The notes under the pieces are model-generated. The model saw only the letters and a program-made list of their open reading frames with translations, made no database searches and was not told the DNA's origin. A program made the translations under genes and the position numbers. Of a stretch of 34,948 bases of DNA, positions 1-34,948 are shown piece by piece. This stretch comes from a virus: IMG/VR virus record IMGVR_UViG_3300042691_004353, positions 1 to 34,948 of that record, one strand, 5' to 3'. Position 1 is the first letter of the stretch, and each line of letters opens with the position of its first letter.

Positions 1-69
1 CGCAGACGGTGACCACTTGCTGGCCACCAGAAAGGGTGCGGATTCCACGCACTTCTTCCTGATTGGGAA
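1..69. repeat. Terminal direct repeat, left copy (contig closure overlap)
   Basis: These 69 bases are identical to 34880-34948. A tail gene reads in frame across the joined ends, so the repeat marks a circular or circularly permuted genome. An overlap of this size is typical of a k-mer assembler closing a circle, so it is probably not a true physical terminal repeat. Confidence 0.95.
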
Positions 70-235
70 GGATCGCAACGGTCTCTAAGCCTGGGGTCGG
101 ATAAAGCGCAATGATGCCCCTCTCACCCTGCGCTTTGGTCGGATCAATCTCAGGATAGAAATTGATGCACTCTTGCGCATCTTGGTAAATAGAGGGCGCT
201 TCGTAAGCCGCGCCGACAAAGCCGAAATCCGGCAT
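1..235 (-). CDS. P22 gp10-like tail/DNA stabilisation protein, N-terminal part (continues at 34879)
   Basis: This is the 5' portion of a gene cut by the contig ends. The ATG at 235-233 overlaps the TAA of the gp4-like gene (TAATG). The first residues read [20 protein letters not shown], and the frame continues into 34879-33240, giving a 624-aa protein in total. The opening resembles phage proteins of the packaged-DNA stabilisation family (P22 gp10-like tail hub/plug). Identity with gp10 is inferred from size, neighbouring gp4-like gene and family resemblance. The break is an assembly artefact and not a truncation. Confidence 0.75.
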   Translation of the reverse strand, partial: MPDFGFVGAAYEAPSIYQDAQECINFYPEIDPTKAQGERGIIALYPTPGLETVAILPNQEEVRGIRTLSGGQQVVTVC

Positions 236-1200
236 TAAAAGCCTCCGGTCAAAATCCAGCCCGCATCTGCTCTCTTGCCCACAATCAGCGTGTCCTCGAA
301 CCTTGCGACCTGAACGGGGCGCATATTGGTGCGCTTGATCGTTGCCTTCGCATGGCCAGCAAACCCGTTGATCATCTGAATTTGGGTCGGGCTCGCCTTT
401 CCATACATGGGCATGAGCCGCTCGGCAAGACACCAGCGCAGGGCCATGAAATAGCCTTGGGGGATGATGATTTCGTCATTGATCGAGCCAAACCGCTGGA
501 AAAGGGTGTCCGCAAAGATATGCATCTCGCCTTGCGAGGGGTTTGGCCAGACCGTAATCGTTCCCAAAGTCTCGCTTGGTTGGTAGTAAAGCGCACGGGG
601 CCACGGGCCGTTCAGGGTCTTCAATCCGATGAGTTCGTAGTTCTCAAGGTTGAGAATCGTGATCGGGTAGTCCAGACCGCCGTTTAGGATGGGTTGCCCG
701 TTCTCGTTGGTGTTGACCCGCACAAACGCAGAGTTGATCGAGAGAGGGCGCTCATAGAACGCAGAGATGGTGGTCGAGGCGGCGGTCTGGGAGATGTTGA
801 CGGTGTAGGTTCCGTCTGAGTTCACATTCCCACCAGCACCCGAGCCGAACCGCACAATCTTGGTCCCCGCAGCGATACCGGAGCCAGAGAGGGTCATTCC
901 GAGAGCGATTGCGCCGTCAGAGACATCGGTGACCGTAAGGGTCGTCCCCGAAATGGAGCCGGTCAGCGTTCCGCCGATTTGGCCCCCAGGGCCGATGGTG
1001 TATTGGGTTTGTCCTTGGGTCAGGGTAAAGATGATCTCGGTCTTGTAGAAGACCATCATCTGCTCGTTTGACCATTGGTCGAGCATATCGTTGAGCATAT
1101 CGAATGCGTCTTGCGCATCCGCAGGGGCGGGGGTCTCGCCAGCCTCAAGAGCCCCGATGTCTTTGAGAGCGCGGGAGATGATGTCAATGGGCTGGGTCAT
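235..1200 (-). CDS. P22 gp4-like head-completion/tail accessory factor with an inserted beta-rich domain
   Basis: A 321-aa protein whose N-terminus ([20 protein letters not shown]) and DML-DQW helices match the P22 tail accessory factor gp4 family. That family binds the portal after packaging and connects the tail. Residues about 77-147 form a Gly/Thr/Ser-rich insert ([13 protein letters not shown], then [13 protein letters not shown]) that splits the family fold. Two relatives of this insert occur in the gp10-like protein. The gene couples translationally to gp10-like through TAATG. Family assignment is good; the function of the insert is unknown. Confidence 0.8.
759..972 (-). repeat. Beta-rich domain insert, copy in gp4-like protein
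   Basis: This segment encodes about 70 residues with the pattern [16 protein letters not shown] ... [16 protein letters not shown] ... [16 protein letters not shown]. The same pattern appears twice in the gp10-like protein (34524-34721 and 34305-34508). It looks like a shuffled surface domain placed within a conserved tail protein. Confidence 0.75.
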
Positions 1201-1207
1201 GGTTCAC

Positions 1208-1528
1208 CTATATTTTCGGGGTATAGACCTGGGGCAACCACGGCGCAACCACCGGAATTTGGTCTTGCAAGGCCGCTAGTTGCTCCTCTAGCCTAGATGT
1301 TATTAGATTTTTACCATCGCGGATAGCCTCTTGATTGATCCAATCAATGACCATCTGCTCGGTGACTTCGAGATAGGGGGTGACTTCTCCCTCGGGGTCG
1401 CGGAACTTCCAGTTTCCTTCGGTCTCGACCCGTTGGCCGTCTTCCTCAATTGCGCAGAAGTATTTTGCCGACTTGATGACCCCATCGGTCGCACCAATGT
1501 CCAAAATCTTCCAAGTGTATTTGATCAT
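1208..1528 (-). CDS. Tail-fibre-region protein, DUF7936-like
   Basis: A 106-aa soluble protein with pattern MIKYTWKILDIGATDGVIKS, a GNWKF motif, and PYLEVTEQMVIDWI followed by a helical C-terminus. Proteins of this kind sit next to fibres in many phages and are annotated as DUF7936 or fibre-assembly-like. The start ATG overlaps the stop of the 54-aa upstream gene (ATGA), with a GAGG ribosome site inside that gene. It is likely co-translated with the fibre cassette. The exact role is unknown. Confidence 0.6.
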   Translation of the reverse strand: MIKYTWKILDIGATDGVIKSAKYFCAIEEDGQRVETEGNWKFRDPEGEVTPYLEVTEQMVIDWINQEAIRDGKNLITSRLEEQLAALQDQIPVVAPWLPQVYTPKI

Positions 1529-1689
1529 GGTTGCACCTCATCTGCTGGTTCTGGTGTGTTGCCTTCTGCAAGCCACTCTTGGAATGGTGGATGATCTTCA
1601 GTGCAAGTCAGTCGGCATAGTCCGTCATCGTCAATCCGAGCGTAGATTTGTGGTTCACCCTCAACGATAGGAAGCGTTTTGAAAATCAT
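1525..1689 (-). CDS. Small hypothetical protein (54 aa) in fibre region
   Basis: A short gene starting MIFKTLPIVEGEPQIYARID, with two cysteines in GLCRLTC and an acidic, Pro-rich tail. It lies just downstream of the 371-aa fibre gene and overlaps the next gene by ATGA, the usual coupling in this operon. It resembles tiny proteins found beside phage tail fibres, but I cannot assign a function. The tight packing and overlap support it as a real gene. Confidence 0.6.
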   Translation of the reverse strand: MIFKTLPIVEGEPQIYARIDDDGLCRLTCTEDHPPFQEWLAEGNTPEPADEVQP

Positions 1690-1697
1690 CTTTTACC

Positions 1698-2813
1698 TCA
1701 CAGTTCTGCGGAAAAGCCAAGAAACGCTCCCGTAGCGGCAGACCTTCCTTGACCTCCGTTACCAACCGTTAGCCCCGAAGCAACAGGAAAAGCAACTTGG
1801 GACGCAAAAGCGGTTGCGTTAATAAATGTAGGAACACTATTACAGACCGTATTTCCAGCAACAAACACTTGATAATTACCAGCGGTTCCTGTTTGCTCTA
1901 ATGCTGATGGACTTGTCCGCATTGTTGTCTGAAATGGAACTAATAACCTAAAACTAGTTGTTGCTTGTGAATATCCGCCAGCAAAAGGACTACCATTATC
2001 AGCAGTTATTCTATAATAATACCTCTGACATAGACTCAACTCAGTCCCGTAATCTCTGCGCTCAAACGGGGTTGCGACACTACCGACTTCTAGTTGGACT
2101 CCGGTGATGTAGAAGGTGGCTCCGTTGGTTCCGACTACGCTGGTTGCGCCTGTGGCTGAAACAAGATTTGAACCAGTCCAAGCACCAGCAGTGCCGCTGA
2201 ATGTAGAACCTGTTCCGAGACTAAACTCAGTCCTAATGCCCGCTGAATTATCAGTCAACCAAGTGCCCGAAGTATCGCCAGCAATTGTTACTGTCTTATA
2301 TTCAAAAGTGTTCGCTGAACTAATTGTGTAAGAAAAAGGGTAAGAACGATTGGCTGTTGAATTTCGTAACGACCCGCCAAATGTTCCAGTCAGACTTGAA
2401 CGAACCCAAAACGACAATGTAACCGTTTTTGCGTCTGCGGTTCCCCAGCCAAGGTCAGCAATATTAAAACCTTCAATTAACTGACTAACGAAATAATAAT
2501 CTCCCGCACCAACGCTTGTTGCCGCAGACGAGGTAAATAATAATGAGTTGGTAAAACCATTTGGCGCTACTGTTGAGCGTTGCGTAGTTCCTTTGCTAGG
2601 ATTAATCATTGTGAACTTAAAACGGTCGACAGGAAACACAGCATCGTTAGCAGTAACACTCGCCCCAGCATTTCTCTGGTCAATCCTCATGTCACCATTG
2701 ATAATGCGGTTGCGGAAGCCCTGCAAACTATCCGCAGTCGGGGTCATGCTATTGATGGTGGCGGTGTTACCCCCGTTGGCATCCGTTACAGCGTTAACGG
2801 CAAGTGTGCTCAT
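1698..2813 (-). CDS. Tail fibre/adhesin with jelly-roll-like domain
   Basis: A 371-aa protein. The N-terminus (MSTLAVNAVTDANGGNTATI) is a short fibre attachment repeat. It is followed by FRNRIINGDMRIDQRNAGAS and, later, FYITGVQLEVGSVATPFERR and YGTELSLCQRYYYR. This combination is characteristic of phage tail proteins with a carbohydrate-binding-like jelly roll. The C-terminal 100 residues are probably the variable receptor-binding tip. It is the third of three fibre genes in this stretch. Its ATG overlaps the upstream stop (AAATGA). Confidence 0.75.
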   Translation of the reverse strand: MSTLAVNAVTDANGGNTATINSMTPTADSLQGFRNRIINGDMRIDQRNAGASVTANDAVFPVDRFKFTMINPSKGTTQRSTVAPNGFTNSLLFTSSAATSVGAGDYYFVSQLIEGFNIADLGWGTADAKTVTLSFWVRSSLTGTFGGSLRNSTANRSYPFSYTISSANTFEYKTVTIAGDTSGTWLTDNSAGIRTEFSLGTGSTFSGTAGAWTGSNLVSATGATSVVGTNGATFYITGVQLEVGSVATPFERRDYGTELSLCQRYYYRITADNGSPFAGGYSQATTSFRLLVPFQTTMRTSPSALEQTGTAGNYQVFVAGNTVCNSVPTFINATAFASQVAFPVASGLTVGNGGQGRSAATGAFLGFSAEL

Positions 2814-3097
2814 TTAGGAAACCTCGCTTTGATCTCAGCCACCTTTGCTTGCCAGTCTTCCATCGTGGCTTCACCTCGTTGTGCTTTGAAGAACAATGGG
2901 TCTGCTTCGGCTATGTAGGCTGCTTTGCGGTTGGCCTGTGCTTGTTCAGCGGCTTTAATGGGTTGCAAGCGTTGGATTTCAGCAGCGACCGCAGACTCGT
3001 CAATGGCTACCGAATTGCCATCCGTATCAAACGCACCAGCAGTATCGTCAATGGTGACTACATTGGGGTAGAGATTGTAAATGGCTTCGTGTCTCAT
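2810..3097 (-). CDS. Tail-fibre accessory/chaperone-like protein
   Basis: A 95-aa protein starting MRHEAIYNLYPNVVTIDDT, with an Ala/Gln/Glu-rich helix and a C-terminal EDWQAKVAEIKARFPK. The last 17 residues share the W-K-I-KxR-P-K pattern with the 82-aa protein at 3696-3944. Both follow a fibre gene, which fits fibre-assembly chaperones or caps. I chose the ATG at 3097, which overlaps the previous stop by 4 nt. The upstream in-frame start at 3127 would run 30 nt into the fibre gene. Chaperone role is inferred from context. Confidence 0.6.
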   Translation of the reverse strand: MRHEAIYNLYPNVVTIDDTAGAFDTDGNSVAIDESAVAAEIQRLQPIKAAEQAQANRKAAYIAEADPLFFKAQRGEATMEDWQAKVAEIKARFPK

Positions 3098-3699
3098 GCC
3101 GCAATCTCCATAACTGTAATAGTGCAAATCGTTCTAGGCCATGTTGCACTATCTGTGTCGGCAAATGTTCTCCCAATGTAAGCGGTACTCCCACTAGTAA
3201 TCATTTGAACTTTATATGTGGTAGCGGATGTCGTTGCTGGAGAGTCTAATGTTTGAAATGTGTAACTGTCTAAGCGGTTTGTGTCTGCTTGATAGGTTAA
3301 ACCCGAGGATGATCTTGACCTACTTCCAGCAGCATCGCCAATCCCAATTGCGGTTGAGTCACGCATCAGTCTATATTGTGCCGTATTAGCGTTACCATTT
3401 GATGCTCCACACAATGACGCAATTACAAATATTTTGCTTGTTGCTGATTTAGGAGTGATAGAAACACTCAAGCCCGTAATGTCCGTGAACGAAGTGCTGG
3501 TTGTGCTAAAAGTATCAGTTTTAGTTGTGCTGAGAACCTGAAGAACTGACCCAACGGGGAACTCTGAGTTTGAAGCCGAAGTTAAAATGGTTCCAGTCTG
3601 GTCAGGCAGCGTTAGGGTGCGATCAGTATTACTATTCGGGGCCGCAATGGTGAAAGTACCCGTGCCAGAGGCGTTACCCGTGATTGCTACTTTGCTCAT
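3094..3699 (-). CDS. Tail fibre/adhesin (201 aa)
   Basis: The N-terminus is GNASGTGTFTIAAPNSNTD followed by RTLTLPDQTGTILT, a motif common in phage tail fibres. The rest is beta-rich and Ser/Thr-rich, with SITPKSATSKIFVIASL and a hydrophobic end (TICTITVMEIAA). The size suggests a single receptor-binding head on a short stalk. It starts at an ATGA overlap with the accessory gene upstream. It is one of three alternative adhesins in tandem. Confidence 0.7.
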   Translation of the reverse strand: MSKVAITGNASGTGTFTIAAPNSNTDRTLTLPDQTGTILTSASNSEFPVGSVLQVLSTTKTDTFSTTSTSFTDITGLSVSITPKSATSKIFVIASLCGASNGNANTAQYRLMRDSTAIGIGDAAGSRSRSSSGLTYQADTNRLDSYTFQTLDSPATTSATTYKVQMITSGSTAYIGRTFADTDSATWPRTICTITVMEIAA

Positions 3700-3935
3700 G
3701 GCTTTGGATACCTTTCTTTAACTGCCTGAATCTCCGCTTTCCATGCGTCATAACCACCGTGGTAGAGCGTGTCTAGTTGGTCAACAATTGATGGGTATTC
3801 AGCCGCTCGTCGTTGAGCATAAGTAATTGAGGCTTCATATTCTTGGGCTTGCGCCTGTGCTTGAGCGATTTCTTCTGGGGTTAACGCAATGACCTGACGT
3901 TCACCAGTTGTTACATTAACTTGTATGCGCTCCAT
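3696..3935 (-). CDS. Tail-fibre accessory/chaperone-like protein
   Basis: A 79-aa protein from the ATG at 3935 (MERIQVNVTTGERQVIALTP). It has a Gln/Ala coiled-coil-like helix (EEIAQAQAQAQEYEAS) and ends DAWKAEIQAVKERYPKP, related to the end of the 95-aa protein at 2810-3097. An in-frame GTG at 3944 overlaps the upstream stop (GTGA) and is an alternative start giving 82 aa. The layout of fibre followed by a small helical partner suggests an assembly chaperone; this is inferred. Confidence 0.6.
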   Translation of the reverse strand: MERIQVNVTTGERQVIALTPEEIAQAQAQAQEYEASITYAQRRAAEYPSIVDQLDTLYHGGYDAWKAEIQAVKERYPKP

Positions 3936-3940
3936 GTTTA

Positions 3941-4543
3941 TCACTCGTAAAGGATATTGATAGTGCCAGCATCAAAAGCGTCTGTGCCGTTGACTGTGGT
4001 GATTCTTACTTGGGTGAGGGGGTCTGAGAGGGATTTAGCGCCGCCTTGTATATAAGCATTAGCAGAATCACTTCTTCCAATAACTCCTGACGCACTCCAA
4101 GTGTTTGTAGATGAATTTAACAGACTAATAAAAATTGAACCGTGTCGAACAGCGGTGGCAGCACCAGCATCTTCTACAAAAAATCCAGAAGTATTGTTTG
4201 CTCCGCCTGTTTGTGTTCCTGATCTTGCTGCCGTTCCTAAATAACTAGAAGTTTCAAACCCGCCAGAATCTCCAAGTTGAATAATAGGAACAGAGGTTCC
4301 ATTCGTACTAACTCCACTAAACATCACCGTAATCCGTTTTACCCACGACGGGATGCCTGTAAAGTCAATGCTGGTTCCGCTGGTGGATGCTACTGCTGTG
4401 CCAGACACTATTGGATAAATGTTGGTCGTTACTCCGCTGGCTTGCAACGCACCGCTAAAAGTGCCCGTCGTTCCTGTGATCGGACCAGTCGAATCTAAAT
4501 CTGGCGTTGTAATCCCACTCGTGCCGTCTAAAATAATAGCCAT
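3941..4543 (-). CDS. Tail fibre/adhesin (200 aa)
   Basis: It starts MAIILDGTSGITTPDLDSTG, a repeat typical of short phage fibres, and continues as a beta-rich domain with IDFTGIPSWVKRITVMFSGV and a C-terminal TINILYE. It follows the 927-aa fibre with a one-base gap and precedes a small accessory gene. It is probably a receptor-binding adhesin or a distal fibre segment that assembles with the long fibre. Confidence 0.7.
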   Translation of the reverse strand: MAIILDGTSGITTPDLDSTGPITGTTGTFSGALQASGVTTNIYPIVSGTAVASTSGTSIDFTGIPSWVKRITVMFSGVSTNGTSVPIIQLGDSGGFETSSYLGTAARSGTQTGGANNTSGFFVEDAGAATAVRHGSIFISLLNSSTNTWSASGVIGRSDSANAYIQGGAKSLSDPLTQVRITTVNGTDAFDAGTINILYE

Positions 4544-4544
4544 A

Positions 4545-7328
4545 TCAGATCACCACCCATCTTGAACCGGTTGGCACGGTCACCGTCACCCCAGAGCCAA
4601 CAGTTACCGGCCCTGCGCTACTTGCGTTGTAATCGTTGGGAATCGTGTAACTCGTATCAATCGTTTTACTGTTAATGATTATTCCGTTGGCCGCAGACAG
4701 AATCTCCGAAGTGACCGTGCCTGTGCTTGGGTTGTATTGCAATTTAGTCGATGAGACATCAAGCCCTGTTTCCGTTCCCGTGGTCGCATCGGTAAAGGTC
4801 AGGTAACGGGTCGCATTGGTTGAGGTGTCATCGGTAATCGTGATGCCAGACGATGCCGCAGGAGCCCAAGTCGGAACCCCTGAAGCCTGGGTCAGCACAT
4901 AACCATCCGTTCCAGCCGCCAAGAATGTAGTCGCGCCCGAGCCGGTCTGGTAGGGAACCGAGCCATTTGCACCGCCCGCAAGGTTGGTTGCGGTGGTCGC
5001 GCTTGTTGCCGTTGCCGCATTGCCTCCAATCGAGAGGCTTGATGCAGTTCCCGTCAGTCCCGTGCCCGCCCCGCTAAAACTGGTTGCGGTCAAAACGCCT
5101 GTTGAGGGGTTGAACTGGTATTTGGTCGAGGCGACATAGGTCGTTGACAGGGTTCCCGAGGTTACATCCGCAAAAAGCGGGTAGCGGGTTGCGTTGGTCG
5201 TGGTGTCATCGGTGACCGAAATCGATGCCGTGATGGTTGTCCAAGTCGGCGCGCTGGTCCCGTTGCTGGTCAGAACCTGACCGGTTGTGCCTGCGCTGAC
5301 AAATGCGGTGGTATCCGCCGCCGATTGGTAGGGAACTTGGCCTGCACCGCCGCCAGCGAGGTTGGTTGCTTTGCCTGCGGTGATAGTCGATTGAGCCGCG
5401 CTCTCCCAGCGGGAATCGCCACTATCCCAGACCACCAAATCGCCGTTTGACGGGCTCCCGACCGCCACATCATTGAGTTGGTTGAACGATGGGAAGAAGG
5501 TTGGCCGCACAAAGACCGAGCCGTTTGCGTTGGCATAAACCACCGCGCAGACCTCAACCTTGGCCGCTGGGGCGGTTGGCACGGTTTTGGTCAGACCACC
5601 CGCAATTGAGGGGTTCAGATAGAGAATCTGACCATTGACCCATGCCTCACCGCCGCCCGTAGTGTCAAACCCGCGCACTTCGCCAAATGCCGCGATATAA
5701 CCCCAATTGTTGGTTGTGAAAGTCTCGGCCGCGATTCCCATCACATATTGCGAGGTCGCTGGGGTTAATCCGGTGGCCGGTGCCGCAGTCAAACCCCCAG
5801 AAGCGCCCAGGGTGCCGGTAAACATAACAACCTGGCCCTTGGTGATGTCGGCTGATGCCCTGACCCGATAGTAAGTTTCCTCGCCCAACGCAATGGTGAC
5901 ATTGGCACCCGCGCCGACCAGGTCTAGCGTTTGGGTGTTGTCATCACTATTCCACGACAGAGAACCCGCACCCCCAACCACTCCAGAGGGTGTGATGTCC
6001 CAGTTGATCTCGTTGACATTTTGCAACGCACCAGCGTCCGACAGGGTAATCGAGGAGTTCTGGATCAGTTTGCCCGAGGTGGTATCGAACCGCGCAATTG
6101 CGTTATCGGTTGCACTCGCAGGGCCGACCACATCGCCGGTGAACTGCTCTGCCGCCCAAGTCGGGACACCGCCCGCAAGGGTCAGAACTTGGCCATTTGT
6201 GCCTGCCGCGAGGAAAGTTGTTGCGCCTGCCCCTGATTGGTAGGGAAGCGACCCTGTGGCCCCTCCAGCGAGGTTTGTGGCCGTTGTTGCGGAGGTCGCG
6301 GTTGCCGCGTTGCCACCGATGGAAAGGGCCGATGCGGTGCCTGTGAGGCCCGTTCCTGGCCCTGCGAACTGCGTGTTGGCCGTGACGGTCGTGCCTGTTA
6401 CCGCCGCCGCCGTTGTCCCCCCGATGGTCGTGCCATTAATGTTCCCGCCGGTAATTGATACCGAGGTGGAATTCTGGGTGGACATGGTCCCCAGACCGGA
6501 AACTTGGGTGTTTGCAATCGCAATCGGGCTGGCCGCAAGGGAAGTCAATTGACCTTGGGCGTTGACCACCGCCGTCAGGGTATCGGATGCCGAGCCATAA
6601 GATGCCGCCGTCACCCCTGTGTTGGTGATGCTGAAGGTGTAGCCGGTCAGCGTCAGGCCGGTTCCAGCGTTATAAAGCGCCGTATTTGAGAACTGGATAA
6701 AGACGATGGGGGTGACCCCAAGCGTTCCCCCAGGTTGGTTGGTGCAGACCCACGCCGAGCCGGAATAAATAGTCCCGCCGGTAACAAACAGATAAGCGGA
6801 CAGGAACTCGTCATAGGTGTTCGCATCGGTTGACCGCGTCCACCCGCTTGAGGCGGCGACATAGATGCCGTTGTCCTCTTGAGCAGTCTGGTTGCGCACC
6901 AGAATCCGCTCTCCAGCCGTCAGGGTCGATGGCCAATCGCCACCGGCTTGAGTGCCAAGACCAGACAGAGTGATGTTGCCCGTGGTTGTAAAAGCCGCAG
7001 GCTGCTTAAACGCAAGACCCTGCGCAACCGCGTCCACATAAGCCTGATTGACTAGCGAGGTCGGTCCGCTTGGGACCGAGGTGATGGTTCCCGTGGTCGT
7101 GTCGATGTTGGTAAAGGTTGCCGCCGCAGGCGTAACCCCGCCAATAACGGAGGAGTTGATAGTCGAGTTGGTAATCGACACCCCATCCAGATTGGGGTTG
7201 ACGGGAGCAAAAAACGGCGTTCCCGCAGGCCCAATCAGCGTGACCGGCTTATACGGCGGCAGGGGCTCGAAAATCCCCTGAACCGGAACGATGTTTATCG
7301 TCTGGGTCTTGGCGGTGTCGTTTGACAT
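4545..7328 (-). CDS. Long repetitive tail fibre (927 aa)
   Basis: The largest protein in the genome. It is Gly/Thr/Ala-rich with internal repeats: GTGLTGTASALSIGGNAATA recurs twice almost unchanged, each copy followed by an LAGG..G..PYQ...G and PTW block, and a third partial copy lies between. A TDDT-TNATRY unit also occurs twice. The C-terminus (GPVTVGSGVTVTVPTGSRWV) is a common end of phage tail fibres. The N-terminal part, with FEPLPPYKPVTLIGPAGTPF, is likely the virion attachment region. This is the main fibre shaft; host specificity more likely lies in the smaller adhesins. Confidence 0.75.
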   Translation of the reverse strand: MSNDTAKTQTINIVPVQGIFEPLPPYKPVTLIGPAGTPFFAPVNPNLDGVSITNSTINSSVIGGVTPAAATFTNIDTTTGTITSVPSGPTSLVNQAYVDAVAQGLAFKQPAAFTTTGNITLSGLGTQAGGDWPSTLTAGERILVRNQTAQEDNGIYVAASSGWTRSTDANTYDEFLSAYLFVTGGTIYSGSAWVCTNQPGGTLGVTPIVFIQFSNTALYNAGTGLTLTGYTFSITNTGVTAASYGSASDTLTAVVNAQGQLTSLAASPIAIANTQVSGLGTMSTQNSTSVSITGGNINGTTIGGTTAAAVTGTTVTANTQFAGPGTGLTGTASALSIGGNAATATSATTATNLAGGATGSLPYQSGAGATTFLAAGTNGQVLTLAGGVPTWAAEQFTGDVVGPASATDNAIARFDTTSGKLIQNSSITLSDAGALQNVNEINWDITPSGVVGGAGSLSWNSDDNTQTLDLVGAGANVTIALGEETYYRVRASADITKGQVVMFTGTLGASGGLTAAPATGLTPATSQYVMGIAAETFTTNNWGYIAAFGEVRGFDTTGGGEAWVNGQILYLNPSIAGGLTKTVPTAPAAKVEVCAVVYANANGSVFVRPTFFPSFNQLNDVAVGSPSNGDLVVWDSGDSRWESAAQSTITAGKATNLAGGGAGQVPYQSAADTTAFVSAGTTGQVLTSNGTSAPTWTTITASISVTDDTTTNATRYPLFADVTSGTLSTTYVASTKYQFNPSTGVLTATSFSGAGTGLTGTASSLSIGGNAATATSATTATNLAGGANGSVPYQTGSGATTFLAAGTDGYVLTQASGVPTWAPAASSGITITDDTSTNATRYLTFTDATTGTETGLDVSSTKLQYNPSTGTVTSEILSAANGIIINSKTIDTSYTIPNDYNASSAGPVTVGSGVTVTVPTGSRWVVI

Positions 7329-7332
7329 AGCC

Positions 7333-7665
7333 TTACTCGGTGGCGACTAGGGTCAGATAGATTGAGTTAGTTCCAGAGGAAATGCCCTTCACATAGATGT
7401 TGGGCGCTCCGCAATCAATGACGATGGGATAGAACATCGAGGGGGCAAGAACAAAGGCTCCGCTATTGCCAGAGGTGGCGATTGCAGGCGTGGCCATGTT
7501 GGAGTCCGTTGTGCCAAATGTAATCGCCGCCGTGCCGGTTCCGGTGTTGAGGATGGCAACGCGGAAGGCGCGGGTCGGGGTGTTTGGAACCAGTTGGAGA
7601 GCGGCTGACGCAGAGGTGGTCAGGTCGAGCCGGTAAGTGGGAGATAAGATTTTGAGAGAGTCCAT
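7333..7665 (-). CDS. Putative virion protein (110 aa)
   Basis: A beta-rich 110-aa protein starting MDSLKILSPTYRLDLTTSAS, with FRVAILNTGTGTAAITFGTT and ending SSGTNSIYLTLVATE. An AAGAGG ribosome site precedes the ATG. It sits between the glycosyltransferase-like gene and the long fibre. Small proteins of this shape are frequent in phage structural operons (decoration or fibre adaptor), but no specific function can be read from the sequence. Confidence 0.55.
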   Translation of the reverse strand: MDSLKILSPTYRLDLTTSASAALQLVPNTPTRAFRVAILNTGTGTAAITFGTTDSNMATPAIATSGNSGAFVLAPSMFYPIVIDCGAPNIYVKGISSGTNSIYLTLVATE

Positions 7666-7679
7666 GATTTGCCTCTTGG

Positions 7680-8366
7680 TTAGGTTTTGTCAATTATCCT
7701 ACTTTTAAGCCAGTTTCCAATATGTCCTTGGAAGACTTTTATGCCCGCATGGCCCATTCCGATTTCGGGATCAATCCACACTTGGCCACCAAGTTCGCGC
7801 CATCTCATGCAAAAGGAATAATCTTCTCCATATCGGTGCTTTTTGCGGGTGTCTACATGGGGCTCGAATAAGGGCCAAAACTCGCCATCGACCGCTTTCT
7901 CATGCACCCAAGTATTTGGGTGCGCTTCGATCATCTTGGCAATGCAGTTGCGGGAAATCTTGAGAAATCCAGTTGGGACGCACTCGACTTCGAGCAGTCC
8001 GGTCTCGGGGTCTGCCCACAATTCGGTCTTGTTTTGATCCCATCGCACCGTCCACGCAAGCGGGTCAACGCGGTGCGGGTAGACACCCGCGACCAAATCG
8101 ACAGGATGATCCACCAGTTTGAGCAATGCTTTTGTCTCCCAACAGACATCGTTGTCTACAAAGATCAACATATCGCAGTCGGATTTGTAGAAATTTGAGG
8201 CAATTACGCCTCGGCAGTCCGCAATGGCAGAGTTGCCAACATCATCGACCAAAGTGAACCGGTCGCCTCTAGAAACCAAGGCAATCAAGTCATCAATGAG
8301 CGAGTGGACGGTCCCGATATGCACAACCCCTGTATATGTCGGCAACGCGATCATTATGTGCTTCAT
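7680..8366 (-). CDS. Glycosyltransferase-like protein (GT-A fold)
   Basis: A 228-aa protein from the ATG at 8366, which has GGAGA seven bases upstream. The N-terminus MKHIMIALPTYTGVVHIGTV, the DND at residues 71-73 (DMLIFVDNDVCW; a DxD-type metal/nucleotide-sugar motif) and the GEDYSFCMRW block followed by GMGHAG near residues 180-207 are what one expects of a small GT-A glycosyltransferase. An in-frame start at 8393 is unlikely because it lies inside the terminator after the coat block. It may modify virion proteins or host surface sugars. It is isolated between the coat terminator and fibre genes. Confidence 0.7.
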   Translation of the reverse strand: MKHIMIALPTYTGVVHIGTVHSLIDDLIALVSRGDRFTLVDDVGNSAIADCRGVIASNFYKSDCDMLIFVDNDVCWETKALLKLVDHPVDLVAGVYPHRVDPLAWTVRWDQNKTELWADPETGLLEVECVPTGFLKISRNCIAKMIEAHPNTWVHEKAVDGEFWPLFEPHVDTRKKHRYGEDYSFCMRWRELGGQVWIDPEIGMGHAGIKVFQGHIGNWLKSRIIDKT

Positions 8367-8379
8367 CAAGTCTCCAAAG

Positions 8380-8412
8380 AAAAAAGGGGCCACCCCTTGC
8401 GAGAGTGACCCC
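8380..8412 (-). terminator. Intrinsic terminator after coat gene block
   Basis: On the minus strand, 8412-8403 pairs with 8395-8386 as a 10-bp GC-rich stem (two G-T wobbles), followed by TTTTTT at 8385-8380. It lies 18 bases beyond the 77-aa gene and ends the scaffold-coat transcript, or attenuates it before the glycosyltransferase and tail genes. Confidence 0.85.
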
Positions 8413-8430
8413 TGTCCAGCGTCAGAACAT

Positions 8431-8664
8431 TTAGGCGGTTACGCCGATGTTCTTGAGTGCGGTAATGACCGCGTTTACTGCGGTGGCAATAGCGGTTCCG
8501 TCAGCATTGTTCGCAATCGTGCTGATTGCGTTTGCCTGCACAACGGGGGTTTCGCCGTAAAAGCCGATTTTTCCGCCAGCCAGTCCCAAGGAAACGCCAT
8601 CAGAGGCGTTACCGTTGAACAAGTAGTTGACGGTTTGGGCGGAAGCGGGGCCTGGATTTGACAT
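8431..8664 (-). CDS. Small capsid-associated (decoration/head-fibre-like) protein
   Basis: A 77-aa protein with SLGLAGGKIGFYGETPVVQA followed by an Ala/Thr-rich helix. The GKIGFYG-TPV-Q motif is common in small phage proteins encoded next to the major coat protein and in head-fibre tips. It has a strong GGAAAGGA ribosome site and the coat terminator directly follows. I infer that it decorates the capsid; it could also be a short fibre subunit. Confidence 0.6.
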   Translation of the reverse strand: MSNPGPASAQTVNYLFNGNASDGVSLGLAGGKIGFYGETPVVQANAISTIANNADGTAIATAVNAVITALKNIGVTA

Positions 8665-8683
8665 GATTAGGTTCCTTTCCTAG

Positions 8684-9931
8684 TTAGGCTGCAACGCGGC
8701 AGGCGAGTTCAGGGTAGAGGGGAGCCCAACCGTAGAGAACATCAAGACGGGTGGGGATCGAGTCGTTGTTGATCGTGTATTGACGAACAACGCGGATCGA
8801 GAGGCCATTCTCTTTGTCGCTTGCGCGGCCAGCGAAATGGACACCGTCAGGCAGTTCAAGGTCAGCCGTGGCCAGGGTGAACGCATTGCGGTGGAACACC
8901 AAGTTCTGGGGCGACACGACACCGGTCTTGTTGAACGGGGTCACAACGGCAGAAGCAGAGGTGGAGAGCACCGACACATTCTGGAACTGTCCAGCAGTGA
9001 TGATGGCCGGAGAAACCGTCACCGAGGCGGAGCCGCCAGAAGTGATGGTCACAGCGGAAGTCACCACAAAGTTACGCAGGACATTGCCACCATAAGGCTG
9101 GCGGTTCTGGGGGTTGACTGCGAACACACCCGCAATCTGGATCGTATCGCCAGCGTTCAGCACGGCGTTAGCGGTCGCAGCAGAGATGGTGATGGTCGAG
9201 GTCTGAGCCCAGCCCGTGGTCAGCGAACCGGTGAAGGTAGCCGTGTTGGTGGACATCGTGGCCGTGGAATAGGAACCGTAGGTGTGGGACACAATGTTCT
9301 GGTCCATATACCAGTTCATGCCGATGGTGTCACGACCCATCAGGCCCTTCTCGTACTGCTGAGAGATGGTGCCTTGGGGGTTGAAAAGACCCTTGAGCGA
9401 ACCAACGATGGAAGCGCCCGTGAAGGGATCAACCACGCAAGAACGCTTGCCATCGCGGGGAGCGCCTTCGCCATCCAGATACGCTTGGGCGGTCAGGAAG
9501 GTTGCGATATCAGAGGGAACAACGCCAGCGGTTCCAACGGTGTTGGCGGTGTTGTCAACGGCCATGGTCGTGCCATCAAAGTCGATTTTGTTGGCAATAG
9601 CGGCAATGGCGGGCTTGAGAACGCGGTCGCTGAACATATCGAGCGACAGGGCCAAGTCCTGAGTCGTGAACTGAGTGTCCACATGGAACTGAGTCGAGAG
9701 GGTGACCGGAGTCGAGGTCTCGTTGAAGTCCTCAACATTCAGGGCAGGGCCAGTCGTTCCAATGAAACGGCCAGGGCGGCGGACATTGACTGTGTTACCA
9801 ATCTTTGCACCGACAACCGCAAACTGGTCATCATAGTTACGGTCAACACGACCCGTAAAGGTCAGTTCGTTTTCCAAGACCATCAACGCTTCGTTGGTGA
9901 TCATGGAGATGGTTAGCAAGTTATTTGCCAT
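8684..9931 (-). CDS. Major coat protein, P22 gp5-like
   Basis: A 415-aa protein starting MANNLLTISMITNEALMVLE, with a GRVDRNYDDQFAVVGAKIGN segment and PYGGNVLRNFVVT. These are typical of the P22 gp5 coat family (about 430 aa), which builds the icosahedral shell on the scaffold. It has a good GGAGAA ribosome site. Scaffold lies directly upstream and a terminator follows one gene downstream, so it should be the most highly expressed block, driven by the promoter at 10941-10969. Confidence 0.85.
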   Translation of the reverse strand: MANNLLTISMITNEALMVLENELTFTGRVDRNYDDQFAVVGAKIGNTVNVRRPGRFIGTTGPALNVEDFNETSTPVTLSTQFHVDTQFTTQDLALSLDMFSDRVLKPAIAAIANKIDFDGTTMAVDNTANTVGTAGVVPSDIATFLTAQAYLDGEGAPRDGKRSCVVDPFTGASIVGSLKGLFNPQGTISQQYEKGLMGRDTIGMNWYMDQNIVSHTYGSYSTATMSTNTATFTGSLTTGWAQTSTITISAATANAVLNAGDTIQIAGVFAVNPQNRQPYGGNVLRNFVVTSAVTITSGGSASVTVSPAIITAGQFQNVSVLSTSASAVVTPFNKTGVVSPQNLVFHRNAFTLATADLELPDGVHFAGRASDKENGLSIRVVRQYTINNDSIPTRLDVLYGWAPLYPELACRVAA

Positions 9932-9961
9932 TTTGATTCTCCAAATAAGTTAGGGTTTGCC

Positions 9962-10891
9962 TCACCTAATCTTCCCTGCGGCCCTTGCGGCTTTCCATTG
10001 CGCGTAGGTTCCATGAAACTCTCGGTTGGAATCCAATCCGGTATCGGCTGGATTTCCGCCCGCTTTCAAAGGGTTGATCGGTGCGGGTGCATTCGACTTC
10101 TTCGCAACAGGTGTTTCTTTAGGCTTAGAAGGCGGTTCTGATTTCTCAAACTTGGCCTCTAAGCGCCCGATGGCACGGAGTTGGGAGGTGATGGATTTTT
10201 CCGCCAGTCCCCGAGCAAAATCTGGATTCTCGGCGAGGTAATAGAGGATTTGTGGTCCTACATCACTCTCAATGATCGCATCGGTGACCGGTTGCGAAAC
10301 CGAGACATCACTTGACGCAATCATTTCCTCGTAATCCGGCATCTCTGACTTAGCCTGCTCAAGTCTTTCTTGGAACTTTTGTCTCATTCGAGACTGTTCC
10401 TCTTGAGCCCGCCTTGCAAGTTCAGCCTGATCCCGCTCCCGCATCTTCTTGTCCGCAGTCCATTCAGCCAGAGCCTCCGCATACTCGATGGCATCATTGA
10501 ATTGAGATGGATCGGGTTTTGGATCGGGTTCCTCCGACTTCTGGGGGGAAACCTTTGCCTCCAAGTCCTTCAATCTCGCCTCAAGAGCCTCCCGAGCCTG
10601 ACGCTCACGCTCCGCTTCTTGGCGGGCCGCTTCGCGTTGCTTGGTCAGTTCCGAAAACCGCTTCTCTAATTTCGGGTTTTGCTTCTTCTCACCTGTCGCA
10701 GCCTCATTCTCGGCCTCTGGTTCACTCCCCGCTTGCTCGACAACCGGCTCCGCATCTGCGGCCTCAGTTGGAGCGTCATTCGTGGCTAAACCAAGTTTTT
10801 TTGCCTGAAAGTCGGCCAAATTTTCACTCGTTACCAAGTTCGCAGCCTGTCTTTTAGGTTGCTCTTGGACTACTTCTGCTGCTTCGGACAT
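9962..10891 (-). CDS. Capsid scaffolding protein
   Basis: A 309-aa, highly charged, Glu/Lys/Ala-rich protein between portal and coat. It has a predicted long coiled coil (about residues 75-180, KRFSELTKQREAARQEAERE), no cysteines that I can see and a basic C-terminus (YAQWKAARAAGKIR), as expected for a scaffold whose C-terminus binds coat. I chose the ATG at 10891 because GGAGAA lies just upstream. The TTG at 10903 would place that site inside the gene. P22 scaffold is 303 aa. Confidence 0.8.
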   Translation of the reverse strand: MSEAAEVVQEQPKRQAANLVTSENLADFQAKKLGLATNDAPTEAADAEPVVEQAGSEPEAENEAATGEKKQNPKLEKRFSELTKQREAARQEAERERQAREALEARLKDLEAKVSPQKSEEPDPKPDPSQFNDAIEYAEALAEWTADKKMRERDQAELARRAQEEQSRMRQKFQERLEQAKSEMPDYEEMIASSDVSVSQPVTDAIIESDVGPQILYYLAENPDFARGLAEKSITSQLRAIGRLEAKFEKSEPPSKPKETPVAKKSNAPAPINPLKAGGNPADTGLDSNREFHGTYAQWKAARAAGKIR

Positions 10892-10911
10892 GGATTTCTC
10901 CAAGAATTAAC

Positions 10912-10928
10912 CCAATGAAACCCATTGG
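10912..10928 (-). other. Hairpin in the 5' leader of the scaffold-coat transcript
   Basis: CCAATG and CATTGG form a 6-bp stem with a 5-nt loop a few bases downstream of the predicted transcription start of the head promoter. It may protect the 5' end of this abundant mRNA. There is no T-tract, so it is not a terminator. Confidence 0.5.
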
Positions 10929-10940
10929 TAGGTTTTAACT

Positions 10941-10969
10941 ATTAAAAACTGTTTCCTGATAGTTGTCAA
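10941..10969 (-). promoter_or_regulatory. Strong sigma70-type promoter for scaffold and coat genes
   Basis: On the minus strand: TTGACA, a 17-nt spacer, then TTTAAT, which is 11 of 12 consensus positions. The -35 overlaps the portal stop codon. The spacer contains AAACAGTTT, the core of the palindrome found in the early promoter (22590-22602). Expected start is near 10934, giving a leader of about 43 nt. Confidence 0.75.
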
Positions 10970-13215
10970 CGCGGTCCCATCGGCTCATTCGGGATGTTGG
11001 GGACCGACAAGGGTTGGGGTTGCATTTGTTGGGCTTGAAGCGCCGCAAGCATCTGGTCATCCATCATGGGCATTTGATTGGACTGAACCGGCGCATTGGC
11101 CATGCCCATTTCCTCTCGCAGGAAGGGGGTGGATGTTTGATGAATTTCGCCCTCTGCAAATGCCGCCACTTGATCCTGCTCCGCGTCCCTACGGGCAATT
11201 TCTGCTTGGAGAGCCCTGGCATCCATTCCTTTGAGCAACAGTTTTGTGATCGCATCGAGTTCCGTCCGATTCTGGTCAGTAACTGACCGCAGGATGTCTT
11301 GGTTGACCTTCGCCTCGTTAATCGTCTCGGTATTGAACGCCCGCGAGGTGACATCCATGAGTTTGCGGCGAGTCTGGCCTTCTTCCTTCATTTTCTGGAC
11401 ATCGGTCTGGTGCTGGAGGTTCAGCGTCAGGGCCGCAATCTGTTGCTGGAGGTCGGCAATCATCTTCTGGCTGGCCATGAGTTGCATCTGAGCCTGCGGG
11501 GGAATGTCTGATTTCTCGTCAATCTGAGCCATCGGGTTCATGGCCGCAAGCCGGTCGGCAATCACATCCGCGCCAGGGAAGTCCATGTTGCGGAAGACCA
11601 AGTCACCGGCGGCGTTAAACAGTTCGGGGTTTGCCTGTAGGAGCGGGACCATCGCCTCGACCGCCTCTTGGCGCTTCGATTGGTAGCCTGGGCCCGTGTC
11701 CATAAAGACATCGTATTCGCCCACGGTTACATCGTTGAGGATTTTCTCCGCGCCCATCTCATCGAAAACCCGCTGGTTGATGGTCACCATCTCCGGCTGG
11801 TTGTCATATCCGATGATCCGCATGACCCGTTCTTTGTCGTAAATCTTCGGGATCAGGTCAAGGATGATCCGCCCCGTCTGTTTCAAGGAGCGGGTGAGGT
11901 TGTCGTAATAGTGGAAGTTCGAAAGGTCAATCTGCATCTGCTGGCCGCGAATAGCCTTGCCAGACTGGTTGCCCTGCATGAACTGGTTGGGGTCGAATAT
12001 CCCGACCACGGTCTGAAGGTCATTGTTGATCGCACTCGTTGCCTCAACGATTCCCGCGGGCGGGGGTTCAGGCTGGAGCCTTTGCGGTGCGGGAGCGGGT
12101 TGCCCCTCGATGTCCTTCTGTTTGTATCTCAGGACCGGCGTGGCTTTCACATTGGCCTGCGCCCACTCGTTCTCATGCCCCTCGTCTTGGCCTTCAGCAA
12201 GTAACCACTTCGCTTTAGGGGCAAGCGCAACCGACTCGGTCAGAGCGGTTCGCCAGTAGTTATACATCCGCTGCGGGTCTTTAGCCTGCCGCACCAATCC
12301 ATACTTCTTGCGCTTGTCATCGACCACCAGTTGCTGGCCGTAGACCGGAACGATGGGGATATATTTGCCCACCCAGTCGCGTTCTTCGAGAACTTCCATG
12401 CCGGTCAGTTTTGCCCACTTGATGGTCTTGCGCATGGTGTCGCGCTCGGCAACCACCATAATTCCTGCGGCTTCCATGATCTCGGGAGCGGGAGCGTCCT
12501 CTTTGTAAACCTGAGTCCCATCCGATAGCAGGAGCAGTTTGGTCTTCTTGCGCTCGGTATACCACCACTCCGCAATCCGAATATCGTCCTTCATTATCCA
12601 ATCGGCATCCGCATCGCCCGTCCCGCGCATGGTGAAGTTGCCGCCATCGTCAGCGCCAGGGTATTGGGCCTTGAAGTCCTTTTTGCTCATCACCTCGGTG
12701 ATCAGGCAAGACTCGGCATCCGAGCCGTCCGGCATCTGGGAGTTGGGGTCGAAATAGACCGTGAACGGGTTGGCAATGGGTTTGATGAATATCTCTTGGT
12801 CGAATGAGTCTTCCCGAACATAGTCGGTGACCACTCTCCAATAACCCCAACCCATGCGCACCGCAAACTCGAAGGCGGTGTCGTAGGCGGAGTCAGCGTC
12901 CGAGTTGACCTCGATATGCTTGAAGATGCCCGTCAGGATGTCCGCAACCTTGGCATTCGCCTGGGAGTTCATCGAATGCGCCTTCATGCGGGGGCGCGCC
13001 TGTCTCTGCTGGTTGCAGACTTGGCGGATAAATCCATCGAGTTTGTTGATGGTCAGGCAGGGTCGTGCCTCTAAGTTTCGGGAGTTTTGCACCTCGACCG
13101 GCCATTGGTCGCCCGAGGAAAATTTGAGGTCATCCAGAGCATCCTGCCGGTTGTAGGAGTCAGCGTCATTGCTGAACCGGAGAAACTTCTGCGCGTCTTG
13201 TATCCGCTTGTCCAT
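10966..13215 (-). CDS. Portal protein, P22 gp1-like
   Basis: A protein of 749 aa from the ATG at 13215 (754 aa if the in-frame ATG at 13230, which overlaps the terminase, is used). It starts MDKRIQDAQKFLRFSNDADS and is about the size of the P22 portal (725 aa). A charged helical region is followed by a Gln/Met-rich C-terminal tail (LAALQAQQMQPQPLS). It forms the dodecameric DNA gate and packaging motor seat. It lies between terminase and scaffold, as in P22-like modules. Assignment is firm from length, order and family-like N-terminus. Confidence 0.85.
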   Translation of the reverse strand: MDKRIQDAQKFLRFSNDADSYNRQDALDDLKFSSGDQWPVEVQNSRNLEARPCLTINKLDGFIRQVCNQQRQARPRMKAHSMNSQANAKVADILTGIFKHIEVNSDADSAYDTAFEFAVRMGWGYWRVVTDYVREDSFDQEIFIKPIANPFTVYFDPNSQMPDGSDAESCLITEVMSKKDFKAQYPGADDGGNFTMRGTGDADADWIMKDDIRIAEWWYTERKKTKLLLLSDGTQVYKEDAPAPEIMEAAGIMVVAERDTMRKTIKWAKLTGMEVLEERDWVGKYIPIVPVYGQQLVVDDKRKKYGLVRQAKDPQRMYNYWRTALTESVALAPKAKWLLAEGQDEGHENEWAQANVKATPVLRYKQKDIEGQPAPAPQRLQPEPPPAGIVEATSAINNDLQTVVGIFDPNQFMQGNQSGKAIRGQQMQIDLSNFHYYDNLTRSLKQTGRIILDLIPKIYDKERVMRIIGYDNQPEMVTINQRVFDEMGAEKILNDVTVGEYDVFMDTGPGYQSKRQEAVEAMVPLLQANPELFNAAGDLVFRNMDFPGADVIADRLAAMNPMAQIDEKSDIPPQAQMQLMASQKMIADLQQQIAALTLNLQHQTDVQKMKEEGQTRRKLMDVTSRAFNTETINEAKVNQDILRSVTDQNRTELDAITKLLLKGMDARALQAEIARRDAEQDQVAAFAEGEIHQTSTPFLREEMGMANAPVQSNQMPMMDDQMLAALQAQQMQPQPLSVPNIPNEPMGPR

Positions 13216-13217
13216 GA

Positions 13218-14519
13218 TTAGCCCATCCATGAGCCCGCTGGTTGATAAGTTGCCTTCTTCGCGGTCTTGCGGGGCTCATTTACCACCAGACCGATATATC
13301 TAAACGCATCCGCCCCGTGGGAATAAATATCGTGCAAGGGCGTTTTGCTGAATTGCTTGGTGTCTGGATCAACATCATACCGATAGTGACGCAGACATTG
13401 AAGACCCTGATGGCAGTTCTCGCGGTCGAAATAGCACTTATTGAACATGGTCCGGCTGGCGTTAATCGAGTCCGCAATCGGGGTTCGAGGGACGATTTGC
13501 ACCTTATATCCCGCAGCCCGAACAATGTCGGCAATAGACCGACCGGCCGCGGCTAGGGTCGAGTTCTCCGCGTCATGCGGTAGCCAGACCGTGTCGTAGT
13601 GATAGCCAAACTTCTGCATCTCGGCCATGTAGTAGGACATGGTCTTCTGATTGTCCTCAATGTATCGGATGAGCCTGATCTCGAACCCGATGAATTGGAC
13701 GAACCAGATGGCCGTGTTGTCCGCCCAACCGAGGTCAAAGACCGCGTGGACTGGTTTGATCGGGTCATAAGGAACGCGGGTCAGCCTGCCTTCGAGGTCC
13801 GCAACGGTAATCTCATTGGCAAAGACCGCTCCGTCAACAGTCTTGCGGCAGATTCCCTCCCAGACCGTGTTGTAAGCCTCTTGGTCCCTGACTTGGAGGT
13901 TGTCTTTCTCGTCCCGCAGGGTTTGAGGAAACCAAGGGTTGTCCCGCCAAGTAATCTTCTGCACCACCGCGTTGGGCGGCGGAGAGACCACAAACCGCTG
14001 GTAGGTGTCATCGGTCTCTAGTTCAGGGTTGAAGGTGATCCATATCTCCGAGCCGTCCTTTCGGATGGTCGGGATCAGCACATTCCATGAGGTTTTGGAA
14101 ACAGTCTGCGCCTCCTCGACCCAGCAGATGTCCACGCCCTCAAATGACTTCACATTGGTGATGTTGTTCTTCAGCCCAATGAAGAAGAACTCCGAGCCAT
14201 TCTTGCCTCGTATGGTCGTTTGGGTGACCTCATAGAACGATTCCAGCCCGAGGGCGGCGATTTGGTCGGTCAGGAGTTTATGGACCGAGTCCTTAATTGA
14301 GACCTGAAACTCACGGGCGCATAGGATTCGGGTGGGTTTCTTGGCCGCGAGGATCAGGAGGGCTCTAGCGACTCCCCAAGACTTTGCTCCACCTCGACCC
14401 CCGTAGAGAACCTTGTAACGCTGCGGCTCAAACAGGCACTTGAGTTTGATGGGGAATTCAGCCTTGGCGACCGCCTGCTGGAGTTGCTCTTGGTCTATCT
14501 GCTCCGGCGCATCAATCAT
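13218..14519 (-). CDS. terL: Terminase large subunit
   Basis: A 433-aa packaging ATPase/nuclease. Walker A is GGRGGAKS at residues 40-47, Walker B is VDICWVEEA at 129-137, and the ATPase coupling motif is ITFNPE near 161-166. The nuclease domain begins with VFDLGWADN (Asp262) and has a late acidic site at HGADAFRY. It belongs to the PBSX/P22-like large-terminase group used for headful packaging. Its ATG overlaps the small-subunit stop by 8 nt. Confidence 0.93.
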   Translation of the reverse strand: MIDAPEQIDQEQLQQAVAKAEFPIKLKCLFEPQRYKVLYGGRGGAKSWGVARALLILAAKKPTRILCAREFQVSIKDSVHKLLTDQIAALGLESFYEVTQTTIRGKNGSEFFFIGLKNNITNVKSFEGVDICWVEEAQTVSKTSWNVLIPTIRKDGSEIWITFNPELETDDTYQRFVVSPPPNAVVQKITWRDNPWFPQTLRDEKDNLQVRDQEAYNTVWEGICRKTVDGAVFANEITVADLEGRLTRVPYDPIKPVHAVFDLGWADNTAIWFVQFIGFEIRLIRYIEDNQKTMSYYMAEMQKFGYHYDTVWLPHDAENSTLAAAGRSIADIVRAAGYKVQIVPRTPIADSINASRTMFNKCYFDRENCHQGLQCLRHYRYDVDPDTKQFSKTPLHDIYSHGADAFRYIGLVVNEPRKTAKKATYQPAGSWMG

Positions 14520-14781
14520 CTTGCGGCTTCACAAACATGACCTGAATGCCAGACAGGATTGGTGTCCCATCGGAGTTCTGCATCTCGGTAGTTTGGACTG
14601 CCTTGCCATCGAGTCGGTCGATGACCTCTTTGACCGCCCAAGCCTCTCCCTGCTCTGCCTGCGTGATCAGTTCGTTGACGATGCGCTCCAGCCTGTGAGG
14701 CTCTTGCGTGAGCCGTTTGCGCAGTTTGTCGTAGAACATCTTGCCTTTGACGGCATTGGTATTTCCTATCGGTGCGGCCAT
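14512..14781 (-). CDS. Terminase small subunit-like protein
   Basis: An 89-aa protein starting MAAPIGNTNAVKGKMFYDKL, with a helical middle (LERIVNELITQAEQGEAWAV, then KEVIDRLDGKA). The GNTNAVKG opening and position directly before terL match short DNA-recognition terminase subunits of podoviruses. It is shorter than the P22 gp3 (162 aa), so it may contain only the DNA-binding/oligomerisation core. A promoter lies directly upstream. Confidence 0.75.
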   Translation of the reverse strand: MAAPIGNTNAVKGKMFYDKLRKRLTQEPHRLERIVNELITQAEQGEAWAVKEVIDRLDGKAVQTTEMQNSDGTPILSGIQVMFVKPQDD

Positions 14782-14795
14782 GTAGATTGTCTCAA

Positions 14796-14824
14796 TCTAT
14801 AAGTTCCAGTCCCGCAAGTGTAAA
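14796..14824 (-). promoter_or_regulatory. Promoter for terminase operon
   Basis: Minus strand TTTACA, a 17-nt spacer and TATAGA, ending 15 bases before the small-subunit start codon. A nine-base match to the early operator (GTAAACAGT, 14858-14866) lies about 35 bases upstream of the -35, at the stop codon of the preceding gene. This is the only intergenic gap of any size between 13 and 18 kb. Confidence 0.6.
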
Positions 14825-14865
14825 TTGTTTTTTAACCCTTGTGAATAGTTTGAGTTAGTAAACAG

Positions 14866-16611
14866 TCAGTTTCGATAGACGAACAATTCCATTGGATCGA
14901 CATCAAGCCCATAAGGGTTGAATGTCTCTCTATTAAATCCGGCGTTCTCTATTCGTTGCGCAAAGGGAAAGTTTGCGGCTCTTTCGGCTGGGGTAAGGTT
15001 CATCCGCGTCTGAGCCAATCTCGCAATCGCTTCACCTTCTAGCCTTCTATAAAGTTCGTAATTTTCTAGGTTCTTTTGGAGTTCATTCAGTTTGTTGTAT
15101 TTGGTTGCCGTGGCGCGATACTCGTTGGCTCTATCTGCGAGTCTCGATACTTTCCGGTTCGCGGACGCGCCCATCTTTTTGGCTTCTTCGGGTGAATAGT
15201 CCTGTTGCGCAACACGATAGGATGGGTCTTTTTCCTGCACTTTGTTCTTGATAAACGCTGCCGCACCCCTGAACCACTCATCGCGCTCTGGGCCAGCCCG
15301 TTTTGGTTGAGGGCCAGCAATCCCTCGGTATTCGTGACCGTAGGCATACCAGTCTTGCATATTGTAAATAGAACGAGGCCGGATGCCCTCGCCTCGCGCA
15401 ATCGCGTCCAATTTGTGCATATATTGGGCTTTTGAGGCAAGACCAAGGTCTCCAAGGCTTCGTTTGAAGTCTTCGTAAGCGCCTTTATTGGCTTTGAGGA
15501 TCGGATCGTTTCTTTCCGCAAAATACAGTTGTTTTGCTGCGTCTTCAGGGTTTCCACCCCGACCATGTCCTTCAAGACTTTGAACTGCGTGTTGAAGTTC
15601 ATGGATCATGGTTGATTTGGCGGCTTCGTTTACATCATCGCCCCCAATCATATTTCCACCGCCAGTCGTGACCAATTGACGGTTTTGACTATATGTCCCC
15701 CGATGGCGAGCGCCGGTCGGTTCCCTGGCAATGTCCAAACTTCCCATCAATCCAGGCGACCCCGTAACACCAGGGTAGGCTTCCCGCAATGCCTGATGCT
15801 GAAAATACCGCTCAAGAGGTCTTGGCTCTAGATGCCCACCGCTTGCAATGATGTCATCCGCAAATGCGAGGGCTTTGTCTTGCGCTTCTTGAGGAACCAA
15901 GTCGCTACTTGATCCAACCCCCCAAACGCCCTTTTTTTCGTCTGGAATGTAGTTGTTGCGTTGCAACCACGCATTCGCAATGTCGAACCTTTCCCGAGCA
16001 GGCGGTAGACCTTCAAAATCCAGTCTAGCCATGTCATCTGGTATTTCAGTAACCCATTCCCGACCGGCTGGCAACCGAGCCAATTGCGTTTCCCGCCAAA
16101 TTCTCTCTGGGCCAGCGCCCCTTTTTTCTAATTCCTCGGCAGCCGCCACTTGTTCGGGTTTAATTTTGGTCGATTTCTGACCGACAAAAATGCGGCTCAA
16201 CGGAACCATTGACCCCGCTTCGTCCAAAACCCCCATAGAGGTTGCCTTGGGGTTGCCGGTAATAAATTGCACCATCGCATCGCCAGCCTCGTCCGCAACC
16301 ACTTTTGCGCCTCGTAAGGCTGGCCGCACACCCGTTGCCATCAACGCCACATCCGCAATGTCGGTCAGTTCACCTTCCCTGCCGGTTTTAACGATAGGCA
16401 GGCGGCGGTTCGTCACCCCTGTTGGCATTGCCAAAGGCGAGTTGCCATAAGCGAGGTTTTCAAAGGTTGATGCTTTGGGCATCAGAACTTTGAATGGGTT
16501 TACATCGGTAAAAGGGATGATTTGGCCCATCGGGCCTTGGAGGTCAGCAAGAACCTCCGCAATTCGCTTGAGTCGCGGGTTAACAACCGGACTGGCCCGC
16601 ATCTCGGCCAT
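14866..16611 (-). CDS. Large virion-associated zincin-like protein (LPD23-like)
   Basis: A 581-aa protein with STMIHELQH at residues 333-341, a HExxH zinc-metallopeptidase signature, followed by AVQSLEGHGRGGNP. I recognise this pattern from 'large polyvalent protein-associated' domains of phages. The N-terminal part contains an IIPFTDVNPFKVLMPK segment; the C-terminal third is Arg/Lys/Glu-rich and helical (KVSRLADRANEYRATATKYN). Its position beside terminase suggests a packaged or injected protein. Protease activity is inferred from the motif only. The ATG directly follows the TAA of the 47-aa gene. Confidence 0.65.
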   Translation of the reverse strand: MAEMRASPVVNPRLKRIAEVLADLQGPMGQIIPFTDVNPFKVLMPKASTFENLAYGNSPLAMPTGVTNRRLPIVKTGREGELTDIADVALMATGVRPALRGAKVVADEAGDAMVQFITGNPKATSMGVLDEAGSMVPLSRIFVGQKSTKIKPEQVAAAEELEKRGAGPERIWRETQLARLPAGREWVTEIPDDMARLDFEGLPPARERFDIANAWLQRNNYIPDEKKGVWGVGSSSDLVPQEAQDKALAFADDIIASGGHLEPRPLERYFQHQALREAYPGVTGSPGLMGSLDIAREPTGARHRGTYSQNRQLVTTGGGNMIGGDDVNEAAKSTMIHELQHAVQSLEGHGRGGNPEDAAKQLYFAERNDPILKANKGAYEDFKRSLGDLGLASKAQYMHKLDAIARGEGIRPRSIYNMQDWYAYGHEYRGIAGPQPKRAGPERDEWFRGAAAFIKNKVQEKDPSYRVAQQDYSPEEAKKMGASANRKVSRLADRANEYRATATKYNKLNELQKNLENYELYRRLEGEAIARLAQTRMNLTPAERAANFPFAQRIENAGFNRETFNPYGLDVDPMELFVYRN

Positions 16612-16755
16612 TTACTTGCCCTTTTTCTTCTTCGCGGCTTCCCGCTTGACCGAATAGGCAATAGCCACGGCCTGCTTGGGTGGCTTGCCAGCCGCAATCT
16701 CAGCCTTCACATTCTTCGCAAAGGCTTTCTTGCCGATGTCTTTGATCAGAGGCAT
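16612..16755 (-). CDS. Small basic protein (47 aa), DUF6496-like
   Basis: Starts MPLIKDIGKKAFAKNVKAEI and contains AAGKPPKQAVAIAYSVKREA with a Lys-rich tail. The 'AGKP-KQAVAIA' pattern is a conserved tiny phage protein family (I recall DUF6496). Stop and next start are adjacent (TAA-ATG). It is very basic, so it may bind DNA or RNA; function is unknown. Too short for routine ORF cut-offs but clearly conserved in type. Confidence 0.7.
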   Translation of the reverse strand: MPLIKDIGKKAFAKNVKAEIAAGKPPKQAVAIAYSVKREAAKKKKGK

Positions 16756-16923
16756 TTACTTCTTCTTGGCGGTCTTCGCTGATTCCGCAAAGGCTTTGGC
16801 GGTGGGAGCGCCCTTGCTTCCAGGCGTTCTCATCCGCTCGACCTTCTTCGCACCAGAGGCTTTCTGGGCCTCGATCCGCTCACGCTTTGCGTGAATGTTT
16901 GCGTAAAGCCCAGCCTTTGCCAT
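16756..16923 (-). CDS. Small basic protein (55 aa)
   Basis: Starts MAKAGLYANIHAKRERIEAQ, with RMRTPGSKGAPTAKAFAESA and a Lys-rich end. The 'GLYANIHAKRERI ... KPGSKGAPT' pattern is widespread in podovirus and siphovirus genomes just upstream of packaging genes. It is coupled to the gene on either side (TAATG and TAA-ATG). Strong positive charge suggests a nucleic acid or virion role; no function is established. Confidence 0.75.
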   Translation of the reverse strand: MAKAGLYANIHAKRERIEAQKASGAKKVERMRTPGSKGAPTAKAFAESAKTAKKK

Positions 16924-17132
16924 TACGAAATCGCCGCAAGGGTGTCCACGCGGAGCCAGTTGGTCCCGTTGGAGAACGCCATCACAGGGTTTCCAGCCGC
17001 ACCGTTGGAAACATAGATCATTTGACCAGCATTCGCCGCCGAGGGGACGGTGGCCACGGTGTAAGCCTGAAATTGAACCAGGGTGACGGCGGGATCAGCG
17101 TAAGCAACGCCGGTGGAGATTGAGTTAGCCAT
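16923..17132 (-). CDS. Small putative virion protein (69 aa)
   Basis: Starts MANSISTGVAYADPAVTLVQ and contains AGQMIYVSNGAAGNPVMAFS and NGTNWLRVDTLAAIS. The 'GQMIYVSNGA ... FSNGTNW' block occurs in many phage fibre and decoration proteins. It has an AAAGGAAA ribosome site and overlaps the next start (TAATG). It could be a head decoration or minor fibre protein. Confidence 0.6.
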   Translation of the reverse strand: MANSISTGVAYADPAVTLVQFQAYTVATVPSAANAGQMIYVSNGAAGNPVMAFSNGTNWLRVDTLAAIS

Positions 17133-17149
17133 GATGTTTCCTTTCGTTG

Positions 17150-17434
17150 TTAACAGTTCCAGTTTTTAAGAGATGCTGCCTTCCGAGTCGGTCTTCCCTT
17201 CTCGTCCTTCATCGGCCCTGGCATCCCGCTCATCCGCGCACAGAATGAGGCTTTGCGGCCCGCATCTGCCTTGGTCTTGGGGTTTGGTGCAGGGGGTTTG
17301 AGGTTTGCATTGTTCTTTGCGTTGTATTCCGCCCGCCCCTTGGCGGTCATTCCCGCACCCTTTTCGGTGGGGTTGTAGTTCTTGCCCTTGCCGGTCGTGG
17401 TCTTCGCAATGGGCTTGTTAGTGGTTTTTGCCAT
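17150..17434 (-). CDS. Basic DUF6321-like protein (94 aa)
   Basis: Starts MAKTTNKPIAKTTTGKGKNY and contains GAGMTAKGRAEYNAKNNANL with a C-terminal SFCARMSGMPGPMKDEKGRP. The latter block is the signature of a small conserved phage/environmental family (I recall DUF6321). I chose the ATG at 17434, preceded by GAGGA, which overlaps the GroES-like gene by 17 nt. Very basic; biochemical role unknown. Confidence 0.7.
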   Translation of the reverse strand: MAKTTNKPIAKTTTGKGKNYNPTEKGAGMTAKGRAEYNAKNNANLKPPAPNPKTKADAGRKASFCARMSGMPGPMKDEKGRPTRKAASLKNWNC

Positions 17435-17723
17435 TTGAATCCTCGATGAAGCAGACATCCTTCCACGACATCACGATGAGTTCTTCGCCGTCCACTTCCA
17501 TTCTTGGATAGGAGAGATATTCCTCCGCAGTCCCAAATCTGATCCGTTGACCAATTTCCATCGGATTTGGAATCAGGCGACCTTTCTTGTCAATCTCGCC
17601 TGGGCCGACCGCCAGCACCTCGCCGGTGTTGGGCAGTTCATCCATCACTACATGGAGAACATTGCTCTTGACCCGCTCAATGGGTCTGACAACGATTCGG
17701 TCACGCAGAGGTCGCAGAGTCAT
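17418..17723 (-). CDS. GroES-like co-chaperonin
   Basis: A 101-aa protein with the GroES core: LRPLRDRIVVRPIE at the N-terminus, TGEVLAVGPGEID in the middle and GQRIRFG later. The mobile-loop region (SNVLHVVMDELPN) lacks the usual GGIVLP triad but keeps a hydrophobic VLHVV stretch that could contact GroEL. P22-like coat proteins fold on GroEL/ES, so a phage version (like T4 gp31) could tune the host chaperonin. It lies in a string of small overlapping genes upstream of packaging. Confidence 0.8.
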   Translation of the reverse strand: MTLRPLRDRIVVRPIERVKSNVLHVVMDELPNTGEVLAVGPGEIDKKGRLIPNPMEIGQRIRFGTAEEYLSYPRMEVDGEELIVMSWKDVCFIEDSNGKNH

Positions 17724-17919
17724 CTTTTGGCCTTCTCCCGCGCTTTTTAGGCGCTTCTGGTGCTGGTTGCGGTATGGTTTCCAGTAGGGGCTCTGGAAGC
17801 GGCTCGACCAATTGGTGTTCGCCGCACCACATTCCAGCCTGTTTCGTTACTGTCTCAGGAAACCGCCTGCAATGCCCGAATTGGGTTCCCTGATAAAACC
17901 GGCAATTGCCGCAATTCAC
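17701..17919 (-). CDS. Cys-rich small protein (72 aa)
   Basis: GTG start (GTGA overlap with the preceding stop). MNCGNCRFY followed by FGHCRRFPETV and GMWCGEH gives four to five cysteines spaced like a zinc site. The C-terminus is Pro-rich and basic (APKKRGRRPKDDSATSA). Such 'NCRFY ... CRRFP ... WCGE' proteins are common in Burkholderiales phages. Overlaps the GroES-like gene by 23 nt. Probable zinc binding; function unknown. Confidence 0.65.
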   Translation of the reverse strand: MNCGNCRFYQGTQFGHCRRFPETVTKQAGMWCGEHQLVEPLPEPLLETIPQPAPEAPKKRGRRPKDDSATSA

Positions 17920-18092
17920 TTTTGGTAAATCTCGCCAGAATTGTTGGTTCCCATGTTGGTGTCGCGACCCTTCATGGTCATCTTTTCGCCCATGGGCTTG
18001 TTCTTGCCAGCCTGCTCAACGGCGTTCTTGACCGGCTCTTTGCGGCCAGACTTGTCGTTGCAATGGGAAGGCACTTTGAAGGAGTTAGCCAT
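17916..18092 (-). CDS. Small basic protein (58 aa)
   Basis: Starts MANSFKVPSHCNDKSGRKEP and ends KGRDTNMGTNNSGEIYQK. It has a clear AAGGAA ribosome site seven bases upstream. Its stop overlaps the GTG of the Cys-rich gene (GTGA). Hydrophilic and Lys/Gly/Asn-rich; I do not recognise a domain. Coupling and ribosome site support it as a gene despite its size. Confidence 0.65.
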   Translation of the reverse strand: MANSFKVPSHCNDKSGRKEPVKNAVEQAGKNKPMGEKMTMKGRDTNMGTNNSGEIYQK

Positions 18093-18103
18093 TTTGATTC
18101 CTT

Positions 18104-18460
18104 TCAGGAGAGGTTTTGCAGTTTGTAGAGCGTGGAGTTAATCAGGTCGAGGATTTCGTCAACAGTATTTTGGAGTTCCGAGTCATCTGGAAGGTGCTTG
18201 CGGTTCGCATCCACATACTTCTGGAGCGCCTTGAAATACTTGGTCGGCTCTTTCTCAATCTCAAATTCTTCATCGAATTCATTGAGCGGGCCGTAGCGCC
18301 CCATGTACGACTCAACCAGGCGGTCCACCAAGTCGGGGATGGCCTCATAGTATTTCGCAAGCGCCTTATGGGTTGCATAGTTCTTCGTCTGCCAATGCTG
18401 AAGGTGCGCACAGGTCGCAGAGTTCAGCAGCGCAAGCGAAAAAGCCTCAATGTCTCTCAT
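18104..18460 (-). CDS. Helical Dps/ferritin-like small protein
   Basis: 118 aa from the ATG at 18460. All-helical, with CAHLQHWQTKNYATHKALAK and YYEAIPDLVDRLVESYMGRY, then a long acidic helical C-terminus ending TLYKLQNLS. The 'HLxHWQTxxYAxHKAL' helix resembles the first helix of Dps-like four-helix bundles found in phages (DUF5856-type). I do not see a full set of ferroxidase residues. Upstream in-frame starts exist (18478, 18550) but overlap the HTH gene. Confidence 0.55.
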   Translation of the reverse strand: MRDIEAFSLALLNSATCAHLQHWQTKNYATHKALAKYYEAIPDLVDRLVESYMGRYGPLNEFDEEFEIEKEPTKYFKALQKYVDANRKHLPDDSELQNTVDEILDLINSTLYKLQNLS

Positions 18461-18464
18461 ACCA

Positions 18465-18746
18465 TTATTGTGACGCATCGGAGGGGGCGAGGCAATAGAC
18501 ATTGATGATTTTTGGCCCCTTCCTGAGATTGTTTGCAGACTTGTCCGCAACCACCTTGCAATCTCTGTTTACTAATTTCCACAGGACCGCTTTGAGCGAG
18601 TGCGGCTTCGCTTTTAGGTGCGCCGCAATCTGCGCCGAGGTGATGTTGGGCTCCCTCGCCAGAAGGTCGAGGATGTCTTGGGATAGTTTTGATCTGCGCT
18701 TCATGCGCCGATTGTAAACTGTTGATCGGGAGGCGGGTGTGTTCAT
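18465..18746 (-). CDS. Small winged-helix/HTH DNA-binding protein
   Basis: A 93-aa protein (alternative starts: TTG 18770, ATG 18704). Residues from MKRRSKLSQDILDLLAREPN through ITSAQIAAHLKAKPHSLKAV make a winged-helix motif, followed by a basic wing and NNLRKGPKIINVYCLAP. A near copy of the early operator (11 of 13 positions, 18714-18726) sits 10 bases before the 18704 start, so it may bind its own leader. Candidate regulator of the early promoter; inferred. Confidence 0.6.
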   Translation of the reverse strand: MNTPASRSTVYNRRMKRRSKLSQDILDLLAREPNITSAQIAAHLKAKPHSLKAVLWKLVNRDCKVVADKSANNLRKGPKIINVYCLAPSDASQ

Positions 18747-18766
18747 CGACCGAATCTTCTTTGTAT

Positions 18767-19135
18767 TCAAGTCACCGCCCCCCTGCTGATTTTTACCATG
18801 CCGCCAACCCGATCAGCCTTCCGAATGGTAAGGGTGAACCGCTTGTCGTTGACCCCCCAGCCGTCCGCAAGACCATCCAGCCCCGCCTTTATCGCCGCGA
18901 GGCAGTTATCGAGGTCGTGCGCCCTCCGGTTGGGTGGGATGAACTCAATGTCCAAGTGGATCGCGCCATCGGCAGGAAACTCCCATTTGGATTGTTTGGC
19001 AAGCATATAAGCCGCAAGCCGGTATTTCTTCTTAGCGTTGGCCACCGCCCCCCAATGCTCCCTTGCGTTTGGGGAGAGGGTTCGAGGGGGCCACGGGAGA
19101 ATCACCTTATCGGGTGAGTTTTTCGATTGTGTCAT
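18767..19135 (-). CDS. rusA: RusA-like Holliday junction resolvase
   Basis: A 122-aa protein with PWPPRTLSPNAREHWGAVAN, FIPPNRRAHDLDNCLAAIKA and GLDGLADGWGVNDKRF. The DLDN pair (Asp74, Asp76) plus an acidic residue in the LADG or GVND segment match the RusA catalytic aspartates. It would resolve recombination or replication junctions before packaging, complementing the ERF/exonuclease cassette. It overlaps the HNH gene by 29 nt. Confidence 0.85.
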   Translation of the reverse strand: MTQSKNSPDKVILPWPPRTLSPNAREHWGAVANAKKKYRLAAYMLAKQSKWEFPADGAIHLDIEFIPPNRRAHDLDNCLAAIKAGLDGLADGWGVNDKRFTLTIRKADRVGGMVKISRGAVT

Positions 19136-19364
19136 TCAAGACGCTCAGTTCTGTTTTTTTGGTGACATTCCAAATAGCCCTGCGGCCATGGATTCCGTTG
19201 TGACTGCCTTGGTGACAATCCTTGCAGAGGGGGATGCAAGTGAACTGGAGCCCCTGCTCGATATGGTGGGCATCCGAGGGTCCAGCCGCGCCGCAGACCC
19301 CGCAGGGCATCTCTTTGACCGCCAGCAGATGCCGCCGCTCTCTTGCGTTGAGCCGGTTATTCAT
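19107..19364 (-). CDS. HNH/Ref-like zinc nuclease
   Basis: An 85-aa protein with MPCGVCGAAGPSDAHHIEQG and CIPLCKDCHQGSHNGIHGRR. Paired CxxC motifs (Cys21/24 and Cys47/50) and the HH at 33-34 fit the zinc-stabilised HNH fold of phage recombination enhancement (Ref) proteins. I chose the ATG at 19364, which overlaps the preceding stop. A longer in-frame extension to 19595 is implausible, being Arg/Ser-rich and overlapping another gene. Confidence 0.7.
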   Translation of the reverse strand: MNNRLNARERRHLLAVKEMPCGVCGAAGPSDAHHIEQGLQFTCIPLCKDCHQGSHNGIHGRRAIWNVTKKTELSVLNDTIEKLTR

Positions 19365-19581
19365 AGTTCTTTTTGATCCTCTGCTTCTTTTTGCAAACCT
19401 TATCGCAGCCGCAATGCGGCTCCCGCGTGTAATCCTCCACCAGACCGAATTGCCGCTCAACCTCCGCAGCCAAGTCTTTGCGCATGATTTTGCAAGGCTG
19501 GCGCATGACAATCCTTTGCCTGCAATCCGCGCAATGAAGGTCAAAGATTCCGCAATCATCTTTGCAATAGTCACAATCCAC
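19357..19581 (-). CDS. Cys-rich zinc-binding-like protein (74 aa)
   Basis: GTG start. MDCDYCKDDCGIFDLHCADC then RQRIVMRQPCK and EPHCGCDKVCKKKQ give ten cysteines in pairs, suggesting two zinc sites. The basic tail may bind nucleic acid. It overlaps the methyltransferase end by 11 nt and the HNH gene by 8 nt. Similar proteins occur beside methyltransferases in Burkholderiales phages, to my recollection. Confidence 0.65.
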   Translation of the reverse strand: MDCDYCKDDCGIFDLHCADCRQRIVMRQPCKIMRKDLAAEVERQFGLVEDYTREPHCGCDKVCKKKQRIKKNYE

Positions 19582-20408
19582 CTAAAACTTCCCATGCTCG
19601 TCTAGCCACTTCTGGAACTTGTCCATTTCCAATGGCTTCAAGTCTGTCCAACCGAGAGGCCACCCCATCAGCCACTCGACCCACATCGGGTTCAACTTCC
19701 CACCATTTCCCGCCCCCATCTGCCTGGCTTCTTCGATAGTCGTGTTTTTCTTGAGCAATTCCCAACTTCCCGTTCCCCCGCACATTCCTTTCGTCCTGGG
19801 CGTGGGCCAATTCACTTGAGCCGTCAATGTTGGGGTGTTTCTCATATGTTCGCTTGGTGCGTTGGTCTCTTTGCTCATGTGTGCTGTTGGCGTTGTCCAG
19901 CGGAGGGGGGGGGGGAGAAGTTTGCTTTAATCCAAATTCTGTCTCGCTGGTGCGGAGCCCCGACATCTGCTGCTCCCAGCACTCCCCATTTCGCATCAAA
20001 CCCCATCGAGGCCAAGTCTCCGAGAACGGTTCCAAGTCCCCTAGAAGTGAGCATTGGTGAGTTCTCCACAAGGACGAATCGGGGTCGTACTTCGTGAATG
20101 ATCCTTGCCATTTCTCGCCACATTCCTGACCGTTCTCCGTCAATTCCTGCTCCCTTTCCTGCTGCGGAGATGTCTTGGCATGGAAACCCGCCAGATACGA
20201 CATCAACAATTCCTCGCCACGGCCTTCCGTCAAAGGTTTGAACATCATCCCAAATCGGGAAAGGGGGGAGAAATCCGTCATTTTGTCGGGCGCACAATAC
20301 GCTTGCTGGGTAGGGTTCCCACTCAACTGCACAGACTGTTCTCCATCCAAGGAGATGTCCCCCAAGTATTCCTCCACCAGCGCCTGCGAAAAGAGCCAAC
20401 TCATTCAT
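19571..20408 (-). CDS. C5-cytosine DNA methyltransferase, frame broken at a C tract
   Basis: The first 160 residues hold a complete Dcm-type catalytic half: LALFAGAGGGILGG (motif I), GGFPCQDIS with catalytic Cys77 (motif IV), VENSPML (motif VI) and GAPHQRDRIW (motif VIII). After 11 Cs (19915-19905) this frame ends at a TGA after 177 residues. One C fewer continues into GRVADGVASRLDRLEAIGNG (motif X) and a stop at 19571, making about 278 aa. One C more leads instead into LNPMWVEWLMGWPLGWTDL and a stop at 19582. It may be phase-variable, frameshifted during translation, or an assembly error. It probably protects phage DNA from restriction. Confidence 0.8.
19582..19878 (-). other. Alternative C-terminal reading frame of the DNA methyltransferase
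   Basis: A 98-codon open frame overlapping the motif X frame. It encodes VNWPTPRTKGMCGGTGSWEL and GKLNPMWVEWLMGWPLGWTD, which I recognise as another common ending of phage cytosine methyltransferases. It is joined to the catalytic half if the C tract has 12 Cs. It has no good ribosome site of its own (ATG at 19878). Whether it is translated is unknown. Confidence 0.5.
19905..19915 (-). repeat. Homopolymer tract, C11 on coding strand
   Basis: Eleven consecutive Gs on the plus strand (Cs on the coding strand). It sits exactly where the methyltransferase catalytic half loses its frame. It is the longest homopolymer I saw in the window. Such tracts are classic slippage sites and also classic sequencing-error sites. 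Confidence 0.95.
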
Positions 20409-20785
20409 GCAGCCCTCATCGCGGCTCTCATCACCGCCGCCTTAAAGTCTTGCGGGTGGATAAATTGGGACTCCAGAATGCCGAGTTCTTTGCCCTTGGC
20501 AACAATCCCTGGCCATGTCTCATGCCATTCCTTGCCGTCAACAACCCCAGGCAGGGTCACTTTTAGTTCATCGTCCCACCGCTCCCCGCGCAACCAAGTC
20601 GCAGGATAGGGGATGAATTGCCCATCGTTCTTTCGCCATTGGTCGCTTTTTGCCTGGGCTTCGATTGACGCAAGGAGGTCAGGCAGAGCCGGTCGGATGT
20701 TCTGGGTCTGCGTCCATGCCTTTCTTGCATCGCCCTTGGCGACCCGCTTTGGGTAGGCTTTCCAGAAGGTGTCAAAGTCGGTCAT
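20405..20785 (-). CDS. Phage replisome organiser/helicase-loader-like C-terminal domain protein
   Basis: A 126-aa protein starting MTDFDTFWKAYPKRVAKGDA with IRPALPDLLASIEAQAKSDQ and GQFIPYPATWLRGERWDDEL. This 'FWxAYPxRxxKxxARKAW ... PxPATWLxxERW' domain is the C-terminal part of many phage replication (gpO/DnaT-like) proteins. Here it stands alone without the usual N-terminal winged helix. It is the only candidate replication-initiation factor in the genome. The ATG at 20785 overlaps the preceding stop by 4 nt. Confidence 0.7.
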   Translation of the reverse strand: MTDFDTFWKAYPKRVAKGDARKAWTQTQNIRPALPDLLASIEAQAKSDQWRKNDGQFIPYPATWLRGERWDDELKVTLPGVVDGKEWHETWPGIVAKGKELGILESQFIHPQDFKAAVMRAAMRAA

Positions 20786-21045
20786 GCGTTCTTTTCTTTC
20801 AGTTTGGCTTCGATGGCGCGGGAAAACGCTGAATATTGCAATGGATCGTAATGAGTAAAAATTTCCCAAGTTTCATCGCTGGTCAGCCCAACCCATTCAC
20901 GCTTATGACCCCATACCCCAACCTCGCCAACCTTGGCTAAATCCGGCTGTGCTAGGGCTTGGTGTAACGCTTCTTTCGCATCATCCACTTGCCCCCATGC
21001 CAGAGCCTCTAACGCCATCTCTGCTGCTTTGCGTAGGTCGGTCAC
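20782..21045 (-). CDS. Hypothetical phage protein (87 aa)
   Basis: MTDLRKAAEMALEALAWGQV is a very common opening of small Burkholderiales phage proteins, followed by AKEALHQALAQPDL and an aromatic segment (WVGLTSDETWEIFTHYDP) with a charged helical end. It overlaps both neighbours by 4 nt. No enzymatic motif visible; function unknown. Confidence 0.65.
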   Translation of the reverse strand: MTDLRKAAEMALEALAWGQVDDAKEALHQALAQPDLAKVGEVGVWGHKREWVGLTSDETWEIFTHYDPLQYSAFSRAIEAKLKEKNA

Positions 21046-21368
21046 GATGATTTCCTTTTACTGTTTTTCGGGCAGGCCCAATGCTCTCCGAGGGCCAGCA
21101 GGATCAGGACATCCGCAGCCAAATCTCGGTGTTGGGGCTTAGACCGCAGGAATTGATGGGTGACATCAAGCAATTGCCCCTTGGTCACCGTGCTGGGGAT
21201 GCATAGCGCGTTGCCTTGGTAAGCATCTGCGGCCCCGACAATGTAGCCAAGGGCATACATCTTCCCGAAGTTGGTGTCCTCAATCTCCCGCAAGAGGGTG
21301 TTGCCGTTCTCGTAGACATTCGCATGGGCCGAGCCCACAAACGCTAAAGCAAGAAGAAGTTTCTTCAT
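21042..21368 (-). CDS. Rap1a/Tai-like immunity protein (secreted)
   Basis: A 108-aa protein with a Sec signal peptide (MKKLLLALAFVGSAHA, likely cut after AHA). The mature part has ALGYIVGAADAYQGNALCIP, VTKGQLLDVTHQFLRSKPQH and EHWACP. The GY--GAADA ... C-P ... VT-GQ--DV ... C pattern is that of Rap1a/Tai immunity proteins, which protect Serratia from T6SS amidase effectors; Cys56 and Cys99 may pair. A GAGGG site precedes the ATG at 21368. In a phage it could shield the infected cell's periplasm or inhibit a host amidase. Confidence 0.7.
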   Translation of the reverse strand: MKKLLLALAFVGSAHANVYENGNTLLREIEDTNFGKMYALGYIVGAADAYQGNALCIPSTVTKGQLLDVTHQFLRSKPQHRDLAADVLILLALGEHWACPKNSKRKSS

Positions 21369-21643
21369 TGGTCCGCCCTCTCTCTGATTTGCCGAGCAAT
21401 ATCGCGGTCGGTGATCCCTGCAACCGAAACAATCTTGGCGCATTCCTCGCGCTCATACTCGACCGCCTTCTTGATGGCCTTGACCATAAATTCGGAGGCG
21501 TTCTGCTTGACCTCGGAAATGATTGCGTTGGCGAATGCCTCTAGTTGGGCATCAGAGGCCAGCCAGAGAGGTTTGAAGTCCCTTGGCGGGGTCTTCACCA
21601 TCCCGCAATTGGTGGCGAGGATGATCAGGTCTTCGCGGGTCAT
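21365..21643 (-). CDS. Hypothetical phage protein (92 aa)
   Basis: MTREDLIILATNCGMVKTPP and WLASDAQLEAFANAIISEVK followed by a charged helix (AIKKAVEYEREECAKIVSVA). This 'MTREDLI ... LERFA ... E(R/K)EECAK' organisation is frequent in betaproteobacterial phages. It overlaps both neighbours by 4 nt. Soluble and helical; function unknown. Confidence 0.65.
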   Translation of the reverse strand: MTREDLIILATNCGMVKTPPRDFKPLWLASDAQLEAFANAIISEVKQNASEFMVKAIKKAVEYEREECAKIVSVAGITDRDIARQIRERADQ

Positions 21644-21846
21644 TTGCGCTCCTTGATGATCTCAACCACATCCAAGGCAGTCTCGCGGTGGATTTGATCC
21701 CAGTTCTCGGTGTAATCAAGAACCTTCTGGGCGATTGCCTTGCGCTCAATGAACAGAGCGCGGTTGACCACTTCGAGCAGATAGTCATTGACATCCATGC
21801 CATCTGGCATTGAGTGGATGATTTCGGACAGTTCTTCTTTCGTCAT
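21640..21846 (-). CDS. Hypothetical small protein (68 aa)
   Basis: Starts MTKEELSEIIHSMPDGMDVN at 21846 with a strong GGGGAGGAAAC ribosome site, which decides the start against an in-frame upstream one at 21969. Acidic and helical (LLEVVNRALFIERKAIAQKV). It overlaps the next gene by 4 nt. No recognised domain. Confidence 0.6.
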   Translation of the reverse strand: MTKEELSEIIHSMPDGMDVNDYLLEVVNRALFIERKAIAQKVLDYTENWDQIHRETALDVVEIIKERK

Positions 21847-21878
21847 GTTTCCTCCCCTTTGATCGGGAGAATAGACGA

Positions 21879-22073
21879 TTAGGAAATAGTTTGCAATCTC
21901 TCTCTGGCTCTTTGGATGCAACCCCCGCACTTCCATCGCTGGCGGTTGCCGCCTTGGAGTTTTATCCACTTGCCAGTCGCAGCGGACTGATACATCGAGC
22001 AGTTGGAGCAGTAGCGTGTGCGGGTCAGTTCAGAGTGCCGCGCGGTGACTTCTTTATAGATTTTGTTATCCAT
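21879..22073 (-). CDS. Zinc-ribbon-like small protein (64 aa)
   Basis: Starts MDNKIYKEVTARHSELTRTR, then YCSNCSMYQS and KCGGCIQRARERLQ. Two CxxC pairs about 30 residues apart form a zinc ribbon, and the basic flanks suggest nucleic acid binding. An in-frame ATG at 22178 is possible, but the extra 35 residues are Pro/Gly/Arg-rich and come from the structured leader, so I prefer 22073. It is the first gene of the leftward operon. Confidence 0.55.
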   Translation of the reverse strand: MDNKIYKEVTARHSELTRTRYCSNCSMYQSAATGKWIKLQGGNRQRWKCGGCIQRARERLQTIS

Positions 22074-22329
22074 CGTTTTTTTAGGCAAAGGATTCCCAAG
22101 GGGTGGAAGCCTCCACCTCTGTCCCAGAGATGCGAATGTAGCACTCCCAGACCACGCATGACGCAGCGATTCATTCATCGAGAGTCTTGTCCCACCGCTT
22201 TCCTCTCGACTACTCCAGTCCCTCGCTGACAGGCTGGAACCTAAACACGGGGTGAGGTGCTAGGTGTCTTTCCTTCCGCGCAGCCGATTCAGGCCCATTG
22301 ATCTCGCTCGGAGTGCGGTCAGCGGCCAC
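22074..22329 (-). other. Structured leader of leftward operon, no convincing gene
   Basis: This stretch holds several stem-forming segments on the minus strand. They are a near-complete helix 22257-22265 with 22239-22248; a 6-bp helix 22223-22228 with 22164-22169 enclosing a perfect 7-bp helix 22203-22209 with 22178-22184; and a 6-bp hairpin at 22102-22117. No ORF here looks protein-like. It may be a structured 5' leader or a second non-coding RNA. Confidence 0.4.
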
Positions 22330-22503
22330 AAAAAGAAAAACCCACATAGGTTCTAGAGCGTGGCTCTTGGCATGAGCAGAATGGGAACAAATGAGGCGTC
22401 AAGCCAAGGAACTCATCAATTCCCACTCCACACACGCCCTAGACCTATATGGGCTTGTTTCCTTGGTTCACGCTTTCGTTCCAACGGTTGCCACACCGCT
22501 GAC
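22330..22503 (-). ncRNA. Candidate structured RNA with kissing loops
   Basis: On the minus strand a 21-bp helix (22453-22433 with 22362-22341, one bulged A, two G-U pairs) closes two hairpins. The first has arms 22424-22412 and 22395-22383 (two 5-bp stems joined through a UUG/UUG internal loop) with a 16-nt loop. The second has arms 22377-22374 and 22366-22363 with a 7-nt loop. The two loops contain complementary CUUGGC and GCCAAG. The closing helix is followed at once by a U-rich tract (UUUUUCUUUUU, 22340-22330). A promoter lies at 22510-22538. Function unknown. Confidence 0.6.
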
Positions 22504-22509
22504 CCTCGT

Positions 22510-22538
22510 AGGATAGCGGAAACCGAGACTGGTTGCAA
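22510..22538 (-). promoter_or_regulatory. Leftward promoter for the structured RNA/left operon
   Basis: Minus strand TTGCAA, 17-nt spacer, TATCCT (4 of 6 plus 4 of 6). Expected start is near 22503. Moderate strength by consensus; supported by its position just before the structured RNA and divergent from the early promoter. Confidence 0.4.
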
Positions 22539-22540
22539 AA

Positions 22541-22559
22541 TGTAGGGAAATCCCCTACA
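22541..22559. promoter_or_regulatory. Perfect palindrome flanked by A/T runs
   Basis: TGTAGGG and CCCTACA form a 7-bp inverted repeat with a 5-nt centre, with AAAA on one side and AAAAAAA on the other. It lies between the two divergent promoters. It could be an operator or a weak terminator for upstream leftward reads. Confidence 0.45.
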
Positions 22560-22577
22560 AAAAAACAGGGAATATAC

Positions 22578-22605
22578 TTGACATCATTCGTAAACTGTTT
22601 ACTAT
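22578..22605 (+). promoter_or_regulatory. Early rightward promoter
   Basis: TTGACA at 22578-22583, 16-nt spacer, TACTAT at 22600-22605. The first gene starts 31 bases downstream with a GGAGAG ribosome site. The -10 overlaps the operator palindrome, so the promoter is probably repressible. Confidence 0.65.
22590..22602. promoter_or_regulatory. Operator palindrome in early promoter
   Basis: GTAAACTGTTTAC is a perfect 13-base palindrome overlapping the -10. A weaker copy centred 16 bases further on (TTGTAACTGTTCCAA) may be a second site. An 11 of 13 match lies at 18714-18726 beside the HTH gene. Confidence 0.6.
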
Positions 22606-22636
22606 TGTAACTGTTCCAACCAATCGGAGAGAAGAA

Positions 22637-22849
22637 ATGACCGACTACTACCGCCCACCAACCGACCATCCCAGAGCCTTGGAGATGGAGCGCCTCCAGG
22701 CTGAACTGGACGCAAAGACCGAGCGGCTCAACATCCTCGACCAAGCAGACCGTGACCTCACCCTTGATGAGTATCGCGAACTGATGCGTCTGCAAGACGA
22801 AATCGCAACCCTCAACACTTTGTTAGACATCACCTACTTTGGAGAGTGA
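22637..22849 (+). CDS. Small helical protein, first early gene (70 aa)
   Basis: Starts MTDYYRPPTDHPRALEMERL with a heptad-like helix (QAELDAKTERLNILDQADRD) and an acidic C-terminus. GGAGAG precedes the ATG. Being first after the early promoter, it may be an early takeover or regulatory protein. No domain recognised. Confidence 0.6.
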   Translation: MTDYYRPPTDHPRALEMERLQAELDAKTERLNILDQADRDLTLDEYRELMRLQDEIATLNTLLDITYFGE

Positions 22850-22850
22850 C

Positions 22851-23105
22851 ATGGACCACCACGCCCGTTACCAAGAAGAATGCGAGCAGCAACAGTTCGA
22901 GCAGTCGCCAGTCGTGTATTGCGACTACATCGCACACATTATTAAGGAGCGCATGAATGGCTCGCACCCCGACAACATCATCTGCGGAGCCGGTTCCATT
23001 AAATGGGACTTAGGCAACAACGGTGAGTTTGTAAGCACCAAGAAGCACCTGTTCGTTGTAGACCGTAACCGCAGGACATACAAAATCACAGTCGAGGAGA
23101 TTTGA
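22851..23105 (+). CDS. Hypothetical early protein (84 aa)
   Basis: Starts MDHHARYQEECEQQQFEQSP at the ATG at 22851 (GGAGAG five bases upstream) and ends DRNRRTYKITVEEI. Mixed alpha/beta, with acidic N-terminus. An in-frame TTG at 22839 is an alternative start. No recognised domain; the single-base spacing to its neighbours supports it. Confidence 0.55.
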   Translation: MDHHARYQEECEQQQFEQSPVVYCDYIAHIIKERMNGSHPDNIICGAGSIKWDLGNNGEFVSTKKHLFVVDRNRRTYKITVEEI

Positions 23106-23106
23106 A

Positions 23107-23349
23107 ATGAGCAAAGCACCAAAAACCAAGATTGCAAAAGTCGCTGGCCATCTGGTCGGCAAGAAGTCAATCACAAGTTGGAAAGCGATTGAGTTGTATC
23201 AAGCGACCCGCCTTGCGGACATCATCTTCACCCTCAAGCGCCAGGGTTGGGGCATCTCAACAACCATGCGTTATGAGGCAGATGGCACTCGGTATGCGGT
23301 CTATCGCCTTATTTCCTACCCAAAACAAGGAGACTCTTGTGCAATTTAA
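23107..23349 (+). CDS. Winged-helix-like protein (HTH_39-type)
   Basis: 80 aa: MSKAPKTKIAKVAGHLVGKK then SITSWKAIELYQATRLADII and FTLKRQGWGISTTMRYEADG with a C-terminal strand (TRYAVYRLISYP). The 'SITSWEAIELYGATRLAxII ... LRxxGWxI' pattern is a phage winged-helix domain. Likely DNA-binding; a candidate for the operator in its own promoter. Confidence 0.65.
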   Translation: MSKAPKTKIAKVAGHLVGKKSITSWKAIELYQATRLADIIFTLKRQGWGISTTMRYEADGTRYAVYRLISYPKQGDSCAI

Positions 23350-23455
23350 GCCCTCGAACCGCAGGATTTTTACAGAGCAGGATGAGCCGCTTTGGCTTAA
23401 AATAGCCGCAAGCCTTGCCTTCGGGCTCGGCCTGCTTGCCCTTATGTTTATCTAA
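23339..23455 (+). CDS. Tiny single-pass membrane protein (38 aa)
   Basis: GTG start with AAGGAG seven bases upstream. Sequence begins MQFKPSNRRIFTEQDEPLWL and ends with a single membrane helix (KIAASLAFGLGLLALMFI). Overlaps the previous gene by 11 nt. Early tiny membrane proteins in phages sometimes block superinfection; that role is only a guess here. Confidence 0.6.
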   Translation: MQFKPSNRRIFTEQDEPLWLKIAASLAFGLGLLALMFI

Positions 23456-23470
23456 TCGGAGAGAATAGCC

Positions 23471-24055
23471 ATGCAGAAAATCGCAACCGCCCTCGTCAAA
23501 GCGCAAAAAGCCTTCGGCCCCGCGCTCAAGACTTCCACCAATCCGCACTTCAAATCCAAGTATGCCGACCTCGCTGCCTGTATCGAGGCAGTCATTGACG
23601 CGCTCAATGAGAACGGCATCGCGCTCATTCAGCAGTCCCATGAGTGCGCGGATGGGGTGACCATCGAAACCCTGTTCATCCATGAGTCAGGCGAGACCCT
23701 GTCCGGCGGGAAACTCCATGTCCCCGCCAGCAAACAAGACCCCCAAGGTTACGGGTCAGCCATGACCTACGCCCGCAGATACGCCCTCCAAGCCGCCTGC
23801 GGGATAGCCCCAGAGGATGACGATGGGAACCGCGCCGTAGCCTCCCCAAAACCCGCTGAGAAGCCCTCTAGGGCCATCCGCTCCAAGGCCGAGGTCGAGG
23901 CGCTGGTCAAGGCCGCAACCACGCCTGAGTTGCTCACAACGGTCTGGAAAGCCCTGCTCCCAGAGGAGCGGGAGATGGTCCGCGAAATCGCCGCCGAACA
24001 TGGCGAGAAGTTAAAACTGGACGCGAAACTCAAGAACGGAGTCCAAAATGCGTGA
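23471..24055 (+). CDS. ERF-family ssDNA-annealing recombinase
   Basis: 194 aa. LVKAQKAFGPALKTSTNPHF then YADLAACIEAVIDALNENGI and QGYGSAMTYARRYALQAACG are diagnostic of the ERF family of P22. The C-terminal third is Lys/Glu-rich (PEEREMVREIAAEHGEKLKL). It anneals complementary strands for phage recombination and concatemer formation. It is the first gene of an ERF-exonuclease-SSB operon. Confidence 0.9.
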   Translation: MQKIATALVKAQKAFGPALKTSTNPHFKSKYADLAACIEAVIDALNENGIALIQQSHECADGVTIETLFIHESGETLSGGKLHVPASKQDPQGYGSAMTYARRYALQAACGIAPEDDDGNRAVASPKPAEKPSRAIRSKAEVEALVKAATTPELLTTVWKALLPEEREMVREIAAEHGEKLKLDAKLKNGVQNA

Positions 24056-24695
24056 ACCAAACCCTTATCAGCAGGACGGGAACTGGTGGAATGACCGCCT
24101 GGGCAAACTGACCGGTTCGCGCATGGCCGGTGCCATGAACTTCCTGAAGTCTGGGAAGGAGTCCACCGAGCGGGAGAACCTCCGGTTTGAACTGGTCGCG
24201 GAGCGGATCAGCAACACCTTCGCCGACAAGTATGTGACCGGCGACATGACCTGGGGCATCGACCAGGAGGCCGCAGCCAAGGAACGGTTTGAGTCGGTGA
24301 CCGGTTTAATCGTGACCGACACAGGCTTTCTGGATCACCCTCGCATCCCTTTTTGCGGGGTAAGCCCAGACGGTTTTGTGTCCGATGGGTGCCTGATCGA
24401 GATCAAATGCCCTCGGACTAAAACCCACATGAAGTATGTGGCCAGCCAGACCATCCCTGCGGAGTACAAGCCGCAGATGATTCTCCAGTCCGCTTGCACC
24501 GGCAAGGATGTCTGGTTTGTCTCGTATGACCCGCGTATGGGCGAGGGCAAAGACCTCTACATCAAGAAGTTTTGCCCGACCGCAGAGGAAATCGCCGAGG
24601 TGGAGAAAGCCGCCGAGCAGTTTCTTGCGGAGTGTGACGCCCTGTTTGACTTCTTCAACGAAAAATCGAACTACTTTGATAAAGGAGCATTTTGA
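24048..24695 (+). CDS. YqaJ/lambda-type 5'-3' exonuclease
   Basis: 215 aa. KLTGSRMAGAM near residues 20-30, DMTWGIDQEAAAKERFESVT (66-85), CGVSPDGF (103-110) and LIEIKCPRTKTHMKY (116-130) form the active site of YqaJ-type nucleases (E, D, E-x-K). It resects DNA ends to make ssDNA for ERF. It overlaps ERF by 8 nt and SSB by 1 nt. Confidence 0.88.
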   Translation: MREPNPYQQDGNWWNDRLGKLTGSRMAGAMNFLKSGKESTERENLRFELVAERISNTFADKYVTGDMTWGIDQEAAAKERFESVTGLIVTDTGFLDHPRIPFCGVSPDGFVSDGCLIEIKCPRTKTHMKYVASQTIPAEYKPQMILQSACTGKDVWFVSYDPRMGEGKDLYIKKFCPTAEEIAEVEKAAEQFLAECDALFDFFNEKSNYFDKGAF

Positions 24696-25075
24696 TGCTG
24701 ATGATTGGAATGGCCCGCTTGGGCAATGACCCCGAGGTGCGCTTTACACCGGACGGGAAGGCTCTAATGGACCTCAGTCTTGCGTTTAGTTACGGGCGCA
24801 AGGTTGATGGAAAGCAACCGACCCAATGGGTCTCTGGGACGCTCTGGGGAGACCGGTGCGAGAAGTTAAAGCCTTATCTCACCAAGGGCCAGTTGATCTT
24901 CGTTCAGATGACCGAGCCGCACATTGAGGAGTTCAAGAGGAAAGACGGGACCGGCGGGGTTTCCCTGCGGGCGAGGATTGGGGAGTTGGAGTTCGCAGGA
25001 TCAAAACCTGATTCTCGGCAGGAACCCGCCAAGAGAGGATCATTTGATGATCTACCTGACGATATCCCGTTCTAA
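24695..25075 (+). CDS. ssb: Single-stranded DNA-binding protein
   Basis: 126 aa with an OB fold: MLMIGMARLGNDPEVRFTPD, LSLAFSYGRK, WVSGTLWGDRCEKLKPYLTK and the acidic tip DDLPDDIPF, the SSB tail that recruits partner enzymes. ATG at 24695 overlaps the exonuclease stop (TGATG). It covers ssDNA produced by the exonuclease. Confidence 0.88.
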   Translation: MLMIGMARLGNDPEVRFTPDGKALMDLSLAFSYGRKVDGKQPTQWVSGTLWGDRCEKLKPYLTKGQLIFVQMTEPHIEEFKRKDGTGGVSLRARIGELEFAGSKPDSRQEPAKRGSFDDLPDDIPF

Positions 25076-25248
25076 TGATTAGCACTCGACTCTGGGCCAT
25101 CAAATTGCGCCAGTCTTACTACAAAACGGTTGGCGCATGGCCTTACTTGATGTTTGAAACCAGGCTGGCCGCGCAAGAATTCATTGAGAAACACTCCATT
25201 GAGGGTGTTCCGGTGCGCGTCCGGCTGACTCTAAGGGAGATGTTATGA
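25075..25248 (+). CDS. Small hypothetical protein (57 aa)
   Basis: Starts MISTRLWAIKLRQSYYKTVG, with AWPYLMFETRLAAQEFIEKH and a basic C-terminus (VPVRVRLTLREML). Its ATG overlaps the SSB stop (TAATG) and its TGA overlaps the next ATG (ATGA), so it is embedded in the operon. No domain recognised. Confidence 0.65.
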   Translation: MISTRLWAIKLRQSYYKTVGAWPYLMFETRLAAQEFIEKHSIEGVPVRVRLTLREML

Positions 25249-25499
25249 AGATGATTATCATCGGAGCCTGTGTTTTACTGTTTTCCGGCTGCGGGGTTAT
25301 GCCCAAAAAAGCCGAGATTCCCGAGCAGGAATTGCTTGTGGATGACAAAGTCCACGCTATGAGCCGCCTCGAAGTAATGAACGCGATTGGAGAGTGCCAG
25401 ACCGCTCGAACCCGTGCGGTCATTATTTACGGCAAGCGCAAGGTTGGTGGAGTGACCCGCGACATAGTGGTGGATGTCTCATGCGCGCCGCTCTATTGA
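25245..25499 (+). CDS. Putative outer-membrane lipoprotein (84 aa)
   Basis: MKMIIIGACVLLFSGCGVMP has a lipoprotein signal with lipobox LFSGC. The mature 68 residues are charged (VDDKVHAMSRLEVMNAIGEC) and end VDVSCAPLY. It faces the lysozyme/holin genes tail to tail. Could be a spanin-like or exclusion lipoprotein; neither is shown by the sequence. Confidence 0.6.
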   Translation: MKMIIIGACVLLFSGCGVMPKKAEIPEQELLVDDKVHAMSRLEVMNAIGECQTARTRAVIIYGKRKVGGVTRDIVVDVSCAPLY

Positions 25500-25732
25500 T
25501 CGTGGGTGGGATCGCAATGGGCTCGGTTGCGATCCTCTACCACCACCACGCCGTGGCCAGCGCCGGTCTTAAAGGGTATGAGTTGGGGGCAAAGGCGGCT
25601 TTGTCTGTCTCGCCCCCCTCTGAGAGGCTGGAGGTGGTCTGCGCGGGCCTTTGGTTCTCCAGCATTGGAGAGGAATGGAAAAAAAGGGGGCTCGATGATG
25701 AGCCCCCGAAGTCCGCCGTTCCAAGGAGATGA
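25481..25732 (+). CDS. Small membrane-anchored protein (83 aa)
   Basis: ATG at 25481 lies inside the lipoprotein gene, in another frame, overlapping by 19 nt. An N-terminal helix (RAALLIVGGIAMGSVAILYH) could be a membrane anchor or signal. The rest is hydrophilic with GLKGYELGAKAALSV, and the last 18 codons also form a terminator for the opposite strand. The overlapping lipoprotein/membrane pair resembles spanin gene arrangements, but no coiled coil is visible. Confidence 0.55.
   Translation: MRAALLIVGGIAMGSVAILYHHHAVASAGLKGYELGAKAALSVSPPSERLEVVCAGLWFSSIGEEWKKRGLDDEPPKSAVPRR
25679..25707 (-). terminator. Intrinsic terminator of the leftward late transcript
   Basis: On the minus strand GGGGGCTC pairs with GAGCCCCC (8 bp, 6-nt loop), followed by TTTTTTT. 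It lies 41 bases beyond the lysozyme stop and inside the coding end of the rightward 83-aa gene. On the plus strand the hairpin has no T-tract, so it should act in one direction. Confidence 0.85.
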
Positions 25733-25747
25733 AACGCCCTTAGTTTA

Positions 25748-26239
25748 TCAGGAAAGGTATAGGGTGCGCTCATCCTGGCGGCGCTTGACAAGACCAGGAA
25801 GCACCCTTCCGCCCCCCTTGGTCCATGCCATAAACGCATCCGCAGCGCCCTCGTAGTCCTCCCGCCGGTGCTTCATCAGGATGGTTGACCGCTGGAGGTT
25901 TCCTAGACCAGCGTTGAAAGCAAAACTTGTAAGCGCCCCAAACTGCCCATCAGTAACCCGACCATTAGTAAGGCGTAGAACGCCTCGGGTAAAACGCGCA
26001 AGGTCTTCAGCAAGTAACGCATCGATTTCCTCCATTGACCAGACTCGGTTGTCTTTGGGCCGCAGGGGGAAGTCCTTGCGGACCATCCCCTCTTTGGCTA
26101 CCACCGGCAGTTTGATTTGCTCTTGGTATAGCACCCGCCCCACCCCAACCGTCCAAATCTGCGCAGGGCAAAGATAGGGCCGCTGGCGCACCCCCTCATG
26201 ATGCTTGAGCATCTTCAAGACCTTGGGGTCAAGGTTCAT
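25748..26239 (-). CDS. Endolysin, GH24 lysozyme
   Basis: 163 aa. HHEGVRQRPYLCPAQIWTVG contains the catalytic E-8aa-C-5aa-T triad (Glu15, Cys24, Thr30) of GH24 phage lysozymes, with the Cys variant in place of Asp. LTSFAFNAGLGNLQRSTILM and FMAWTKGGGRVLPGLVKRRQ are the C-terminal lysozyme blocks. No signal peptide or SAR domain, so it should need the holin to reach the wall. Overlaps the holin gene by 4 nt. Confidence 0.9.
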   Translation of the reverse strand: MNLDPKVLKMLKHHEGVRQRPYLCPAQIWTVGVGRVLYQEQIKLPVVAKEGMVRKDFPLRPKDNRVWSMEEIDALLAEDLARFTRGVLRLTNGRVTDGQFGALTSFAFNAGLGNLQRSTILMKHRREDYEGAADAFMAWTKGGGRVLPGLVKRRQDERTLYLS

Positions 26240-26739
26240 TTTTTCTGCCAGTTGCGGCTTCCGAACCAGAACCCGATGATCCCGCCCAGCATGGCCATCT
26301 CGTCTTCGGTAAAGACCACATTGGCAAACTTAATCAGGTCATCCATCGTGGCCAGCATCTCGGGGTGCATAAACCCGTAAATAACAAATGACAGATTGAT
26401 CAGGCAAAGTTCCGCAACAAAGATATAGGTCACGGTCGGGCGCACGGTTCCAATGTAGTTGGCCACCCAAGGGCTTGCCTTCTCCAAGATTTTCTCATCG
26501 TGTTTGAGCGCCGCCTCGGTCATCTGGGCTTCGGTCTGCATGGCAATCTGGTCGGTGCGGATTTCCTCGACTCTCTGCTGCGCAATAAACCCCTCACGGG
26601 CCAGCGCCAGTTCGCGCTCGGTCTGCATCCGCGCAAGTTCTAATTCCTGCTTCTTGTCTGCCTTGTCCTGAAAGTAATCAAGCAGTTTCGGCAGACCGGA
26701 GATGAGTAGACCCCCAAGGGTAGAGATAAGTGAAAGCAT
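26236..26739 (-). CDS. 3TM-type holin
   Basis: 167 aa. N-terminal hydrophobic stretch (MLSLISTLGGLLISGLPKLL), a long charged helix (residues 25-85), then SPWVANYIGTVRPTVTYIFV, AELCLINLSFVIYGFM and AMLGGIIGFWFGSRNW as membrane helices. The W-R-P motif before the membrane helix is typical of the 3TM holin family. It lies immediately upstream of lysozyme. Confidence 0.75.
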   Translation of the reverse strand: MLSLISTLGGLLISGLPKLLDYFQDKADKKQELELARMQTERELALAREGFIAQQRVEEIRTDQIAMQTEAQMTEAALKHDEKILEKASPWVANYIGTVRPTVTYIFVAELCLINLSFVIYGFMHPEMLATMDDLIKFANVVFTEDEMAMLGGIIGFWFGSRNWQKK

Positions 26740-26741
26740 GG

Positions 26742-27146
26742 TTATCCTCTAAATTCAATGACCATCGTGACCAGCATATAAATGATGAAGATGCCTGCGC
26801 CGATGATGGTCGTGCCACCAACCCACAAAATCAGGTTGTCCCAAAAGTCCTGCTGCCTCTGCTCTTGCTCCTGCTTCATCTTGATGCGGCGGGCTCTGAT
26901 CTCTCGGCGCATATTGCAAAACTTGCGATAGCCGTCCATGCCGCCAAACTCACCGCCTAAATTGGCCCACGCACCTACCACGAACATTTCGCGAATTTCG
27001 GTTTCCATCTGGCGCAATTTGTATTCCGCTTCAAAGGCGTTGAATGCCTCTTGGGTGTCATTGCCGTCACTAAGCGCACCAAATAGTTTAGGCTTCGTTG
27101 GCTTGTTTTTTTCCTTCTGGATTGCCTGCTCTAGTTGGTCAGCCAC
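26742..27146 (-). CDS. Membrane-anchored lysis-region protein (134 aa or longer)
   Basis: From the GTG at 27146: MADQLEQAIQKEKNKPTKPK, a helical Tyr/Arg/Glu-rich core (FEAEYKLRQMETEIREMFVV), a basic region, and a C-terminal membrane helix (LWVGGTTIIGAGIFIIYMLV). The frame stays open upstream to 27291 and encodes protein-like sequence (IIDPITLLATASAIWSGIKK), but no ATG/GTG/TTG occurs there. The natural N-terminus is therefore uncertain. Probably part of the lysis or ejection apparatus. Confidence 0.6.
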   Translation of the reverse strand: MADQLEQAIQKEKNKPTKPKLFGALSDGNDTQEAFNAFEAEYKLRQMETEIREMFVVGAWANLGGEFGGMDGYRKFCNMRREIRARRIKMKQEQEQRQQDFWDNLILWVGGTTIIGAGIFIIYMLVTMVIEFRG

Positions 27147-27270
27147 TCCGCAATACTTGGAGAGTTGGCTAAAGACCCCCTCGGCTTCCTGCGCAAACTC
27201 AGAGGCTTTTTTGATGCCCGACCAGATGGCCGAGGCAGTCGCTAGTAGGGTGATTGGATCGATGATGGCC

Positions 27271-27525
27271 TCACTTGTCTGCCTTATCGTTTAGGCGGTC
27301 AAAGAATTGCGACATCATAGACTCCAATTTGTCGAATCGGGCATTGATCTCTTGGCGGACCTCTTTAAGTTCATCTTTGCGCACATAGATTTGCGGCAAG
27401 TTCGTTTCGATGCGGTAGAGGTCTCTGCGGAGTTCTTTGACTGAGTCCCAGATTTCTCTTGCGAACCAACCAATAAACCCAATGATCACGCCCAACGCTA
27501 GATTGATGACTATCTGCCAATCCAT
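27271..27525 (-). CDS. Small membrane/coiled-coil protein of lysis cassette (84 aa)
   Basis: N-terminal membrane helix (WQIVINLALGVIIGFIGWFA) followed by a coiled coil (VKELRRDLYRIETNLPQIYV, then LKEVRQEINARFDKLESMMS). This topology occurs in phage lysis-associated proteins and is compatible with an inner-membrane spanin or holin partner. It directly follows the collar fibre gene. Confidence 0.65.
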   Translation of the reverse strand: MDWQIVINLALGVIIGFIGWFAREIWDSVKELRRDLYRIETNLPQIYVRKDELKEVRQEINARFDKLESMMSQFFDRLNDKADK

Positions 27526-27526
27526 G

Positions 27527-28270
27527 TTAGGTCTTCATAATGTATGCAAGCGCATAGTAGGGAGGAAGGTTCGCATTGGTTCCAGAGTTTCCCGCGGAAT
27601 CCACGGTCGTGGTTGTCGCTACCGTGATGCCGGTTGTATTAGAAATAGTTGTGTCATTTGCAGTAAATGAAGATGCGCGGTGCGCAATTCCAGTTCCGCC
27701 TGTTTCTGTTCCAGTCTGAAAATCATGCGTATGACCTGGGTCTGTCACCACCGAAGACGATGAGGCCGTGTGCGTATGCGATACCACAATCGCATTTGCA
27801 GAGCCGCCTGTGCCATTGACCGCATAGGTCGAACCAGCACCCACAATAAACCGGTCTCTGAGGTCAGGCGTTCCGTTGTTACCGTTACACAACACCCAGC
27901 CCGCAGGGATTGAGCCGATAGAGCCGGACCAAAGAACAATTACGCCTGCGGGAGTGGGTGTCGGTGGAGATGGCGCAACCCCAATAATTCCATAGAGGTT
28001 GTCATAGGTTTGGATAGTTACATCATCCGAATCCTTGAGAACAAACTTGTAGAAGTAGCCCTCGTCAAGCCAGATGGTCGAAGGGGGTCTGCCGTCCGTT
28101 CCCAAGATGATCGGGTTGGTGTTCGCAATAAGCCCATTGACATCCGTGTAGGTTGGAAACGGTGTCGTTGATCCTGCTTGGTAGGTATAGATTCTTCCCG
28201 CATTGAGGGGCAACCCATCATTGCTGAAAAATTGGAATCCGTTGCCTACTGGTGAAAGATTGACTGCCAT
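27527..28270 (-). CDS. Tail fibre with head-binding-like N-terminus and collar domain
   Basis: 247 aa. GNGFQFFSNDGLPLNAGRIY and YTYQAGSTTPFPTYTDVNG resemble the N-terminal attachment region of podovirus fibres/tailspikes. Residues about 108-160 (VIVLWSGSIGSIPAGWVLCN, then GTPDLRDRFIVGAGSTY) are a Phage Tail Collar domain. The C-terminus is Ser/Thr-rich and ends LPPYYALAYIMKT, the usual collar ending. No tailspike hydrolase motif is visible. Confidence 0.8.
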   Translation of the reverse strand: MAVNLSPVGNGFQFFSNDGLPLNAGRIYTYQAGSTTPFPTYTDVNGLIANTNPIILGTDGRPPSTIWLDEGYFYKFVLKDSDDVTIQTYDNLYGIIGVAPSPPTPTPAGVIVLWSGSIGSIPAGWVLCNGNNGTPDLRDRFIVGAGSTYAVNGTGGSANAIVVSHTHTASSSSVVTDPGHTHDFQTGTETGGTGIAHRASSFTANDTTISNTTGITVATTTTVDSAGNSGTNANLPPYYALAYIMKT

Positions 28271-28272
28271 GA

Positions 28273-30444
28273 TTAGTCCTTACCGATGTCTTTGAGTTTA
28301 GTTTTTGCCCCCGCCAACGGTTCCAGCGTTTTTTCCGTTTCTTTGGCCGCTTTTCTTGCAGACAATTTTTCGCGCCCAAGTGTAGCAACCGGCACAGGGA
28401 TTCCAGTCTTGCTCATTACGGTCAGATTGATGCCCTGCTCCGCAGCGCCTGCGGCCTGCTCTGCCAATGCGCCGACAAGGGTTCCGCTTCTATTGAAGAA
28501 CGAACCGCTCGGAGATGATTTAACCCGCTTGGCCACATCGCCCAAGACCCGCATGGTTTGAACGGTCTCGCCTGGGAAGATGTCCAAGAGTTTCGGTTCC
28601 ATCGCCTTAAACTCTTTGGCATAGGCCGCAGGACTGAAGTCGCCATTTGCGTTCACCGCCTTGTCGCGGATGCGTTGCACCACCGCCGCGGCCAAGACCT
28701 GTTTTTGATCTTCGCCAAGGTTCTGGATCATCTGCTTGAGTTGCGCCTGAGTTCCCCGTGCGCCAAACAAGAAAGTGTCCGCAAACCGCTCGTCAGCGAC
28801 CTTGTTGTCAATAGCGGCTTTATACGCGGGGTCGGCTTTAATCCGCTCAAACCGGTTCCGAGCCGCAGACCTCGCCTCGTCTGCCAATGACTTGAGCCCC
28901 GCCGCTTGTTTGCTCAACGGAAGTTTCTCAAGTTCATCAATTAGCAACGATGCGGCCATGCGGACATTGCCATCGCTTGAAGTTCTGGCGGTTGTCCCAA
29001 GGTTGCGGCGCAAGTTCTGATAAGTCTCAAAGTCCATTGCGCCAGACTCAGCCAAGTCTTTTAGTTCTCTAAACTCGGGCAAGTCTTTCTCAGCAAGCCT
29101 AAACAGAAGGTTCTTTTTAAGAGCCTTTTCTGAGTTGCCATAAAGCGCCTTTACATCGACCGGAAACTGTCCGCCAGCCGCATCCCGCAGGGCCGTATAT
29201 TTGGCATCAATGTCTGCGGTTAACTGGTTGTCTAGTTGCTGATAGGCGTTCTTGAGCGTGTTGCCAATGGCCACCGGACGGGTGTCAAACACATCCGGCG
29301 CGGCCATATCTCGCAGAGCATCAAGGTTTTCCACCAATGCCCTGTTCTGCTCGTTGAACCGGTATGCCAGTTCAGGATTCTTGCCCCGCTGGTTGTATTC
29401 CCGACTGAGCGCAATGATGTCGCCGGTAGCCTGTCCAGCAGTTAGTTGCACCGGAACGGGAAGATTTAGAGCCTCGGCATGGGCCTCGATGACCGCAGGA
29501 TTGCCCTTCTTCCAGCCAAGTTCTCGAGCCTGCGCCCGATAGGCTTCTGGAAGCGCATTAACCGCGGCCTCGAATCTAGTCTGGTCAGCACGGCCAGCCG
29601 CGCCAACACTTCGCATCCCAATGCCTTCGAGGGCAGGAGCGGTGGCGGCTTTTACATCGCCAGGAATTGCCTTGGTGGCCGCGGCAACCTCTTGTCCGGT
29701 CTGAGCGACATAGCCTGGGAGCGCCCTCGGAGAAACAATCGGGGCGGTTCTGACCCGCCCAAGAGCCACCAATTCAGGCGCTGGAGCGGCGGGCAATGCC
29801 CCAAATATCTGACCAAGACCGGCAACCGCCTCTTGGCCGACTTCGGTGCGCGGCGCAAAGGTCATGGACTCCATGCGCTCTTTGAAGACTTTTTCTTTTG
29901 GTTGCTTTGAGCCGAGAGCCCGAGCCGCCAGTTCTTCGTATGCCGCAATCGGAGCCGCAATTGCGCCCGTGGCGGTGGTCAATGCGGCCTCGCCAGCACC
30001 GACTAGGTAATCTTTTATCGACCGAGACTTGCGGGGGGCAGGCTGATCACGCACCAATCCCATCGGCCCCATGGTTGGCACTTCGGCTTGACGGGAGGCT
30101 TCTGCTGCCTGCGCCTGTTGTTTTTGCCGCGTGTCGAGTTCTTGAATGCGAGAGGAGAAAATTTGATTGACATCTGTCGGGGCAGACGGAGTCTTTGGAG
30201 CGTTTCTAATGCGGTCATCAAAAATGTCCATGACCGGATCAGGAGGGCCACCAACGCCGGAAACCTGAATGACAGGAGACCCACCAACGCGCTCAAAAAA
30301 CTTGCTGCGCACCTCAATTGGATAGGCGTTAAAGGTCTCGGGATTGGTCAAAATGTCCCGAGGGTTGATCCCCATGTCCATCATCGCCCGAGTGGCCTTG
30401 TTGACCATGTCGGGCGTTAGATTCTCATGCCGGAATTGATCCAT
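28273..30444 (-). CDS. Large ejection (internal virion) protein, gp16-like by position
   Basis: 723 aa, helical and Ala/Lys/Arg-rich, with a low-complexity proline-rich stretch near residues 135-155 and a C-terminal coiled region ending TKLKDIGKD. No transglycosylase motif is visible. Its length and place after two other ejection-type genes and before the collar fibre match P22 gp16, which enters the host with the DNA. Function is inferred from context; sequence similarity to gp16 is not obvious. Confidence 0.55.
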   Translation of the reverse strand: MDQFRHENLTPDMVNKATRAMMDMGINPRDILTNPETFNAYPIEVRSKFFERVGGSPVIQVSGVGGPPDPVMDIFDDRIRNAPKTPSAPTDVNQIFSSRIQELDTRQKQQAQAAEASRQAEVPTMGPMGLVRDQPAPRKSRSIKDYLVGAGEAALTTATGAIAAPIAAYEELAARALGSKQPKEKVFKERMESMTFAPRTEVGQEAVAGLGQIFGALPAAPAPELVALGRVRTAPIVSPRALPGYVAQTGQEVAAATKAIPGDVKAATAPALEGIGMRSVGAAGRADQTRFEAAVNALPEAYRAQARELGWKKGNPAVIEAHAEALNLPVPVQLTAGQATGDIIALSREYNQRGKNPELAYRFNEQNRALVENLDALRDMAAPDVFDTRPVAIGNTLKNAYQQLDNQLTADIDAKYTALRDAAGGQFPVDVKALYGNSEKALKKNLLFRLAEKDLPEFRELKDLAESGAMDFETYQNLRRNLGTTARTSSDGNVRMAASLLIDELEKLPLSKQAAGLKSLADEARSAARNRFERIKADPAYKAAIDNKVADERFADTFLFGARGTQAQLKQMIQNLGEDQKQVLAAAVVQRIRDKAVNANGDFSPAAYAKEFKAMEPKLLDIFPGETVQTMRVLGDVAKRVKSSPSGSFFNRSGTLVGALAEQAAGAAEQGINLTVMSKTGIPVPVATLGREKLSARKAAKETEKTLEPLAGAKTKLKDIGKD

Positions 30445-31802
30445 TATCGGAGGGTTCCTGTGCGGGTAAGTTTTTCAATCGCCTGATATTTCCGCTGAAG
30501 TTCGCGCAGTTCTTCTTGATTGTTGGGCAGAATCTTATCAAGCGCCGCCTTTTGAGCCGCTGGATCGCGCACATCGCGCAAGATAGCCATCACCTCAAAA
30601 TTTCTAAGGTCAGAGTTTTGCGACCATGCCTGCTGGAAGTCCGCAAGGTTGGCATCGCCAAACCGCCGCGCAAACTCTTGAGCGCCACGGGTGCGGGCAT
30701 CAACCTCTGTTAATTCGCCACGGAGCCTGCGGGCAATCTTGATTAGCACATCGGGCGGATAAGTTGCGTCACCGGTTCCAGCGGCTACTTGGGCGGTCTG
30801 CTGGTCGGTGGCGGCGTTGTTTGCCTTATTGATTGCCATCTGAACTTGGGCAATGTCTTTGGCTAGTTCTTTGTATCGGGCATCGCCAAGATTTTGCCGT
30901 AGTGCGCGCTCAATGTCAGCGGCCCTTCCCGTTTGGAACCGCACATCTTTGGCAAGGTCATCTGCAATTCGGATGATTTCCCCAACGCTTCTATTTCCGC
31001 GAGGCACTTCTGCCTGCGCTTCCAACAAGGTCGTGCGAGTTTTTTCCCCCGATGTTCTTGCGCTTTCCTCGCCTGGAGCCATCGGACGAATGTCGCCAGC
31101 CGGTCGGACGGGGAATCGAATGGGGAAACCTGCGCCTTGCGGTGCGGCTTGTTGCCGGATTGGTGCGGTCATATCCGGAGAAGTAACACCCCGAGGCGCG
31201 GCTTGAGGTTGACCCGCAGGGGCGGCTTGAGGAGCGGCCTGCGGTGCGCCTTGAATTGGCACAGGCGTTAGCGTTCCAGAGCCGCGTCTAAATGCCGCAG
31301 GAGCGCCTGCCTGTGTGGTCAGTTCTGGGGTTTGGAGGCCAAGTTGTGAGGCTGGTCCAGCCGCTGACTGGATGACATTATCAAAGTATTGGGCCATCGC
31401 CTTGGGGTTCTGCATGGCGATTCCCGTTGCCGTTGCGGCCATCCGCTCTACCGTGGAGCGGGGGATGCCAAGATTAGCCGCCTTTGCTTTGATTTCATCA
31501 AGCGCAGAAAGCGCCGCATCAGAGTTGCCAGATGAGATACGGGGGTCGTTTCGATACCCTCCGATGATGGTCATCAGTTGAGCATTTTGGTCTTTTGACA
31601 AGTTAAACAAAGCCTGCTCTTGGCCAGTTTTTGCGGTTTGAGTTGCAATCCGCGCTTGCTCTGCTTGCTCGGGGAATACTTGCTCGGCCTGCTGGTAGGC
31701 TTGCATTCCACGGGCAAAGTTAAGCATTTCCGGCAGGCTCATTGTTGGGGTGGTTTTAACCCCCAAAGAGATTGACGGGTCAATGTTGATGTTCTTGGCC
31801 AT
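30444..31802 (-). CDS. Ejection-type virion protein (452 aa), gp20-like by position
   Basis: Helical N-terminus (ARGMQAYQQAEQVFPEQAEQ), a Pro/Ala/Gln-rich linker near residues 170-245 (GAPQAAPQAAPAGQPQAAPR), then a helical C-terminal half (ELRELQRKYQAIEKLTRTGT). The start and the next stop overlap (TAATG). Gln/Ala-rich internal proteins in this slot are ejection proteins in P22-like phages; exact equivalence to gp20 is a guess. Confidence 0.5.
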   Translation of the reverse strand: MAKNINIDPSISLGVKTTPTMSLPEMLNFARGMQAYQQAEQVFPEQAEQARIATQTAKTGQEQALFNLSKDQNAQLMTIIGGYRNDPRISSGNSDAALSALDEIKAKAANLGIPRSTVERMAATATGIAMQNPKAMAQYFDNVIQSAAGPASQLGLQTPELTTQAGAPAAFRRGSGTLTPVPIQGAPQAAPQAAPAGQPQAAPRGVTSPDMTAPIRQQAAPQGAGFPIRFPVRPAGDIRPMAPGEESARTSGEKTRTTLLEAQAEVPRGNRSVGEIIRIADDLAKDVRFQTGRAADIERALRQNLGDARYKELAKDIAQVQMAINKANNAATDQQTAQVAAGTGDATYPPDVLIKIARRLRGELTEVDARTRGAQEFARRFGDANLADFQQAWSQNSDLRNFEVMAILRDVRDPAAQKAALDKILPNNQEELRELQRKYQAIEKLTRTGTLR

Positions 31803-31811
31803 GATTAGTCC

Positions 31812-32540
31812 TTAACCAACATTCATCATCAGAGGGGTGGACATTGCCGCCGCTGGGGTCGCTACTTGTGCCACCGGTTGCGGCTTCATTAAAGATGACA
31901 AAAATGCCATGTTGCCGATGTTTCCAAAGGCTCCGCCGTACGCATTTGCCGCACCAACCTGTCCTGCCGCTTGAGCCGCAGCCTGTCCTGTAAGCAGACC
32001 AGTCTGTTGCGCCGCAAGGTTTTGCGCTGATTGAACGCCGGTGTTGGTTGCGTTTTGACCCATTCCAGCAATGTTTCCAAGAATGTTGTAAATGTTGGTT
32101 CGTTCTTGTTGCGCTCGGTTGAAAGCGTTGGCGTATTCGGTCGAGGCAAGGTCTTGACCAAATTCTGTCAATGACCGCAAGGTGTTTCCACTTAACAAAC
32201 CGCCGCCAACATTTCGGGCTCTCTCTGTTGCTTGCGTTCCATACTTCATCCTAAATGCCATGCTTGGGTCGAGATATTGGGCGAGTTGTTCTTCGCCAAA
32301 CTGACCAGTTAAATATGGCCGCATTGCTCCGATGTCTCGCAGAGCCGTGTAACCAGTCTCTCGATAAGGGGCAAGGTCTCCACGGGCAATGTCATACATC
32401 TCCCGCTCTTGCGCCATCGCTCGGTCAGCCGCTGCCGCCTGAGTTCGCGCCGCATCTTTTGCTGCTTTTGCCTGCATCCCAGCGCCAACAAGGCCAGCGC
32501 CTGCGCTTAGTGCTAAAGCGGTTCCGGTTGCAATAGCCAT
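31812..32540 (-). CDS. DNA transfer/ejection protein, gp7-like
   Basis: 242 aa. Gly/Ala-rich hydrophobic N-terminus (MAIATGTALALSAGAGLVGA) followed by AKAAKDAARTQAAAADRAMA, then RETGYTALRDIGAMRPYL and a Gly/Ala-rich C-terminus. This is typical of the short membrane-active ejection protein of podoviruses, P22 gp7-like. It is the first of three ejection-type genes in a row and overlaps the GNAT gene by one base (TAATG). Confidence 0.65.
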   Translation of the reverse strand: MAIATGTALALSAGAGLVGAGMQAKAAKDAARTQAAAADRAMAQEREMYDIARGDLAPYRETGYTALRDIGAMRPYLTGQFGEEQLAQYLDPSMAFRMKYGTQATERARNVGGGLLSGNTLRSLTEFGQDLASTEYANAFNRAQQERTNIYNILGNIAGMGQNATNTGVQSAQNLAAQQTGLLTGQAAAQAAGQVGAANAYGGAFGNIGNMAFLSSLMKPQPVAQVATPAAAMSTPLMMNVG

Positions 32541-33025
32541 TATTCGATTCCCTTCATAAATGTCCGCTCCATCGGCTCAAATCCGGCGCGGAAATAGACT
32601 TTTTCCATCTTGTCTGCCCGCTCATCTTCTAGGGCAATCATAAACATGGTCTTTGCACCGCGTTCCTTTGCCCATAATTGTAAGTGTTTGAACATCTTAT
32701 TCCCAGCCCCCGAGCCTCTTGCCGCGGGGGTTAGCCACCACCAAAGTTCTTGGGCGACCTTATGCGAGGGCGAGAAATATAGGGGATATGCAAGGCCACC
32801 AGTTATCCCGACAATCTCCCCGTTAACCTCGGCAAGCAGGGCGCACATATCGGGGTTTTGCATCGCACCACGCAAGAAGATTTCAAACCCTTTGGGCTCA
32901 AACTCGCAGACCTTTTGCATGGGCGAGGCTTTATGAAAGTCTGCGCTCAGTTGCAAATAAACCGGCACATCGGCCTCGGTGGCCTTTCGCACGGTTATCA
33001 GGTGCTGGGTGTCAGATAGGTTCAT
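32540..33025 (-). CDS. GNAT-family N-acetyltransferase
   Basis: 161 aa. ITVRKATEADVPVYLQLSAD at the N-terminus, EVNGEIVGITGGL in the middle and WWWLTPAARGSGAGNKMFKH containing the acetyl-CoA motif RGSGAG (residues 103-108). These are the canonical GNAT blocks. It lies inside the virion operon between gp10-like and gp7-like genes, so it may modify virion proteins or host targets. Similar enzymes recur in this slot in related phages, to my memory. Confidence 0.8.
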   Translation of the reverse strand: MNLSDTQHLITVRKATEADVPVYLQLSADFHKASPMQKVCEFEPKGFEIFLRGAMQNPDMCALLAEVNGEIVGITGGLAYPLYFSPSHKVAQELWWWLTPAARGSGAGNKMFKHLQLWAKERGAKTMFMIALEDERADKMEKVYFRAGFEPMERTFMKGIE

Positions 33026-33240
33026 GGGTTGTAGTAAGGCACTTTCTTAGATTCGCCGTTAACAGTCACCTCGATAAACCCCGCAGGGGCCGCAGGCAGA
33101 GTCGCGGAGCCAGCGGTCGCGGTGGTGGCGCTGGAGAAGTTCAGGAGGTTCAAAAAGAACAGTTGCCATGCCCGCGTTGGCCTTTGGGTCTGATCAATCA
33201 TTGGGGCGGTCGGTATCCGCTGGTTCTGAGGGGTAGCCAT
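33022..33240 (-). CDS. Small tail-region protein (72 aa)
   Basis: [20 protein letters not shown] then PTRAWQLFFLNLLNFSSATT and a beta hairpin (GFIEVTVNGESKKVPYYNP). The 'IP-AP-ID---RPTR-W--F---L' block is a conserved small phage protein after the gp10-like gene. It overlaps both neighbours by a few bases. Probably structural (neck or fibre adaptor). Confidence 0.6.
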   Translation of the reverse strand: MATPQNQRIPTAPMIDQTQRPTRAWQLFFLNLLNFSSATTATAGSATLPAAPAGFIEVTVNGESKKVPYYNP

Positions 33241-34948
33241 TAGTTCTCCCCCGCCTCGGCTTTGAGGTTCGCAGAGACAATCACCGCCTTCACAGGATCA
33301 GAAATTGATACCTCGAAAACCTTGTCCCGCGACCAACCCAACCGCCGCCAGATGGCGCGGTTCTGATACTTGCCCTGCTTTCCGATACTGGTCCAGTATT
33401 CATTAGACCAAGTCGAGCCGCCGTCATTCGACCAGCGGAGCATTGCTTGGGGGTCTTCGCCCTGCCCCGAGGATAGTCCAACCCCAGGCTGGAACTGGAT
33501 TTGAAGTTCATGGAAATACTGCCGCTGAAGGTCCGAAGTGATATGCGGAGCCCGCCTAATCCTGCGGATGGGGGCGCCGTCATCGGTATAAAAGTTGCGC
33601 CCCAGTTGGTAAATCTTGCCGTTTTCGTAATCCCCAACCAAGACTTGCTGGTTGAAGAATGCGCAACAGTTCCCCCGATGCCGCTCAAACTGGTTGAGGG
33701 TGTTCCGATAGAGCCACTTATGCCATAGGCCGGTGGTGTTGTCATAGGCCCAAGTCAGACCGTTTTCTCCAATCGAGGGGAAGGTCACCACATAGACCTC
33801 ATGCCCTTCGAGTTGGTAGGTCCACGCAAGAGCGTCAGAGACATTCTGGTTGACCAAGGTCGTTTCGACCGCATGGGTGGAGATTCTCTCGGGAAAATAT
33901 CCATTCATGCGCACAATCATGGCCTCGCCACGGTTGTTCTTGGAGACATAAGCAAAGGAGTTCCCCATTCGAGCGCAGGACCACTTTGCGGCGATTCCCT
34001 GCTGAGTCGAGGTGCCTGGGATGCGGGTAAAGGGAAACGGAACGCCACCGGAGTCAATCCAGACCTCGGATGACATCTCCCCAAGAAGATAGACCTCCCG
34101 CCGGTCAACAATGACCGCCACTAGATCATCTGGTGATCCATCTTTTGATGCAAAAGATAGGGGGTCGGTAATCGGGGAGAGTAGGTCAGAGGCAGCCCAA
34201 AGTTGCGAGTTGGGTTTGTTGTAAAGGAAATAGTTGTCGGTAATGTCCACCGTGCCGCCGCCCTCGAAGGGACCGTCATTGGCAGGCAGAACCGTCCAGT
34301 TGATTGAGTAGACCGTGGCGCTTGCCGCCGTCTGGGAGGCGCTGACCTTGTAGGTTCCGGTCGAGCCAGCCGTTCCGGTCAGTTGCTCAACAATGATTGT
34401 CCCATCGGTGACATTCGCACCCTCTAGGGTCTGCCCAACCGCCAAGGTTCCGCTAGAGACCGCAGAAACCGTCATGGTCGTGCCAGAAATTGATGCAGTA
34501 AACACCGCAGGGGCCGCGACCGAGTTAATCGTGGTCGAGGTGACTGTCTGCGAGGCGCTGACCGTATAGGTTCCCGCTCCGCCGGTTCCCGTTCCAAGGG
34601 CGGTGATTACGGTGTTTGCGGTCACTCCCTGCCCAAAAATAGCCTGCCCGACCGCAATCGTCCCAGATAGGACTGAGGTCACGGTCAGGGTGGTGGTGCT
34701 GATTGAGCCAGTAAAAATGGCCGATGAGGGGCTGGAAATTAGCCAAGTGTAGCGATAGGCATCGTCCACAATGTAGACATTGACCCCGTTGTCCACAATC
34801 CCGACCAGTCCGGTCGAGGTGTTCATTTGCCCGATGCACTTGGGTGCATAGTCTGATTCCATCACATAGACAAAATCCCCGCAGACGGTGACCACTTGCT
34901 GGCCACCAGAAAGGGTGCGGATTCCACGCACTTCTTCCTGATTGGGAA
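33240..34948 (-). CDS. P22 gp10-like tail/DNA stabilisation protein, main part
   Basis: This is the body of the gene that begins at 235 on the other side of the junction (624 aa in total). Two tandem beta-rich inserts lie early in the protein (34524-34721 and 34305-34508). Then come long beta-propeller-like stretches with WYxx-type repeats ([11 protein letters not shown] and ICQLGR-like turns) and a C-terminus ending [11 protein letters not shown]. The family plugs the portal-tail channel to hold packaged DNA. The 69 final bases repeat 1-69. Confidence 0.7.
34305..34508 (-). repeat. Beta-rich domain insert, second copy in gp10-like protein
   Basis: Encodes [20 protein letters not shown], then [14 protein letters not shown] and [16 protein letters not shown]. 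Same fold pattern as the copies at 34524-34721 and 759-972. Confidence 0.75.
34524..34721 (-). repeat. Beta-rich domain insert, first copy in gp10-like protein
   Basis: Encodes [20 protein letters not shown], then [18 protein letters not shown] and [16 protein letters not shown]. It lies directly before the second copy, separated by five residues. Confidence 0.75.
34880..34948. repeat. Terminal direct repeat, right copy
   Basis: This is the second exact copy of bases 1-69. Removing one copy gives a 34,879-bp circle. P22-like phages package by headful and have circularly permuted ends, which fits. Confidence 0.95.

What the first reader, a model, noticed from the sequence alone, without database searches (positions are those of the whole stretch)
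22330..22503. Compact minus-strand RNA with a 21-bp closing helix, kissing loops and a U-tract end
Seen: arms 22433-22453 and 22341-22362 pair over 21 bp with one bulge. Inside are two hairpins whose loops contain perfectly complementary CUUGGC (22403-22408) and GCCAAG (22366-22371). The helix is followed at once by an 11-nt U-rich tract, and a promoter-like sequence lies about 50 bases before the helix. No ORF explains this. Inference: a small phage non-coding RNA folded by a loop-loop pseudoknot, or a ligand- or protein-sensing terminator leader for the whole leftward operon.
Basis: partly seen in the sequence, partly recalled or inferred. Interest (0 to 1): 0.75.

Follow-up and report, generated by a model that had tools for sequence, protein, structure and literature searches.

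The report
Large knotted phage RNA family

Summary
In detail: the 21-bp bulged helix, inner hairpins and U-tract lie at the stated coordinates and fold far better than shuffles (z = -7.6). It is only the 5' domain of a larger minus-strand RNA, about 22504 to 22085. Relatives (148 distinct core loci held) share the layout: a -10 box 5-6 nt before the RNA, a helix P0 that pairs the 5' end with sequence past the U-tract, a 5' hairpin kissing a distal loop, a double-pseudoknot core and a 3' domain with another kissing pair. These are supported by compensatory changes, and G.U exceeds A.C on this strand. The proposed loop-loop pair (CUUGGC/GCCAAG) is not conserved: GCCA is complementary to the P1 loop UGGC, and the variable loop pairs with a 5' strand. 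That helix (S1:S2) is hypervariable yet self-complementary. No Rfam family matches and I found no description in the literature I could search. The RNA heads the replication operon here, but in relative L186 the neighbouring operon runs towards it, so I favour an autonomous early phage RNA, possibly self-recognising, over a cis leader. Function is inferred, not shown.

The parts
22533..22538 (-). -35-like hexamer TTGCAA, 17 nt before the -10 box
   Evidence: sequence; not listed by the strict scan
22510..22515 (-). -10-like box TATCCT, ending 5 nt before P0
   Evidence: same position in 23 of 26 diverse relatives vs 9% of control positions
22495..22504 (-). P0 5' strand GGUCAGCGGU, predicted RNA 5' end; its last bases overlap P1
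   Evidence: pairs with 22317-22326; variants GUCAUCGG/CCGAUGAC, GGUCGG/CCGACC, GUCUG/CAGAC, others read by eye
22485..22498 (-). P1 hairpin CGGU(GUGGCA)ACCG; loop UGGC (22490-22493) is the 5' side of kissing pair K1
   Evidence: P1 covaries (3 of 4 pairs changed on both sides); K1 permutation test 0/20000
22459..22473 (-). S1, 5' strand of the hypervariable helix (core CCAAGGAA 22459-22466)
   Evidence: pairs with S2; alignment-free swap test
22433..22453 (-). P2 closing helix, 5' arm
22412..22424 (-). P3 inner hairpin, 5' arm
   Evidence: 5 pairs with changes on both sides among 9 relatives
22396..22411 (-). S2, variable loop of P3, complementary to S1 (UUCCUUGG 22404-22411)
22383..22395 (-). 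P3 inner hairpin, 3' arm
22363..22377 (-). P4 hairpin GCUC(AUGCCAA)GAGC; GCCA 22368-22371 is the 3' side of K1
   Evidence: L084-type relatives have UGAC/GUCA instead (by eye)
22341..22362 (-). P2 closing helix, 3' arm with one bulge
22330..22340 (-). U-tract UUUUUCUUUUU (possible partial intrinsic terminator)
   Evidence: a U-tract precedes the core in 134 of 148 distinct loci
22317..22326 (-). P0 3' strand GCCGCUGACC, beyond the U-tract
22267..22320 (-). Core: CGN(ACUCCGN)NCG hairpin whose loop UCCG (22309-22312) pairs with CGGA (22275-22278); Pd hairpin 22282-22295 whose loop pairs with bases just past GGAARRAAA
   Evidence: 98.4% and 99.4% of cells paired, covariation scores 0.509 vs 0.145 and 0.394 vs 0.126 shuffled
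22088..22266 (-). 3' domain, including kissing pair K2 CAGCG (22224-22228) with CGCUG (22164-22168), helices Pa, Pb, Pc and terminal hairpin 22102-22117
   Evidence: A2 pair counts: K2 100% paired with changes on both sides at 2 pairs; Pa and Pb covary

Best explanation
The minus strand from about 22504 to 22085 encodes an autonomous noncoding RNA of about 0.42 kb, part of a so far undescribed family of multi-pseudoknotted RNAs carried in the early region of many phages. SHOWN by comparative sequence: a fixed -10 box at the 5' end; helix P0 pairing the 5' end with sequence past the U-tract; 5' hairpin P1 kissing a distal loop (K1); closing helix P2 and U-tract; in long subtypes an extra hypervariable but self-complementary helix S1:S2; a double-pseudoknot core; a 3' domain with kissing pair K2. 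INFERRED: it is transcribed early from its own promoter; the P2 hairpin with U-tract may stop some transcripts at about 175 nt while the rest become the P0-closed full-length RNA; the full RNA acts in trans as a folded body. The turnover of S1:S2 and K1 letters with pairing kept is most simply read as free letters with strict pairing, and possibly as selection for homotypic recognition (dimer or oligomer formation, or telling own RNA from a co-infecting phage's RNA).
For: Fold z -7.56. Homologues on the same strand near Erf/exonuclease genes of related phages. Pair counts above shuffles and above all slides: A3, A4, A2, A5, A6. S1:S2 own duplex -16.6 vs swapped -7.4 kcal/mol in one group, -17.2 vs -11.9 in the other. 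K1: 0 of 20000 permutations reach the observed mean; 7-10 bp perfect complements of unrelated sequence in about ten types, at 20-23 nt from the U-tract. CM R1 finds L012, L064 and L072, not chosen by the DNA pattern, in which UCCG/CGGA is replaced by other complementary sets. G.U vs A.C cells 46:10, 79:10, 35:26, 20:0 favour RNA of this strand. Promoter spacing. In L186 the neighbouring genes run towards the RNA, and downstream genes differ between relatives: replication initiation, RecE-like exonuclease or Erf.
Against: No transcript data. The convergent arrangement rests on one locus with small, mostly unassigned ORFs. In most relatives the RNA does precede same-strand genes, so a cis role is open. 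S1:S2 cannot easily form in full while P3 is closed (about 12 bp in a loop of about 15 nt), so its partner may be intermolecular or part of an alternative fold. 14 of 148 loci lack a U-tract next to the core, several short subtypes lack S1:S2 and L165 appears to lack the 5' domain, so modules are separable. Related sequences inflate shuffle-based statistics.
Confidence: 0.55

Rival explanations
1. Cis-acting leader of the early replication operon: the P2 hairpin plus U-tract is a conditional terminator, and the rest of the RNA is a processive-antitermination or attenuation element acting on the polymerase that made it.
For: In the window the RNA is the first element of the leftward operon; in L152 it follows a P22 Cro gene, where lambdoid phages carry nut/tR1-type control; a U-tract precedes the core in 134 of 148 loci.
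Against: Convergent neighbours in L186; different downstream genes; conserved structure runs about 245 nt past the U-tract; 14 of 148 loci lack the U-tract.
Confidence: 0.27
2. Small RNA that simply ends at the U-tract (about 175 nt), with the downstream conservation belonging to another element.
For: Helix followed by U5CU5 looks like an intrinsic terminator; 5' and 3' domains recombine (L084 and L085 share a 5' domain but not a 3' domain).
Against: P0 joins the RNA 5' end to sequence beyond the U-tract with compensatory changes.
Confidence: 0.1
3. Replication-primer or origin RNA, ColE1 RNA II-like, at the head of the replication operon.
For: Position next to the replication initiation gene and hypervariable loops, as in plasmid incompatibility RNAs (general knowledge).
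Against: Complementary partners lie on the same strand rather than on an antisense RNA; some relatives place the RNA before recombination genes instead; no antisense promoter found inside the RNA in the window.
Confidence: 0.06
4. Chance inverted repeats or a DNA-level element.
For: None beyond the possibility.
Against: Covariation across many types and G.U over A.C asymmetry.
Confidence: 0.02

Closest known systems
GOLLD and ROOL RNAs (large ornate RNAs of phages and prophages; PMC12286853)
   Same: Large noncoding phage RNAs of unknown function with many kissing loops, low sequence conservation but strong covariation, and (GOLLD) modular 5' and 3' regions.
   Different: No Rfam match to either; about 0.42 kb rather than often more than 0.8 kb for GOLLD; early region near cro, replication or recombination genes rather than tRNA islands; oligomerisation not tested.
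phi29 pRNA
   Same: Complementary loops within one RNA species that could pair between molecules (general knowledge).
   Different: Different size, fold and genome place; P22-like carriers are not known to need a packaging RNA; no Rfam match.
HK022 put RNA and lambda 6S / pR' leader
   Same: Structured RNA at the head of a long phage operon with a nearby terminator (general knowledge).
   Different: Much larger, multi-pseudoknotted, hypervariable; not always upstream of an operon.
P4 CI and P1 c4 immunity RNAs
   Same: Phage RNAs whose complementary segments set immunity specificity (general knowledge; complementarity to leader sequences mentioned in PMC7567579).
   Different: No matching segments found elsewhere in the window genome; different fold; no Rfam match.
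int-alpA RNA (RF02996)
   Same: Phage RNA lying directly 3' of this RNA in L026 (36.6 bits, above cut-off), L152 and L199 (below cut-off).
   Different: A separate downstream element of about 70 nt; no match in the window.

Membership tests
Any Rfam 15 family, including GOLLD, ROOL, riboswitches and ribozymes | Covariance-model match at or above the gathering score | tested here: not met
   None over the RNA in the window or in 23 relatives; only int-alpA beside it
GOLLD/ROOL-like ornate RNA | Homo-oligomeric RNA-only complex | not testable with these tools
   needs cryo-EM or mass photometry
GOLLD/ROOL-like ornate RNA | Large phage ncRNA with covarying kissing interactions | tested here: met
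Intrinsic-terminator leader | Strong hairpin followed by a U-tract | tested here: met
   the scanner's short-loop limit misses it
Intrinsic-terminator leader | Upstream of the regulated operon on the same strand in all members | tested here: not met
   L186 convergent
P4/P1-type immunity RNA | Complementary target segments elsewhere in the phage | tested here: not met
   no 12-nt match in the window
HK022 put | Polymerase-bound antitermination in cis | not testable with these tools
   needs a transcription assay

The most novel reading that the evidence does not exclude
A phage family uses a large folded RNA carrying a hypervariable but always self-complementary helix as an RNA-only self/non-self tag, assembling with copies of itself and not with those of co-infecting phages, or setting superinfection specificity.
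Probability: 0.2. Interest if true: 0.9.

Novelty: new variant of a known kind. Interest (0 to 1): 0.72.

Why it matters
If right, this is an unrecognised large noncoding RNA family, common in uncultured phages, with several pseudoknot and kissing interactions already fixed by covariation, which makes it directly open to structure work. The hypervariable self-complementary helix gives a concrete handle on why large phage RNAs exist at all, an open question for GOLLD and ROOL. It also shows that annotation can call such an RNA a hypothetical protein (MW202753.1, UOF81610.1).

Tried and rejected
Rfam at gathering and permissive thresholds: nothing over the RNA, only int-alpA next door. BLASTN of RNAs of five types against INPHARED: only MW202753.1 carried it; a weaker hit, MW202484.1, was not followed. 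The genome-contig scan gave 17 pattern hits; of the seven read out only the Akkermansiaceae contig L260 is real. MW202674 was checked between its acyltransferase and replication genes: no such RNA seen. An automatic P0/P1 finder worked only for close types and is noisy for the rest. MAFFT across P2 subtypes misaligns the 3' arm, so groups were counted separately. Considered and dropped: RNase P, group I intron, tmRNA and omegaRNA-like readings (no Rfam support, no matching gene context). A search of the literature for core sequence strings found nothing; the genome search cannot draw relatives for a virus record.

Full report
Observation. On the minus strand the arms 22433-22453 and 22341-22362 pair over 21 bp with one bulge, enclose an inner hairpin and a small hairpin, and are followed at once by UUUUUCUUUUU. 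The 174-nt strand folds at -79.1 kcal/mol against -50.7 +/- 3.75 for shuffles (z -7.56). No Rfam family matches and no tRNA is present. The window is a P22-type phage record from IMG/VR (portal, coat, scaffold, terminase, Erf, exonuclease). The RNA sits between the rightward Erf/exonuclease operon and the leftward operon.

Relatives. Exonuclease relatives carry a homologous stretch on the same relative strand. Reading them showed that conservation continues past the U-tract through GACCGNACUCCGNNCG...GCGCGGAA to a terminal CACCCUUGGG element, about 420 nt in all. A pattern from that core found 111 stretches in viral contigs and a second, exact core string 110, with a few contigs in common. 148 distinct core loci are held, 134 of them with a U-tract upstream. 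One lies in a 582-kb Akkermansiaceae contig with phage genes around it (L260). One is in a named record, MW202753.1, where it is annotated as a protein.

5' end. In 23 of 26 diverse types a -10-like hexamer ends just upstream of the P0 strand (5-6 nt in most), against 9% of control positions. In the window this is TTGCAA, 17 nt, TATCCT. The strict consensus scan did not report it, because the match is below its threshold.

5' domain. In nine window-like relatives the proposed pairs form in 90.2% of cells against 86.1% for shuffles and at most 46% when slid, with 14 pairs changed on both sides. In a second group of 16 the figures are 92.7% against 88.4%. P0 joins the RNA 5' end to sequence beyond the U-tract, with variants GGUCAGCGGU/GCCGCUGACC, GUCAUCGG/CCGAUGAC, GGUCGG/CCGACC and GUCUG/CAGAC and further ones read by eye (such as GUCUAG/CUAGAC). 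P1's loop is complementary to a segment usually 20-23 nt before the U-tract. Across 24 types the own pairing beats every one of 20000 permutations, for example GUGGAAGC/GCUUCCAC, UGUACCGGCA/UGCCGGUACA, and GUCGAAACC/GGUUUCGAC against GUCGCACCC/GGGUGCGAC in a close relative. In the window this pair is short, UGGC/GCCA, and on its own it is not better than swapped partners (window row); its support comes from the family.

CUUGGC/GCCAAG is perfect in the window, but the loop side is variable and only 2-4 of 6 positions pair in relatives. That loop instead pairs with a strand just after P1 (S1:S2).

Hypervariable helix. S1:S2 is strongly self-complementary in each RNA (own -16.6 vs swapped -7.4 kcal/mol in 16 members of one group; -17.2 vs -11.9 in nine of the other, where three members are not better than all swaps). 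Yet S1 has 54% mean identity and 15 distinct forms among 16 RNAs, while the adjacent P2 arm has 98% and 3 forms. L109 and L111 share 97.6% of the preceding 705 nt but have different S1:S2. Recombination between phages can move such segments, so this is not by itself proof of positive selection. The helix is absent from short subtypes such as L142 (by eye).

Core and 3' domain. In 26 diverse sequences the core pairs form in 98.4% of cells (shuffles 80.1%, slides at most 50.5%), covariation score 0.509 vs 0.145 +/- 0.018. Two of these helices cross others. In 47 distinct sequences, mostly from the second scan, the figures are 99.4% and 0.394 vs 0.126. Because the search patterns fixed UCCG and CGGA, their invariance is by construction, but CM hits L012, L064 and L072, not chosen by pattern, replace them with UCCU/AGGA, UGUU/GACA and GGG/CCC (partners read by eye). 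In the 3' domain the kissing pair K2 is 100% paired with changes on both sides at two pairs, and helices Pa and Pb covary; Pc and the terminal hairpin are less well aligned.

Strand. Non-Watson-Crick cells are G.U rather than A.C by 46:10, 79:10, 35:26 and 20:0, as expected for RNA of the minus strand.

Context and function. The RNA precedes a replication initiation gene in L236, a RecE-like exonuclease in L222 and Erf in L221. In L152 it follows a P22 Cro gene. In L186 the neighbouring genes run towards it. This favours an autonomous RNA over an operon-specific leader, but rests mainly on one locus. No 12-nt segment of the window RNA recurs elsewhere in the window. GOLLD and ROOL are the nearest known kind in character (PMC12286853), not in sequence or fold as far as Rfam can tell. 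I commit to an early, autonomous, folded RNA; homotypic recognition through S1:S2 and K1 is a possibility, not a result.

Noticed in passing
L026:3306-3378:-, L152:2554-2627:-, L199:4855-4928:-: Rfam int-alpA RNA lies directly downstream of the large RNA in several relatives (36.6 bits in L026, below cut-off in the other two), suggesting the two are linked in some phages.
   Followed up: partly
L265:2347-2778:+ (MW202753.1, UOF81610.1): A predicted protein in a public phage genome overlaps the RNA almost entirely and is probably a mis-annotation.
   Followed up: partly
L084 and L085: The two share the same 5' domain type but carry different 3' domain types, so the RNA's halves recombine as modules; L165 appears to have the core without the 5' domain.
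   Followed up: partly
window:22578-22637: Divergent + strand promoter (TTGACA, 16 nt, TACTAT) overlapping a GTAAACTGTTTAC inverted repeat, possibly an operator for the Erf operon.
   Followed up: no
window:21879-22073:-: Small 64-aa ORF with two CxxC motifs starting just after the RNA; a similar ORF is present in some relatives, no Pfam match.
   Followed up: partly
window:23107-23349:+: Winged helix-turn-helix protein (HTH_39) in the rightward early operon, a candidate regulator.
   Followed up: no
L134:5631-5697:-: Sub-threshold match to the Betaproteobacteria toxic small RNA family (31.7 bits, cut-off 50).
   Followed up: no
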